Shown piece after piece: positions 1 to 52,793 of a stretch of 52,793 nucleotides of DNA. The stretch spans positions 1 to 52,793 of the forward strand of contig JAJTFW010000006.1 in NCBI GenBank assembly GCA_021299095.1, written 5' to 3'. A program made the translations under genes and the position numbers. The stretch's first letter is position 1. Every line of letters begins with the position of its first letter. This stretch comes from Sphingobacteriales bacterium (GTDB taxonomy: Bacteria > Bacteroidota > Bacteroidia > AKYH767-A > OLB10). The notes below the pieces were generated by a model. The model saw only the letters and a list, made by a program, of their open reading frames with translations. It was not told where the DNA came from and did not search any database.

Positions 1-1
1 A

Positions 2-2212
2 ACTGCATCGGTATCAGCCGGTGGAGGAACATCTCCCTACGCGTATACCTGGAGTAACGGATCTGGCAACTCGGGTCAGAACAACCTGGTTGCCGGAACA
101 TACAGTGTAGTTGTTACCGATGCCAACGGATGCACACGATCTGCATCTGGCACTATCACTCAACCTACTGCCATAGCTTTGCAAGTAAATACCAACCCCA
201 GCACATGCGGCAACAGCAATGGTGCCATATCCGTTGTAGGTTCGGGCGGAACCGGTGCTCTGCAATACCAGTGGTCGAATGGCTCAACGTTGACTTCAAA
301 TAACAACATCGCTGCGGGTACCTACACCGTAACAGCTACCGATGCCAACGGATGTACTGCAACTGCCAATGCTGCAGTCAATAACCAGGGCGGACCTCAG
401 GTGGCCTTGCAGGCCTCGACCAATGTTACCTGTTTCAGTGGAAACGATGGTGCTGCATCGGTCATCGTGAGCAGCGGAGTGACTCCATTTACGTATTCCT
501 GGTCGCCATCCGGAGGAAACACGAACTCAGCCAATGGGTTGACCGCAGGCTCCTATACGGTGAATGTTACCGATGGTAACGGATGCATCAGTGGAGTCAA
601 TCTTATCATTACTCAGCCTAGCGCGATTGTGCTTCAGCTCAGTTCGCAGCTCGCAACCTGCGGGAATGCAAACGGAATCGCTTCCGTTGTAGCCAGTGGA
701 GGAACCGGTGGCTATTCCTTTGCGTGGAGCAGCGGATCCTCCGGTGCTACTGCGACCGGACTCCTTCCGGGGCCTTATGCAGTAACCGTAACCGATGCCA
801 GCGGATGTACGGAAATCGGTAATGTTTCGGTTTTGTCTCCTTCCTCACTTAGCATTCAAACCAACTCAACCCCTGTATCCTGTAATGGTGGAAGCAACGG
901 AACGGCCAGCGTTTTCGCGATCGGCGGTAATCCCGGCTACACCTATGCTTGGAGTACAGGAAGTGCGACAACATCTACAACCGGTCTTGCTGCCGGAACC
1001 TATACCGTAACGGTTACAGATGCCGATGGTTGTTCCCTTCAGCAACCTGTTACCGTAAATCAGCCAACGGCTTTAACCTTGCAAACCACAGCAACCGATG
1101 CCAACTGTGGTGCTTCAAACGGGACGGCGATTGTCACCGCATCGGGTGCAACAGCCCCCTATCAGTATTTGTGGAGTAATGCCGCTGCCGTAGCGCAGGC
1201 AATCAATCTGTCTCCTGGCGCGTATACAGTTACTGTTACTGATGCCAATGGCTGTACGACCACAGCCAACCAGTCCCTTGGTAGTCTGCCTGGGCCATCC
1301 ATTGCTGCCTTGTTAACCGGCAATTCCGCTTGTGCAGGCTCTGCCGGTGGAACCGCCTTGGTTCAGCCCGCAGGTGGAGTCGCGCCATACAGCTACATCT
1401 GGTCAACGGGAGCTACTACAGCTGCTATCACCGGGCTATTGGCAGGAAACTATACTGTCACGGTGAGTGATCTATATGGATGTACCTCCAGTCAAATTGG
1501 GGTTGTATCACAGCCACAGGCGATTACCGTAAGTATCCAATCCACAGCAAATGTTTCCTGTAATGGTGGTGCCGATGGCACTGCGAGTGTTGTTGTTTCC
1601 GGTGGAGCTCCTCCGTTTATCTTTACCTGGTCGAACGGAGCATCGTCGTCTACTGCAACCGGACTGAGTGCCGGCACTTACACGGTGATTGTAAGTGATT
1701 TCAACGGATGTACGGAAACACAATCCGTTTCCATTCAACAACCTGCAGCACTAGCTCTGAGTTTATCGAGTAGCAGCCCGACTCCCTGTTTCGGACAGTC
1801 CGGAGCCGCAGCTTCCTACACAGCCTCCGGTGGAACTCCTCCGTTCAGTTACCTCTGGTCGGGTGGACAATCCGGATCTTCTATCTCCGGAGTCAATGCC
1901 GGCATATATACCGTTACACTCACCGATGGTAATGGCTGCACCGCCACATCAAGTGTCACGCTTGCGCAGCCGCCGGCCTTACAAATCCAGCAACTCGCCC
2001 TTGGTAACATCACCTGTTTTGGCGGTAATGACGGGACAGCCGCTGTATCTGCCAACGGAGGAACACCTTCCTATTCGTACTCCTGGTCAAACGGCGCTGC
2101 CCAGTCAGCCATTGCCGGAGTTACGGCAGGTTCATATACCGTAACAGTAACGGATAGCCGCGGATGTACTTCTCAACTAGCCGTGGCGTTGACACAACCT
2201 GCAAGTCTCCCT
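2..2212 (+). repeat. Tandem SprB-type coding repeats (about 220 bp unit)
   Basis: Nine full and one partial unit in one frame, each coding about 73 residues. Units differ in most positions, but short stretches are conserved at nucleotide level, for example an identical 17-nt run coding TDANGC begins at about 117 and again at about 339. The array is therefore old and diverged, with short identical patches that could support recombination. Confidence 0.8.
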
Positions 2213-2980
2213 GCCGTATCATTCACACCGCCCAATGCGGAAGGGTGTGAACCCCTCTTTGTTCAGTTCAACTCCAATAATCTTGCCGGTGCGACATACC
2301 AGTGGAATTTCGGGGATGGAAGCAGCGGAAGCGGTGTCGCTCCTGGTCACCTCTACACCGATGACGGAACGTACGATGTTACATTGACCGTCACTGATGC
2401 CAATGGGTGTACCAACACCCTACGACGCAATGGAATCATACGTGTCTTTGCATTGCCAGAAGCCTTCTTCGTATCGGATCCTGCTGAGCCCAATTCACTT
2501 GATCCGGTAGTTGATTTCTACAATGGCAGCACGGGAGCTGCCACTGCTTGGTGGGACTTCGGTGATGGTACGACAACATCAACGACCTGGTCACCATCCC
2601 ATGTCTACGCCGATACTGGATTGTATGTGATTACACTCGCTGTGCGCAGTCTTGAAGGTTGCGTGGACACATTCGAGAACAAGATTATTGTTAAACCGGA
2701 TGTTTCCTTCTGGGTGCCGAATGCCTTTACTCCAAACAACGATGGAGATAACGAGACCTTTACGGGCTATGGTATCAATGTGAAGGGCGCCGAGTTTTTC
2801 ATCTTCGACCGTTGGGGTGCAGTTGTTTATCAATCGGATGCGTTGTCGCGCGGCTGGAATGGAACGTATTTCAACCAGGGCAATCCTTGTCCGGAAGCCG
2901 TTTACGTATACCTGTTCCGCGTGGATCTCGGAGGAACTGAGCCTAAGGAATTCACCGGAAGGGTTTCACTCGTCAGGTGA
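2..2980 (+). CDS. SprB-repeat surface protein with PKD and CHU_C C-terminal domains (5' end missing)
   Basis: The frame is open from base 2 to a TGA at 2978-2980, so the N-terminus and signal peptide lie outside the window; 992 residues are visible. It holds one partial and nine complete SprB-type repeats of about 73 residues (pattern: Cys near the start, then a G-T-A-S-V stretch, Y-x-W-S-x-G, AGxYTVTVTDxNGC), ending near residue 737. Two PKD domains follow (WNFGDGS and WWDFGDGT cores), then from about residue 900 a gliding-motility-associated C-terminal domain (PNAFTPNNDGDNE, FDRWG, WNGTY). Known for the family: the last domain targets proteins to the T9SS and cell surface, as in SprB of Flavobacterium. 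It is probably an adhesin or gliding filament. No sprF partner is adjacent; the next gene is convergent and overlaps it by 15 bp. Confidence 0.9.
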   Translation, partial: TASVSAGGGTSPYAYTWSNGSGNSGQNNLVAGTYSVVVTDANGCTRSASGTITQPTAIALQVNTNPSTCGNSNGAISVVGSGGTGALQYQWSNGSTLTSNNNIAAGTYTVTATDANGCTATANAAVNNQGGPQVALQASTNVTCFSGNDGAASVIVSSGVTPFTYSWSPSGGNTNSANGLTAGSYTVNVTDGNGCISGVNLIITQPSAIVLQLSSQLATCGNANGIASVVASGGTGGYSFAWSSGSSGATATGLLPGPYAVTVTDASGCTEIGNVSVLSPSSLSIQTNSTPVSCNGGSNGTASVFAIGGNPGYTYAWSTGSATTSTTGLAAGTYTVTVTDADGCSLQQPVTVNQPTALTLQTTATDANCGASNGTAIVTASGATAPYQYLWSNAAAVAQAINLSPGAYTVTVTDANGCTTTANQSLGSLPGPSIAALLTGNSACAGSAGGTALVQPAGGVAPYSYIWSTGATTAAITGLLAGNYTVTVSDLYGCTSSQIGVVSQPQAITVSIQSTANVSCNGGADGTASVVVSGGAPPFIFTWSNGASSSTATGLSAGTYTVIVSDFNGCTETQSVSIQQPAALALSLSSSSPTPCFGQSGAAASYTASGGTPPFSYLWSGGQSGSSISGVNAGIYTVTLTDGNGCTATSSVTLAQPPALQIQQLALGNITCFGGNDGTAAVSANGGTPSYSYSWSNGAAQSAIAGVTAGSYTVTVTDSRGCTSQLAVALTQPASLPAVSFTPPNAEGCEPLFVQFNSNNLAGATYQWNFGDGSSGSGVAPGHLYTDDGTYDVTLTVTDANGCTNTLRRNGIIRVFALPEAFFVSDPAEPNSLDPVVDFYNGSTGAATAWWDFGDGTTTSTTWSPSHVYADTGLYVITLAVRSLEGCVDTFENKIIVKPDVSFWVPNAFTPNNDGDNETFTGYGINVKGAEFFIFDRWGAVVYQSDALSRGWNGTYFNQGNPCPEAVYVYLFRVDLGGTEPKEFTGRVSLVR

Positions 2981-3166
2981 TCCCCTCCTGAAGGTGCTGA
3001 TACACAACACCAGGCTACGGATCAGGATCAAACCTGCCAGGCTCATCACGAACAAATGCATATTCCCGGTTTCGGGGGGATTGTTCATCAGTTTGAACAT
3101 CACCACCGCTGCTCCGGTACCCAGAAACACATGGAACCAGGGCGTATTGCTATACGGGATTCTCAT
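2966..3166 (-). CDS. Small two-helix membrane protein coupled to the BtuB-like receptor
   Basis: A 66-aa frame starts at the ATG at 3166-3164. The receptor's stop and this start form TGATATG, leaving one base between them, which is typical of translational coupling. Two hydrophobic segments are seen: about residues 9-25 (WFHVFLGTGAAVVMFKL) and about 39-56 (HLFVMSLAGLILIRSLVL), joined by a polar loop, with a charged tail (RRGSPDE). The frame continues upstream to 3250 with alternative starts, but that part overlaps the receptor. The stop lies 15 bp inside the end of the convergent SprB-repeat gene. I do not recognise the family. Its place in a B12-riboswitch transcript suggests a link to cobalamin uptake, which is inference. 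Confidence 0.6.
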   Translation of the reverse strand: MRIPYSNTPWFHVFLGTGAAVVMFKLMNNPPETGNMHLFVMSLAGLILIRSLVLCISTFRRGSPDE

Positions 3167-3167
3167 A

Positions 3168-5051
3168 TCACCAAGATAGTGGGAAATACATCCCAGCTTG
3201 CCAGGACCTTCCGGGCATAGCGCGCCATGCCATGACCTGATAAGCCTCATTGAACAGGTTCCTTACACCGATGTTCAAGGTAACTCCATTGTACTTGCCG
3301 CGGAGAATTTTCCAATTCAGGAAAATATCCGTCAGGGAGAAGGGCTCTAGAAAATGTGCATGATCTTCCGTTGTGTAACGGTAGCCTGTATAGCGGTGCA
3401 ACGCACGAAGTCCGATTGATTGGTAGCTCAGTTCTGCTTCAAATCGGTACATCACTCTTGGGGTGTATACCAGCTGCCTGTTTAACATATATTCAAACGA
3501 TTCGCTGGTTTGCTTCACCTCGGTGAATGTGAGTGATGGCATAGCTGCAAAGAGTACTTTCCACTTCTTCCAAGTTCGGTTCAGCCGAAAATCCAGTTCT
3601 ATGCCCTTCGATCCGATTCGATGCATATTTACAGCAGAGTAAATGGCCTGGTCGTTTGGAAGCCAGACAATCGCATTGCTGATTTCGGATGCGAACACAG
3701 CCAGCCGCATAGCCGATGACCAATTCGCAAGTTGGCTGCTCATCGAAAGTCCGGCCGTAACGGAATACCCTTGCTCAGGCTTCAGATCGGGATTCCCCCC
3801 GGGAAGCCAAAAGCGATCATTGAGCGTCGGTAGGCGAAACACCCGTGCTGCTTCCAGCGAAACCTTCACGTTTTTGTTGAGCGTGGCAATTGATTCAAAA
3901 GATGGCAATACGGGTACAGCCTTTCCTTCAAACCAGGCCTGACGGATACCGAAAACTGTGGTCAATTTACGGTGTGTCCAGCGTAATTTACCTGCTGCAG
4001 AGTACCAATCCTGTACGCACGCTTCCGGATAGTAATCGGTTACTGCACTCGCTCTGCTCCACAAACCTTGTAGCTGCAATCCCGTGCTACGGGAGAGGCG
4101 CACGGATCCTTCAACATCCGTTTGCAATTGAAGTGACTTGCTGTGATCGTCCAATAAGGCTGTTGGGTCGGCGTAGTGGATCCGGTCATGACTCACGCCA
4201 CTGCGTAGCCGAAAATATCCGCGATTTGATTCAACCAGCCAGAATGCGGAGGCTCTGCTGTTCTGGTCATCCTGTTCCTGCAGGCTAAGTGTAGCCAGCA
4301 TGTGTGCGGGAATTTCCCGCTGCGTTTCAACATGCCAAATGTCGAGGCCGATTTTTCCGGAACCCGTTCTGTAACGCAACGACTGTGTTAAACCAGCCTG
4401 TTCGAACGTAGCATGTGTTTGCTTGATTTGTTCACCTCCCGGGCGGATGTATTCGAAGTCATTGTCTGATTTGTTTCCATATACCCGTGTACGAAGGCTC
4501 AATTTTCCTGAACTGGTTTGGAATGAAACGCCCAACTGTTGTTCGCCGAAGCTACCACCCAAAGCAAGGATACCGGTTTCTGTTTGCAGGCTATCGTCAA
4601 CCGACTCCTCGATACGAATGTGTCCACCGATAGCTCCATCGCCACCACTGCTGCCAGTACCTCCATACTGAATGTACACGGGCCCTGAGAGAAAAGCCGG
4701 AACCAAGGAAAGGTCGCACACGCCCAGCATGGGGGAATTGAGCGAAAGTCCATTCCAACTGATGCGTGTTTGTGCAGCAGTACTGCCTCTGAGGCTGAGC
4801 AGGGAACTTCCGCCCGAACCATAGCTACGCAGAGCCATACCGGGTTCCCGCTCCAGGAGATCGGCCAAGCTGCGTGTGCTGAGCAGAATGAACGTTCCGG
4901 TATCGGCTTCCTGCTCGTTGAGTGTTTGCACAAACAGGGATCTACGTCCCTTCACTTCCAGTTCGGGCAACGCGATTCCCTGAGCGAAAAGCGCCATTGG
5001 GAACACGAGCTGCAGGAAGGTGAAAATGCGGAACCGGGTGTGCATGGGCAT
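3168..5051 (-). CDS. btuB: TonB-dependent cobalamin receptor, BtuB-like
   Basis: 627 aa with a signal peptide (about residues 1-23, ending MALFAQG), then a plug domain (about 28-145: ELEVKGRR as a likely TonB box region, LRSYGSGGSSLLSLRGS, IQYGGTGSSGGDGAIGGHI) and a beta-barrel that ends in a C-terminal aromatic strand (GMYFPLSW). Length and layout fit small TonB receptors of the BtuB type. The decisive evidence for the substrate is the cobalamin riboswitch in its leader (5142-5305). It would carry cobalamin across the outer membrane using TonB-ExbBD. An alternative start is two codons in (ATG at 5045). It is followed by the coupled 66-aa membrane protein. The meaB gene, tied to B12-dependent methylmalonyl-CoA mutase, is divergent upstream. 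The btuB symbol rests on the riboswitch and architecture, not on an alignment. Confidence 0.85.
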   Translation of the reverse strand: MPMHTRFRIFTFLQLVFPMALFAQGIALPELEVKGRRSLFVQTLNEQEADTGTFILLSTRSLADLLEREPGMALRSYGSGGSSLLSLRGSTAAQTRISWNGLSLNSPMLGVCDLSLVPAFLSGPVYIQYGGTGSSGGDGAIGGHIRIEESVDDSLQTETGILALGGSFGEQQLGVSFQTSSGKLSLRTRVYGNKSDNDFEYIRPGGEQIKQTHATFEQAGLTQSLRYRTGSGKIGLDIWHVETQREIPAHMLATLSLQEQDDQNSRASAFWLVESNRGYFRLRSGVSHDRIHYADPTALLDDHSKSLQLQTDVEGSVRLSRSTGLQLQGLWSRASAVTDYYPEACVQDWYSAAGKLRWTHRKLTTVFGIRQAWFEGKAVPVLPSFESIATLNKNVKVSLEAARVFRLPTLNDRFWLPGGNPDLKPEQGYSVTAGLSMSSQLANWSSAMRLAVFASEISNAIVWLPNDQAIYSAVNMHRIGSKGIELDFRLNRTWKKWKVLFAAMPSLTFTEVKQTSESFEYMLNRQLVYTPRVMYRFEAELSYQSIGLRALHRYTGYRYTTEDHAHFLEPFSLTDIFLNWKILRGKYNGVTLNIGVRNLFNEAYQVMAWRAMPGRSWQAGMYFPLSW

Positions 5052-5141
5052 TGTTGCGGATCAAACACAAGGCCCGGGTCACCACATGGTAACCTGCACA
5101 GGCGCTTGCCTTTTCACCGAAGGCATGAGGCGTTATGTGTG

Positions 5142-5305
5142 CAGGGCAGGTCTTCTGACTCACGGAATTCCCCGGAATCCTTCCCGACCTTGAGTCAGTG
5201 GATTTCCGGCATGTGTGATCACATCCGTTCACAGCAGCGGGAACTGTTGCCGGTTTTCACGGCATTCCCTTTTGATCTTTCGCAGGAAAGAACCCTGTAC
5301 GGTCT
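5142..5305 (-). promoter_or_regulatory. Cobalamin (B12) riboswitch
   Basis: Read on the minus strand, the leader holds the classic elements in order: GGGAATGCCGTGAAAACCGG, the B12 box AACAGTTCCCGCTGCTGTGA (5248-5229), the CCACTG and GGGAAGG segments, and the closing GAGTCAGAAGACCTGCC (5161-5145). Known for the class: cobalamin binding represses downstream expression. Between it and the receptor ATG (5051) is a short hairpin with arms GCCTT/AAGGC (5108-5124) that may belong to the expression platform. The 5052-5365 gap between the two genes holds only this element and two promoters. Exact ends are approximate. Confidence 0.93.
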
Positions 5306-5312
5306 AAAGATA
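5305..5312 (-). promoter_or_regulatory. Putative -7 element for the riboswitch/btuB transcript
   Basis: Minus-strand TATCTTTA, one mismatch from the Bacteroidota TAnnTTTG element, placed just before the riboswitch, so transcription would begin near 5300. No clear -33 TTG is seen. Confidence 0.45.
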
Positions 5313-5353
5313 GGGAAAACGCTATCCAGCAGCGGCATTGACTTCCTGTTGGC

Positions 5354-5361
5354 TACCTTCG
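5354..5361 (+). promoter_or_regulatory. Putative -7 element for meaB
   Basis: TACCTTCG (one mismatch from TAnnTTTG) ends four bases before the meaB ATG. The same octamer occurs just before three other starts in this window (15127, 37582 minus, 37672). It predicts a transcript with little or no leader. Confidence 0.5.
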
Positions 5362-5365
5362 CTTC

Positions 5366-6286
5366 ATGGATGTCCTTGCGCTGGCTGATGGTATACGCAC
5401 GGGTGACCGTAGGGCTATTGCCCGCGCCATCACCGCTGTGGAGAACGATGTCCCCGGCGCTTTTGAGTTGATGGCTCAACTTCCCATCCGCCAGGATGTG
5501 CCGGTGTTTGGAATAACCGGTCCCCCCGGAGCGGGAAAAAGCACATTGATTAGTGGCATAGTTCGGCAACTTTTATCGCGGACCAATTCAGCAGGAAATC
5601 CCTACCAGGTTGCGGTGGTTGCAGTGGATCCAACTTCCCCCTTCACGCGTGGTTCTCTGCTCGGCGACCGCTTACGCATGCACGAACACTTCAACAGCGA
5701 GCAGGTTTTCATCCGATCGCTGGCAACCCGGGGCGCGCTTGGCGGATTGTCGGCTACAACCTTGCAGGTGTGCGATTTATTGCGAAGTGCACCCTTTGAT
5801 GCGGTGCTGGTAGAAACAGTGGGTGTGGGACAAAGTGAAGTAGAAATCGTTTCACTGGCTGATACGGTGGCTGTGGTTCTTGTGCCCGAAGCGGGCGATG
5901 AGATCCAGGCGCTCAAGTCGGGGATTATGGAAATCGGCGATCTCTTTGTAGTCAACAAATCCGATCGCGAAGGAGCAGATCGTTTCGCTGCTGGATTAAC
6001 CAAGACCCTGCATGAACGTCCTCTACGGGGGGATTGGATCATTCCCGTGATTCAGACCGTTGCCGGCGAGCACAAAGGCGTTGCAGAGTTAATTGCCGCA
6101 TTTTTCGCACATGCCGGCAAAACCGATGTGCATCGCCGCCATGCCTTGCTTGCCCAACGGGCCTATCGGTTGATACAGCACCGCCGCATGCGGAATCTCG
6201 ATTTCGCAGAACTAAGCCGTGAACTCGAGCAGGCCGCTGCTGAGCCGGGCTTTAATCTGTATCAATTTGCCGACCAACGCAGTTGA
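5366..6286 (+). CDS. meaB: Methylmalonyl-CoA mutase-associated GTPase MeaB (ArgK family)
   Basis: 306 aa, the usual length for this G3E-family GTPase. Visible motifs: Walker A GPPGAGKST (52-60), DPTSPFTRGSLLGDR (88-102), the ETVGVGQSE switch/base region (150-158) and the NKSD guanine-specificity motif (197-200), with a C-terminal helical dimerisation part. Known role: it uses GTP to gate loading of adenosylcobalamin onto methylmalonyl-CoA mutase and protects the enzyme from inactivation; it is cytosolic. The mutase genes are not in the window. The ATG at 5366 follows a -7 element by 4 nt. The divergent neighbour is a B12-riboswitch-controlled receptor, so uptake and use of B12 lie side by side. 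The next gene starts 5 bp after its stop. Confidence 0.95.
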   Translation: MDVLALADGIRTGDRRAIARAITAVENDVPGAFELMAQLPIRQDVPVFGITGPPGAGKSTLISGIVRQLLSRTNSAGNPYQVAVVAVDPTSPFTRGSLLGDRLRMHEHFNSEQVFIRSLATRGALGGLSATTLQVCDLLRSAPFDAVLVETVGVGQSEVEIVSLADTVAVVLVPEAGDEIQALKSGIMEIGDLFVVNKSDREGADRFAAGLTKTLHERPLRGDWIIPVIQTVAGEHKGVAELIAAFFAHAGKTDVHRRHALLAQRAYRLIQHRRMRNLDFAELSRELEQAAAEPGFNLYQFADQRS

Positions 6287-6291
6287 ATCCG

Positions 6292-7578
6292 ATGTTGACC
6301 AATACACTTCGAATGCTTAGCCTCCTGTTGCTGATTTCGATCAGCAACCGTGTGAAGGCACAGGACGAAATATTGATTACCGGGCAAGTAATCGATTCGC
6401 TAAGCACGCAGCCAATCGATTTTGTGACGGTTACCTCTTCCGACAACCTTTCTGGAACTGTGAGTAGTGAAGAAGGACGTTTTCAATTGCGTGTCAGGAC
6501 CGATGGCGTTATTCGTTTTTCGCTAATGGGTTACCGGCAACGGGATGTGAGCGTGTTGGAATTGAAAGGCGATGCCCGAATTCTTTTGCAGCCCATTGCC
6601 ATAGACCTAGCTGAAGTGAACATCAGCCCGAAGCCTCCGGAATACTTTCTACGCCTGGCCATGCGCGACTTACCTGGGAATTATCCGGCTTCACCCTTCA
6701 ACACCCGTTCCTATTACCGTGAAATCATCCGTGAAAACGGTTCCTTCCTCCGAGCCCACGAAGGTGTTTTTAAAAGCCACTTCCCCAATTTCCAGGATAC
6801 GGTCCGTAATCAGCATCAGTTGCTGTTGTTCAGACAGGCCGAAACGTTGAGTGACCTGGCTTTCATGAAAAAAGAGCGCCTGAAGGAAGAAGCGAAAGAA
6901 AAGCGCAAAGAGGAGAAAGCGGTTCGAAAAGGGAAAGCCAAGCCTACATCACGGAAAAGTGATGACGATAGCCTCCAGGTTGGTGAATTATTCGGAGGTC
7001 CTGAGAATCTGCTGAGGCTGGCTGATCTCTTTCGTGAGGAGGAAAGTGTACTTGACACGAACAGCTTCAAATCCTACACCTTCAGCTATGCACCAACAAC
7101 TGTGGCCCGTGATCCGGGGTTGATGGTAATTGACTTTGCATCACGCGGCAAGGTCGATCGGGTACGTTCAAAGGGGCGCATATTTCTTGATTTAACGAGC
7201 AATGCCATAGTCCGCGTGGAGTCGAATGGTGAATTCGTGGTTCCCGCACTGCTGCGTCCCGTCCTGCTTGTCCTTGGGATCGGAGTTCGCAATCCGACCT
7301 TTACAAGCACCATCGTATTTCGATCAGTATCCTCACGCTGGTATCCTTCTTCCATGCAATTCCGACTCGATACCCGGCTGGAGCGGAAGCGACTGTTCGC
7401 CGAGAACGACATCTCACGCTTCGTGATTGATGGTGTGTTATCGGTAAACAGAATTGATATCAGCGATGCTGCGCCCATTCCGAAGGAAAAGCGCTTTTCG
7501 GGAAGCAAAAGACCAGAACCTCAGGTGAAAAACGATGAGGGGTTGAGTTGGGATCAGGTCAATGTGGTACCGCGCTGA
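6292..7578 (+). CDS. Carboxypeptidase-regulatory-like domain protein, exported, unknown function
   Basis: 428 aa from the ATG at 6292, chosen over a TTG at 6283 that overlaps the meaB stop. A signal peptide (about residues 1-23, LLLLISISNRVKAQ) precedes a carboxypeptidase D regulatory-like beta-sandwich (about 27-105: ITGQVIDSLSTQPIDFVTV, GTVSSEEGRFQLRV, RFSLMGYR). A lysine/glutamate-rich segment (about 190-225) and a region rich in beta strands follow. This matches the soluble or outer-membrane-associated Bacteroidota proteins that carry this domain without a TonB barrel. No enzyme motif is visible. It may share a transcript with meaB (5 bp gap), though a functional link is not evident. Confidence 0.75.
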   Translation: MLTNTLRMLSLLLLISISNRVKAQDEILITGQVIDSLSTQPIDFVTVTSSDNLSGTVSSEEGRFQLRVRTDGVIRFSLMGYRQRDVSVLELKGDARILLQPIAIDLAEVNISPKPPEYFLRLAMRDLPGNYPASPFNTRSYYREIIRENGSFLRAHEGVFKSHFPNFQDTVRNQHQLLLFRQAETLSDLAFMKKERLKEEAKEKRKEEKAVRKGKAKPTSRKSDDDSLQVGELFGGPENLLRLADLFREEESVLDTNSFKSYTFSYAPTTVARDPGLMVIDFASRGKVDRVRSKGRIFLDLTSNAIVRVESNGEFVVPALLRPVLLVLGIGVRNPTFTSTIVFRSVSSRWYPSSMQFRLDTRLERKRLFAENDISRFVIDGVLSVNRIDISDAAPIPKEKRFSGSKRPEPQVKNDEGLSWDQVNVVPR

Positions 7579-7627
7579 TTGGCCGTTAGAGCGGCTCCGT
7601 CATCGGATATCACTTAGCGAGCAATCA

Positions 7628-8023
7628 TCAGCGTTCAAGAACCGATGCGATATCGGGTAAAAAGTACAACTCGCTTTTCATGATCTTCCCGTCTTCCCGG
7701 TAAATTGGATTTCCGTCGGAATCGAGTTTACTCATGTTGCTTCGGTGTATTTCCTCGAACACCTCAACGATTTTATGCTGAAGGCCATGTGCGAGAATTG
7801 TTCCGCACAGGATGTACAATTTATCGCCCAAAGCATCGGCCACCTGAACCAGGTCACCGTTCATGGCTGCTTCGAGGTATTCGTCGTTTTCCTCGGCCAT
7901 CAGGCGGTGCCTGAGAGCGATGGTTTTTTCGTCGAGTGTGGCGGATGGGATTTCTTGATAATCCAGGCCGAATGTGGAATGGAATTCACGGACAGAGCCG
8001 ATGATGGAGTGGAAGTCGGACAT
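7628..8023 (-). CDS. MazG / phosphoribosyl-ATP pyrophosphatase-like all-alpha NTP pyrophosphohydrolase
   Basis: 131 aa, all-helical. The metal-binding signature is seen as EEnDE (E44, E45, E48 in LMAEENDEYLEA) and D63-x3-D67 in ADALGDKLY, the EExxE...ExxD pattern of the MazG/PRA-PH superfamily. Such enzymes hydrolyse nucleoside triphosphates (or PR-ATP) to the monophosphate and pyrophosphate. The tail after residue 90 (SNMSKLDSDGNPIYREDGK) matches the phage and bacterial PRA-PH-like house-cleaning subgroup rather than HisE. Starts at the ATG at 8023. It is the last gene of a nine-gene minus-strand run and converges on the preceding plus gene with 49 bp between them. Confidence 0.85.
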   Translation of the reverse strand: MSDFHSIIGSVREFHSTFGLDYQEIPSATLDEKTIALRHRLMAEENDEYLEAAMNGDLVQVADALGDKLYILCGTILAHGLQHKIVEVFEEIHRSNMSKLDSDGNPIYREDGKIMKSELYFLPDIASVLER

Positions 8024-8091
8024 GAGTGGAATGAAATGACTGCAACGAAAGTAAGCGCCTTACGCCGCTTCGTCAAGCACAAAAAACCGAA

Positions 8092-8580
8092 TCAACCCAG
8101 TTGCATTTTCATCCGGACACGCAGCATATCCTTGCGGCACTCCTGCACGAATGTTTCCGAAAGCGAATGCATGATGGCACGGGTGTACGATTCCACGGCA
8201 TCGGACCAGCGTTGCTCACGTTCAAATACCTGACCCATCAGGCGGTGAATACGCTCCTTTTCAATGCCCTGTACCTCCAGTGCTTTGTTCAGCACTGCAA
8301 TGGTTTCGGTAGGTTTATCCATTCGGATCAACAATTCAGCGAAATCGTAATACAGTGCTGGTAGGGTAGGGCTATACCGCAATGCCAGTCGAAAAGCCCC
8401 TTCTGCTGCCGGGTAATCAACCGTTTCGCGCATTTGTAAACTGCCGTATAGGGCATGTGCCTTGCCGTCTTCGGCGTTAGCTGATAACATCAGTTCCAAC
8501 TCGGCAAGGGCATCGCCAACGCGACCTTGATCAAGGAGCCTGCGGACCACAAGGTGCTGCTGTTGGGATGCGTTCGACAT
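8092..8580 (-). CDS. Tetratricopeptide repeat protein
   Basis: 162 aa from the ATG at 8580. A GTG at 8604 would add eight residues. It contains about three to four TPR units: AGRVGDALAEL-like helices near residues 14-45, DYPAAEGAFRLALRYSPTLP (about 54-75), PTETIAVLNKALE (about 90-105) and RWSDAVESYTRAIM (about 120-135). No signal peptide or membrane segment is seen, so it is probably a cytosolic scaffold. It lies 68 bp upstream of the pyrophosphohydrolase gene on the same strand. Partner unknown. Confidence 0.8.
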   Translation of the reverse strand: MSNASQQQHLVVRRLLDQGRVGDALAELELMLSANAEDGKAHALYGSLQMRETVDYPAAEGAFRLALRYSPTLPALYYDFAELLIRMDKPTETIAVLNKALEVQGIEKERIHRLMGQVFEREQRWSDAVESYTRAIMHSLSETFVQECRKDMLRVRMKMQLG

Positions 8581-8695
8581 AATGGACGGGACAGGTGTGG
8601 ACACACTGCCGCGGGTGTAAAAATCCTCCGGTAAGTCCGATTCCCTCCGGATTCATGGCAAAAATCAAAAATAAATTGGTAAAAAGCTATTAAAA

Positions 8696-8715
8696 TGTGG
8701 TGAATTAAACCACCA
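8696..8715 (-). terminator. Weak hairpin downstream of the O-antigen ligase gene
   Basis: GTGGT/ACCAC arms (8697-8701 with 8709-8713) around an AT loop, followed on the minus strand by ATTTTAATAG and further T runs. Stem is short, so it may be only a pause site. The rest of 8581-8735 is AT-rich without a gene. Confidence 0.35.
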
Positions 8716-8735
8716 TAAATAAAGTTCAGAGGCCT

Positions 8736-10340
8736 TCACGGGCTCTTTTTCCTTTCGGCGAAACCAAACAGGCTGTATAAAAAGCAGAAGAAGGTGACCC
8801 CTGCTTGGGTTTCAAGGGTGTCTTCGGCTAGGAAAGAACAGGCCACGATGACTAAAAAAGCCATGCCCGGTAAATGTTGGTGGCTAAGCACCCGGATTCC
8901 GAACCAAATGAGCAAGGCAATCAGAAAGAGTGCAGCCGGAACTCCGTTTGCCACGGCAAGGCTTAAATACTGATTATGTGCCCTCAAGCGAAGCTCTGGA
9001 AACAGGCTACTACCAATTCGGTCGTATGTTGCGGCATAGGCTGCGGGAAGGTCACCCGTGCCAACGCCGCTGAGCGGATGCCTTTGGATGATATCGAGTG
9101 CGGCTTTCCGGTATTCCATGCGTTGTGCGAAGGTGTGACCGTTTGCCCAGCCTGTTAATTTGTAAATGCGAACTTCCCTGGCCAGTTCCCGCAAACGCAG
9201 GCCGATGCGCGCGCGCGAGGAGGCATGCTCGGGCGTGGCAAATCCCTGTTCAATGTTTCGGATATCCGTAGCAGTTAGTTTACTGATTCCGTCCGCATCC
9301 TTGCTGTACCCCATCCATGTCAGGTAGCGCAACAGGGTTGCCAGCCGTATGTTGCCGGCTGCATCGGATTTCCAAAGCAATACATCCGAACGTATTTTCC
9401 AGGCAGAATCAATTTCGACTTCGGAGTAATTCACCCATACATAGCGCCCTTGTTCCATATCCACCCGGTTCATGTCGTGCGAATAAGGATAACCTCGTGG
9501 TGTTTGAACCTGCAAAATGGACGCATCGGGTAAGCCCGGTTTTAGCGGCGCGAGTAATACCTGGTGTACCGTAAATGCAGCACAGGCCAGACAAATCACG
9601 GCAAGGGCGGCAGCAGAAATTCGGAGTACGTAGTTGCGTGATACGAACACAGTCCGAATCAAAACCAGCAACAGCAACAGACCCAAAATGGCCAGTCCAG
9701 TCAAGCTTCCGAGCAACACCAGGTAAGCGAGAAACCAAAAGGCAAGGATGCCGTTCAGTAGTTGTATGATAACGCTTTGCTGCTTCCGAATTCCGTCAGC
9801 CAGCACGCAGATACTGAATACGATTAACAGACTCAGCCTGATATGCGAAATGAAGGGACTGAACTCGCGGTAGTCGCTCCAGGCAATGTTACCGCTCAGT
9901 GCAGAGAAAAATCCATAGCCGGTGGCCAGCAGTGTTCCCGCTACAACAGCCTGCAGTAGGAGTGGATAGCGCTGCGTCATTCCATGGGGTGCCCCAGCAA
10001 ACAGTGCAGGCAGCAGCACCAGCGGCAATTTGACACGCAAATCATGCAAACCAAACGCCAGGTTTTCGGTATTCCACATGCCGGCCAGGTGTATGGCATA
10101 TAGACCGGCAGGCAGGAGGAAGAGTGGATGACGGATCGTCCGCCGAAGGCGTTCCTGAAGATCTTCAGAAAGCAAAAAGCCTCCGAGCAGGATGAATTGC
10201 CCAAGGCTCATACCGAAATTCGACAAGGCCATCGATACCGCGACCATCAAGGCTCCAACCAACCAGGCCAAACGGCCGAAGCGGTGAATTGCAGACATGT
10301 TCAGTACCATGGTTAGGGAGAACGTAGGGCTAGCCGGCAT
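8736..10340 (-). CDS. O-antigen ligase family (Wzy/WaaL-like) membrane protein
   Basis: 534 aa with about ten hydrophobic segments in two groups: residues 20-275 and 445-525. Between them lies a large extracytoplasmic region of roughly 170 residues. Near the end of that region is the family signature (HPLSGVGTGD, then LRAHNQYLSLAVANGVPAALF), in which the His and Arg residues are typical of the WaaL/Wzy_C ligase loop. Such proteins join undecaprenyl-linked glycans to lipid A or protein, or polymerise them, at the periplasmic face. It is placed 21 bp after ctpA in the same direction, away from other polysaccharide genes; the glycosyltransferase cluster begins 8 kb further on. Substrate cannot be told. 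Confidence 0.88.
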   Translation of the reverse strand: MPASPTFSLTMVLNMSAIHRFGRLAWLVGALMVAVSMALSNFGMSLGQFILLGGFLLSEDLQERLRRTIRHPLFLLPAGLYAIHLAGMWNTENLAFGLHDLRVKLPLVLLPALFAGAPHGMTQRYPLLLQAVVAGTLLATGYGFFSALSGNIAWSDYREFSPFISHIRLSLLIVFSICVLADGIRKQQSVIIQLLNGILAFWFLAYLVLLGSLTGLAILGLLLLLVLIRTVFVSRNYVLRISAAALAVICLACAAFTVHQVLLAPLKPGLPDASILQVQTPRGYPYSHDMNRVDMEQGRYVWVNYSEVEIDSAWKIRSDVLLWKSDAAGNIRLATLLRYLTWMGYSKDADGISKLTATDIRNIEQGFATPEHASSRARIGLRLRELAREVRIYKLTGWANGHTFAQRMEYRKAALDIIQRHPLSGVGTGDLPAAYAATYDRIGSSLFPELRLRAHNQYLSLAVANGVPAALFLIALLIWFGIRVLSHQHLPGMAFLVIVACSFLAEDTLETQAGVTFFCFLYSLFGFAERKKSP

Positions 10341-10361
10341 GTTGTATGCGCCGGCATCCGA

Positions 10362-12044
10362 TTAAGGGGTGTACCTGCGCTCGAGAATAGCCGAATAAAT
10401 GGCGGTACTTCTCAGGGCTTTGCAGGCAAGCAGCAGATCTGGATCGTCATCGAAGGTGGTTTCAATGCGGCCGTTCTGATAATAGTAACGGGAAACAATC
10501 TCGTTTTCGAGCATGAGGCCGATTTCCTCTTTATTCAGGCGCAGATCGGTTTCGCGATCGTGTGCAAGTCGCTTGCGAACCGCTTCGTATTCATCGCGGA
10601 TATGGCTGAAGTACCCCTCCTTTTCAGCGGTTTCGCGCAGCTGAAGCAGGCGTTTATCACTCTCGCTCTGGTAGCTGAAATTTTTCTGCCGCTGCCAAAC
10701 AATGAAGGCGTCATACGCGGCATCGTCGAGTCTGAATTTCCCTGCCGGTGCTATGGTGGGATGATCGAGTCTGTACCGTGTTGCGTAATCGAAAATCACA
10801 TAATTGGTCACCAAGGCTTGAGCAATGCTGCTCGCTTGTGGAATTTCGGTCACCTGGTCAGGAAGGATTCCCCCTCCATCGCGTACGGTCCTGCCCGAAC
10901 GTGTTTTGAAAACCTTGGTCAGCGAGTCAGGAACTTTTCCAACACTGCCATCGGGATTGCGGTGGCTGTAATCCAGGGCCTGAATGCAGCGACCGCTGGG
11001 GATGTAGTATTTCGCGGTTGTGATTTTCAACTGTGCGTTGTAGTTCAACGGTCGTGTGGTTTGTACCAGCCCTTTTCCGAACGTACGCTGTCCGATCACA
11101 ACGGCGCGGTCAAGGTCCTGCAGCGCTCCGGATACAATTTCGGAGGCGGAAGCAGATCCACTGCTCACCAATACCGCCAGCGGGGTACGTGTGTCCGTTG
11201 CCTGGGCTGTGGTACGGTACGTCTTGTCCCATTCCTTCACGCGGCCGCGCGTGCTGACCACTTCCTGGCCCTTGTCTACAAAAACGTTTACAATCCCAAC
11301 AGCCTCATCAAGCAGGCCGCCCGGATTCCCTCTGAGGTCGATGATAAGGCCCTTGGCTTTGCGCTTCTGAACCAAATCGGTAACGGCTTCTCGTACTTCA
11401 CGCGCTGCATTATCCGTGAAGCCTCCGAGGCGGATATAGCCGATACTGTCCTCCATCAGGGTGTAATACGGAACATTACGGATGGTGATTTCTTCACGCA
11501 CGAGCGTCTTGCGCAATGGTTTGGATTCACCCTCACGGTTGATCTGCAACTCGATCGATGTGCCCGGTTGTCCTTTAAGCAAACGACTTACTTCGTCGTA
11601 CTGCAGGCCTTTAAGCGATTTTCCATCGATACTAAGCAGGGCATCGCCGGCCACCAGGCCTCCTTTCTGGGCAGGAAAACCCTCATACGGATCGGTGATG
11701 ATGACTTGCTCGTTACGCTGGCCGATCAGGGCACCGATACCTCCATATTGTCCGGTGGTCATGAACCGGTAATCGTCGGCTTCTTCTTCGGGAATGAATT
11801 GCGTGTAGGGGTCGAGGCTTTCCAACATCGATGCGATGCCTTCCTCAACGAGTGGCTGGGGCTCGATGGGGTCGACATAGTATACCGTGAGCTCGCGCAT
11901 AACAGTCGTGAAAATGTCGAGGTTGCGCGCAATTTCAAAATACGAATCATCCTCGCGCTTGAACGACACCGCGGTAAAGGATGCAATCAATACGAAGGCG
12001 GCTGCAATCAGCCAATGGGTTCTGCGAAGTCGGTTCAAGCGCAT
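10362..12044 (-). CDS. ctpA: S41 family C-terminal processing peptidase
   Basis: 560 aa. An N-terminal membrane anchor or signal (about residues 11-28) is followed by a PDZ domain (about 95-175: GGIGALIG, PAQKGGLVAGDALLSIDG) and the S41 protease core (about 200-400). Catalytic residues are visible: Ser299 in GSASASEI and Lys324 in FGKGLVQ, with the oxyanion/substrate region LRGNPGGLLDEAV (237-249). About 150 C-terminal residues follow. Known role: periplasmic serine protease that trims or degrades envelope proteins from their C-termini. The gene starts 6 bp after yidD, within the hemD-rnpA-yidD-ctp order, which implies one transcript. Confidence 0.93.
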   Translation of the reverse strand: MRLNRLRRTHWLIAAAFVLIASFTAVSFKREDDSYFEIARNLDIFTTVMRELTVYYVDPIEPQPLVEEGIASMLESLDPYTQFIPEEEADDYRFMTTGQYGGIGALIGQRNEQVIITDPYEGFPAQKGGLVAGDALLSIDGKSLKGLQYDEVSRLLKGQPGTSIELQINREGESKPLRKTLVREEITIRNVPYYTLMEDSIGYIRLGGFTDNAAREVREAVTDLVQKRKAKGLIIDLRGNPGGLLDEAVGIVNVFVDKGQEVVSTRGRVKEWDKTYRTTAQATDTRTPLAVLVSSGSASASEIVSGALQDLDRAVVIGQRTFGKGLVQTTRPLNYNAQLKITTAKYYIPSGRCIQALDYSHRNPDGSVGKVPDSLTKVFKTRSGRTVRDGGGILPDQVTEIPQASSIAQALVTNYVIFDYATRYRLDHPTIAPAGKFRLDDAAYDAFIVWQRQKNFSYQSESDKRLLQLRETAEKEGYFSHIRDEYEAVRKRLAHDRETDLRLNKEEIGLMLENEIVSRYYYQNGRIETTFDDDPDLLLACKALRSTAIYSAILERRYTP

Positions 12045-12050
12045 GGTGTA

Positions 12051-12272
12051 TCAGGGAACAGGATCATATCCGCTTCCTCCCCAAGGATGGCATGAACAAA
12101 TCCGTTTGAGTGTAAGCCAGCCTCCCTTTCGGGCACCATGCTTACGAATTGCTTCGGTTCCGTACGATGAGCAAGTTGGGGTATATCGGCAGGATGGCCC
12201 CAGTAGCGGGGAAAGTGCCTGTTGGTAGAACGAAATCAGGGAGAGCAGGAATCTAGCGGGTAAGTTTGTCAT
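12051..12272 (-). CDS. yidD: Membrane protein insertion efficiency factor YidD
   Basis: 73 aa, the normal size. It has the family pattern: amphipathic N-terminus ([18 protein letters not shown]), then [35 protein letters not shown] and the terminal GGSGYDPVP. It is a peripheral inner-membrane protein that helps YidC insert proteins. Its ATG at 12272 lies 20 bp inside the end of rnpA, a common arrangement, which makes translational coupling likely. Confidence 0.95.
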
Positions 12273-12666
12273 TTGGTCCCTGCATCAGCCGATTCAAAAG
12301 TAGGACTATTTTATCTTGGGTGAAGTGAAAGTCGGGTAGTTGTCCTCCTCGGAAAATGAACATCAGGTCGAAGCTACGCTGGTTCGCGTCACACCAGGCA
12401 GTGAGTGTATGGTTATTTAGGCGATAGGCTTCGCGCATGAGGCGTTTGGCCCGGTTGCGGTCAACCGCCCGCTTCAGTCGACGCTTCGGTGCAGTGAACG
12501 TGATCTGAATTACTCCATCCGGACGGTATGTAACGGGCAAACAAAGCAGACTGAACGGTTCGCTTCTGTACGATTTTCCCTGCTGGTAAAGCGCGCCAAT
12601 TTGCTTACGGCTTTTCAGTCGCTCGGAAACCTTAAAACTATTATCGGATCGTTTCGCTGCCTCCAT
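12253..12666 (-). CDS. rnpA: Ribonuclease P protein component
   Basis: 137 aa from the ATG at 12666. A longer frame begins at a TTG at 12699 but is less likely. Seen: [20 protein letters not shown], the F-S-L-L substrate strand and the RNA-binding RNR signature ([20 protein letters not shown]), followed by a basic helix. It binds the RNase P RNA to mature the 5' ends of tRNAs. Here it is not next to rpmH; it sits 44 bp behind hemD and overlaps yidD. Confidence 0.95.
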
Positions 12667-12710
12667 ATCAGACGGCAACTCCGCACGCAGAACGTGCAAA
12701 AAGCCGGCGC

Positions 12711-13451
12711 TTATTTGTTCTTTTTGATGTACTGCTCGATGGCCATGGTCATCGATGGAGCTTCTGGAACCGGTGCCTGGATATCAAGACGAAGCCCGGC
12801 TTCGGTCACAGCCTGGCATGTTTGAGAGCCGAATGCAGCGATGAGGGTATTGTTCTGGACGAAATCCGGAAAGTTCTTGTAGAGAGAAGTGACACCTGCA
12901 GGGCTGAAGAAAACGAGCATGTCGTATTTGACATCCGCAAGATCGCTCAGATCGGAACAGACGGTGCGGTAAATCGTTGCGCGGTTGAATTGCAAACCTT
13001 GAGCCGTCAGTAGATCGGCCATATCCTGCTTGGTGATATCGGAGCAGGGTAGCAGGAAGTTTTCCTTTTTGTGTTTTTTGAGCACTTCGATCAGATCGCT
13101 CATACTCTGCTTTCCGGAAAAAATCTTACGCTTCCGGAAGGTGATGTACTTCTGCAGATAGAAGGCGGTTGATTCGGAGATGCAGAAATACTTCAATTCT
13201 TCCGCATTGGTGATGCGCATTTCAGCACACATCCGGAAGAAATGATCGGCCGCATGTCGGCTCGTCAGGATCACAGCGGTGTGTTCCTGGATGTTGATGC
13301 GGTCCTTGCGGAAATCCTTGGCCGAAATCCCTTCGACGTGGATGAAGGGCCTGAAATCAATTTTCAGAGCGTACTTCTTGGCCAGATCGTGGTAGGGAGA
13401 TTTGTCGGTTTCCGGCTTCGGCTGGGTGACGAGGATAGACTTTACTTTCAA
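12711..13451 (-). CDS. hemD: Uroporphyrinogen-III synthase
   Basis: 246 aa, cytosolic. Pattern of the family: two alpha/beta halves with ILVTQPKPETDKSPYHDLA near the N-terminus, AVILTSRHAADHFF (about 59-72), LLPCSDITKQDMADLL (about 133-148) and DMLVFFSPAGVTSL (about 177-190). It closes hydroxymethylbilane to uroporphyrinogen III for haem, sirohaem or cobalamin. The start codon is TTG (13451-13449): no ATG exists between it and the in-frame stop upstream, and the first residues match the usual start of this family. DUF4271 lies 48 bp upstream, an order I know as common in Bacteroidota. Confidence 0.9.
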   Translation of the reverse strand: MKVKSILVTQPKPETDKSPYHDLAKKYALKIDFRPFIHVEGISAKDFRKDRINIQEHTAVILTSRHAADHFFRMCAEMRITNAEELKYFCISESTAFYLQKYITFRKRKIFSGKQSMSDLIEVLKKHKKENFLLPCSDITKQDMADLLTAQGLQFNRATIYRTVCSDLSDLADVKYDMLVFFSPAGVTSLYKNFPDFVQNNTLIAAFGSQTCQAVTEAGLRLDIQAPVPEAPSMTMAIEQYIKKNK

Positions 13452-13499
13452 GGGCTCGGCAGGCTGATGCGTTCCAGACAGGATGACTCGCAGTTGCTG

Positions 13500-14348
13500 T
13501 TAAGCGGCCAGTTTCCAAATGACCAACAGCGGCGTGATTTCGAAGGCACAAAGGTACAAAAACAAATAAACAGGCGTAAATCCGATGGATTCCATCCAGA
13601 TGACCACGGCACGCACCAGGCGCCACACGAACAGGAGGGCGAGCGCACCGGCAGCAATCCACACAGTGTATTCGCGCAAAGCCGGTTGAGCATATGCCAG
13701 CAGGATATTGGCTGGCAGCAACACGATTCCGCAGAGCATCACCGTGAGGAAGATGCCGAAAATGTACTGAGCTGCGGCCTTATCCTGGTCAAATACCGCA
13801 CTCAGAAAACGCAGCAGCAACATCTTTAGGGAGTAGGCAAGCGCCACCACGATCGAGAACAAGGCAAAGCGCACAATTCCGCTCTGAAACAGCGGGAGTT
13901 TCCAGGAATACATCACACTCAGTTGATGCAAAAACAAGCCCATCAGCAAATATGAAATCACCGAGAGGATCAGCGACGCACGTTGAAGCAGTACGCTTTC
14001 ATCGCGCACAATTTGATTGGCCGTGTTCGGGTTGAAGCTGGCCGCAATGAGTTGCCGGAATATTTTGTTAAAGAAATGCCTGAACCAGGTGAATAAAATC
14101 AATAAGGTCAATAGCGTGATGGTGACCCAGTCACTCGTGCCGGCAGGCGCTGGAATAGCATTCGGGTGTTCACGTTGCAGGGCATGACGGTGAAATACAT
14201 CCGGTCCCTGCAGGGGCTCGGAGCGCACGGATACTTCGTTGATTAGTGCCGTGTCGGCTTCATCGCTGAATCGGAAAACGCCCGTTGAACCATCGCCGTC
14301 AAGAACCTGCTCTGCAGAAGGGGTGCTGTCTTGCGGTATCATGGCCAT
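13500..14348 (-). CDS. DUF4271 multi-pass membrane protein
   Basis: 282 aa from the ATG at 14348 (another ATG at 14342). A longer open frame reaches 14513 but runs into the upstream gene and has no sensible N-terminus. After a polar N-terminal part of about 90 residues come about six to seven hydrophobic helices (WVTITLLTLLILFTWFRHFF; LILSVISYLLMGLFL; IVRFALFSIVVALAYSL; YIFGIFLTVMLCGIVLLP; WIAAGALALLFVWRLVR; VYLFLYLCAFEITPLLVIW). This size and position next to hemD are typical of the uncharacterised DUF4271 family of Bacteroidota. Function unknown. Confidence 0.82.
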   Translation of the reverse strand: MAMIPQDSTPSAEQVLDGDGSTGVFRFSDEADTALINEVSVRSEPLQGPDVFHRHALQREHPNAIPAPAGTSDWVTITLLTLLILFTWFRHFFNKIFRQLIAASFNPNTANQIVRDESVLLQRASLILSVISYLLMGLFLHQLSVMYSWKLPLFQSGIVRFALFSIVVALAYSLKMLLLRFLSAVFDQDKAAAQYIFGIFLTVMLCGIVLLPANILLAYAQPALREYTVWIAAGALALLFVWRLVRAVVIWMESIGFTPVYLFLYLCAFEITPLLVIWKLAA

Positions 14349-14382
14349 GCGACTCAAAAGTAGTTCAAATACGCAGTAGGGT

Positions 14383-15084
14383 TCAGCACCAGCCGTGGAG
14401 GCGGTACCAGAGCAGCGCAATAAACTCACGCAGGCACAACAACTCGTAATGCAGGTGATTCCAGAAGCGGTACCGGAGTTGTGTAGAGGAACCGACTTCC
14501 GGAACCGGTACATCTCTTCCGCCTAAGGCACTTTCCGAATACCGTAGGTCCGGAATACCGGGGTCGCTGTAAGCAGGGTGTCCGCTCACGTGATGGAAGC
14601 CAACTGCTTCGAAGCTCAGTACGGCTCGGCGCATATGCTCAGGAGCAGTCACAAGCCGTATGTGTGCAGAATCACCCAATAGACCGTAAGCCAGTAGGGC
14701 TTCTTCCCGCGTGTTGCGTGCCTGGGTTTGGAGCCTGATGCGGCTGGTTACAACGCCGCGCATGACCAGTTCATCACGAAGGTGTTCAGCCGCATTTTCC
14801 TGCATCGAATCGGACGCTTGTGATACCACTACTTCAGCCAAGGGAAATGTTTGGGCCAGTTGCGCGGCATGCCAGGTCCGCAGCAGGGTTTGTTCACCCG
14901 GATAACCTCCACCACCCAGAATCACGATGTGAGTGGGTTTTGCGTGTTGCTCACCGGCCGATGTAGCCAGCCAGTGTAAGAGGTAAAACGGTCCATCGCT
15001 GAACGCAAACAGGCCTGCAAACAAAACCAGGGATGAAATACTCCACATGGCAATGCTTAACACCCGAAGCAGTCGGTTTTTCAC
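14383..15084 (-). CDS. YdcF/ElyC/SanA (DUF218) family protein
   Basis: 233 aa starting at a GTG (15084-15082) that follows a TAGTTTTG element by four bases. One N-terminal membrane helix (about residues 10-32) is followed by the DUF218 Rossmann-like fold: THIVILGGGGYPGEQTLLR (about 51-69), AEVVVSQASDSMQENAAEH, the RLQTQARNTREEALLA motif (conserved NTxEEA-like) and IRLVTAPEHMRRAVLSFEAVG. Members act in envelope maintenance (ElyC affects undecaprenyl-phosphate use) or bind S-adenosylmethionine (YdcF), but the biochemical role is not settled. It would be the first gene of the nine-gene minus-strand run. Confidence 0.85.
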   Translation of the reverse strand: MKNRLLRVLSIAMWSISSLVLFAGLFAFSDGPFYLLHWLATSAGEQHAKPTHIVILGGGGYPGEQTLLRTWHAAQLAQTFPLAEVVVSQASDSMQENAAEHLRDELVMRGVVTSRIRLQTQARNTREEALLAYGLLGDSAHIRLVTAPEHMRRAVLSFEAVGFHHVSGHPAYSDPGIPDLRYSESALGGRDVPVPEVGSSTQLRYRFWNHLHYELLCLREFIALLWYRLHGWC

Positions 15085-15088
15085 AGCG

Positions 15089-15096
15089 CAAAACTA
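15089..15096 (-). promoter_or_regulatory. -7 promoter element for the YdcF/ElyC-hemD-ctp run
   Basis: Minus-strand TAGTTTTG is an exact TAnnTTTG match, four bases before the GTG start. The opposite strand carries TACCTTCG at 15127-15134 for the M1 peptidase, so both promoters share a 55-bp gap. Confidence 0.6.
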
Positions 15097-15126
15097 CAGC
15101 CTTCCGCTCAGTACTGCGTCAGCTAT

Positions 15127-15134
15127 TACCTTCG
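15127..15134 (+). promoter_or_regulatory. Putative -7 element for the M1 peptidase gene
   Basis: TACCTTCG ends five bases before the ATG at 15140. The octamer is identical to those before meaB, the histidine kinase gene and the biotin carrier gene. Confidence 0.5.
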
Positions 15135-15139
15135 CCTTC

Positions 15140-16999
15140 ATGCAACGTTTCCTGATCCTGTTTCTCCTGGTCATCACCCTGGGCGCCTGCCGCAACAACA
15201 CTGAAAAACCAACCGATATGCATGCTGAAGATCCCCATTCCTTTGCCCGGCCGCAGGATGCGGCAGTGACGCACATCGACCTGGACCTGAAGGTCGACTT
15301 TGCAACCCATGTGCTTTACGGGAAAGCCACCTTGCAATTCGACAACAAAAGCGGTACGCGTAAACTTCATCTCGATACGCGCGATTTACGAATCGACTCA
15401 ATCCTGCTCGACGGCGTGCAGAAAACAACGTTTGAACTGATGCCCTCGCAGCCTATTTTGGGTAGTGGTCTTTTGGTGGATGTATTGCCCGAAACGAAGT
15501 CAATTGACATTCACTATGCCACCTCACCCCAAGCTGCAGCCCTTCAATGGCTGGAGCCTGAGCAGACTGCCGGCCGTAAGCATCCCTTCCTGTTTACGCA
15601 AAGCCAGGCTGTTTTGGCCCGGACCTGGATTCCGTTGCAGGATTCGCCTGGAATCCGGTTCACCTATTCTGCACGTATTTCGTGTCCCGCAGCGTTAATG
15701 GCCGTGATGTCGGCCGAGAACGACACAAGCCTGCACACCGATGGCGTATACCGCTTCAATATGCCCCAGCCGATCCCCTCGTATCTCATGGCGCTCGCCG
15801 TGGGCGACCTTCAGTTTCACGCCTATGATTCGCGTTGTGGGGTATATGCCGAGCCTGTCACAATGCCGGTCGCGGCGAATGAGTTTGTCGATTTACCAAT
15901 GATGATCTCCGCAGCAGAAGAGTTATACGGTCCGTACGCCTGGGGGAGATACGATTTGCTGGTGCTTCCGCCCAGTTTTCCTTTTGGTGGCATGGAAAAT
16001 CCACGACTCACGTTTGTTACACCCACCATTCTTGCCGGAGATCGCTCACTCGTTTCGCTGGTAGCGCATGAACTGGCACACAGCTGGAGCGGAAATTTGG
16101 TCACGAATGCCACCTGGAATGATTTCTGGCTAAATGAGGGCTTCACGGTTTATTTCGAATCCCGCATCATGGAAAAACTGTATGGCCGGGACTATGCCGA
16201 TATGCTCACAGTCTTGTCGCTCGGCGAATTGCAGAAGACTGTTGCGGAAATGGGGAATGAGCATCCGGATACGCGGCTTTACATTGATTTGACCGGCCGT
16301 GATCCCGACGAAGGCGTAAGCGATATTGCCTATGAAAAAGGCCGTTTCTTTCTGCTGAATATCGAGCAGGCGGTAGGACGGGAGCGCTGGGATGTGTTCT
16401 TAAACCAGTATTTCAAAAACCATGCGTTTGGAAGCATCACAACAGAAATGTTCCTTGCAGATTTGGAGAAGAACCTGATTCAGGGAGACTCAAAGTTGAG
16501 AAACATCGCAATCCGTGACAGCCTATGGGTATATGGCCCCGGACTTCCAACGCCATTCCCGAAGGTTCACTCTGCAGCACTTGATCGTGTGGCATCTGCA
16601 GCGTCTGCATTTATTGGATCAGGTACCTTACCCGATACTGCAGGCTGGACAACGCATCATTGGATGCAGTTTTTGCGCAACCTGCCTGCCGATCTTGGAA
16701 AAGACCGCATGGCTGCTCTGGATCGTGCCTTTCATTTTACCGATTCGGGTAACAGCGAGATTCTTTGTCAGTGGCTGGAACTTTCCATCCGTCAGGGATA
16801 TGCTCCGGCCAATGCGGCACTCGACGCGTTTCTCTTGCGTGTGGGTCGTCGGAAATTCATCAAACCTTTGTACCAGGCCTTGTGTGATCAGCCCGCAGGT
16901 AAGGAGCGGGCATTGGCTCTATACACCAAGGCGCGACCGGCTTATCATGCTGTTTCAGTACAAACCCTGGACGTGATGCTGGGCTACGTTCCTAAATGA
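15140..16999 (+). CDS. M1 family metallo-aminopeptidase lipoprotein (LTA4H-like)
   Basis: 619 aa. The ATG at 15140 is chosen because it starts a lipoprotein signal (residues 1-17, lipobox LGAC, Cys17). A beta-rich N-domain (about 40-225) precedes the thermolysin-like domain: exopeptidase motif GGMEN (283-287), zinc site HELAH (310-314) and Glu333 in NEGFTVYFE. A helical C-terminal domain of the leukotriene-A4-hydrolase type (about 480-619) completes it. It would remove N-terminal residues from peptides, anchored in the envelope. Its gene diverges from the YdcF/ElyC gene and is followed by a hairpin terminator at 17079. Confidence 0.93.
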   Translation: MQRFLILFLLVITLGACRNNTEKPTDMHAEDPHSFARPQDAAVTHIDLDLKVDFATHVLYGKATLQFDNKSGTRKLHLDTRDLRIDSILLDGVQKTTFELMPSQPILGSGLLVDVLPETKSIDIHYATSPQAAALQWLEPEQTAGRKHPFLFTQSQAVLARTWIPLQDSPGIRFTYSARISCPAALMAVMSAENDTSLHTDGVYRFNMPQPIPSYLMALAVGDLQFHAYDSRCGVYAEPVTMPVAANEFVDLPMMISAAEELYGPYAWGRYDLLVLPPSFPFGGMENPRLTFVTPTILAGDRSLVSLVAHELAHSWSGNLVTNATWNDFWLNEGFTVYFESRIMEKLYGRDYADMLTVLSLGELQKTVAEMGNEHPDTRLYIDLTGRDPDEGVSDIAYEKGRFFLLNIEQAVGRERWDVFLNQYFKNHAFGSITTEMFLADLEKNLIQGDSKLRNIAIRDSLWVYGPGLPTPFPKVHSAALDRVASAASAFIGSGTLPDTAGWTTHHWMQFLRNLPADLGKDRMAALDRAFHFTDSGNSEILCQWLELSIRQGYAPANAALDAFLLRVGRRKFIKPLYQALCDQPAGKERALALYTKARPAYHAVSVQTLDVMLGYVPK

Positions 17000-17078
17000 A
17001 CATGCCGTTGTTCAAAAGTGCACCTGTCCGAATCCCTCAAGCTATTTAATGGCCATTAGTTTCGGTCATGCAGTCATG

Positions 17079-17100
17079 GGGCGCCGTAACGCCCTTCTTT
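17079..17100 (+). terminator. Hairpin terminator after the M1 peptidase gene
   Basis: GGGCG (17079-17083), six-base loop CCGTAA, CGCCC (17090-17094), then TTCTTT. I see no gene, tRNA or other element in the rest of 17000-17265. Confidence 0.6.
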
Positions 17101-17265
17101 AAAAAATCGGTGTCGTTTTTCCGGAGCGCCAAAACCCTGGGCAACACGTACGACACGGTACCGCCAGTCTGGCAGAGGTATGCTGTATGCTGAGGATTTG
17201 AGCCTTGGCACCAGAACCTGATCAGATCCGCAAACGGTTTCCCGCTTCGTGCGCAACGACCGGGT

Positions 17266-18123
17266 ATGATACTGCACCTCCTCCATGTTTTCCTGTGCGC
17301 AGCGGCGCCCGACAGCACGCCAACTAGTGCAGTAGATAGCAGTGTAAAACGTAGCCGGTTGTTACATGGCGACTTCAGTGGCAGTGTGATCACAGAACGC
17401 TATGGTTCATCTGCGGCAACGGGTAGTCTTGTGCTGAAATCCCTCGCCGAATTCCGTAAAAGAAAGATGGTTGAGGGCCAACAAGTTGAATGGTATGCGA
17501 TAACACAACTAGGCTACGCAGCTTTATTCGACTCAGTTTGGATCAAACAGAATGATATGCTCCGGCTGCAGTTTCGATCGGTAAAGCGCAATGCAAAACT
17601 GACCCGCACCTGGTCGGTCATGGCCGGTACGCAATGGATGGAATTGCGTCGGGTGCAAGGTCGTGCCGGATATACCGGAGGGTTTTTCAATCCGCTGCGC
17701 GTGGAGGCCGGCACCGGCATTGACCTGCAGTTTTGGAAGGATAGCAGGTTGTCGATACAGCCGGTCACTGTTTCAGTGCAGTATATGCCCAAAACACTCC
17801 GACGAAGTGGGGATGGCGACAGGCCCTTTTTGGAAACATCCCGCGATGTGCTGATCTGTCGTTACGGGATGGGTCTGCAGATCAGTATCGACGAAGAATA
17901 TGCTTCAGGGCGGCTGGTCTGGAGGAATCAATCCAGGCTTTTTGTCAATGCCTTGTCCTCAACACAAGTGCATGCCGAGCTGATGAATCGGATTGCATTC
18001 CGTTTTCTGAAGGTGATGCAACTCCGCATTGAAACGCAACTGAACTACGCACCGGAGCAAAGTCTCCGGCTTGAATATAGACAGGAGGTCTTGCTGGGGG
18101 TCTTCTACGAACAGCGGAGGTGA
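17266..18123 (+). CDS. Hypothetical exported protein, probable small beta-barrel
   Basis: 285 aa from an ATG at 17266; the nearest in-frame upstream stop is at 17191. A short hydrophobic N-terminus (MILHLLHVFLCAAA) may act as a signal. The rest is made of alternating strands (for example ARLVWRNQSRLFVNAL-like and LRIETQLNYAP-like segments), with a final stretch rich in aromatic and hydrophobic residues (LLGVFYEQRR). The pattern of repeated amphipathic strands of 9-12 residues resembles Bacteroidota outer-membrane proteins of the DUF3078/DUF2490 kind, but I cannot assign a family. Hairpins lie on both sides (17079, 18228), suggesting a single-gene unit. No promoter element was recognised. Confidence 0.6.
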   Translation: MILHLLHVFLCAAAPDSTPTSAVDSSVKRSRLLHGDFSGSVITERYGSSAATGSLVLKSLAEFRKRKMVEGQQVEWYAITQLGYAALFDSVWIKQNDMLRLQFRSVKRNAKLTRTWSVMAGTQWMELRRVQGRAGYTGGFFNPLRVEAGTGIDLQFWKDSRLSIQPVTVSVQYMPKTLRRSGDGDRPFLETSRDVLICRYGMGLQISIDEEYASGRLVWRNQSRLFVNALSSTQVHAELMNRIAFRFLKVMQLRIETQLNYAPEQSLRLEYRQEVLLGVFYEQRR

Positions 18124-18227
18124 TGCGCGCTCAACCTAAACCTTTTACTAACCGATTTTCTTCCGCGTTTTCACATCACCGGTTTTTCTGTTTACGGCTT
18201 TTCTACCCCCGGCACTCCTGGCGAAAT

Positions 18228-18250
18228 ACCTGCTAAGCAGCAGGTTTTCA
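18228..18250 (+). terminator. Hairpin terminator before the Wzc-like gene
   Basis: ACCTGCT (18228-18234), loop AAGC, AGCAGGT (18239-18245), followed by TTTCAGTCTCTTTTC. The rest of 18124-18309 is rich in C/T runs and holds no gene I can see. Confidence 0.55.
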
Positions 18251-18309
18251 GTCTCTTTTCAGATTCCCCTGTAACCCGGACCGCCCCGTTTTCGTTTAAT
18301 CGCGAACCC

Positions 18310-20565
18310 ATGGACGCTCAATTCACTGCCCGTCAACGAATCCGGCTTGCGCAAGTCATCCGCGAGCATTGGCATATCGTACTATTCTGCCTGCTTCTTT
18401 CGGCAACAATCGCGCAAATTCTCTTATCACTTGTACACCCCGAATTCAAGGCCAAGGCAAGTGTCACTCCCGAACAGCAATGGCAGGGAGGTGAACAAGC
18501 CGTACCCGTCATCGATGTGCGCACGGAAGTAGAGCGCATTGGATCGAGGCCGATGCTAATGAGGGCACTGTCGGCCATCGACGGAAATGCGCGCACCCAT
18601 TCAAGTGCTGGTTTTCTGGGACTTGTTGATGAACCTGATTCGGTTTACCGGATTCAATTCACGGGAGATAAAACTGCGTTCTCAACCCAAACATTCCGTA
18701 TTCGACCAATAGATGCTTCGAGTTTCCTGGTGGATCGCTGGAGTGGGGATCCGACTTTTGAGCATGCCTATGCCTATGGCAGGGAGTTGGAATTAGGTGG
18801 AGTACGATTCCGCATCGATACGATTGGAGGTCGTGAGCAAACAGCGTGTTCCGTTCAGTTGCTATCCGACGAAACCTGGTGTGACCAGCTTTTATCCGGA
18901 AAGCTCGAGGTATCAACGGGCGATGAACAATCGCGCGTGATCCGTATCGAGGTCTGCGAAGAAACCCCTCAACTGGCCTCGGCCGTAGCCAATGCCCTTG
19001 CACATGCGTACATGCATCAGGGCGAGGAGCAACGCGAATCCATGACTGCCCACACCGGAACCCGGATCGATAGCCAACTCGAGGAAGTCAGATCGGTACT
19101 CGACAGTGCCCGCGATGCCTTAAAAGTCTACAGAGGATCGCACGGAATCGTGCAATCGGAGGTACAGCATCAATCAGAATTGAGCGCACTCGGCGAATTG
19201 CAATGGAAACATGTGCAAACCGGCATGCAACTCAACGTACTCGAGCGTGTCAGTGATCACATTCGTACCGGTCGCTCAGTCAACATCGCACTGGCTGATC
19301 TGGATTCACAAACCGAGCAGGTGTTTCGTGATCAATCGGCACAACTCAATACCATAATAAAGGAGCGCCAGGCCGCACTAAGTAGAAACGATGCAGAAGC
19401 AGTGGCTTCTGCCGATGAACGCATTCGCTCTACTCGCGGTGAACTTCAGGAGCAGTTGGGTATGCACCGCCGTCGCCTACTGTTTCAGCAGGATGAACTC
19501 GAAGCCTCCATCAATAAGATGCAGTCCGGACTGGAATCGGCACCAGCGCAGGTAATCGATGAAGACGAATTGGAGAGTCGGGTTGCTTTGTACGAAAAAC
19601 TCGAAGACAGACTCCTTGAACAACGTGCCGAAACCATGGTTGGACTCGGATCGTTATTCAGTACAGGCAGTATTCTGGAGCCTGCACGCGAACCGCTCAT
19701 TCCTGTGTTCCCCATTCCCTGGATGGTTTGGACTGTAGCATTTTCGATAGGCGTATTGGCCGCATTCATTTGGATTCGGAACAGGATCCGAAATAGCAAT
19801 ATCATTCACGTACCTGAGGACCTGTATCAACAGGGAACCATCCCCGTCATCGGCCAAGTCAAGGAATTGAGCCGTGGAGAAAGTGTTTATGCAGCATTCA
19901 CCGCGCTCAGCACACGCATACTGATGCAATCCAGAAACGATAAACCTCTGGTCATCACGATAACAAGTACGCATCCCGGTGAAGGCAAGTCATTCATCGC
20001 CGCTCAGCTTGCTCGCACACTTGCCGCACAAGAAAAACGAGTTGTTCTTATTGATGCAAATACAGTTCGTCCCTCACAGGATGCCTGGTTTGGTTTGCCC
20101 AATGGTGAAGGACTAAGTGATATTCTGACATCCAGGACCAAACTCGATGAAGTCCTTCGTTTCACATCGGTTCCCCGTCTCGAATTGGTGACCAGCGGAA
20201 CCGTCGATCACCCTATTGGACATCTTACCGCCACACGCAAGGCCCAGGATCTGGTCGAGGAACTGCGCGGACGTTATGATGCCGTAATCATTGATACGCC
20301 TGATGTAGGTGAACATACCGATGCAATTCCATTTATGAAGTGGAGTGACCTGAATCTGTATGTGATTCGTGCCGAAAGTAACGGCGATGAACCCGTGGCG
20401 AATGCCGAGGCCGTCAAGGAAGAGTATCGGATTTCTGAAATGCATTATGTGCTCAACGCCATGCGCAGCAGACGCAACCATACCGGACTTCTCGATGCAC
20501 CGAGTGTGGATCCCGATGCAAGCCGAAAACTCATTCCGCAGTTCGCCAACTTCTTTTCATTCTAA
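18310..20565 (+). CDS. Wzc-like polysaccharide co-polymerase with degenerate tyrosine-kinase domain
   Basis: 751 aa. First membrane helix about residues 22-44 (IVLFCLLLSATIAQILLSLV), then a Wzz-type extracytoplasmic region with long coiled-coil helices (about 240-445), a second helix about 467-487 and a cytosolic BY-kinase fold. Walker A is intact (PGEGKS, K560, S561) and Walker B is present (VIIDTP, D662). Walker A' reads LIDAN: D582 is kept but the second Asp is Asn584. The Ex2RxxR oligomer motif is missing (AAFTALSTR), and the C-terminus (SRKLIPQFANFFSF) has no tyrosine cluster. It probably controls chain length or export of a surface polysaccharide with little or no kinase activity. It is followed 8 bp on by an unknown gene and then a glycosyltransferase. 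Confidence 0.85.
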   Translation: MDAQFTARQRIRLAQVIREHWHIVLFCLLLSATIAQILLSLVHPEFKAKASVTPEQQWQGGEQAVPVIDVRTEVERIGSRPMLMRALSAIDGNARTHSSAGFLGLVDEPDSVYRIQFTGDKTAFSTQTFRIRPIDASSFLVDRWSGDPTFEHAYAYGRELELGGVRFRIDTIGGREQTACSVQLLSDETWCDQLLSGKLEVSTGDEQSRVIRIEVCEETPQLASAVANALAHAYMHQGEEQRESMTAHTGTRIDSQLEEVRSVLDSARDALKVYRGSHGIVQSEVQHQSELSALGELQWKHVQTGMQLNVLERVSDHIRTGRSVNIALADLDSQTEQVFRDQSAQLNTIIKERQAALSRNDAEAVASADERIRSTRGELQEQLGMHRRRLLFQQDELEASINKMQSGLESAPAQVIDEDELESRVALYEKLEDRLLEQRAETMVGLGSLFSTGSILEPAREPLIPVFPIPWMVWTVAFSIGVLAAFIWIRNRIRNSNIIHVPEDLYQQGTIPVIGQVKELSRGESVYAAFTALSTRILMQSRNDKPLVITITSTHPGEGKSFIAAQLARTLAAQEKRVVLIDANTVRPSQDAWFGLPNGEGLSDILTSRTKLDEVLRFTSVPRLELVTSGTVDHPIGHLTATRKAQDLVEELRGRYDAVIIDTPDVGEHTDAIPFMKWSDLNLYVIRAESNGDEPVANAEAVKEEYRISEMHYVLNAMRSRRNHTGLLDAPSVDPDASRKLIPQFANFFSF

Positions 20566-20573
20566 TTGAACCG

Positions 20574-21314
20574 ATGCTTCCGTCTTTACGCCAGTACGAT
20601 TTCACGCCCCTAAGCATTCCGGTAACTGCGAACACTGTTTCACCGGATAAGCCAATCCTGCAGGATGCACATGGAAAACAATTGTCGCGTACCCGAATCA
20701 GTTCCTTATTGTTTCGATATTCCGCACAGGTTTATGGAATGGGAATGGAAACCAGACCTGTATCGTCTGTTGTGATTTGGAATTACAGCCTTCGGCAGCT
20801 GGATTCGATTCTTAAGATGATCAAGATTGCCGATCGTCGCCGAAAATCAGATTACATACCCATTTTCCGCTTGTTGAAGCGATTGTCTGGTTCAATCGAC
20901 CCTTCGGCAGAAATCACAGTATCACATGTTCACGGTATGGTTACTCCATGGACCATGCATTATTCCGAATTACGACTGTTTGCACAGGTTTGGGAAACAC
21001 GTTCTAACGCAGTCCCGGTTTTTTTCGATCAATTCCATCACATGTTTTGTGAACTCGTTGTACGTGAACAAAAAGATGCTCAGGCCTGGTTCACCTTCAC
21101 ACGACGTAGCTTCGATAATCTTGCTCAGCGCCGTTTGGCTCATCGGCTCGATGTAGATATGCGCACCCATTTCAGCATGTATGTCTTGTTCATGACTGCG
21201 AACCACCTTCGCCATATCATGGCTCAGCAAGCACCATCGACGACCGATTTACGCCTACTTCGCGCGTGGACCGATATGACCGAAGGTCTTTTGACGGGGA
21301 ATTTCCGTTGGTAA
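20574..21314 (+). CDS. Unrecognised 246-aa protein between Wzc-like and GT4 genes
   Basis: The ATG at 20574 follows the Wzc-like stop by 8 bp, so co-transcription is very likely. No signal peptide, membrane helix or known motif is seen. The first 45 residues look extended and polar. From about residue 46 the chain is mostly helical with many His, Trp, Phe and Arg residues, notably ISSLLFRYSAQVYGMG, SVVIWNYSLRQLDSILKM, VHGMVTPWTMHYSELRLF, DQFHHMFCELVVREQKD and MYVLFMTANHLRHIM. It may be a cytosolic partner of the co-polymerase or an adaptor for export; that is inference from position only. Base composition and codon use look like the neighbours. Confidence 0.7.
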   Translation: MLPSLRQYDFTPLSIPVTANTVSPDKPILQDAHGKQLSRTRISSLLFRYSAQVYGMGMETRPVSSVVIWNYSLRQLDSILKMIKIADRRRKSDYIPIFRLLKRLSGSIDPSAEITVSHVHGMVTPWTMHYSELRLFAQVWETRSNAVPVFFDQFHHMFCELVVREQKDAQAWFTFTRRSFDNLAQRRLAHRLDVDMRTHFSMYVLFMTANHLRHIMAQQAPSTTDLRLLRAWTDMTEGLLTGNFRW

Positions 21315-21336
21315 ACATCCTTTAGTAACCTGCTGG

Positions 21337-21359
21337 CGTACGCTGACGTAAAACGTACG
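21337..21359. repeat. Two CGTACG palindromes 11 bp apart
   Basis: CGTACG at 21337-21342 and again at 21354-21359. Since each is self-complementary, they can form a stem-loop or a paired protein site. They lie in the 63-bp gap before the glycosyltransferase gene. Confidence 0.4.
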
Positions 21360-21377
21360 AATCTACCCCATCAGGAA

Positions 21378-22613
21378 ATGCATCAGCACGCTCCCGTCAT
21401 TCTTGTCAGTGCCTTCTCGATTAATCCCGAAAGCAACGGAAACAACAGTCCATCCTGGAAGCTTCTGGCTCAAATCGGCCGATTCAATCCGCTGATTGTC
21501 GTAACACGTCCGATTTACCGTGAGGCCATCGAGCGAGCGGTCGCAGCGGATGAAGAGCTCCGCACGATGCAGATAACCTGGGTTTGGTTTGATGTCAACA
21601 GTATTCCGAATGCAGTTCGAGGTGCTCGCCTGCACCGAGCCTGGTGGCAACGCGCATTACCGGGATTTGTCTTGAAGCAAAAACTCAGTTTCGATGTGGT
21701 ACACGATATGAGTCCGGGCGCTATCCGAACGCCTTCACGGTTATGGAAACTGGGTAAGCCGTTTGTGTTCGGTCCTGTCGGAAGACAACGTCGAGTGCCC
21801 AAAAATTACCTGATTCATGTATATGGATGGAGGGCCTGGCTCGGAACGGAGTTGCGCTGGAGGGTCGATCAAATCCTGCAAAGCCGCGATAGGGCATTGC
21901 ACAACAGTATGCGGCATGCGAACTACCTCATCACATTCGACCGGGAGGTCAATCATCAGAATTTTGGTTCTCAAGCACCAGTGCTTCACATGCCGGTTGC
22001 CGGTTGTGATTCCGGAATTTCGGAAGCGCATCGGGGTGAGCATTTTACAGTGGTCGCGTCGGGACCACTTCGTCCGGAGGCTGGATTCGATCTTTGCATT
22101 CGTTCATTCGCCCGCTATTATCATCAATTGTCGGGCAACGAACAACTCCGCTCCCAATTGGTTATCATCGGTGATGGACCATTAGCTGCTTATTTGCAAG
22201 GCCTGGCTGCCGAGATGGAAATCAGCTCTGCAGTAAGGTTCATTCCTTGGTTACATGCTACGGATCAGCGCGCCTTATTTACGGAAGCATCTGTTTTCTT
22301 CAATACCGCACATCAGGGCAGGTGTGATCAGTTGTCGCTTGCTTTGTCGTGTGGCCTTCCGGTTGTTTGTTTCCGTGAGGGCGTATGCGGCGATTTTGTC
22401 AGCACCGATTCCGGAGTGACCATCAGACAGGGACGTTACGATACGACCGTAACCCGGTTCTCAGAAGCCCTTCGGCTTCTTCACACCAATCCGACACTTC
22501 ATGCCCGACTTTCCGAGGGTGCACGGCGTTTGTTCAGCCAGCAATTCAGCTGGGAGTCCAAAGGCCAAAAACTCAATTCGATTTACCGTCAATTGACGGG
22601 TAATCCCGCTTGA
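21378..22613 (+). CDS. GT4-like glycosyltransferase lacking the EX7E glutamates
   Basis: 411 aa, GT-B layout: N-terminal Rossmann half (VILVSAFSINPESNGNNSPSWKLL, FDVVHDMSPG, KPFVFGPVGRQRRVP) and C-terminal half (FTVVASGPLRPEAGFDLCIRSFA, SQLVIIGDGPLAAYLQGLA, VRFIPWLHATDQRALFTEASVFF). GT4 enzymes usually carry an EX7E pair before the CG.P motif. Here the segment is HQGRCDQLSLALSCGLPVV, so both glutamates are replaced (Q and L). The protein also has an FGPVG segment seen in other Bacteroidota GT4 proteins. It should transfer a sugar in surface polysaccharide synthesis, but catalysis is uncertain. It lies on the same strand as the Wzc-like gene. Confidence 0.82.
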   Translation: MHQHAPVILVSAFSINPESNGNNSPSWKLLAQIGRFNPLIVVTRPIYREAIERAVAADEELRTMQITWVWFDVNSIPNAVRGARLHRAWWQRALPGFVLKQKLSFDVVHDMSPGAIRTPSRLWKLGKPFVFGPVGRQRRVPKNYLIHVYGWRAWLGTELRWRVDQILQSRDRALHNSMRHANYLITFDREVNHQNFGSQAPVLHMPVAGCDSGISEAHRGEHFTVVASGPLRPEAGFDLCIRSFARYYHQLSGNEQLRSQLVIIGDGPLAAYLQGLAAEMEISSAVRFIPWLHATDQRALFTEASVFFNTAHQGRCDQLSLALSCGLPVVCFREGVCGDFVSTDSGVTIRQGRYDTTVTRFSEALRLLHTNPTLHARLSEGARRLFSQQFSWESKGQKLNSIYRQLTGNPA

Positions 22614-22724
22614 TTTCCGGTGTAAGGTTTCGGCTGATTTTGACCGATCCTCTGCTTCCGGCATGCGTATCACGCATACGGGCGCGAACCGCTGTTGTGG
22701 AGGTGTTCCGTGTTGAACGAAGCG

Positions 22725-25661
22725 ATGAATAAACACAGTTTCCTGCTGATTGTACTGATGTACGTGTTGCTTTTCGAAGCACATGCGCAGCAGGTATCGA
22801 CTCTTGCCGGTTCAGGCGGGCAAAGCGGATTCCAGGATGCCACAGGATCGGCTGCGCGATTCAATGAGCCCACGGCAGTCGCTGCGGATCGTTCCGGAAA
22901 CATTTACATCGCCGACAAACTCAATCACCGTATCAGGCGCTGCAGCCCTTCAGGACAGGTTACAACACTCGCCGGAAACGGGCTGCCTGGTGCAACTGAT
23001 GGACCAGCGGCTACTGCCTCGTTTTATGAACCCTCAGGGATCGCATGCGATACACTCGGTAATGTGTACGTCTGTGACACACGCAATTATAAAATCCGGA
23101 AGATCGATTCCTTCGGTCAGGTAACTACCCTGGCCGGTATCGGTGTGTTTGGTGTTACAGATGGTCCTGCCGCATTCGCCCGTTTCGGTTTTCCGGTAGG
23201 CATTGCCGTTACACAAGATGGGAACACAATCATGGTGTCGGATTACAACACCCATACCATTCGTCGCTTACGGAACGATACGGTGACAACGGTTGCCGGT
23301 GCGGCCTATTTCCAGGGGATATTGGATGGTTCTGGCTCTGCGGCCCGCTTCGATCACCCTTCCGGTCTCGCATTTTCAAGCTCTGGAATCTTATATATCT
23401 GTGATGAATGGAATAACCGGATTCGCACTATGACGCCGGGCGGACAGGTCATCACGCTTGCCGGAACGGGCTTGGCCGGACATGCCGATGGCCCCTTGAA
23501 CCAGGCACAATTCAATCATCCCTCCGGTATATGCCTCGATCCGAATGGAAACGCCTACGTTTCGGATTTGACAAATGAAGTTGTACGTAAACTACAGCCA
23601 TCCACAAATACAGTAACGACCTATGCAGGTGGTATCATGCAGCCGGGATGGGTCGACGGAAGCGTTCCTGCTCCACGATTCAATCAGCCACTTGGCACAG
23701 CGTATGATGTAGTGAACAGACGCCTCCTGGTGGTCGAAAAAGGGAATCATGTGGTTCGCCGCTGCGAACAAATCTCCTCAGTACAACTATCGGTCAATCT
23801 TCCCCTGGGAACTCCTTGCGCCGGAATTGGCTTTACCGTTTCTGCTGCACCACAGGGCCTTTCACAGTACAGTCTTAGCATCAATGGTGCTCCTGCAGGT
23901 ACATCAGCGTCGGGAGTTTTTACGCTGAGCGGATTACCATCCGGGAACTATACGTTCATTGCCCAGGCTGTAGATGCCGCCGGAGCAATCGCTACATCTT
24001 CACCCCTTACCATTCAAATCGCCACTCCGGTTGTTCCGGTATTGAGCAGTTCGGCAGCCTCGGGCCTTTGCCCTGGTGCGATAGGCAGTATACAGGCAAC
24101 AGGTGGTGTTTCATACCAATGGAGCACCGGTGCAACCGGAAGTTCAATCTCTATTCAGGCTTCAGGTACATACACGGTAACCGCCACGGGAACTGGTGGC
24201 TGCACCGGAACATCATCCCTACAGATACAGTCCTTAAGTGCGCCAATAGTTCAAGTTAGCAGCAGCAACGATACCATTTGCCCCTCTTCCCAGGCTTCAC
24301 TTACAGCAAGCGGTGCCAGCATTTATACCTGGTCTACAGGGGCAGTAACTACTACCATTTCAGTTCCCGTCGGAACATATACGGTTACAGGCACTGCATC
24401 GAACGGTTGCACCTCCGTTTCTTCAGCGATGACCATTTTTAATTATCCAACGCCAGTTCCTGTTCTAAATCCGTCCGGTACAATCGTGTTGATACAAGGC
24501 GAGTCGATCGACGTTCAGGCTTCCGGTCTGCAATCCTATCAATGGAGTACCGGAAGCACAAGCTCAAGCATCACCGTCAGTCAATCGGGAAACTACGCTG
24601 TGAGTGGCTTGACTTCCAACGGATGCACTTCCGGTACGGCGACCATACAGGTGAATATCATTACAACAGCGCAACTGATTCAGCAGAACGGCCCAAGCGA
24701 TTTTTGCGAAGGCGATAGTTTGATCCTTCAATCTGTTGTCAGCCCAGGAAATCAATGGAACCTGAATGGAGCACCCATAGTAGGCGCAACACTGGATACC
24801 TACGTGGTGACAGCTTCGGGTGTATACACCGTTTCGGTGCAACGCAATGGTCAAACCATCACGTCAGATCCGATCACCGTTCAGGTTTTTCCAACACCGC
24901 AGGCGCCCCTGTTACAGGATACTGTTGTGTGTTCAGGAACCTCGGCGCTCCTGACGATTGATTCCTTACCTGGATTCCGGTATACTTGGTTCAATCTGGC
25001 CGATCTTTCGCAGGCCGTATCAACATCCTCGCAATGGACTACTGCACCGTTGACACAGACTACACAATGGACGGTCACACTTGAGAGCCCTCAAGGATGT
25101 ATTCTCGAGCAAGCTGCAATCCTAACTGCCCGGGTTGAGGAAATTCCTCAACCCGAATTCACTACCCAGGTGTCCTCGTCAGGAGGGGCATACAGCGTGA
25201 GTTGTAGTTATTCGGGTACTGCATATTCAACACTGGATTGGTCGATGCGTGATCCATCGGGCATGGTGCAGACATCCTCGCTAAGCAATCCGGTTTTCAA
25301 TTGCACGGATGTTGGACAATACACCATTACCTGCGCGGCAACCGGAGCATCAGGCTGTGCAGCAGAAATCAGCCGGAGTATTTACGTTGGACCGTTTACC
25401 AAACCATTCGTTCCTACAACCTTTACTCCGAACGGAGATGGACGTAACGATGTATTTCGACTGCGCGGTGAGCAGTTCAGCGTGGTTACGTTGGAAATCA
25501 TCGACCAATGGGGTAACCGCATGTTTACCGGCGGAACCCAATGGGATGGTCGTTGTGCAGATGGGCAGATCCGAAACGGAACCTACCTCTACCATTTCCA
25601 ATATGCGGATGCATCCAGTCAAACATTTGAGTTAAGCGGCACCATTACGGTTGTCCAATAA
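22725..25661 (+). CDS. NHL-propeller and Ig-like surface protein with CHU_C domain
   Basis: 978 aa from the ATG at 22725, which starts a clear signal peptide (LLIVLMYVLLFEAHAQ). About six NHL repeats (residues 20-350) follow, each with TLAG-G, a DG-A--A-F--P-G segment and the GN-YV-D--N--IR blade core. Next come Ig/PKD-like segments with Y-WSTG and GTYTVT patterns (about 355-880). The end (from about 890) is a gliding-motility-associated C-terminal domain (PTTFTPNGDGRNDVF, IIDQWGN, WDGR, NGTYLYHF). It should be secreted by the T9SS and displayed on the surface, where the propeller may bind a ligand. The next gene, a PorP/SprF protein, begins one base after its stop, the standard sprB-sprF arrangement. 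Confidence 0.9.
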   Translation: MNKHSFLLIVLMYVLLFEAHAQQVSTLAGSGGQSGFQDATGSAARFNEPTAVAADRSGNIYIADKLNHRIRRCSPSGQVTTLAGNGLPGATDGPAATASFYEPSGIACDTLGNVYVCDTRNYKIRKIDSFGQVTTLAGIGVFGVTDGPAAFARFGFPVGIAVTQDGNTIMVSDYNTHTIRRLRNDTVTTVAGAAYFQGILDGSGSAARFDHPSGLAFSSSGILYICDEWNNRIRTMTPGGQVITLAGTGLAGHADGPLNQAQFNHPSGICLDPNGNAYVSDLTNEVVRKLQPSTNTVTTYAGGIMQPGWVDGSVPAPRFNQPLGTAYDVVNRRLLVVEKGNHVVRRCEQISSVQLSVNLPLGTPCAGIGFTVSAAPQGLSQYSLSINGAPAGTSASGVFTLSGLPSGNYTFIAQAVDAAGAIATSSPLTIQIATPVVPVLSSSAASGLCPGAIGSIQATGGVSYQWSTGATGSSISIQASGTYTVTATGTGGCTGTSSLQIQSLSAPIVQVSSSNDTICPSSQASLTASGASIYTWSTGAVTTTISVPVGTYTVTGTASNGCTSVSSAMTIFNYPTPVPVLNPSGTIVLIQGESIDVQASGLQSYQWSTGSTSSSITVSQSGNYAVSGLTSNGCTSGTATIQVNIITTAQLIQQNGPSDFCEGDSLILQSVVSPGNQWNLNGAPIVGATLDTYVVTASGVYTVSVQRNGQTITSDPITVQVFPTPQAPLLQDTVVCSGTSALLTIDSLPGFRYTWFNLADLSQAVSTSSQWTTAPLTQTTQWTVTLESPQGCILEQAAILTARVEEIPQPEFTTQVSSSGGAYSVSCSYSGTAYSTLDWSMRDPSGMVQTSSLSNPVFNCTDVGQYTITCAATGASGCAAEISRSIYVGPFTKPFVPTTFTPNGDGRNDVFRLRGEQFSVVTLEIIDQWGNRMFTGGTQWDGRCADGQIRNGTYLYHFQYADASSQTFELSGTITVVQ

Positions 25662-25662
25662 G

Positions 25663-27693
25663 ATGAAATATCGGATTCTACATAGCTTGTTATTGGCGCT
25701 GTCCTTTTCTGGGGCTACAGCGCAGGATCCACATTTTACCCAGACAGGAACATTGGGTTCATGGTATAATCCGGCATCCATTGCTCCAACAGAAGAACCA
25801 TATCGCTTACAGGCAGCTTATAGAAACCAATGGGCTTCTACAGGCTCGCCATTCATCACACAAGGATTCTTTGCCGAGCGCAGACTAAGTGAACATGCAT
25901 TGGGAGTTAACATCGTGAGTACTGCTGCCGGTCCCGGTAGTCTGAAGCAATTGTCAGCTGGCCTGCAATGGTCATTCACGCGGCAATGGGGGATACACCG
26001 GTTCTCCGGTGGAGTTCACGGAGGCTTTATGCAACGCAGTCTTGAAACCCGTGGAATGACCTTCGATGAGCAATACGATGCCGATCAGGGATTTGATCCA
26101 TCCGTACCAACAGGCGAATCCTTTGCAGCACTGCGGATGTTTTCACCTGATTTCGGTGCTGGATTCCGTTGGCACATTCCGGCCGATTCACGTCGCATGT
26201 TCAGTCCTTTCGCAGGACTTGGTGTGCACCACCTCGCGAATAAGTCTGAACGCTTCCTTGTTAATTCCTATCGCACAGCACAGCGTATGTCGGTAGAGGC
26301 GGGTACAGGAATCGCTTGGAGCGAATCTTTTATGATCCGGACATCCATCCTGCATATGCGGCAGGGAAATTCAAGAGCTTGGCAAATTAATGTGAGTCCG
26401 GAGTGGTTGTTAGAAAACGGAACAGGATTCGGCGGTTCAATTGTTTATCGTGCTCAGGATGCCATCGCGCTGGCTGCACAGGTGCGCTGGAACCGTTATG
26501 GTCTTGGGGTCAGCTACGATATCAATACCTCGGGAATTCAGGGAGGTCCGGGGTCGGTTGAAGTGGTACTGAGTTATCGTCCGGCCGGCAAGCCACGCGC
26601 AGTGAAGCGAATGCTAACGCAACAGCAAACAACCCCTGTGCAGATCACTAAAGCTGCAGTTGCTCCGCCGGAAGAATTGACCGCGCTATCCTTGTTAACA
26701 CACAAAGCAACGCAAACTGCTTTTGACTTAGTTCCGTTAAGCAAACCCGTATCTCCCTTTACGCAGCTTCCGCAGGATACCGAGAGGGTCGAGGTGCACC
26801 AAGCAATGACGCGCCTTCCTTTAACACAAATGTTAATCCATGTTGATGCCACGCCTGAAGGAAGGAATGATGCCATTGTGACGACCATGCCAATTCAGCT
26901 TGAAGAGGAGTCGGCAGAACAGAAGAACCATTTTGAGGAAGAGCGCATAACAGCTGATGGACACGAAAGTGAGCGCGAAGTATTTGAGGTGGTTCCTATG
27001 GTCATGCGAACTATCGATTCGGTAAATCTTTCACGTGTAGAATCACAGCCTGCCGTTGAACTCAAGACCATTCCCACCGCTGAGAATCCCTGGAGGCTTC
27101 CTGTTCAACGTGCAGACGATGAGTTGCTGAATCCGATCGCCTTATTGCCTAGTCAAGTCATTACCATTTCTTCGATTCAGTCTAATTTGATTGAGCCAGT
27201 GGTTGAGGAGCTGAAGACGAGCGATGTTATTGTCTGGAGCGACGAAAAAGCTATCGAACAGATGCCAGTCCGGATGGATATCCACACACCCATGGTACGC
27301 GAAATCCATGCGGAGCCCGTTTCCATTTCGGTAATGAACGCTTCGTTTGCTGCCCCTGCAGAATCGGAAACAACTGAACCGGTGCATCATGCACAGCACG
27401 TTGACGAATCCATCTTGGTGCCGTTTGCCGAAAGCAGTCTTCGTGTGCACGGCTTGAGCAAGCTCGACATCATCGAGCCTGTGCTAGACCGTGTACTTGA
27501 AAATCCCGGACTCAGCATTGAGCTAAGTGGTGTGTCATCCAACGGAAACCTCAACGAACAGCGTTCGGTAATCATTCGACAGATTCTTGTGAGCAAAGGA
27601 CTTGATCCGGGTCGGATCCGGATCGTAAGCCATGAGGCTTCGGGTGATACCGGAAGGGATGCAGTGCGGATGAATATTCTTGTCAATCGGTAG
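25663..27693 (+). CDS. PorP/SprF-family protein fused to an OmpA-like domain
   Basis: 676 aa from the ATG at 25663, one base after the upstream TAA; a TTG at 25651 lies inside the previous gene. Signal peptide about 1-21 (ALSFSGATAQ). The PorP/SprF barrel (about 22-310) shows the family start (DPHFTQTGTLGSWYNPASIAP, YRLQAAYRNQW) and regular strands (GGVHGGFMQRSLE, FSPFAGLGVHHLANKSERF). A 270-residue acidic linker follows, and then an OmpA-like C-terminus from about 585 (VPFAESSLRVHGLSKLD, NLNEQRSVIIRQILVSKGLDPGRI). The peptidoglycan-binding Asp of GHTD is absent (SGVSSNG). Usual PorP/SprF proteins stop after the barrel at about 300 residues. It probably anchors or helps to export its CHU_C partner. 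Confidence 0.85.
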   Translation: MKYRILHSLLLALSFSGATAQDPHFTQTGTLGSWYNPASIAPTEEPYRLQAAYRNQWASTGSPFITQGFFAERRLSEHALGVNIVSTAAGPGSLKQLSAGLQWSFTRQWGIHRFSGGVHGGFMQRSLETRGMTFDEQYDADQGFDPSVPTGESFAALRMFSPDFGAGFRWHIPADSRRMFSPFAGLGVHHLANKSERFLVNSYRTAQRMSVEAGTGIAWSESFMIRTSILHMRQGNSRAWQINVSPEWLLENGTGFGGSIVYRAQDAIALAAQVRWNRYGLGVSYDINTSGIQGGPGSVEVVLSYRPAGKPRAVKRMLTQQQTTPVQITKAAVAPPEELTALSLLTHKATQTAFDLVPLSKPVSPFTQLPQDTERVEVHQAMTRLPLTQMLIHVDATPEGRNDAIVTTMPIQLEEESAEQKNHFEEERITADGHESEREVFEVVPMVMRTIDSVNLSRVESQPAVELKTIPTAENPWRLPVQRADDELLNPIALLPSQVITISSIQSNLIEPVVEELKTSDVIVWSDEKAIEQMPVRMDIHTPMVREIHAEPVSISVMNASFAAPAESETTEPVHHAQHVDESILVPFAESSLRVHGLSKLDIIEPVLDRVLENPGLSIELSGVSSNGNLNEQRSVIIRQILVSKGLDPGRIRIVSHEASGDTGRDAVRMNILVNR

Positions 27694-27719
27694 ACCCTAA
27701 GGTGTTCAATCAGATGGTG

Positions 27720-27727
27720 TATTTTTG
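27720..27727 (+). promoter_or_regulatory. -7 promoter element for the M28 peptidase gene
   Basis: TATTTTTG, an exact TAnnTTTG match, three bases before the ATG at 27731 in a 37-bp gap. Confidence 0.5.
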
Positions 27728-27730
27728 GAT

Positions 27731-29131
27731 ATGCACCTGAATCAATTCTTCCCAGCCAAATCGTATTCCTTTCTTATCCTGATCGGATTTATTCTGATTG
27801 GTCGGCCTGCACACGCCCAAAGTCAGGACTCTACTCGCATACGCGCAATGTTCGATGAAATACTGCGCAATGGCCGCTGTTACTCTTGGCTCGACTACCT
27901 GGCCAATACCATCGGAGGTCGACTGAGTGGTTCACCCGAAGCTGCGCGTGCTGTCGATTACGTGTATGTTCAAATGAAGCAACTCGGTGTCGACTCGGTT
28001 TGGAAGCAAGAAGTGATGGTTCCCCATTGGGTACGTGGTGGCAAGGAGACTGCCTCAATCCTATCGCAAGGAAAGAAAACCGACTTGCGTATTTGTGCAT
28101 TGGGTGGAAGTGTGGCTACACCCGCTGGGGGCCTCAGTGCCGGGGTCGTTGAGGTGCACGATTGGGATGAACTTGAAAAGCTCGGACGTGAACGCGTAGC
28201 AGGGCGTATTGTGTTCATGAATCATCCCATGAAATCCGAATTCATCAACACGTTTGATGCTTATGGGGAGGCCGGGCGTTATCGTTGGGGTACGGCTATG
28301 CGTGCAGGAAAGCTTGGGGCTGTGGGCGTTATTGTCCGTTCCATGACCTTATCCATGGATGATTATCCCCATACCGGTGCTATGGGTTATGACGATAGTA
28401 TTCCGAAAATACCTGCATGTGCAGTCAGTACGCGGGGTGCTGAAACGCTAAGCAAAAGTCTACGAATGGATGCGGAGTTGAAGGTCACCTTTACGCAAAG
28501 TTGCTCGACCCTGCCCGATGCCCTTTCACACAACGTAATTGCCGAAATCCGTGGCAGTGAATTGCCTGATGAGGTGGTGGTAGTGGGTGGTCATCTGGAT
28601 GCATGGGATACGGGCGACGGAGCGCACGATGACGGAGCCGGAATCGTTCAGTCGATGGAAGTACTACGCGCTATCAAGGCGCTCGGAATCCGACCGAAAC
28701 GCACGATACGGTTTGTCGCATTCATGAACGAGGAAAATGGCGGCAGGGGAGGGAAGCGCTATGCGGAATGGGTAAAGTCAAGTGGTCAGCGCCCGCTGGC
28801 TGCAATTGAAAGTGATGCGGGTGGATTTACGCCACGCGGATTCAGTTTTAAAGGGGATTCGGCCTTGGTTGCAGGCGCACTCACCATGCGTGATCTGTTT
28901 CAGCCTTATCTCATGAATGCCTGGAAGCCGGGATATGGAGGCGCAGATATCAATCACCTCGAAGACCAGGGTACTTTACTAATCGGGTTGAATCCCGATT
29001 CACAGCGTTACTTCAACCATCACCATGCAGAGACCGATACGTTCGATCAGGTGAACAAGCGCGAACTCGAGCTTGGTGCTGCCGGCATGTGTGCTTTATC
29101 CTGGCTACTGGCTGAGTACGGATTGCGGTAA
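27731..29131 (+). CDS. M28 family zinc peptidase (carboxypeptidase Q-like)
   Basis: 466 aa from the ATG at 27731. Signal peptide about 1-30 (FILIGRPAHAQ). A PA-type insert (about 130-255) splits the catalytic domain. Zinc ligands and catalytic residues appear in order: H288 in GGHLDAWDTG, D300 in GAHDDGAG, E334/E335 in FMNEENGGRGGKRY, D362 in ESDAGGF and H431/H432 in NHHHAETDTFD. It is probably periplasmic or secreted and cleaves dipeptides or removes terminal residues. It converges on the omega-amidase gene with 5 bp between stops. Confidence 0.93.
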   Translation: MHLNQFFPAKSYSFLILIGFILIGRPAHAQSQDSTRIRAMFDEILRNGRCYSWLDYLANTIGGRLSGSPEAARAVDYVYVQMKQLGVDSVWKQEVMVPHWVRGGKETASILSQGKKTDLRICALGGSVATPAGGLSAGVVEVHDWDELEKLGRERVAGRIVFMNHPMKSEFINTFDAYGEAGRYRWGTAMRAGKLGAVGVIVRSMTLSMDDYPHTGAMGYDDSIPKIPACAVSTRGAETLSKSLRMDAELKVTFTQSCSTLPDALSHNVIAEIRGSELPDEVVVVGGHLDAWDTGDGAHDDGAGIVQSMEVLRAIKALGIRPKRTIRFVAFMNEENGGRGGKRYAEWVKSSGQRPLAAIESDAGGFTPRGFSFKGDSALVAGALTMRDLFQPYLMNAWKPGYGGADINHLEDQGTLLIGLNPDSQRYFNHHHAETDTFDQVNKRELELGAAGMCALSWLLAEYGLR

Positions 29132-29136
29132 GCGGA

Positions 29137-29946
29137 TCACCCAACGCTGAAGGCATCTCCATCCTGCAGGAAGGGAAGTTTTTTGCGCACCTCGCTCAGG
29201 TGTTTCCAATCCAGCGTCACATTGATTAAACCATTTTGTCCTTTTCGCAGTGAACCGATCGTTGAACCCATGGCATCCAATGCCACACTATCACCATCGT
29301 AGCGAATGCCTTTTCCATCTGTTCCAACGCGATTTACACCGGCTACATAGCTTTGGTTTTCGATTGCACGGGCAACCAGGAGTTGTTTCCAAGCAAAACT
29401 TCTAGCCGACGGCCAGTTCGCCACGGCGAGTAGCAGGTCGTAGTCGGCGCGTTGCTTTCCGCCCTCACGCAGCAAGCGGTTCCTGGACCACACCGGGAAT
29501 CGCAAATCGTAGCAAATGATTGGGCAAATAGACCAGCCTTTGTGTTCGATCACGATGCCTTCCTTTCCGGGCGTGTATGACTTGTCTTCGCCTGCCATGC
29601 GAAACAAGTGACGTTTGTCGTACTGCTCATAGCGACCGTCCGGCTCCATCCAAATAAAGCGATTGAAAAAGTGCTTGCCTTCCCGTATAATCAAAGAGCC
29701 GCAGACGGGAGAACGCAGCCCAATGGCCATTTCAAGCATCCATTGCATGGAGGGGCCTTCGGGAACTTCTGCGAGACGCTTCGCCTCCATGCTGAAACCG
29801 GTTGGAAACAGTTCAGGCAATACAACCAGATCGGTCGAGCCACGCTCAACGGACGAGAGTATTCGCGAAAGCCTACGGTAATTGGCGACGGGATCCTCCC
29901 AGGCCAAATTCGATTGTACGAGCGTTAGGCGCAGATTTTTAGGCAT
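29137..29946 (-). CDS. Carbon-nitrogen hydrolase, omega-amidase (YafV/Nit2-like)
   Basis: 269 aa, cytosolic. The nitrilase-superfamily triad is present: Glu45 (LPELFPTGF), Lys111 (YDKRHLF) and Cys145 (IICYDLRFPVW). The C-terminal half shows WPSARSFAWKQLLVARAIENQ and NRVGTDGKGIRYDGDSVALD, typical of the YafV/Nit2 omega-amidase branch, which hydrolyses 2-oxoglutaramate or 2-oxosuccinamate to the oxo-diacid and ammonia. The aminotransferase gene 42 bp upstream on the same strand makes the substrates that this enzyme clears, which supports the assignment. Confidence 0.9.
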   Translation of the reverse strand: MPKNLRLTLVQSNLAWEDPVANYRRLSRILSSVERGSTDLVVLPELFPTGFSMEAKRLAEVPEGPSMQWMLEMAIGLRSPVCGSLIIREGKHFFNRFIWMEPDGRYEQYDKRHLFRMAGEDKSYTPGKEGIVIEHKGWSICPIICYDLRFPVWSRNRLLREGGKQRADYDLLLAVANWPSARSFAWKQLLVARAIENQSYVAGVNRVGTDGKGIRYDGDSVALDAMGSTIGSLRKGQNGLINVTLDWKHLSEVRKKLPFLQDGDAFSVG

Positions 29947-29988
29947 GGCGTATCGGTTTTTCAGACTTTATACAAAGAGTAAAGTTAT

Positions 29989-31143
29989 TTAGACTGCACA
30001 TAGGCGTTCGGCAGCAGCTTCCAGCATGTGGTCTTCTTTGGCAAAACAGAATCGAAGCAAGCGTTGATTAGCGGGTGGTGTTGTATAAAAAACAGAAACG
30101 GGAATCGACGCTACACCGTGCGATCGGGTGAGCTGTTTGGCGAATTCGGTGTCTACCTCGTTCGTGATAGTGCTGTAGTCGAGCAATTGGAAGTAGGAGC
30201 CGTGGCAAGGCAGAATCCGGAACCGCGATTGTGCAATCAATTTCCGGAATAAATCCCGTTTCGCTTGATAAAATGCCGGTAAGCCTGAATAATGTGAACG
30301 CTCTTGCATAAAGTCAGCAAGTGCATATTGCAGGGGGGTGTTCACCGAGAAGACCGTGAACTGATGCACCTTCCTGAATTCACGCATCAACTCGGCAGGG
30401 GCTAATACATATCCGCATTTCCACCCCGTAGCGTGATAGGTTTTACCGAATGAAAACACGACCAGGCTTCTCTCCGCCAGGCCCGGATATGAAGCAACGC
30501 TTCGGTGAGGATGTCCATCGAAGAGAATGTGTTCATATACCTCATCACTCAGAATCAGGATGTCCGTGTCGTGTGTGATCGATAGCAAAGCCTGCATATC
30601 CTCTTCTGTGAACACCATTCCAGTTGGATTTTGCGGAGTGTTGATGATAATGAGTCGCGTACGTGATGTGCATTTTGATCGTACTTCGGACCAATCGGGT
30701 CTAAAATCAGGTGCTTGCAAAGCGACTGGAACCGGTACGCCCCCGGCAAGTTGAATGGCCGGAATGTAACTGTCATATGCCGGTTCGAGGACAATCACTT
30801 CATCACCCGGCTGAACAAAGGCAGTAATTGCACTAAACAGGGCCTGGGTTCCACCCGCGGTGATGGTGATTTCATGGTTCGGATCATACCGGTGCCCATA
30901 CAGCCCCTCCATTTTATCCGAAATCTGCTCGCGCAAGCCCATGATTCCCGGCATGGGTGCATACTGGTTGTGTCCTGCGCGCATCGCCTGATTCACCAAG
31001 TCGATCAGTTCTCCGGATACCGGAAATCCGGGAAAGCCCTGACTCAAGTTGATGGCCCCTGTTTCATTTGCCAGTCCCGACATCACCGTAAAAATGGTCG
31101 TTCCTACCGATGGAAGTTTACTTGTTACTGCTGGAGTACCCAT
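29989..31143 (-). CDS. Class I/II aminotransferase, methionine/glutamine type (YbdL-like)
   Basis: 384 aa from the ATG at 31143. A longer frame to 31275 would cover the divergent MarR start. Fold-type I features: NLSQGFPGFPV (32-42), TAGGTQALFSAI (95-106), NTPQNPTG (168-175), D200 (SDEVYEH) and the PLP lysine K234 in SFGKTYHATGWK. The start SKLPSVGTTIFTVMSGLA fits the methionine aminotransferase/kynurenine-glutamine aminotransferase branch. It would transaminate methionine or its oxo acid (KMTB) with glutamine or other donors. With the omega-amidase next door it forms a glutamine-transaminase/omega-amidase pair that pulls methionine salvage forward. Confidence 0.9.
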   Translation of the reverse strand: MGTPAVTSKLPSVGTTIFTVMSGLANETGAINLSQGFPGFPVSGELIDLVNQAMRAGHNQYAPMPGIMGLREQISDKMEGLYGHRYDPNHEITITAGGTQALFSAITAFVQPGDEVIVLEPAYDSYIPAIQLAGGVPVPVALQAPDFRPDWSEVRSKCTSRTRLIIINTPQNPTGMVFTEEDMQALLSITHDTDILILSDEVYEHILFDGHPHRSVASYPGLAERSLVVFSFGKTYHATGWKCGYVLAPAELMREFRKVHQFTVFSVNTPLQYALADFMQERSHYSGLPAFYQAKRDLFRKLIAQSRFRILPCHGSYFQLLDYSTITNEVDTEFAKQLTRSHGVASIPVSVFYTTPPANQRLLRFCFAKEDHMLEAAAERLCAV

Positions 31144-31147
31144 GCCA

Positions 31148-31155
31148 CGAAAGTA
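31148..31155 (-). promoter_or_regulatory. Putative -7 element for the aminotransferase gene
   Basis: Minus-strand TACTTTCG (one mismatch to TAnnTTTG), four bases before the ATG at 31143. Confidence 0.45.
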
Positions 31156-31215
31156 CTCAAGCCCGGTGTGTTCAGAAAACAGGCCCTCTGAATCGAAGTC
31201 CTGTCGCAATGGGCC

Positions 31216-31223
31216 TATCTTTG
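31216..31223 (+). promoter_or_regulatory. -7 promoter element for the MarR gene
   Basis: TATCTTTG, an exact TAnnTTTG match, four bases before the ATG at 31228. The gap between the two divergent starts is 84 bp, so the regulator could act on both. Confidence 0.6.
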
Positions 31224-31227
31224 TTCG

Positions 31228-31680
31228 ATGCCGGGCATTGAGGAAGCCATACGACAACGCCAGTTCAGCGACCACTATGAAAAGGCGGTTGTGAATATCC
31301 TATTTACAGCCAGCTACCTGGATAGTATTCTTCTCAAACGCCTCAAACCGTACGGTATTTCGCCCCAACAGTTCAATGTCTTGCGCATTCTTCGGGGAGC
31401 TTTTCCAACGGCTTTACGACTTGGTGATATCACCGAACGGATGCTCGACAAGAATTCCAACGCCACCCGCCTGGTCGATAAACTCATCCGAAAGGAATTC
31501 GTACGTAGGGAGGTGTGTAAGCACAACCGCCGACAAGTTGACATCTGGATTACCGAAAAGGGCCTTGATTTACTCGCCGCGCTCGATATCGATCAGGCTA
31601 CATACCTCAGATCAGCTGTCAAACTTGATGCGCAGGATGTAGATCAAATCAACAACTTGCTTGATCGCCTCCGTGGATGA
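31228..31680 (+). CDS. MarR family transcriptional regulator
   Basis: 150 aa, normal length for a dimeric MarR winged-helix protein. The N-terminal helices (HYEKAVVNILFTASYLDSILLKRL) form the dimer part. The DNA-binding helices are ISPQQFNVLRILRG and LRLGDITERMLDKNSNATRLVDKLIRKEFV, followed by the wing (RREVCKHNRRQVDIWITEKGLDLLAAL). No cysteine or metal pattern indicates its signal. It diverges from the aminotransferase/omega-amidase genes and is followed 37 bp on by the esterase gene. Its target is not known. Confidence 0.92.
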   Translation: MPGIEEAIRQRQFSDHYEKAVVNILFTASYLDSILLKRLKPYGISPQQFNVLRILRGAFPTALRLGDITERMLDKNSNATRLVDKLIRKEFVRREVCKHNRRQVDIWITEKGLDLLAALDIDQATYLRSAVKLDAQDVDQINNLLDRLRG

Positions 31681-31717
31681 ACCACTAATAAATCCAAAAT
31701 CCGCAAATATTCTCTAC

Positions 31718-32860
31718 ATGAAAAACTCCCTTCGCCTTTTTCTGTATTTCCTCTTGCTTGTCCAGGTACCTGCTGTGGCTCAGACTCAGTTGACCATGGT
31801 GCACAATGGTATAAACCGTAATTACACGCTCTATGTACCACCATCCTTCAACCCCGGAAGTAGCTGGCCAGTTGTCTTTGTGTTACATGGATTCACTCAG
31901 ACAGCGCAGTCCATCATGAATTATTCCGGCTTCAATGCCATTGCGGATACCGCTTCGTTTATTGTAGTTTATCCTGATGGTGTTGGCAATGCTTGGAATA
32001 CCAACTCAGGCATGAGTGGCGGATCTACGGCCGATGATATCGCATTTATTGGCGCCTTAACAGATACCCTTTTCGCGCAATATGGCATCGACACCACTCG
32101 CGTTTACAGTTGTGGATTTTCTGCTGGTGGATATATGAGTCACCGCCTCGCCTGCGAATCTTCCCGTTGCTACGCAGCCATCGCCTCTGTGGCCGGTACG
32201 ATGAGTACAGGTGCGTATGCTGCTTGTTTGCCCTCACGTCCGGTGCCCGTCATGCAGATTCATGGCACATCCGATTTTGTTGTGAGTTACAACGGCGGTT
32301 TCGGCGGGGTATCTGTCGCAGATGTCATCTCCAAATGGGTGTCATCCAACACCTGTCCTCCAGCTGCACAGGTTACGGCTATGCCTGATCTGGTGACGAC
32401 GGATTTCTCAACGGTTGAACGCAGTGTTTACGCACCCTGTGCTGGATCTACGGAAGTGATTTTGTACAAAGTGAATGGTGGTGGACACCAGTGGCCTGGA
32501 ACAACCGCAATCGCAGCAGGAATCGGTACCATCAATCGCGACATTGATGCCAGTGCGGTAATCTGGAATTTCTTCCGCTCACGTTCCTGCGTATCCACCA
32601 CCACAGCTGTGGTAGAACAGAACGAGCAGCAGCAGTTCAGTATTCAGGCAGATGGACTGGGAGGATTCATCATTAATGCGAACGACTACACAGTAGAAAA
32701 CGTAATCTATCAGCGCATGGACATTGCCGGTCGTAAAGTTTCCGAAGGTGTTTTTGTCGGGTCACTGCACCTCCAGAAGCAATCATCCGATTCTGGAGTG
32801 CAATTGGTGCGTATTCAACATGCTGGTGGAGTGAGTACATTACGCCTGCTGTTCCCATGA
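31718..32860 (+). CDS. Secreted PHB-depolymerase/feruloyl-esterase-like hydrolase with T9SS tail
   Basis: 380 aa. The ATG at 31718 begins a signal peptide (LFLYFLLLVQVPAVAQ). The alpha/beta-hydrolase domain of the LpqC/PHB-depolymerase type (about 25-285) has the oxyanion segment FVLHGFTQTA, nucleophile S135 in GFSAGG, D186 (HGTSDFVVSY) and H257 (GGGHQWPG). From about 300 a short C-terminal domain shows the T9SS type A pattern (YQRMDIAGRKV, then LVRIQHAGGVSTLRLLF). It would be exported by the T9SS and cleave ester bonds in polyesters or feruloylated polysaccharide; the substrate cannot be told. Its stop overlaps the next start (ATGA). Confidence 0.88.
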   Translation: MKNSLRLFLYFLLLVQVPAVAQTQLTMVHNGINRNYTLYVPPSFNPGSSWPVVFVLHGFTQTAQSIMNYSGFNAIADTASFIVVYPDGVGNAWNTNSGMSGGSTADDIAFIGALTDTLFAQYGIDTTRVYSCGFSAGGYMSHRLACESSRCYAAIASVAGTMSTGAYAACLPSRPVPVMQIHGTSDFVVSYNGGFGGVSVADVISKWVSSNTCPPAAQVTAMPDLVTTDFSTVERSVYAPCAGSTEVILYKVNGGGHQWPGTTAIAAGIGTINRDIDASAVIWNFFRSRSCVSTTTAVVEQNEQQQFSIQADGLGGFIINANDYTVENVIYQRMDIAGRKVSEGVFVGSLHLQKQSSDSGVQLVRIQHAGGVSTLRLLFP

Positions 32861-33924
32861 ATTTACCTTCCGGACGTTTATCAGAAACCGGTGATCCGGT
32901 GTCAGCATTCTTTCGTATTGCTGTAGTAGTAGCACTGATTGCCGCTACAATCTATGTGCTTATGCCTTTTTTTGGCATGTTGCTTTGGGCAGTGGTGCTC
33001 GGTATCGCCTTGTATCCTGTTCAGCAGGTTTTGGAACAGCGGTACCGCATGCGCAAGGGTCGTGCAGCGCTCATGCTGATTGTGTTGTTGAGCCTCGTCC
33101 TAATCGTACCTTCTGCGTGGCTTTTGTTTACGACTGCCGAGAGCGTAGCTGGTTATATGTCAACACTCGATGTAGGGGCATTGGCGATACCCCCGCCCGA
33201 TGAACGAATACGCAACTGGCCCCTAATCGGTGAGACGGCTTATACCGTTTGGCTGCAGGCTAGCAGTGATTTGAGCGGATTGCTGGCCCGTTTTAAGGGT
33301 CCAATCGGGAAGTGGTTGTTGCAAATCGCAGGTATTGCCGGCAATGCTGCTGCAGATCTGTTGTATTTTTTCTTTTCCCTTGTCGTATCGGGAGTTTTTT
33401 TGGCCTATGGTCGCGAACTGGGAATTACGGGTAAGGCGACTTTACGCAAACTCAGTTCGGATCGTTTTCATGAGATAGCTGATCTGATTGTGACTACGAT
33501 TCGCAGCACAGTCAAGGGTGTGATGGTTGTGGCTGTGGTTCAGGCCTTGTTGGCTGGGGGCGCATTTGTTGTTACTGGAATTCCGCTTGCCGGAATTTGG
33601 ACTGTAATCTGTTTACTCCTGGCTTTGGTGCAGATTGGAATACTTCCGGTCGCGCTAATCACGTGTATTTATGCCTGGATCCAATTCGATACCCTGCCTG
33701 CAACCTTCTTTACCGTATGGATGCTGTTCATTGGAATCGTGGACAACCTCATGCGTCCCTGGTTAATGGGCAAGGACACCAAGGTTCCTGCAGGTATCGT
33801 TTTTATCGGTTCGTTGGGCGGATTGCTCACAATGGGATTCATCGGCCTTTTTATAGGCGCGGTATTGTTGTCTGTTGTACATCGGCTCTTCTTGGACTGG
33901 ATTCGTGATCCCGAACCTCGTTGA
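32857..33924 (+). CDS. AI-2E family transporter (PerM/TqsA-like)
   Basis: 355 aa with about eight hydrophobic helices: two close to residues 18-55, one at about 69-88, and the C-terminal block from about 165 to 345 (IAGNAAADLLYFFFSLVVSGVFLAYG; VVAVVQALLAGGAFVVTGIPLAGIW; LLLALVQIGILPVALI; FTVWMLFIGIVDNLMRPWLMG; FIGSLGGLLTMGFIGLFIGAVLLSVV). The DNLMRPWLMG motif and following GGL--MG--G-F-GP-like stretch are characteristic. Members export small solutes or act as Na+/H+ antiporters; substrates are mostly unproven. The ATG overlaps the esterase stop by four bases, so the two are translationally coupled. Convergent with the histidine kinase gene (7 bp gap). Confidence 0.92.
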   Translation: MNLPSGRLSETGDPVSAFFRIAVVVALIAATIYVLMPFFGMLLWAVVLGIALYPVQQVLEQRYRMRKGRAALMLIVLLSLVLIVPSAWLLFTTAESVAGYMSTLDVGALAIPPPDERIRNWPLIGETAYTVWLQASSDLSGLLARFKGPIGKWLLQIAGIAGNAAADLLYFFFSLVVSGVFLAYGRELGITGKATLRKLSSDRFHEIADLIVTTIRSTVKGVMVVAVVQALLAGGAFVVTGIPLAGIWTVICLLLALVQIGILPVALITCIYAWIQFDTLPATFFTVWMLFIGIVDNLMRPWLMGKDTKVPAGIVFIGSLGGLLTMGFIGLFIGAVLLSVVHRLFLDWIRDPEPR

Positions 33925-33931
33925 AGCGGAT

Positions 33932-36900
33932 TTATGCCGTCCTGAGTTTAACCCAAAAGCGACTTCCTTCTTGAGCGAGTGGTTCATATCCCACGCTTCC
34001 GCCCATGCCTTCAGCCATCGCTTTCACCATGGCTAAGCCTAATCCGGTTCCGCTGGTCTTGGTAGTGAATTCCGGTACAAAGAGGTTTTTTCGTTGTGAT
34101 TCAGGAATACCTGATCCATTATCCAACACGGACAGCACAACGACTTGATCGCCACGCTCGACAAGGATACGTATTCGTCCCTGCCTATCTTCAGGAATGG
34201 CCTGAACGGCATTCTTCACCAGATTGCCCAATATCCGCGTGAGCTGATCCTTATCTCCCAATACCATCAATTCATTGGCTTCGTGATCGAATTCGATGTG
34301 TGTTTCCGTGCCGTTCGAATAAAGTGCAACGGTGTCCTCGATGATTGGAATCGCATTGATTGCCTTTAGTGCGGTGCCTGGCATACGGGCGAAATCACCG
34401 AACGCAGTGGCTATACCGGCCAATGTATCAATTTGCTCCACAAGTGTCCTGCTGATACGTTTTGCTTTTTCTTCGGCATCAGTGCCGCCTTCCAGCATCA
34501 CCCGTTCCAAATGCTGCACCCCAAGTTTCATGGGTGTCAGCGGATTTTTAATTTCATGGGCAACTTGTCTCGCCATTTCTCTCCACGCACTTTCCCGTTC
34601 CGACCGAGCCAATTGTCCCGCACTTTGCTCCAGCTCTTCCAACATCCGATTATATGCTTCAACCAGCCTGCCGAATTCGTCGCGGTGTTTCCAGTCGATG
34701 CGCTCCAAGCCGGAATCCAACCGCGTTTTTCCAAGTTTAGATTCAAGTAACGCCAACGGCGCTGTGATGCGACCGGCGATAATGAACCCGAAACCGACGG
34801 CTACGCAGAATAGAAGCACATACAAATTGATGAGGGCGACCAAAAAGCGTGAAATTTCCCCTTTGAGTTCGGTCTCACGGTCGAAATAGGGAAATTGAAT
34901 AAAACCGATGACCTTGCCTCCTTGATTGCGCAGCAGCTCATAGGCCGATAGGAATTTTAGTGTACCAATCCATTCGGTTTGATTGAAGGTGGATCGTTGC
35001 TGTCTGGTGAGTGCCTTGTACGCCTCACGATTCATCAAGGGGGTGCTGATGCCTTGCCGGTACACACCTGGTTGTGAAGAAAAGAACAAGGCACCTTCAG
35101 TATTGAACACATTGAAATCCGTTTGCAGATCGGATGATAGTTTTTCAAAGGTGTACTGCAGTTTATCACTGGCTTGCATTGGACTATCGAGCGAGCGGAC
35201 CTCTTCTTCTGAAAGCAGGCGAATATCTTCGGCAATGGCCTCAAGTCGTTGCAATTGATTGCTTCGGTAATTTCCGATCAGGTAAAATACCGTAGTTGCT
35301 CCGATTAGCACCAAGGTCAAAGAAACGGCGAGGATGATGCCGCCCTGGATTTCGGATCGTAAACCCTGCCTGATTTTTTCCGTGTTCCTTACTAGACCCA
35401 AACAGGTAAAAACCAACGCAAGTACGGTACCGGAAAAGGTGAGAATATAGGAGAACAGGGTCAGGCGGTGAAGAATCCCCCGCTCGGGTTTACTGACTAA
35501 GACGAGTGCATTACCCTGTTTACTGAACAGGTGGATGTGATCCTGGAAATGGACGAATCCGCTCGACTTCGCCGCGGCGAAATAATTGCGGTAAGGCGAT
35601 GCAGTTACAAAATAATTGAAATCACCTTGTCGTGAAATTAAGCGTCCTTCAAGGTAACGGGCGGATGACAGTCCTTCCTGACCTGACTCCGTTTCGAGCC
35701 CCTTTTCCATGAGTAAAACAGGGAGGCCGCGCTTACCGGTCTCCTCGCGTGCCGTTAGTTCTGCAGCCACCGTGCCAGTTGATCCCTCCAAAGTGATTAG
35801 CGCGGTGTATTTCAGTCGGCCTGCATCATCGTGAAGGTAATGCAGCCCCTGTATACCGGTAGGCAATCCCGATTCACGCTGGATCCGAGTCAGATCCCAT
35901 CCGGGATCTCCCGCCCGGTTGACCGGCAGTCCGTTGCGATCGAAAAACTTCAATTGCACATCGTAGCGACGCAGATAGGAGCCGAAATAATCTCGGCTGA
36001 GGCGTGCGGTGAACTCCTGTAATGCACTTCCCTCCGCACGCATCAACACTTCCGTCTTTTTAAATGCGCCGATCAGAAACGTATCATTGGCCATTCGATG
36101 AAGCACATCACGCAACAGGAATTCAGCCACCATGTCCTGTTGGTTTCCAAGCCTACGCGCCTGTTGTTGCATGCGTTCTTCCTGTCGTTTCTCATCCCAT
36201 CTGAAAATACTATCGGATGCATACATGCTGCAGAAAAATACAGAAGCAACCAGCAGCCAGTTGGATGTGCTTTCCGATTGGGGAATACGGATCAGTACGA
36301 GAATGCATGCAGTGAGTAATACCGTGAGCGTCGACAAATCAGCATTCCCGATTAAAACGCTATAGGCAACAATTGCACATACGGGCAGAAAAGTCTGTAG
36401 CAAAGACTGCCTCCATTTTTTCCCGTTTGCCGATACCATCCGGTACGCATGTGCTGTACGTGCGGCCATGACATTCAAAACGCCCATCAGTAATATCATG
36501 GACAGAAGTCCGAACACCGTGTAGATATCGGCACTTGCAATTTCGGTCAGGTCGAATGTGATACGCGAGTCCACTACAAGTCCGTGGAGCACATGGTTCC
36601 CAGTAAGCGCAGCGATGACCGTAAGGAGAGAAGCTACAGGAAGAACTAGGCGACGATTCCCTGAGCTAACAGGTTCGCTCCAGCGTTTAAGGAATCTGTT
36701 TAGGAGCATCCCCAAACAGTAGAGGCTCAAGGCGCTGAGCAGTAAATCGCCCATTGAGCCGAGGAAGATGCCGCTGGCATACCGTGATGGATCAAACAAA
36801 GGCGATCCGAACAATGCATCTGGCTTTCTTGAGAATTCCAGCCCCAATCGCCCAGTAACAACCAGCAAGCCGGATACCAGACTTTCCGGTTTTGAACCGA

Positions 36901-37576
36901 ATTGTATGCTTCGTAGTGCAAGCGCAAAACCCAACAAAAGCCAGCATCCAGTCAATACGGAACGCGGCGTAGTTGAAGTAGATTCCGGTGATGGCGCTTC
37001 TAACACGCGAAGGGACAAGTCGCCTTGTTGGTTTTTGATACGAAATCCCTTTGATTCTTTTTCTGCGACCGGAACAAATCCTTCCAGCCCGAGCGCAGGA
37101 TGAAAACCATTTTGCAAGTATTCGTTTTGCACGGCGTACGCCGTCCAGATCCGGGTCATGACCAGAAGTGAACGTTTTCCTTCTTTTCGGAATCCGGTCA
37201 GATAAATCCCATTGCCCAGTTGGATGAGCTGATTTCGGTTGTACAGATTGCGAAGGTCGGGGAGCGCAAGTGCCCTGACCCAACTGACTATGGTATCCCC
37301 ATCGTACACCAATACGTCGGTTTCAGGTGGGAGTGCATCTGCGGTAATCGCATCGGGCGTGTTCCATCCTGAATAGATCTGTGTCGAAACCGATGGCCAG
37401 AGGGCATCGAGCAAGGAATTCACGTCCACCTGTAACTTGCCAAGTTCCCGACCGGCCTCCGCAATGGTGCTATCCTGCTTGGGAGCCACAGGATTTGAGG
37501 TGGGCCAATAGAACAGCGCAGCTCCCGCAAGGAACCATGCCAAAAGAAAAAGCCGATACACCTTGGTTGAACGCAT
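33932..37576 (-). CDS. Large membrane histidine kinase (NtrY-like)
   Basis: 1214 aa, much longer than the usual 600-750 aa for NtrY. Membrane helix at about 8-26, a first extracytoplasmic part to about 205, a group of about eight helices (210-460), a second extracytoplasmic part (about 470-720), helices near 725 and 765, a third sensor-like part (about 790-925) and a last helix (about 930-952). HAMP (about 955-990) leads to the HisKA site H1007 (HEIKNPLTPMKLG) and the HATPase domain (N1118 in NLVKNAVQA, DNGSGIP, TTKTSGTGLGLAMV). No response regulator gene is adjacent. A TACCTTCG element lies five bases before the ATG. It probably senses the membrane or periplasm; the signal is unknown. Confidence 0.9.
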   Translation of the reverse strand: MRSTKVYRLFLLAWFLAGAALFYWPTSNPVAPKQDSTIAEAGRELGKLQVDVNSLLDALWPSVSTQIYSGWNTPDAITADALPPETDVLVYDGDTIVSWVRALALPDLRNLYNRNQLIQLGNGIYLTGFRKEGKRSLLVMTRIWTAYAVQNEYLQNGFHPALGLEGFVPVAEKESKGFRIKNQQGDLSLRVLEAPSPESTSTTPRSVLTGCWLLLGFALALRSIQFGSKPESLVSGLLVVTGRLGLEFSRKPDALFGSPLFDPSRYASGIFLGSMGDLLLSALSLYCLGMLLNRFLKRWSEPVSSGNRRLVLPVASLLTVIAALTGNHVLHGLVVDSRITFDLTEIASADIYTVFGLLSMILLMGVLNVMAARTAHAYRMVSANGKKWRQSLLQTFLPVCAIVAYSVLIGNADLSTLTVLLTACILVLIRIPQSESTSNWLLVASVFFCSMYASDSIFRWDEKRQEERMQQQARRLGNQQDMVAEFLLRDVLHRMANDTFLIGAFKKTEVLMRAEGSALQEFTARLSRDYFGSYLRRYDVQLKFFDRNGLPVNRAGDPGWDLTRIQRESGLPTGIQGLHYLHDDAGRLKYTALITLEGSTGTVAAELTAREETGKRGLPVLLMEKGLETESGQEGLSSARYLEGRLISRQGDFNYFVTASPYRNYFAAAKSSGFVHFQDHIHLFSKQGNALVLVSKPERGILHRLTLFSYILTFSGTVLALVFTCLGLVRNTEKIRQGLRSEIQGGIILAVSLTLVLIGATTVFYLIGNYRSNQLQRLEAIAEDIRLLSEEEVRSLDSPMQASDKLQYTFEKLSSDLQTDFNVFNTEGALFFSSQPGVYRQGISTPLMNREAYKALTRQQRSTFNQTEWIGTLKFLSAYELLRNQGGKVIGFIQFPYFDRETELKGEISRFLVALINLYVLLFCVAVGFGFIIAGRITAPLALLESKLGKTRLDSGLERIDWKHRDEFGRLVEAYNRMLEELEQSAGQLARSERESAWREMARQVAHEIKNPLTPMKLGVQHLERVMLEGGTDAEEKAKRISRTLVEQIDTLAGIATAFGDFARMPGTALKAINAIPIIEDTVALYSNGTETHIEFDHEANELMVLGDKDQLTRILGNLVKNAVQAIPEDRQGRIRILVERGDQVVVLSVLDNGSGIPESQRKNLFVPEFTTKTSGTGLGLAMVKAMAEGMGGSVGYEPLAQEGSRFWVKLRTA

Positions 37577-37581
37577 TCATG

Positions 37582-37589
37582 CGAAGGTA
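37582..37589 (-). promoter_or_regulatory. Putative -7 element for the histidine kinase gene
   Basis: Minus-strand TACCTTCG, five bases before the ATG at 37576. A further out-of-frame ATG lies at 37580. Confidence 0.45.
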
Positions 37590-37671
37590 GCTCTGCTCAG
37601 GGCCAAATCACGATGCAGGTGTTTCAGTTTTCAACGCACTCCTGTTTGGCTCAGGCTCCGCCGATTTGCAG

Positions 37672-37679
37672 TACCTTCG
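37672..37679 (+). promoter_or_regulatory. Putative -7 element for the biotin carrier gene
   Basis: TACCTTCG, four bases before the ATG at 37684. A TTG 23 bases upstream could be the -33 element. Confidence 0.5.
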
Positions 37680-37683
37680 TAGC

Positions 37684-38184
37684 ATGTACACAGTGCAACT
37701 TTCAGGCGGAAAAGAACTCCGTATCGAGCAGGAGTCTGGAAACCTGCTCATCGATGGCCAAAACCATTCGTACACGCTCAGCGAACTGCGCCCGGGATCG
37801 TATCACCTTCTGATGGATGGGAAGACCCATTCGGTCGAAGTGCTGGAGTCGGATCGGACCTCGAAACAATACCTCTTGCGCATCAATGGAAAGACGGTCA
37901 ACGTCGGACTGCGTGACCGCTTCGACGACTTGCTTAAGCGATTGGGAATGGATGGTGGTGGCACCCAGAAAACCGGCCACCTAAAAGCGCCCATGCCCGG
38001 GCTCGTCGTTGATGTTCCGGTGAGCGAAGGGCAGTCGATAGCCAAAGGTGATACGTTGCTTGTGCTCGAAGCGATGAAAATGGAAAATGCGCTTAAGGCC
38101 GCCGCCGATGCCACAGTCAAAAAAATCCTCGTAAAGAAAGGGCAGGCCGTGGAAAAAAACACCGTACTGATTGAACTTGTTTAA
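37684..38184 (+). CDS. Biotin carboxyl carrier protein (acyl-CoA carboxylase subunit)
   Basis: 166 aa from the ATG at 37684. The first 80 residues are beta-rich (MYTVQLSGGKELRIEQ, YLLRINGKTVNVGLRDRFDDLL), as in the N-terminal part of separate propionyl-/methylmalonyl-type carrier subunits. The C-terminal biotinyl domain (about 100-166) has the attachment site K132 in VLEAMKMENAL and the hairpin APMPGLVVDVPVSEG. It carries CO2 on biotin between carboxylase and transferase subunits, which are not in the window. A role in propionyl-CoA carboxylation would fit meaB but is inference. The exported SOD gene starts 10 bp after its stop. Confidence 0.9.
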   Translation: MYTVQLSGGKELRIEQESGNLLIDGQNHSYTLSELRPGSYHLLMDGKTHSVEVLESDRTSKQYLLRINGKTVNVGLRDRFDDLLKRLGMDGGGTQKTGHLKAPMPGLVVDVPVSEGQSIAKGDTLLVLEAMKMENALKAAADATVKKILVKKGQAVEKNTVLIELV

Positions 38185-38194
38185 TTTCATTACC

Positions 38195-38896
38195 ATGGAA
38201 ACTCCTTTCTCACGTCGTCGCTTTTTACAACTGGGTGTATTATCAGCCGGAGCACTCATCACGCTTCCCAAAATTGGATTTTCGCTCGGCCACGAGCATG
38301 CCAATTTCGTGTTGGATCCTCTGCCATATGCAACCAATGCACTCGAACCCCATATCGATGCCATGACGATGGAGATCCACCACAGCCGTCACCACAAGGC
38401 ATACGTCGACAACCTGAATCGTCTCTGCAACGAAAATCATGTCCATGAACTTTCTCTGGAAGTTATCCTAGCCAATATATCAAAGTATCCGGTTGGTATT
38501 CGGAACAACGGAGGCGGCCACTGGAACCACCGTTTTTTCTGGAATAGCATGAAACCGAACTCCACTGGGCCCAATGGGAAAGTGAAGGATGCACTTAGTG
38601 CTGCGTTTGGCGACTTGGACACCTTCAAGACACGGTTTACCGATGCAGCTAAATCACGATTTGGCAGTGGCTGGGCCTGGTTGGTGCGAATGCCCGACGG
38701 GAAGCTGGGCATTGGTTCAACACCGAATCAGGACAATCCCCTGATGGATGTTTCTGAACTCAGGGGAACTCCGATTCTCGGTCTTGATGTTTGGGAACAT
38801 GCTTACTACCTCAAATACCAGAACAAACGCCCGGATTACATCAATGCTTGGTGGAATGTGGTCGACTGGGATGCTGTAGCCTCAAGACTGGGATGA
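38195..38896 (+). CDS. sodA: Tat-exported superoxide dismutase (Mn/Fe type)
   Basis: 233 aa from the ATG at 38195. The N-terminus is a textbook twin-arginine signal (SRRRFLQLGVLSAGALITLP). Mature part: metal-binding His residues in MEIHHSRHHKAYV and GGGHWNHRFFW, and the Asp/His pair in LDVWEHAYYLKY. The NNGGGH and NQDNPLM segments favour the manganese or cambialistic type over iron. It converts superoxide to O2 and H2O2, here in the periplasm or envelope instead of the cytosol. It follows the biotin carrier gene by 10 bp and ends in a strong terminator. Confidence 0.93.
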   Translation: METPFSRRRFLQLGVLSAGALITLPKIGFSLGHEHANFVLDPLPYATNALEPHIDAMTMEIHHSRHHKAYVDNLNRLCNENHVHELSLEVILANISKYPVGIRNNGGGHWNHRFFWNSMKPNSTGPNGKVKDALSAAFGDLDTFKTRFTDAAKSRFGSGWAWLVRMPDGKLGIGSTPNQDNPLMDVSELRGTPILGLDVWEHAYYLKYQNKRPDYINAWWNVVDWDAVASRLG

Positions 38897-38909
38897 TTCA
38901 ACCCCCTAT

Positions 38910-38939
38910 AAAAAAAGCCCCGCTACCGGGGCTTTTTTT
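38910..38939. terminator. Strong bidirectional terminator
   Basis: AGCCCCG, loop CTAC, CGGGGCT (38916-38933), flanked by an A run on the left and a T run on the right. It can end both the SOD transcript (+) and the OmpA lipoprotein transcript (-). Confidence 0.92.
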
Positions 38940-38956
38940 ATAGTATGGGCGAAGCC

Positions 38957-39805
38957 TTATTGCTTTGGCTCCATCAATTTGAAAAACTCGTCGAGTTTTG
39001 GAAGAATAACTATGCGTGTGCGGCGGTTCAGTGCACGATCGGCAGGGCTATCGTTGGATGCGACCGGAACATATTCGCCTCGTCCGGCTGCAATCATGCG
39101 CGAAGGATCGACACCATACACGCTTTGAAGGGTACGGACCACGGCCGTTGAACGCAATACGCTGAGGTCCCAGTTGTCGCGAACAGTCGGCGTACTGATG
39201 GCCTTGTTATCGGTATGTCCTTCCACCATGAATTGCATCTCGGACTGCCCCTTAAGGACGGTGGCCACTTTTCCAAGCACTTCTTTCGCACGCGGTGTGA
39301 TTTCATAACTACCGCTGCGGAACAGCATCTTGTCCGAAATGTTGATGAACACTGCGCTGCCCTCGACCCGGATGTTCACATCCTCGTCGTTCACATCCTG
39401 GAGTGCACCCTTCAGGTTCAGTACCAGCGCCATATTGAGCGAATCCTTTCGTGCCATGGCTACCTGAAGGTCTTTGATGTAGGCATCTTTCGAGCTCAAT
39501 GTTTCCATCGACTTGCGGATGCTCTCCGCCTGTGCGGTGCTGATGACCGACATGTCGCTGAGCTGCTTGAGCAAGGCACCTCCGCTGGCTTTAGCTTCTT
39601 CCAGGTCCTTGCGCAGTTTTCGCAATTCAGCATCCTTCTCGTTTTGATCGGCCAGGCAGCGCTGCAGGTTGCTCTCCGTCGTATCAAAATCGGCTTTCAG
39701 TTCACTGTATTTGCTGACTTGTTCCTTGTATTTCTTCTTGCTGACACAGCCGGCGGTCAGGAACAGGGCCACCATAGCGAGTGTGAGGATGCGGGTCATG
39801 GGCAT
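38957..39805 (-). CDS. OmpA family lipoprotein with coiled coil
   Basis: 282 aa from the ATG at 39805 (second ATG at 39799). Lipoprotein signal with lipobox TAGC (Cys20). A coiled coil (about 24-120: KYSELKADFDTTESNLQRCL, LRKLRKDLEEAKA) is followed by an OmpA/MotB-type domain (about 145-265) with the peptidoglycan-binding residues in place: FMVEGHTDNKAI, NWDLSVLRSTAVVR, SRMIAAGRGEYVPV and NRRTRIVI. It should link the outer membrane to peptidoglycan. The terminator at 38910 lies beyond its stop; a TAGCTTTG element lies upstream. Confidence 0.92.
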   Translation of the reverse strand: MPMTRILTLAMVALFLTAGCVSKKKYKEQVSKYSELKADFDTTESNLQRCLADQNEKDAELRKLRKDLEEAKASGGALLKQLSDMSVISTAQAESIRKSMETLSSKDAYIKDLQVAMARKDSLNMALVLNLKGALQDVNDEDVNIRVEGSAVFINISDKMLFRSGSYEITPRAKEVLGKVATVLKGQSEMQFMVEGHTDNKAISTPTVRDNWDLSVLRSTAVVRTLQSVYGVDPSRMIAAGRGEYVPVASNDSPADRALNRRTRIVILPKLDEFFKLMEPKQ

Positions 39806-39819
39806 GTGGATTTGAATTG

Positions 39820-39827
39820 CAAAGCTA
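39820..39827 (-). promoter_or_regulatory. -7 promoter element for the OmpA lipoprotein gene
   Basis: Minus-strand TAGCTTTG, an exact match, 14 bases before the ATG at 39805, so this transcript would have a short leader. Confidence 0.5.
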
Positions 39828-39928
39828 TTACGCTCCCTCACCTCGTCAGGTTTCATCGCTTCATGGTTTTCAACAGCCGATGCGTGTTAAACCGTGCATG
39901 TTTTTCAGGGAGGTATTTACCGAATGCC

Positions 39929-39936
39929 TATTTTTC
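39929..39936 (+). promoter_or_regulatory. Possible -7 element for the N-glycan operon
   Basis: TATTTTTC (last base differs from TAnnTTTG), 15 bases before the MFS gene ATG. No better candidate is seen in 39806-39951. Confidence 0.3.
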
Positions 39937-39951
39937 ATCATCCTAGCGCCT

Positions 39952-41379
39952 ATGTCAATCCAACGCCCTTCAGCCACCCTGCCAATCCTCATTTCGGTTT
40001 TCTTCTTTTGGGGGTTTGTCGCTGCCAGCAACGACATCCTGATTCCCGTATTCAAACAGCAACTCAAACTGGAACAGTGGCAGAGCCAGATGATCAGCTT
40101 TGCTTTTTATGTGGCCTACACGGTGGGTTCACTACTCTATGTGCTGATTAGCCGCATCATTGGTGAGGATTTGCTCAACCGCCTGGGATACAAAAATGGC
40201 ATTGCACTCGGATTGGTGATTTCAGCGCTGGGAACCTTGTTGTTTTATCCGGCTGCCGAAACCGCATCATTCGGTTTGATGATCAGTGGACTGTTCATTG
40301 TCGGGCTTGGGTTTTCGCTGCAGCAAACCGCTGCCAATCCCCTCGTGATCACCATAGGAGATCCGCGAAAAGGGGCACAGCGCCTCAGCTTGGCCGGTGG
40401 TATTAACAACATTGGGACTACCATCGGTCCTGTAATCGTCAGTTTTGCACTTTTTGGGTCCATTGCCGGATCAAACCTCGATTCCCTGTCGGCTGTGAAG
40501 GGGCCTTATCTCATCCTAGGAGCTGCGTTCCTGTTGGTTGCCTTACTCTTCAAGTTCTCATCACTTCCCAATCAAATCGCACACGGCGAGCGTGACACCG
40601 AGACCACCGCTGTTGAGGGGTCAGCATTCAAATTTCCTCAGCTCCGCCTCGGGATGATTGCCATATTCCTTTACGTAGGGGTGGAGGTTTCCACTGCATC
40701 GAACCTGCCGGAATACATGCGTGTCTACCTGAATACACCCGTCAATGAGATTGCGCCGTATGTGTCCTTGTTTTGGGCAAGCCTGATGATTGGCCGTTGG
40801 ACCGGAGCTGTAGGCAGTTTCGGTGTCAAACCAAGCCTAGCCAAGGTGTTAAATGTGCTTCTTCCATACCTTGCTTTCGGTATTTTTCTTTTTGTCAATG
40901 CAATAGGAGGTCACGACATTACTCCATTCCCAATTTATGCAGCAGTCATCGTCGTCTTGATTCTTGCCGATTACCTAAGCAAGGGCGATCCGGCGAAGCA
41001 ACTTCTCATTTTTTCACTTTGTGGTATAGCCTCGCTTATAATCGGTATGCTGAGCGAAGGCATGTTTGCCGTGTATGCATTCATCAGTGTGGGACTTTTC
41101 TGTTCTACCTTATGGCCATGCATATTCACATTGGCCATTGCTGGTCTGGGAAAGCACACCAACCAGGGTTCGGGCTTACTGATTATGATGATCATGGGCG
41201 GAGGCTTTGTGAGTCTGCTGCAAGGCTGGCTTGCCGATGATCAATTGCTCAGTATTCGGTACAGTTATCTGGTTGGAGTTGCCTGCTTCGCTTATCTCGC
41301 TTGGTACGCCGTGAAGGTGAGTCAATTACTCAGGCAACGGGGCATTGCGTACCATTCATCACCGGAAACAGAGGCATAA
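39952..41379 (+). CDS. Sugar MFS permease, FucP/NagP family (probably N-acetylglucosamine)
   Basis: 475 aa from the ATG at 39952. A longer frame to 39817 lacks a credible start. Twelve hydrophobic helices. The first contains FFFWGFVAASNDILIPVFK, the hallmark of the FucP/GluP/NagP branch of H+-sugar symporters; the LGFSLQQTAANPLVITIGDP loop and later LPEYMRVYLNTP segment also fit. It lies in the inner membrane. The GH20 gene follows by 3 bp, so GlcNAc freed by the neighbouring enzymes is the likely substrate, though mannose or another hexose is possible. It is the first gene of the N-glycan operon. Confidence 0.9.
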   Translation: MSIQRPSATLPILISVFFFWGFVAASNDILIPVFKQQLKLEQWQSQMISFAFYVAYTVGSLLYVLISRIIGEDLLNRLGYKNGIALGLVISALGTLLFYPAAETASFGLMISGLFIVGLGFSLQQTAANPLVITIGDPRKGAQRLSLAGGINNIGTTIGPVIVSFALFGSIAGSNLDSLSAVKGPYLILGAAFLLVALLFKFSSLPNQIAHGERDTETTAVEGSAFKFPQLRLGMIAIFLYVGVEVSTASNLPEYMRVYLNTPVNEIAPYVSLFWASLMIGRWTGAVGSFGVKPSLAKVLNVLLPYLAFGIFLFVNAIGGHDITPFPIYAAVIVVLILADYLSKGDPAKQLLIFSLCGIASLIIGMLSEGMFAVYAFISVGLFCSTLWPCIFTLAIAGLGKHTNQGSGLLIMMIMGGGFVSLLQGWLADDQLLSIRYSYLVGVACFAYLAWYAVKVSQLLRQRGIAYHSSPETEA

Positions 41380-41382
41380 GGA

Positions 41383-43623
41383 ATGAGAAAGGGACCGCTC
41401 TACTGGATTCTGTTCATCCTGATTGCTGATTGTTCAGCCCACGCCGCCGGCGACGAAAACAGGATTCCTGCGCTTATTCCAGCTCCGAACAAAATCGAAA
41501 TCCACAATGGACACTTTGCAATCACATCACGTACCGTCTTACTGGCCGAAGGCGAAGCCCTGCCTGCCGCACGTTTACTGAACCACTGGCTGGGCTTGAG
41601 TGGTCTGGATACACTACCTATCCGTTCGGTCTCTTCTCCACGCACTCCGTTTGTCGCCTTTAGTATCAATAGCGATACTGCTGAAGCGTATAGCTTACGC
41701 ATCAAACCCGGGTCAATCACATTGAGTGGAAGTGTAAGTGGTCTGCTGCGCGGCACCTCGACGCTTTTTCAGCTCCTGGTCTCGGCTTCGGGCGGGAAAA
41801 TACCCTGCCTGGGCATTCAGGATCAACCGAAATTCGCATACCGTGGTGTTCACCTGGATGTGTGCAGGCATTTCATGCCGAAGGAGTTCGTGTTGCGATA
41901 CATCGATATCCTTGCGTTGCACAAAATGAACACCTTTCACTGGCACCTGACCGAAGACCAGGGCTGGCGTATTGAAATCCGCCGGTATCCTGAATTGACC
42001 CGGAAGGGTGCATGGCGACAGGGCAGTATGATCGGCCCCTACCGTGACCAGCGCTTCGATAGTATTCCGCACGGTGGATTTTATACGCAGGAAGAAATCC
42101 GTGAAGTGGTTCGCTATGCGCAGGATAGAGGCATTACCGTTATTCCGGAAATTGAAATGCCCGGACATGCAATGGCAGCCCTCGCTGCGTACCCGCAGTA
42201 TTCCTGCACCGGACGTGTAACGGAAGTTGCCCGAGGATGGGGTGTGTTTGATGATGTCTTCTGTGTGAATGATTCCACTTTCGCGTTTTTAGAAGGAGTT
42301 CTCACCGAAGTGATGGAGCTTTTTCCCTCCAGGTATATTCACATCGGTGGCGACGAATGTCCCAAAACGCGCTGGAAGGAATGCCCGAAGTGTCAGGCAA
42401 CGATGAAGGCCAATGGCTTGCGCGATGAACATGAATTGCAAAGTCATTTTATTCGGCGGATTGAACGCTTCCTGAATGGTGCCGGACGTCAGATCATCGG
42501 CTGGGATGAAATACTAGAAGGTGGATTGGCTCCCAACGCAACCGTCATGAGTTGGCGGGGCACAGAGGGCGGAATTGCAGCTGCACGCGATAGCCATCAG
42601 GTGGTGATGACACCGGGTTCACATTGTTACTTTGACCATTATCAGGGCGAGCGTAACACCGAACCGCTGGCCATCGGTGGCTATACACCGCTCGAGAAAG
42701 TCTATGCTTACCGGCCCATCCCCGCTGAACTCAATGCGAATGAGGCCAGGTATATTGTCGGTGCGCAGGCCAATGTATGGACCGAATACATGTACGATAC
42801 CAAGCAAGTCGAATACATGTTGTTGCCCAGGCTTTGTGCATTTAGCGAGGTGTTGTGGACCGATACCTCGCTTCACAATCTCAATGATTTTTATAGTCGG
42901 CTTACACCGTATCAGCAGGTACTGAAAGGATGGGGCCTGAATTATTCAACCACCTGGTTGCTTCCCGATTATCGCATTGAACCGGGTACACGTCCGGGTA
43001 CGCTCATGTTCAGTTTGCAATCCAAAGTTCCGCAGCAACTCGAATCCGCCTGGGGTACACCCGATACAAAACCTGTTTTTTCTTCCTATACGGGCCCAAT
43101 TGCGTTAGAAAGCAACGGTACACTTTATATTCGGAGCAACACTTCCGGAACAGTCAAAACCCAGTCCTTCGAATTCGAATTCAGTAAAGCTGCCGGTGCT
43201 ACGGTAACGCTCGAACCGGAAGGCGACAAGGCATATCGGAATCCCGGATCGGTGTTGACCGATGCGCGGATAGGAAGTCTACCCTGGACAGGCAAGCAAT
43301 GGGTGGGTTGGCTCGGCAAAGAACCCACCATTACACTCGACCTCGGTCGTTCAGTTCGCATTGACAGCGTTGCTATAACATACCTGCATGATCCTGTCAG
43401 TTGGATTCATGCGCCCCGTGCCTGTACAGCTTCGGTTGATACCCGTGAAACACGGGTGGAGACTGGTATTCCCGCAAACGGAATCGGTCGTATTGTGATT
43501 CCTGTCGATGAATCCATCGACAAGCTATTTATTACGGTAGAAAGTATCGGAAAGAATCCGGAGGGAAACGCTGGTGCAGGCGAAGATGGCTGGATATTCA
43601 TATCTGAAATACAGGTGTATTAA
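41383..43623 (+). CDS. GH20 beta-N-acetylhexosaminidase, exported
   Basis: 746 aa. Signal peptide about 1-22. GH20b alpha/beta domain (about 28-150), then the TIM barrel: YRGVHLDVCRHF (153-164), MNTFHWHLTEDQGWRIEI (182-199), EIEMPGHAMAALAAYP (256-271) and the catalytic pair D324-E325 in HIGGDECPKTRW. The C-terminal region after about 560 contains a chitobiase-type beta domain and an F5/8-like carbohydrate-binding module (EPTITLDLGRSVRIDSVAITYL). It removes terminal GlcNAc or GalNAc by substrate-assisted catalysis, probably in the periplasm. It has no T9SS tail. It follows the permease by 3 bp and precedes the beta-mannosidase by 21 bp. Confidence 0.95.
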   Translation: MRKGPLYWILFILIADCSAHAAGDENRIPALIPAPNKIEIHNGHFAITSRTVLLAEGEALPAARLLNHWLGLSGLDTLPIRSVSSPRTPFVAFSINSDTAEAYSLRIKPGSITLSGSVSGLLRGTSTLFQLLVSASGGKIPCLGIQDQPKFAYRGVHLDVCRHFMPKEFVLRYIDILALHKMNTFHWHLTEDQGWRIEIRRYPELTRKGAWRQGSMIGPYRDQRFDSIPHGGFYTQEEIREVVRYAQDRGITVIPEIEMPGHAMAALAAYPQYSCTGRVTEVARGWGVFDDVFCVNDSTFAFLEGVLTEVMELFPSRYIHIGGDECPKTRWKECPKCQATMKANGLRDEHELQSHFIRRIERFLNGAGRQIIGWDEILEGGLAPNATVMSWRGTEGGIAAARDSHQVVMTPGSHCYFDHYQGERNTEPLAIGGYTPLEKVYAYRPIPAELNANEARYIVGAQANVWTEYMYDTKQVEYMLLPRLCAFSEVLWTDTSLHNLNDFYSRLTPYQQVLKGWGLNYSTTWLLPDYRIEPGTRPGTLMFSLQSKVPQQLESAWGTPDTKPVFSSYTGPIALESNGTLYIRSNTSGTVKTQSFEFEFSKAAGATVTLEPEGDKAYRNPGSVLTDARIGSLPWTGKQWVGWLGKEPTITLDLGRSVRIDSVAITYLHDPVSWIHAPRACTASVDTRETRVETGIPANGIGRIVIPVDESIDKLFITVESIGKNPEGNAGAGEDGWIFISEIQVY

Positions 43624-43644
43624 AACAACATAAGCATAATCAGG

Positions 43645-46215
43645 ATGAATACCGTTTTCAGGACACTGGTATCGGTGCTTGTTTTTACTATGCAAGTTGC
43701 TTCTGCGCAGGAACAAATTCTTACGCTAAGCGACTGGACCTACAAAAAGTCCGGTTCAAAGGATAGTCGAAAGGCCGTCGTGCCTGGCTGTGTGCATCTC
43801 GATCTGATGCGCGATGGTCTGGTAAAAGATCCTTTGAAAAACAACAATGCCGCAGCTCAAAAATGGATTTCAGAAACTGCCTGGACCTACGAAACGCGCT
43901 TTCGCTGTGATTCAATTTTTATAACAGCTGCGGAGCAGTTGTTGCAATTCGATGGACTCGATACCTATGCAAAAGTGTATCTGAATGACTCCCTGATTCT
44001 AAGTGCAGACAACATGTTCAGAAGTTGGTCTGTTTCTGTTTCGGGGAAGTTGAAACAGGAAAATCACCTGCGGATTGAATTCACGCCAACAATCAACGTT
44101 GCTGCGGATTTAGCCAAACAACTACCCTACACCTTGCCCGAGGGCTTACGCAGTTTTACCCGTAAAGCGCAGTATGTATATGGATGGGATTGGGCTCCTG
44201 AACTCAACAGTTGTGGTATTTGGAAGCCTGTTCGTTTGAAGGCAAACCAGCGTATCAGGCTATACGATTTGACTATTCGCCAGGCGTCATTTCGGCTGGA
44301 TACGGCCAACGTATTGGTATCCCTGCAATATGGAGGAGTTCAGCGATTCCCAAAGTTGTCGTACGGTAAGGTGGGAGATAAACCTGAAGTGGTGGACGCA
44401 AAAGAGCTGTTTGAGTTGAGAGATGAATCGGGTCGGCTCCTGCATCGTTTTTCAGTAGATACGCTTGCTCATACGGTTGAAGCGGACGGTACATATCGGG
44501 TGGAGTTTCCCTTGCAGTTTACAGGATTTCAGGCCTGGCATATGAGTGGTCATGGCATACAGCACTTGCATCGGTTTTCGTGTACGCTGCAAGGCGATCG
44601 TTCACAAGCTGTTTCCTGCACCACAGGATTCCGTTCCCTCGAGTTTATCAACCAGACCGACAGCTTGGGCGCCGCATTCGGTTTCAGGGTGAATGGAAGG
44701 GATGTTTTCATTCGCGGAGCCAATCTGGTACCACCTGATCCATTTCCTTCACGCATTGGCGATGCAGAATGTGAAGTGCTTGTTCGCAAAGCGCGCGAAG
44801 CGAATTTCAATATGCTTCGGGTTTGGGGTGGAGGAATCTATCTTCCAGAGTCTTTTTATAATGCCTGCGATCAAAACGGGATTCTTGTTTGGCAGGATTT
44901 CATGTCGGCCTGCAGCATGGTTCCCGGTGATTCGAACTTTCGTGAATCCTTTCGGCAAGAAGCCATCGAACATGTTCGGCGCTTATCCAAACATCCTTGC
45001 ATGGCCTTGTGGTGCGGCAACAATGAAAACGACGAAGGTTGGCACAATTGGGGCTGGCAGCGTCAGTATGGTTACACGCCCGAGGACTCGGCGCGTATCT
45101 GGAACGACTACCTCAAGGTGTTTCATCAGATTCTACCAGAAGTGGTACAGGCACACGATCCACGGATCTCCTACTGGCCATCATCGCCATCGATTGGATG
45201 GGGGCGTCCAGAGAGCATGATGAAAGGGGATTCGCATTACTGGGGTGTGTGGTGGGGAATGGAGCCCTTTGCTACATACCGTCGGAAAACAGGTCGCTTC
45301 ATGAGCGAATACGGCTTTCAGTCCATGCCCGAAGCTTCTTCATGGAAAAACTGGGTTGACACCCTGTCCTTTAAAGCAACCGGATTTCGAGCACACCAGA
45401 AGCATCCTCGCGGATTTGAAACGATTGACGAATACTTGCGCATACACTTCGGAACACCCGTTCGCTTTATCGATTATCCTTACATGAGTCAGCTACAACA
45501 GGCTTATGGACTTGATGTTGCATTTGCTGCTCACCGGTCCGCATATCCGAATTGTCGAGGAACCCTTTTTTGGCAATGGAACGATTGCTGGCCTGCAGTC
45601 TCGTGGAGTGCAATCGATCACCTTGAGCGGCCCAAACTTCTTGTGCATGCGGCCCGTCAGGCCTTCGACAGTCTCTTCGTGGGAGTCAGCGAGCGTGACG
45701 GGCAACTCGTCACACCTTTGCATTTCGATGGGAAAACTGAAGTCAGCTTGAACATCAGACTGATGTTTCTCAACATTGCAGACAGCCTGGCTTCACCGGT
45801 TATATTGGATGAGCGCCGCTTGCGTGTTCGACCCGACACCGCAATCGCTTCCGTGGTATCCTATCCATTGGCATTGCTCCGAAACCTGAAGTCGGCTGAG
45901 ACGGTCTATTACGTAGAGGTGGAGGATAACTTCACGTTCAGAATCCTCTATAGGCGATTTCACCTTCCGGTACTTCCGCGGGAACTCCTTCTCCTTAAGC
46001 CCGAAATTTCTCTGCATGCGTACGATGACCAAACGCTCCTGATGGTTTCAGACCGATTCACCTATGGGGTCTACTTGTATGAACCCTCCGGGAAAGCCGA
46101 ATACTCCGATAACGGATTCAATCTCATGCCCGGTGAAATCAAGAGAATCACTGTTAAGGGGGTAGATCCGGCGTCGGTGAAGTGGAAGACATACAACACC
46201 ATGGAACGTAAATGA
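43645..46215 (+). CDS. GH2 beta-mannosidase, exported
   Basis: 856 aa. Signal peptide about 1-21 (VFTMQVASAQ). Jelly-roll sugar-binding domain (about 25-200: LSDWTYKKSG, VPGCVHLDLMRDGL, YVYGWDWAPELNSCGIW), an Ig-like domain and the TIM barrel, with acid/base E461 in WCGNNENDE and nucleophile E555 in FMSEYGFQSMPE. The spacing between the two glutamates is what I expect for Bacteroides beta-mannosidases. It hydrolyses the Man-beta-1,4-GlcNAc bond of the N-glycan core. It is positioned between hexosaminidase and alpha-mannosidase genes. No endoglycosidase accompanies it. Confidence 0.95.
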   Translation: MNTVFRTLVSVLVFTMQVASAQEQILTLSDWTYKKSGSKDSRKAVVPGCVHLDLMRDGLVKDPLKNNNAAAQKWISETAWTYETRFRCDSIFITAAEQLLQFDGLDTYAKVYLNDSLILSADNMFRSWSVSVSGKLKQENHLRIEFTPTINVAADLAKQLPYTLPEGLRSFTRKAQYVYGWDWAPELNSCGIWKPVRLKANQRIRLYDLTIRQASFRLDTANVLVSLQYGGVQRFPKLSYGKVGDKPEVVDAKELFELRDESGRLLHRFSVDTLAHTVEADGTYRVEFPLQFTGFQAWHMSGHGIQHLHRFSCTLQGDRSQAVSCTTGFRSLEFINQTDSLGAAFGFRVNGRDVFIRGANLVPPDPFPSRIGDAECEVLVRKAREANFNMLRVWGGGIYLPESFYNACDQNGILVWQDFMSACSMVPGDSNFRESFRQEAIEHVRRLSKHPCMALWCGNNENDEGWHNWGWQRQYGYTPEDSARIWNDYLKVFHQILPEVVQAHDPRISYWPSSPSIGWGRPESMMKGDSHYWGVWWGMEPFATYRRKTGRFMSEYGFQSMPEASSWKNWVDTLSFKATGFRAHQKHPRGFETIDEYLRIHFGTPVRFIDYPYMSQLQQAYGLDVAFAAHRSAYPNCRGTLFWQWNDCWPAVSWSAIDHLERPKLLVHAARQAFDSLFVGVSERDGQLVTPLHFDGKTEVSLNIRLMFLNIADSLASPVILDERRLRVRPDTAIASVVSYPLALLRNLKSAETVYYVEVEDNFTFRILYRRFHLPVLPRELLLLKPEISLHAYDDQTLLMVSDRFTYGVYLYEPSGKAEYSDNGFNLMPGEIKRITVKGVDPASVKWKTYNTMERK

Positions 46216-46219
46216 AATT

Positions 46220-46227
46220 TATCTTTA
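46220..46227 (+). promoter_or_regulatory. Possible internal promoter before the GH92 gene
   Basis: TATCTTTA, one mismatch from TAnnTTTG, four bases before the ATG at 46232. It could give separate expression of the last three genes of the operon. Confidence 0.35.
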
Positions 46228-46231
46228 TCTT

Positions 46232-49150
46232 ATGAACTTCAGGATTTCAATTGCATCGTTTCTGGTCTTTTTCTCGTGTTGTATGCTTCATGCACAGGAT
46301 CTGACGCGGTATGTGGATCCCATGACCGGGACCGGTGGTGTAGGACATACCTATCCGGGCGCTACACTTCCCTATGGTATGGTTCAGCTAAGTCCCGATA
46401 CGCGTCGTGATGCCAGCTGGGAGGGATGCGCCGGCTATTACCATGCCGATAGTTTGATCTATGGTTTCACACATACGCATCTGTCAGGTACCGGATGCTC
46501 GGACTACGGAGATATCCTTATCATGCCCTTTACGGGTGCGCCTGATTTCAATCCCGAAGGATACGCTTCCCGCTACAGGCATTCGGACGAGCGTTCGGAG
46601 CCCGGATATTATGCCGTATACCTCAGCGATGACAGCATCCGTGCAGACTTCACAGCTACAGAGCGAACGGGGTTACACCGTTACCGTTATCCAGCCACCA
46701 ACACCGATCAGCGCCAGGTGCTGATTGACCTTCGGCACCGCGATAAAACATTGGGCGCATCGTTTCGGTACGTCAGCCCGACACGTGTTGAGGGGTATCG
46801 ACACAGTGAGGCCTGGGCGAAGGATCAGTATGTATTCTTCTGCATGGAATTTTCTCAACCTTTGAATCAATGCCTTAGTAATCGTGAGGGTAAAATACTC
46901 AAGCAAGGAATGCAATTCGAAGGCAGCGATCTGGCCTTTGCACTGAGATTTTCCAGTGGAAAAGGTCCCGTTATGATCAAAGTCGGCATATCGACTGTAG
47001 ATGTGGAGGGAGCACGGAAAAATCTTCAAAGTGAGTTGCCGGCTTGGGATTTTGAGCGTGTTCGCATGGGAGCCCGCGCAGCCTGGAACCGCGAATTGGG
47101 TCGGATTCGTGTGAGTGGGAGTGATCGCGAGGATCTGGTTAATTTTTATACGGCACTTTATCACACGATGGTGGTTCCGAATATGATTTCGGATGTGGAT
47201 GGACGTTATAGAGGACGTGATAACCGGATTCATACCGCTAAAGGCCATGTGCAATACACCGTGTTCAGTCTTTGGGATACCTTTCGAGCCGCGCATCCCC
47301 TTTACGCACTCATCGACAAACCCAGAACACTCGATTACATCCGCACATTTCTGAACCAGTACAAACAAGGTGGACGTCTGCCGGTGTGGGAACTTGGTGC
47401 CAACGAAACCGATTGTATGATCGGATACCACAGCATTCCAGTCATTACCGATGCGCTTGTAAAAGGCATCGGCGGATTCGACACCCTGCTAGCGTTCGAA
47501 GCCATGAAGAAAAGTGCCAACTGGAATCATTACGGATTACCTTCCTATGTTGTGCGTGGTTACATGGGTGTGGAAGACGAACATGAATCTGTATCGAAGA
47601 CACTTGAGTACGCGTACGATGACTGGTGTATTGCAGAGGTAGCCCGCATGTTGAGGAAGAACGATGATATGAACCTCTACTACAAAAGGGCTTCATCATA
47701 CCGCAATGTGTACGATCCGGAAACCGGATTTATGCGTCCCCGCAGAAACGGAGGCTTCCTCCCGCGCTTCGATCCGCGCGAAGTCAACAATCATTATACG
47801 GAGGCGAACAGTTGGCAATATTCGTTTTTTGTTCCCCAGGACATTCCAGGCCTGATCGATTTGATGGGAGGTCCGGACGAGGCCGAAAAGAAACTCGATG
47901 GGCTATTCACGGAATCATCGCAAACCACCGGTCGAACCCAGGCTGATATCACCGGATTGATCGGACAGTACGCACACGGAAACGAGCCCAGTCACCATAT
48001 GGCCTATTTGTACAACTACATCGGGAAGCCTTGGAAAACACAGCGGCTGGTGAGGCAGATCATGGACAGCTTGTATCATCCCGGACCCGAAGGACTCCCT
48101 GGCAATGAAGATTGCGGACAAATGTCAGCCTGGTTTGTATGGAGTGCAATGGGATTGTACCCCGTCACTCCGGGTAGTCCATTCTATGCCATCGGTACAC
48201 CGCTGTTCGACACCACATTGGTCACACTCGGTCCAGGTAAAACCCTGCGCATCGTGGCTCGGCGTGAAACAAGCGGATCCAGATATGTGAAACGCCTGAC
48301 CATTGATGGGAAACCGGTTGAAAGCAATCTGCTCACCCATCAGGATTTGCTGGCCGCAAAAGAAATCAGATTCGAACTCGTTGCTGAACCCTTCATGAAT
48401 CGGGGTATTACGCCGGAGCGAAGGGGTGCGATGCCCAGCGGTGGATTTACCGCGGCACCTGTGATTTCGGCTAAGGACAGGCTCTTCGCTGACAGCCTTC
48501 AGATCACCATGACAGGAACAAACATCCGGTATAGTACGAGTGGTGATTCCCTTCAACTCGATAAAACGTACGTGGAGCCAATCATGATTCATGCTTCTAC
48601 CGTTGTGCATGCCCGCTGTATGGCTTCCGGGGCTTCCGAGGCGCCCAGCGGCCTGAGCTCAGCCGCGTATTTTAAAGTTCCGTCCCGTTGGGAGGTCGTA
48701 TTGCACAGCACACCAAACCGACAATACATGGCCGAAGGCCCTGCATCCATAATTGATGGGATTCGTGGTTCGACCAACTGGAGAAAGGGCGATTGGCACG
48801 GATACCAAGGTCAGGACATGGATGTTGAAATTCGTTTCGATCAGCTTCAGGAAATCCGCTCCGTCGAAACCGGATTCCTGCAGGATGTGCGCCCCTGGAT
48901 TTTTTATCCGAAGGATATGCGTGTTGAAATTTCCGAGGATGGTGTACAATGGCGCAACATGGGACAAGCCACCCATGCCATTTCTGATTCATCCATGGAT
49001 GCCCAGCAAATGGTGCTTCGTGTTGAATTCAGTCCGGTAAAGGCGAAGGCAGTACGGATCAAGGCAAGTAACTATGGGAAACTTCCTGCCTGGCATCCCG
49101 GAGCTGGTTTTGATGCCTTCATCTTCTGTGATGAGATCATTGTTCGTTAA
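46232..49150 (+). CDS. GH92 alpha-mannosidase, exported
   Basis: 972 aa. Signal peptide about 1-21. The N-terminal beta domain begins YVDPMTGTGGVGHTYPGATLPYG. The helical catalytic part holds the family marks: PVWELGANETDCMIGYHS with E387, GNEPSHHMAYLYNY with E585, and GNEDCGQMSAWFVWSAMGLYP (from 624). An added discoidin-like module (about 840-970: EIRFDQLQEIRSVETGF, KAVRIKASNYGKLP) is preceded by a chitobiase-like segment. Known role: Ca2+-dependent removal of alpha-1,2 and other alpha-linked mannoses from N-glycans. It lies 16 bp after the beta-mannosidase gene. Linkage specificity cannot be read from the sequence. Confidence 0.95.
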   Translation: MNFRISIASFLVFFSCCMLHAQDLTRYVDPMTGTGGVGHTYPGATLPYGMVQLSPDTRRDASWEGCAGYYHADSLIYGFTHTHLSGTGCSDYGDILIMPFTGAPDFNPEGYASRYRHSDERSEPGYYAVYLSDDSIRADFTATERTGLHRYRYPATNTDQRQVLIDLRHRDKTLGASFRYVSPTRVEGYRHSEAWAKDQYVFFCMEFSQPLNQCLSNREGKILKQGMQFEGSDLAFALRFSSGKGPVMIKVGISTVDVEGARKNLQSELPAWDFERVRMGARAAWNRELGRIRVSGSDREDLVNFYTALYHTMVVPNMISDVDGRYRGRDNRIHTAKGHVQYTVFSLWDTFRAAHPLYALIDKPRTLDYIRTFLNQYKQGGRLPVWELGANETDCMIGYHSIPVITDALVKGIGGFDTLLAFEAMKKSANWNHYGLPSYVVRGYMGVEDEHESVSKTLEYAYDDWCIAEVARMLRKNDDMNLYYKRASSYRNVYDPETGFMRPRRNGGFLPRFDPREVNNHYTEANSWQYSFFVPQDIPGLIDLMGGPDEAEKKLDGLFTESSQTTGRTQADITGLIGQYAHGNEPSHHMAYLYNYIGKPWKTQRLVRQIMDSLYHPGPEGLPGNEDCGQMSAWFVWSAMGLYPVTPGSPFYAIGTPLFDTTLVTLGPGKTLRIVARRETSGSRYVKRLTIDGKPVESNLLTHQDLLAAKEIRFELVAEPFMNRGITPERRGAMPSGGFTAAPVISAKDRLFADSLQITMTGTNIRYSTSGDSLQLDKTYVEPIMIHASTVVHARCMASGASEAPSGLSSAAYFKVPSRWEVVLHSTPNRQYMAEGPASIIDGIRGSTNWRKGDWHGYQGQDMDVEIRFDQLQEIRSVETGFLQDVRPWIFYPKDMRVEISEDGVQWRNMGQATHAISDSSMDAQQMVLRVEFSPVKAKAVRIKASNYGKLPAWHPGAGFDAFIFCDEIIVR

Positions 49151-49180
49151 ACTGAATACACTAAAGCTGATTCGTCTGAT

Positions 49181-50191
49181 ATGAAACGCCGGAAATTCAT
49201 CACACAGTCCCTTTTGGGCTCAGGAGCCATCCTGCTTGCTACAAAACAAGCTCGTGCTTTAGCATCTCCTGCTGCAGAGGCTGGGTCGCCGCTTGTCATT
49301 TCGACCTGGGCCCCCAATGTGAAGGCCAACGCAAAAGCCTGGGAAGTTTTATCGACAGGTGGACGTGCCCTCGATGCTGTTGAACGCGGTGTGATGGTTC
49401 CAGAGGCCGATCCTGAAGATACAAGTGTTGGATATGGAGGGTTGCCTGATCGCGATGGTCGTGTGACGCTTGATTCATGCATTATGGATGAAGCTGGTAA
49501 TATCGGATCCGTCATGTGTCTAGAGCACATCATGCATCCGATTCGCGTTGCCCGCATGGTGATGGAAAAGACGCCACATGTAATTCTGGTGGGTGAGGGT
49601 GCCTTGCAGTTTGCTTTGGCCAACGGATTCCAGAAACAGGATTTGCTGACTGAAAATTCTCGGCGAATCTGGAAGCAATGGCTTCAGGAGTCTAAGTACG
49701 ATCCAATGGACACCTTGAAACACATGAAGGAGTATAAAGCACCGGGAGGAAAGGAAAACCACGATACAATCGGTATGCTTGCACTTGACAGGAACGGAAA
49801 TATAAGTGGTGCATGTACCACCAGTGGTATGGCCTTCAAAATGCATGGGCGTGTCGGTGATTCTCCAGTAATTGGTGCCGGACTTTATGTCGACAATGCA
49901 GTTGGTGCTGCAACGGCTACCGGTGTTGGTGAGGAGGTCATCCGGATTTGCGGATCACATACTGTTGTAGAAGCTATGCGTTATGGAAAAACACCACGAG
50001 AAGCATGCAAGATTGCGGTTGAACGTATGCTCAGTTTGCGTCGTGGTAAAATCGAAGGCAAGCAAATCGGATTTATTGCCATCAACAAAAAAGGAGAGGT
50101 CGGTGCATTTGCTCTGCAATCCGGATTCACCTACGCCTTGCGGACTGCCGTGGGAAAAGATATAGTGATGGAATCCGAATTCCTGATTTAA
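49181..50191 (+). CDS. N4-(beta-N-acetylglucosaminyl)-L-asparaginase (glycosylasparaginase), Tat-exported
   Basis: 336 aa. Twin-arginine signal (MKRRKFITQSLLGSGAILLA). It is an Ntn-hydrolase precursor: autocleavage is expected between D195 and T196 in GKENHDTIGMLAL, freeing Thr196 as nucleophile. Other conserved parts: STW near residues 41-43, GGRALDAVERG (60-70), SVGYGGLPDRDG (82-93), DSCIMD (98-103) and the GDSPVIGAGLYVDN loop (226-239) of the beta chain. It hydrolyses GlcNAc-Asn to aspartate and 1-amino-GlcNAc, which breaks down to GlcNAc and ammonia. It closes the glycan breakdown sequence coded by the upstream genes. The cutC gene starts 4 bp after its stop. Confidence 0.95.
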   Translation: MKRRKFITQSLLGSGAILLATKQARALASPAAEAGSPLVISTWAPNVKANAKAWEVLSTGGRALDAVERGVMVPEADPEDTSVGYGGLPDRDGRVTLDSCIMDEAGNIGSVMCLEHIMHPIRVARMVMEKTPHVILVGEGALQFALANGFQKQDLLTENSRRIWKQWLQESKYDPMDTLKHMKEYKAPGGKENHDTIGMLALDRNGNISGACTTSGMAFKMHGRVGDSPVIGAGLYVDNAVGAATATGVGEEVIRICGSHTVVEAMRYGKTPREACKIAVERMLSLRRGKIEGKQIGFIAINKKGEVGAFALQSGFTYALRTAVGKDIVMESEFLI

Positions 50192-50195
50192 CGCC

Positions 50196-50882
50196 ATGAC
50201 GCTGGAATTAGCCGTTTTTGATCTCGGTTCACTTCAGGTAGCCGAAAAGCTCCGCATTCCACGCATCGAGTTGTGTATTGATTATAAGGCCGGAGGCATT
50301 ACACCTCCGCTTGATATCCTGCTTGAAGCGAGATCGCAGTATTCGGGTCTGATCTATGTGATGATACGCCCACGCGGTGGCGATTTTGTGTACTCCTTAG
50401 AGGAGCAACGCCACCTGCTGGATCAGGCCCGTGCAATGGTCTGCACCGGAGCTGATGGATTGGTCACCGGTTTTTTGAACGAACAAAGCCAGATTGACGA
50501 GCAACTGCTTAAGCAATTCATGGATGTGGCGGAGCACTTGCCTGTGACCTTTCACCGGGCCTTTGATCGCTGTGAAGATCCGTTTGGCTCACTCGACATG
50601 CTTATGCGTTACGGAATACGTCGTGTGCTGTCAAGTGGAGGAACCTCAACTGCTGCAGAATCGATTGATCGCTTATGTTCGTATCAACTGCACTGTGCTG
50701 AGCGATTGACGGTGCTTGCGGGTGGCGGCGTTCGCTCGGCCAATATCCGAACCTTGCTTAATGCCGGTCATATTCGGGAGGTTCATACCGCCGCCATCGT
50801 ACCTGAAACTCTTGATAAAGGGATGTATGTGGCCGACAGACACGAGCTGGAATCGTTACTCGTTTCGATCGGAAACCAGTAA
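50196..50882 (+). CDS. cutC: CutC family TIM-barrel protein
   Basis: 228 aa, no signal, so cytosolic. It has the family marks: ELC(I) with Cys27 (RIELCIDYKAGGITPP), YVMIRPRGGDFVYS, GADGLVTGFL, VTFHRAFDRCEDP, GIRRVLSSGGTSTA, LAGGGVRSANI and VHTAA. These lie at the ends of barrel strands, where catalytic residues sit. CutC was named for copper homeostasis, but the evidence for copper binding is weak in general and no His/Cys/Met cluster is seen here. It starts 4 bp after the glycosylasparaginase, so it is likely to work on a product of that pathway; this is inference. Confidence 0.92.
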   Translation: MTLELAVFDLGSLQVAEKLRIPRIELCIDYKAGGITPPLDILLEARSQYSGLIYVMIRPRGGDFVYSLEEQRHLLDQARAMVCTGADGLVTGFLNEQSQIDEQLLKQFMDVAEHLPVTFHRAFDRCEDPFGSLDMLMRYGIRRVLSSGGTSTAAESIDRLCSYQLHCAERLTVLAGGGVRSANIRTLLNAGHIREVHTAAIVPETLDKGMYVADRHELESLLVSIGNQ

Positions 50883-50886
50883 TGTG

Positions 50887-50894
50887 TACATTTG
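50887..50894 (+). promoter_or_regulatory. -7 promoter element for the last gene
   Basis: TACATTTG, an exact TAnnTTTG match, three bases before the ATG at 50898 in the 15-bp gap after cutC. Confidence 0.55.
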
Positions 50895-50897
50895 GGT

Positions 50898-51140
50898 ATG
50901 AACCGAATGATCATCAAGTTAGTGATCGTTCTGATTGGAAGTCCTTTTTGTCTATTCGGACAGATCCATTGGACACACTTCAACGGTAGTTCAGGTAACG
51001 ATGGCTCAGCCGGCATACATCGCATGGTGAATGGCGATGTGGTTACCGCTTCCTGGTTTTCATCGCTTATAAACATTGGAACACAAACGCTCAATACAGC
51101 TGGAGGTGCCGATGTTCTCCTTGTTTCTTGTCAAGATTGA
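50898..51140 (+). CDS. N-terminal fragment of a frameshifted SBBP-like surface protein
   Basis: 80 aa from the ATG at 50898 to a TGA at 51138. It has a signal peptide (about 1-20, LVIVLIGSPFCLFGQ), then IHWTHFNGSSGNDGSAGIHRM and NTAGGADVLLV, the start of a beta-propeller repeat. After that it reads into a short out-of-frame tail (SCQD). The missing remainder continues without a break in the frame one base further on (51112-52793). A 7-bp near-duplication at 51118-51131 accounts exactly for the shift. Confidence 0.75.
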   Translation: MNRMIIKLVIVLIGSPFCLFGQIHWTHFNGSSGNDGSAGIHRMVNGDVVTASWFSSLINIGTQTLNTAGGADVLLVSCQD

Positions 51141-52793
51141 CGCTGCAGGAAATATACTATGGGCTATTTCGGCAGGAGGTGCATTGAATGACCAAGCCTC
51201 GGCAATAGCAGTTAATGCATCCGGTAAGGTGGCAGTCTCTGGTGCCTTCATGGGAAATGCGCAGTTTGGAAGCAATACACTCAATAGTCAGGTTGACCCA
51301 CAGACCGGATTCCCTTCGCAGGATGTTTTTGTGGCTGTTTATTCAACATCTGGAATCCTCGACTGGATCAAACAGGGCTCTGGTCCATATGCCGATCGTG
51401 GGACCAGTGTGGCAATCGGCCCTCTTGACGAAGTATATGTTTGTGGGCAATATTCGGATACGTTGGTGTTCGATGCCGTTCATCCCGGTACTGCACAAAA
51501 CGCTGTATTTCTCATCCGATTTTCAGCAAATGGAACAGAGGAGTGGTTCAACAATGTAACCGGTGGTGGATCAACCCGGGCTCGCGCACTCACATTTATT
51601 CCACCTGCTTCGCTAATCATGGCTGGTGATTGCAGTGGAAACGCACTCTTCAGTTCAAATCCTCAGTACCTATTAACGCATCCATATCCGTACAGGACTT
51701 TTGTAGCACGCTACACCACAGCCGGTCAACTTCGGTGGGTTCACGCTGATGGTTCATTACAGCCTCTTGAGACCGCTGTAGTCAGTCCTGATGGACTAGG
51801 AGGGGTTGTATACGGCGGAACCTTTAAATGCACCATGAACGAGTTTGCGGATCAGTATGGCCAGGGTGTTTTCAATTCCGTTGGATTCCGAGATTTATTC
51901 ATTGCAAGGGTAGATTCAACCGGATCGCGTTTGTGGAGTCGGCAGTTGGGTGGACCTGCAGATGATGACCTAAGGGGATTAACGTGTGTTGCGCCTGATA
52001 TCCCTTTAATCGCAGGCGAATTCCGGACACAATTCAACTTTACGTCCACCAATACGTTTCTACACTATGAAAACACCTTGGGCTTATCCTCGCCGAATAC
52101 AAGTCCATTTTGTGGCGACCCTGAGTATGGAAATATGCGCAGTAGGAGTTCATTGGGAGGAACAGATGTCTTCTACGGAACATTCATAGACCTTGCACGA
52201 TTGCCCTATGATTATTACGACCGAAACGGATCCACCTGCACACCCGATCCCTTGTTAGGTTGTGTTTCCATTAGTCTGGTCGATAATGCTTGTCAAAAGC
52301 CTGTAGTACCCGTTTGTGGCACGCAGGTTTTGAGTGCAAACACCCGAAACGCTCTTGATTATCAAAGCACACCAGGCCCGACCTTCGATTTTTTATGGAG
52401 CAATGGTGCTACATCGAAAACAATTGTAGCCAATAACAGTGGTGCATATACCCTCACAGCGACTTCACGCGATGGGTGCTATTCTTTTACGGATAGCGCT
52501 ACTGTAGCACTGTTGCCTATCCCCGTTCTTCCGACTCTGAGTGATAGCAAGAATATAAACTTAAATACATCTACGCCAAGCCCCGTTATTTTATGTGCAC
52601 CGGACAGCGTCACATTTTTTGCGACCAATATTCCCTTAGGAGTCACTGTAAATTGGCTTGTTGGTGCTACGTTAACAAGTGGTGATTCTGTCACAGTATC
52701 TGCAAGCGGTCAGTTCGCTACGGTTGTTCGCGCGCGTTACACAAATGCTCAAGGGTGTATTTCAGAAATCAGCGTTGTGGTCCGATTTGATGC
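51112..52793 (+). CDS. SBBP/beta-propeller surface protein, remainder of the frameshifted gene (3' end missing)
   Basis: Open with no stop from an ATG at 51112 (FSLFLVKIDAAGN) to the window end, 560 codons. Repeats of the SBBP/delta-60 type are seen up to about nt 52180: DVFVAVYSTSGILDWIKQG, DLFIARVDSTGSRLWSRQLGG and linking V-G-- strands such as VYVCGQYSDTLVFD. From about 52250 the pattern changes to cysteine-containing Ig-like segments (FLWSNGATSKTIVANNSGAY), as before a CHU_C or T9SS tail. This part has no signal peptide of its own; it belongs to the fragment at 50898. The ATG at 51112 may be only fortuitous. Full length and C-terminal domain lie outside the window. Confidence 0.75.
   Translation, partial: MFSLFLVKIDAAGNILWAISAGGALNDQASAIAVNASGKVAVSGAFMGNAQFGSNTLNSQVDPQTGFPSQDVFVAVYSTSGILDWIKQGSGPYADRGTSVAIGPLDEVYVCGQYSDTLVFDAVHPGTAQNAVFLIRFSANGTEEWFNNVTGGGSTRARALTFIPPASLIMAGDCSGNALFSSNPQYLLTHPYPYRTFVARYTTAGQLRWVHADGSLQPLETAVVSPDGLGGVVYGGTFKCTMNEFADQYGQGVFNSVGFRDLFIARVDSTGSRLWSRQLGGPADDDLRGLTCVAPDIPLIAGEFRTQFNFTSTNTFLHYENTLGLSSPNTSPFCGDPEYGNMRSRSSLGGTDVFYGTFIDLARLPYDYYDRNGSTCTPDPLLGCVSISLVDNACQKPVVPVCGTQVLSANTRNALDYQSTPGPTFDFLWSNGATSKTIVANNSGAYTLTATSRDGCYSFTDSATVALLPIPVLPTLSDSKNINLNTSTPSPVILCAPDSVTFFATNIPLGVTVNWLVGATLTSGDSVTVSASGQFATVVRARYTNAQGCISEISVVVRFD
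51118..51131 (+). repeat. 7-bp imperfect tandem duplication at the frameshift
   Basis: TCCTTGT (51118-51124) directly followed by TTCTTGT (51125-51131), 6 of 7 bases alike. Removing one copy joins the two reading frames as ADVLLVKIDAAGN. Confidence 0.75.

Follow-up and report, generated by a model that had tools for sequence, protein, structure and literature searches.

The window, that is, the whole stretch of 52,793 nucleotides that was analysed, contains an open reading frame with an ATG start that encodes a PorP/SprF barrel, a linker and an OmpA-like end in a single chain of 676 amino acids. A gene for a propeller protein with a type B sorting domain lies directly upstream. The features of the locus are the following.

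22728–25661, forward strand: partner gene with NHL repeats, Ig_7 and a C-terminal CHU_C / T9SS type B sorting domain (Pfam, TIGR04131).
25410–25637, forward strand: type B C-terminal domain (CTD) of the partner (TIGR04131, 43.9 bits, cut-off 35).
25663–27693, forward strand: PorP/SprF-linker-OmpA-like fusion gene (open reading frame; PF11751 and TIGR03519).
25663–25725, forward strand: putative signal peptide, probably residues 1–21 (sequence inspected by eye).
25720–26580, forward strand: PorP/SprF barrel, residues 20–306 (PF11751 match to residues 20–305; AlphaFold2 strands with pLDDT mostly 65–89, loops low).
26581–27387, forward strand: acidic, Pro-rich linker, residues 307–575, without TSP3 repeat and without Cys (composition; pLDDT mostly <35).
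27409–27690, forward strand: OmpA-like end, residues 583–676 (family alignment; hhalign and PDB-sequence profile matches; modelled strand-helix-strand-helix order).
27466–27489, forward strand: acidic face of predicted helix 1 with D602, E605 and D609, family-specific and invariant in 20/20 family members.
27526–27546, forward strand: SGVSSNG where other members have the GHTD loop, seven residues shorter and without the Asp, N627 (27541–27543) kept (alignment).
27562–27564, forward strand: R634, equivalent of the Arg that binds the DAP carboxylate, kept in 20/20 members, two distant fusions and 8/8 OmpA domains of the same genome.
27731–29131, forward strand: M28 peptidase, downstream and a syntenic neighbour in many relatives (Pfam M28, E 2.2e-25; synteny); an anchor role is not implied.

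The barrel matches PF11751 (PorP_SprF; E 2.4e-27, 96.6 bits, cut-off 22.3) and TIGR03519 (E 2.5e-38, 132.2 bits, cut-off 90.55). Both scores exceed the curated cut-offs and place the protein among the PorP/SprF proteins. The barrel is the only part that passes a Pfam cut-off, and the scan found no TPR, propeller or carboxypeptidase-regulatory-like domain of the PorE type; by its domain set the fusion protein is not a PorE. The 269 residues of the linker include 41 Asp and Glu, 22 Lys and Arg and 25 Pro. Cys is absent from the entire fusion protein. An earlier note on this DNA had described a PorP/SprF barrel with about 270 residues of acidic linker and an OmpA-like end, and the reading frame, the profiles and the composition agree with this description.

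The partner gene product matches NHL (E 8.2e-34), Ig_7 (E 1e-10) and CHU_C (E 5.7e-12) in Pfam as well as TIGR04131 (E 5.7e-10). Its stop codon TAA occupies positions 25659–25661 and the ATG of the fusion gene lies at 25663. Thus the intergenic gap is a single base, as had been noted earlier, and the fusion gene lies beside a gene for a type B CTD substrate, as expected of a PorP/SprF gene. In the 14 relatives with a complete upstream gene, the corresponding gap ranges from −47 to +9 bases. In L044 the end of the upstream gene is seen, and the contigs of L040, L042 and L045 stop before reaching it. Both distant fusions (L162 and L085) have the same NHL-CHU_C upstream pair. CHU_C was assigned by a Pfam scan in the window and by similarity in the relatives.

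The genome of the window encodes SprA (2632 bits) and GldK (606 bits, with an RGCF motif in the sequence), and it contains 18 type B CTD matches and six PorP/SprF matches. The main components of the type IX secretion system (T9SS) are therefore present. Judged by position, a CTD-B match directly precedes three of these PorP genes (contigs C26, C67 and C30). No PorP/SprF match other than the fusion was found on the contig of the window. A second type B CTD protein is encoded in the window at 179–2980 (TIGR04131 at 2714–2977).

Glycosyltransferase/Wzz-like genes are found 5' of the fusion in several relatives and also in the window (18310–22613). By inspection of open reading frames, 12 of 18 relatives have a WecA/TagO-like gene (PF00953, scanned in L037 and L162) 3' of the fusion; the window lacks it. 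These flanking genes place the fusion and its partner at the edge of a polysaccharide cluster.

The gene was traced in 60 relatives and in 42 genomes of the order. The fusion is present in 19 of the 24 genomes of the taxonomic family to which the window belongs and in none of the 18 other genomes of the order. A survey of 395 genomes of the phylum yielded, among the matches listed, one more genome (G097, from another family) with both parts in one frame of 653 residues; two candidates per genome were scored and the rarity outside the family is therefore approximate. A further distant copy (L085) comes from MAG J057. Sorting of 65 loci gave 20 long fused frames, 44 complete ordinary barrels and one fragment ended by its contig. 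The fusion is a family trait. The earlier note had set it apart from normal PorP/SprF proteins, which end after the barrel, and had suggested a survey of domain architectures; rarity holds outside one taxonomic family, but within this family the fusion is widespread. One g5 genome has a second, contig-cut copy of the N-terminal part (L091, G021 C149), perhaps owing to a strain mixture in the MAG. In the titles, beginnings of abstracts and passages of the open-access (PMC) literature, no description of a PorP/SprF-OmpA fusion was found, and excerpts of PMC9143113, PMC12635249, PMC12618676, PMC7192894 and PMC9581022 describe none.

The C-terminus of the window protein scores 13 bits against PF00691 when taken alone (cut-off 27.2), and the whole protein has no OmpA match at E 0.01. 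Its homology to OmpA domains is established by the relatives and by sequence profiles. PF00691 matches 13 of 19 family members at E ≤ 0.01. A profile of the Asp-less members aligns with canonical OmpA domains of the same genome (hhalign, 97.6%, E 2.9e-12) and finds Pal among the PDB sequences (E 2.5e-8). A further profile match, with canonical rows included in its input, also supports the homology. A chance likeness of the C-terminus to OmpA was rejected on the basis of these orthologues and profiles.

The full-length AlphaFold2 model, built on the 20-row alignment, has a mean pLDDT of 53.5 and contains the strands of the barrel. Residues 583–644 follow the strand-helix-strand-helix order with a block pLDDT of about 58–79. 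A PDB search with this model returned outer-membrane barrels, including the type 9 translocon entries 8gl6_F and 6h3i_F. Modelling of the C-terminal domain alone resulted in a poor model (pLDDT 58.4), for which a Foldseek search of the PDB gave no match at E ≤ 0.001; PorE and Pal ranked below unrelated folds.

In PorE, the side chains that touch the peptidoglycan fragment are those of Asp576, Asn584 and Arg591. The Arg binds the carboxylate of DAP in a bidentate salt bridge, and some of the contacts to DAP come from the peptide backbone (PMC7192894). According to this spacing (+8, +15), Asp576 corresponds to the Asp of GHTD, Arg591 to the later Arg and Asn584 to the Asn seven positions ahead of it. 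In the window protein, GVSS takes the place of GHTD and seven residues of the loop are deleted. The Asp is missing; the Asn (N627) and the Arg (R634) are retained. The replacement of GHTD by SGVSSNG and the retention of the later Arg had been recognized before; the alignment agrees and shows that N627 is kept as well.

The family alignment (n = 20; the window, 18 relatives and MAG22) shows that this loss is not peculiar to the window. The Asp is kept in 6/20 and lost in 14/20 members, the Asn is kept in 10/20 and the Arg in all. L038, L039 and L045 have Tyr at the Asp position (D-to-Y). In the six g5-type rows, both the loop and the terminal NRR are missing and Lys replaces the Asn. The four g4 rows lack the Asp, and three of them keep the Asn. 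Asp, Asn and Arg are all present in each of the eight other OmpA domains found in the genome of the window, so a changed wall chemistry is an unlikely cause of the Asp loss. A sequencing or assembly error is unlikely as well: the deletion in the loop preserves the reading frame, and 13 other members are also without the Asp. A connection with the loss of the downstream PF00953-like gene was rejected because the g4 and D-to-Y loci retain that gene. A small OmpA-domain protein encoded in the window (38957–39856, reverse strand) has a normal GHTD site, in contrast to the degenerate domain of the fusion.

Judged from the residues of the pocket, the window protein has probably lost peptidoglycan binding. 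R634 and N627 are still present, so that some residual binding may persist. If the OmpA-like end bound peptidoglycan in a weakened or altered manner, with the Arg, the Asn and the shortened loop's backbone as contacts, the protein would be an ordinary static wall tether. The conservation of R634 in the whole family and of N627 in half of its members is consistent with such binding, as are the salt bridge of the Arg and the backbone contacts to DAP in PorE (PMC7192894). Nevertheless, this alternative is unlikely: the window protein lacks both the Asp side chain and the seven loop residues, the g5 copies have also exchanged the Asn for Lys and lost the NRR end, and the Asp of the other OmpA domains of the genome argues against a wall chemistry that makes this residue useless.

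The six Asp-keeping family members (L037, L046, L047, L051, L053 and L054) and the two distant copies share a chain of barrel, TSP3-type repeats and OmpA domain with GHTD. The six family members have one or two strict TSP3 motifs, L162 has five and L085, which runs off its contig, has at least nine. Among the 14 Asp-less members, 12 have no strict TSP3 repeat and the D-to-Y copies L038 and L039 have one each. Pfam TSP_3 matches 6/19 members at E ≤ 0.01. Genome G350 (L163) has three consecutive genes, apparently for a CHU_C-like protein, a plain PorP and a protein with an OmpA end. To judge from its domain order, the PorP-TSP3-OmpA chain represents the published static anchor of CTD-B, PorP and PorE in one-chain form, and the ancestral state was presumably a wall tether.

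A tree was calculated from the barrel and the upstream protein of 20 rows, in five of which the upstream part is mostly or wholly missing. The AU test rejects a single clade of all Asp-less rows (p 3.7e-8), also when the window is left out (p 2.5e-7). A clade of D-to-Y rows, g5 rows and the window is rejected as well (p 0.005); when the window is left out of this clade, the result is borderline (p 0.051). Thus, the Asp was lost more than once. Provided that it was never regained, the tree can be read as at least three losses; the starred branches alone force two changes. The row of the window has a long branch and an odd amino-acid make-up, which weakens its position in the tree.

Pairwise dN/dS values (Nei-Gojobori) were determined for the C-terminal domain, the barrel and the linker of the same pairs. 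For the Asp-less C-terminal domain they range from 0.050 to 0.18 in 15 g5-type pairs and from 0.023 to 0.21 in six g4 pairs, with 0.05 in one D-to-Y pair. The values are 0.016–0.089 for the barrel where computable (two g4 pairs are saturated) and 0.12–0.59 for the linker. The C-terminal domain lies below the linker in nearly all pairs; in one g5 pair it is slightly higher (0.168 and 0.158, respectively). Of two control pairs with the Asp kept, one is too close and the other saturated. Accordingly, the Asp-less domain is still constrained in these three groups (22 pairs). The values cover the g5, g4 and D-to-Y groups, and the best relatives of the window are 38–42% identical to it. Compared with L037, the window protein has an identity of 41% in the core of the C-terminal domain, 38% in the barrel and 18% in the linker. 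None of the 20 members has an internal stop codon.

The residues D602, E605 and D609 occur together in 0/8 OmpA domains of the same genome and in 0/2 distant fusions. In the family, conservation falls on this acidic face of helix 1 rather than on the pocket. Some OmpA-family domains dimerise, and a conserved acidic face outside the pocket would also suit a structural plug or dimerisation piece that stabilizes the barrel and has no anchoring role. Such a function is improbable, since in the relatives with the Asp an intact site for wall binding is combined with a TSP3 rod, an architecture suited to reach the wall. A decaying remnant without present function, with the barrel alone being of importance, would fit the erosion of the pocket, the TSP3 repeats and the terminal NRR motif and the fast evolution of the linker, but is highly improbable given dN/dS values far below 1 and nearly always below those of the linker, the invariant helix-1 face and Arg and the uninterrupted frames; for g5 and g4 the evidence already speaks against it.

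The fusion is real, rare outside its family and tightly paired with a CHU_C gene; a dedicated carrier or anchor is therefore the natural reading. On balance, the protein is probably an outer-membrane carrier and anchor of the neighbouring propeller protein, with a periplasmic module that descends from a peptidoglycan tether and no longer uses the standard pocket. The special anchor proposed in the earlier note is thus retained in part: the fusion and its pairing with a CHU_C gene hold and agree with known CTD-B/PorP pairs, but the arrangement is not unique, and the normal site is kept in the six family members and the two distant copies.

As a carrier and anchor, the fusion protein would act on a propeller protein exported by the type IX secretion system. 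By analogy with published pairs, the PorP/SprF barrel would collect and hold the type B C-terminal domain of its partner. The module at the periplasmic end of the barrel would have begun as a peptidoglycan tether composed of a TSP3 rod and an OmpA domain, and barrel and tether in one chain would correspond to a single-chain PorP and PorE static anchor. The sequences show that both the TSP3 repeats and the Asp loop for DAP binding were lost in the lineage of the window, and on separate occasions in relatives, with the domain retained. Most likely, the OmpA-like domain no longer grips peptidoglycan via the standard pocket and owes its retention to a different contact in the periplasm. The best candidate for this contact is the conserved acidic helix-1 face. 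A more general and rather unlikely extension is that in carriers of type B surface proteins a built-in tether to the wall repeatedly becomes a module for protein docking, with the DAP pocket dropped and the acidic helix face kept. The propeller protein would then no longer be tied to the wall but linked to a different partner in the envelope, and might move or be gated.

A natural single chain of type B carrier and wall-binding domain supports the proposed static anchor of PorP and PorE from an independent, comparative side. Furthermore, orthologues with and without the Asp, in part from a single genus, form a ready-made series on wall attachment. This series bears on a proposal that recent papers leave unsettled, namely that attachment to the wall decides whether a T9SS surface protein is static or moves (PMC7192894, PMC9143113 and PMC12618676, also for the contact side chains Asp, Asn and Arg).

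Several known systems resemble the fusion. In PG1035-PorP-PorE of Porphyromonas gingivalis, a proposed static anchor, a PorP barrel likewise holds a type B CTD protein and is linked to an OmpA-type domain (PMC9143113), so that the three parts follow the same logic as in the fusion. There, PorP and PorE are separate and PorE has additional TPR, propeller and carboxypeptidase-regulatory-like domains (PMC9143113), whereas in the fusion the OmpA-type domain is joined to the barrel and its Asp is missing. Fjoh_3952, Fjoh_3951 and Fjoh_3950 of Flavobacterium johnsoniae are a CTD-B substrate, a cognate SprF-like carrier and a PorE-like wall protein. This proposed static anchor gives static foci (PMC12618676). 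It comprises three genes and wall anchoring is proposed (PMC12618676), while in the fusion the wall-type module is located in the carrier and is degenerate.

SprF, the carrier of the gliding adhesin SprB, is also a PorP/SprF barrel for a CTD-B protein, and its attachment is decided by the periplasmic C-tail, which is bonded to GldK via Cys-X-Cys (PMC12635249). The fusion protein, in contrast, has no Cys, and none of the 20 family members has a Cys at the end of the barrel. A gliding carrier of the SprF type was therefore rejected. Cys-X-Cys is absent from the last 30 residues of all 44 complete non-fused PorP/SprF proteins of the set, 42 of which have a Cys among the last 15 residues, often in a terminal CPxF or CxRY. 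A tail with one Cys may be a general form of attachment in this part of the phylum. Finally, the C-terminal domains of OmpA and Pal (PF00691) are homologous to the end of the fusion by profile, with the Arg and the Asn conserved. The fusion differs from them in that the DAP-binding Asp and its loop are gone and that the acidic helix face is specific to the family.

Follow-up and report, generated by a model that had tools for sequence, protein, structure and literature searches.

The cutC gene adjoins glycosylasparaginase and amino-sugar genes in two bacterial phyla and probably encodes an uncharacterised enzyme of sugar metabolism

The window analysed in this study is a 52,793-bp stretch of a metagenome-assembled genome (MAG) of a Sphingobacteriales bacterium. 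Close to its end, six genes lie on the forward strand with successive gaps of 3, 21, 16, 30 and 4 bp, encoding an MFS sugar transporter of the GluP/NagP/FucP group (39952..41379; start codon inferred, the frame being open back to 39817), a GH20 beta-hexosaminidase (41383..43623; 746 aa), a GH2 beta-mannosidase-like protein carrying Glyco_hydro_2_N2 and Ig_mannosidase domains (43645..46215; 856 aa), a GH92 glycosyl hydrolase of the alpha-mannosidase family (46232..49150; 972 aa; TIGR01180 697 bits against a cut-off of 249.55; signal peptide, as judged by eye), a glycosylasparaginase (AGA; 49181..50191; 336 aa) and CutC (50196..50882; 228 aa). The transporter scored 185.4 bits with gluP and 176.5 bits with NagP, both under the curated cut-offs. 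In agreement with the first-pass annotation, cutC starts 4 bp past the AGA stop and no copper gene is included in this run. A simple scan of the AGA/cutC junction gave no promoter and no convincing terminator, which is weak evidence either way. Beside the operon, the ORF at 38171-38896 reads, by eye, as an exported iron/manganese superoxide dismutase.

The gene run looks like an N-glycan operon. The roles of GH92, the GH2 mannosidases, GH20 and AGA are established at the family level, and judging from these families the encoded enzymes could remove mannose, hexosamine and lastly Asn from an N-glycan. The AGA of this operon carries a Tat-like RR signal, and shows both hallmarks of glycosylasparaginase, the PF01112 domain (E 1.4e-73) and the HDT autoproteolysis motif, the latter being found in 54 of 54 cutC-adjacent AGAs; its family and its separation from isoaspartyl peptidases suggest activity on GlcNAc-Asn. 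Within the source MAG (96% complete), none of PF01182 (NagB), PF00480 (ROK) and PF01869 (BadF) was detected, although GH20 and a NagP-like permease are encoded, while SIS-domain genes are present; either other kinase and deaminase families serve in this organism, or the missing genes reflect the incompleteness of the MAG.

The product of cutC is the single PF03932 member in the whole source MAG (2.5 Mb), and in the Pfam profile search it matched this TIM-barrel family over residues 2-201 with E 3.2e-50 (170.9 bits against a gathering cut-off of 23.3). The score with NF008603, the equivalog of E. coli-type CutC, was 156.8 bits and stayed under the curated cut-off of 311. On the CutC tree the source protein forms a long branch, and it deviates from the family by G20R, A21I, M74L, D77Q, G156S and C6A, with all the mouth residues kept; the family-invariant residues E4, R23, E25, D124, G148 and H197 are all present. 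It carries no signal peptide, from which we infer a cytoplasmic location, and we propose it as a candidate cytoplasmic enzyme of amino-sugar metabolism. A fusion of CutC with a sugar gene was looked for in one long frame (locus L204), which encodes CutC alone.

The AlphaFold model of CutC is a TIM barrel (mean pLDDT 95.8, pTM 0.92) matching the solved CutC structures at Z 28-35. E. coli/Shigella CutC (1twd/1x7i) and human CUTC (3iwp, Z 34.9) share this fold at Z 34-35, with rmsd 1.4-1.6 over 224-227 residues, 34-35% identity and the same invariant residues; the E. coli gene differs in its yecM-cutC context from the source gene, which lies in an AGA/N-glycan operon and encodes Ala at position 6 on a long branch. 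All the motifs pointed out in the first-pass annotation were found, ELC at 25-27, RPRGG at 58-62, HRAFD at 120-124, SSGG at 146-149, AGGGV at 175-179 and HTAA at 197-200. Its proposal of an active-site-like mouth is likewise supported, as 17 of the 27 columns conserved at 90% or more are located, in the predicted structure, at the C-terminal strand ends on the active-site side (p 2e-4). The near-invariant residues at the strand ends are E25, R58, R60, H120, R121, D124, S147, G148, G176, G178 and H197.

The best match of the model outside the CutC family was the 4-HFC-P synthase MfnB (MJ1099, 4rc1/4u9p; Z 20.2, 215 residues aligned at 15% identity), followed by hexulose-6-P synthase, DeoC, TrpF, HisA, KGPDC, PdxJ and OMP decarboxylase. 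The nearest folds in the model comparison thus belong to enzymes whose substrates are phosphorylated, although a common fold is no proof of function. In many phosphate-binding TIM barrels, strand 7 is followed by a glycine-rich loop and strand 8 bears a conserved residue. CutC has both features, and the fold neighbours and the residues G176, G178 and H197 would be compatible with a putative phosphate site at the strand 7/8 loops of the model. The catalytic residue of MfnB, a type I aldolase, is Lys155 (PMC11365854), whereas across 155 CutCs no Lys column reaches 80% conservation. The absence of a conserved lysine makes Schiff-base (class I) aldolase chemistry of the DeoC or MfnB type unlikely. 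The conserved carboxylates, histidines and arginines of CutC would suit an acid-base mechanism, with a substrate that is anionic or a sugar.

The first-pass annotation suggested that CutC may be a metabolic enzyme tied to glycosylasparaginase. Its neighbours were counted across Bacteroidota in 296 evenly sampled genomes, of which 92 carry cutC; about 9 kb on either side of 94 cutC loci were taken, the neighbours were clustered and compared with the window proteins, and the window was added to give 95 loci. An AGA-type gene was located within 3 genes of cutC in 47 of the 95 loci, against about 0.2 loci expected by chance, and every AGA of these 47 loci lies within this distance. AGA occupies the position directly upstream of cutC in 39 loci (34 on the same strand, 5 on the opposite strand). 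The next commonest near neighbours, a TonB receptor, argS and ACP synthase III, were found in 10-13 loci each and look lineage-specific. Other glycan genes recur less often, with the GH2 mannosidase in 10 loci, GH20 in about 10 and GH92 in 9, and a NagB-PIG-L fusion cluster is represented in 5 loci, 2 of these within 3 genes. One such gene (L035:6826-8778), adjoining cutC, encodes a NagB domain fused to a PIG-L GlcNAc de-N-acetylase domain. About half of the Bacteroidota cutC loci carry no sugar neighbour.

The proximity of AGA and cutC was found in 30 of 58 genera and in 12 of the 21 cutC-bearing families of Bacteroidota, so that, together with the parallel amino-sugar context in Pseudomonadota, the conservation reaches well beyond the source genome. 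When adjacency to AGA was mapped on the CutC tree, 21 changes were needed by parsimony as compared with 44 after shuffling, and at least 13 of the changes are forced by well-supported branches. Adjacency is therefore not one inherited cassette; it is partly inherited, yet has been gained or lost many times. As a separate observation, argS is found near cutC in 12 of the 95 Bacteroidota loci (10 within 3 genes; for instance L063, L068, L073, L079, L105 and L110), and together with yecM, in a different arrangement, in 11 of 60 Pseudomonadota loci (L159-L180 range); the recurrence in both phyla is possibly a coincidence.

Co-occurrence over whole genomes was analysed in the same sample. Since the PF01112 profile does not tell AGA from isoaspartyl peptidases, the window AGA itself served as the query, true AGAs giving E values up to about 1e-60 and isoaspartyl peptidases E values of 1e-45 or higher. 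AGA was present in 90 of 92 genomes with cutC and in 56 of 204 genomes without it (Fisher 7e-34; the p-values ignore kinship, for which a within-family contrast and the CutC tree served as safeguards). The difference holds within the class of the source genome (60/62 with cutC versus 0/11 without), outside this class (30/30 versus 56/193) and inside one single family, f5 (22/22 versus 0/7). The relation is one-sided in that AGA is nearly required by cutC but cutC is not required by AGA. GH92 was also considered as the true partner of cutC and was rejected; its odds ratio was 7 as against 119 for AGA, and the link to AGA persists among genomes lacking GH92 (29/29 versus 41/158).

For a view of the cutC context independent of this sample, we used annotated plasmids, together with 299 sampled Pseudomonadota genomes, of which 60 carry cutC. 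On the plasmids, cutC lies near some of nagA, nagB, an SIS-domain isomerase, a ROK/BadF kinase, murQ and GH20 in the genera that follow. The plasmids of Loktanella and Peteryoungia carry the order GH20-M81-MFS-cutC, with nagB in addition in Loktanella; that of Kozakia carries nagA, gluP and ROK, then cutC-GH20, and nagB; Sinorhizobium pSymB carries amidase-ROK-cutC adjoining nagA, SIS and GlcNAc kinase genes; a Sphingomonas plasmid carries cutC, GntR, SIS and nagA; those of Paracoccus (two species) and Qingshengfaniella carry SIS or murQ, ROK, cutC, Gfo/Idh and a sugar ABC system; and in Pseudoalteromonas and Asticcacaulis cutC is followed by a BadF-type kinase. In Hymenobacter, AGA-cutC is found together with GH92/GH2. 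No context of the sugar type was found for cutC in Enterococcus, Cetobacterium, Entomospira, Parabacteroides and E. coli. Among the 60 Pseudomonadota loci, AGA is adjacent in 7, with ROK, NagA, SIS, BadF, GH2 or GH92 near cutC in further loci, the enterobacterial yecM-argS-cmoAB context accounts for 11, and about half show none of the listed contexts. The amino-sugar neighbours (nagA, nagB/SIS, ROK/BadF and GH20) belong mainly to Alphaproteobacteria; most beta- and gammaproteobacterial loci are without a sugar neighbour, with peroxiredoxin, LysR or GNAT genes at some. The alphaproteobacterial nag/aga operons, in which cutC adjoins the ROK kinase, NagA, SIS/NagB or GH20, thus share the amino-sugar link with the source operon but differ from it in carrying neither AGA nor mannosidases in the stretches seen. 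In several of the GH20/ROK/cutC cassettes of Alphaproteobacteria, an M81 family 'metallopeptidase' gene recurs (L132, L135, L140 and L175), which suggests that this protein may also act on an amino-sugar compound.

The adjacency to AGA, the co-occurrence with AGA and the amino-sugar context in Pseudomonadota bear out the proposed tie to glycosylasparaginase, and we consider it likely, irrespective of the exact reaction, that CutC is an enzyme of amino-sugar catabolism. Counting against this reading are the many loci in both phyla without sugar genes near cutC, the lack of NagB, ROK and BadF matches in the source MAG, the copper phenotypes of human and worm knock-downs, and the iron-stimulon entry of the B. 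thetaiotaomicron gene described below. As cutC stands beside genes for GlcNAc-chain-degrading enzymes in dozens of unrelated bacteria, it is probably an uncharacterised enzyme of sugar metabolism whose copper name is wrong. We lean, with modest confidence, to the wider reading that CutC is an unrecognised enzyme of GlcNAc catabolism, such as a hexosamine(-phosphate) isomerase, epimerase or anomerase or a 1-amino-GlcNAc hydrolase, and that the copper annotation is wrong for the whole family. In the proposed scheme, exported GH92, GH2, GH20 and AGA would dismantle the N-glycan, the MFS permease would bring the released sugar into the cell, and cytoplasmic CutC would come in at the kinase step or close to it, with GlcNAc or a phosphosugar derived from it as substrate. 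This substrate class is suggested by the gene context; the reaction itself is a guess that we advance tentatively, namely an acid-base isomerisation, epimerisation or anomerisation, at C1 or C2, of the amino sugar (best guess, GlcNAc) or its 6-phosphate, which would feed the kinase/NagA/NagB route or clean up the material entering it. In the open-access literature searched, CutC was not connected with glycosylasparaginase or the Nag pathway in any paper found, which is not in itself proof of novelty.

In very many genomes CutC bears a copper-protein annotation, and tables of human copper proteins list it as well. With its firm amino-sugar context in two phyla, the family acquires a biochemical role that can be tested, and this context also points to a missing step in the bacterial use of N-glycans and GlcNAc. 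Reassignment would correct the gene inventories used for inferring metal resistance, and the human CUTC orthologue could be re-examined in GlcNAc salvage.

Another explanation of the neighbourhood is that CutC serves generally in metabolite repair or housekeeping, the clustering with glycan genes then reflecting the high side-product load of glycan users and not a place in the pathway. The wide occurrence of CutC, including E. coli, Enterococcus and human, and the many loci with unrelated neighbours agree with this explanation, but cutC is missing from 204 of 296 Bacteroidota and 239 of 299 Pseudomonadota genomes, and such a patchy distribution, nearly restricted in Bacteroidota to genomes with AGA, is unlike that of a housekeeping gene; we regard this explanation as unlikely.

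CutC might instead handle 1-amino-GlcNAc, the immediate product of AGA, for example by hydrolysis to GlcNAc and ammonia. AGA is the commonest immediate neighbour of cutC and is encoded in nearly all the genomes with cutC. In the excerpted text of PMC6960285, the 1-amino-GlcNAc step is held to be non-enzymatic, and the compound to be not metabolizable and unstable at acid pH, which leaves room for an enzyme. The bacterial AGA pathway described there, with the Lactobacillus casei alf-2 cluster and the Elizabethkingia AGA, yields GlcNAc from GlcNAc-Asn and proceeds to a sugar kinase; L. casei AsnA2 is intracellular, unlike the exported-looking AGA herein described, and CutC is not mentioned for the L. 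casei pathway in this excerpt (PMC6960285). Against this possibility, 50 of the 54 neighbouring AGAs have a Tat-like N-terminus with RR whereas CutC is without export signal, so that 1-amino-GlcNAc would have to be imported intact. Moreover, AGA is present without cutC in 56 Bacteroidota genomes, and cutC is included in nagA/nagB/ROK/GH20 operons lacking AGA, which indicates that the common denominator is GlcNAc or an amino sugar, not 1-amino-GlcNAc. GlcNAc, which was among the substrates initially suggested, or a GlcNAc-derived phosphosugar is therefore the better candidate, and a specific role in 1-amino-GlcNAc conversion appears quite improbable.

The annotated function, copper homeostasis, agrees with the gene name, with the higher copper sensitivity of human cells and C. 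elegans after CUTC knock-down and with weak Cu(I) binding in the micromolar range, although a review of the eukaryotic proteins judged CUTC to be neither a chaperone, a transporter nor a buffer (PMC11083455). In E. coli, the copper-sensitive phenotype of cutC mutants is reported to arise entirely because the sRNA MicL, encoded in the same locus, is inactivated (PMC6538781). Hardly any copper gene lies around cutC in either phylum, with 0 of 95 Bacteroidota loci having one within 3 genes and, across 60 Pseudomonadota loci, 2 CopA, 2 RND and 1 multicopper-oxidase match within this distance. The only close copper-exporter ATPase neighbours, CopA-like and at +3, are in the Pseudomonadota loci L187 and L189, both with AGA at -1. 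Cu ATPases are near universal (279 of 296 Bacteroidota genomes), and their co-occurrence with cutC thus cannot support a copper role. The earlier remark that no Cys/His/Met cluster is visible holds in part, since conservation of C27, H120 and H197 reaches 95-99%, with H197 invariant; C27 and H197 may speak for a copper role. A second cysteine is frequent in the family (65% of sequences) at position 6, where the source CutC has Ala; this cysteine is present in 21 of 54 AGA-linked CutCs as compared with 79 of 101 others, and hence missing from 33 and 22, respectively. The Cys pair at positions 6 and 27 is presumably the copper site proposed for the human protein. Taken together, a copper-homeostasis function of CutC is very improbable. 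With respect to metals, the B. thetaiotaomicron cutC gene, BT4416, is among the entries tabulated for the iron-dependent stimulon (PMC10434189).
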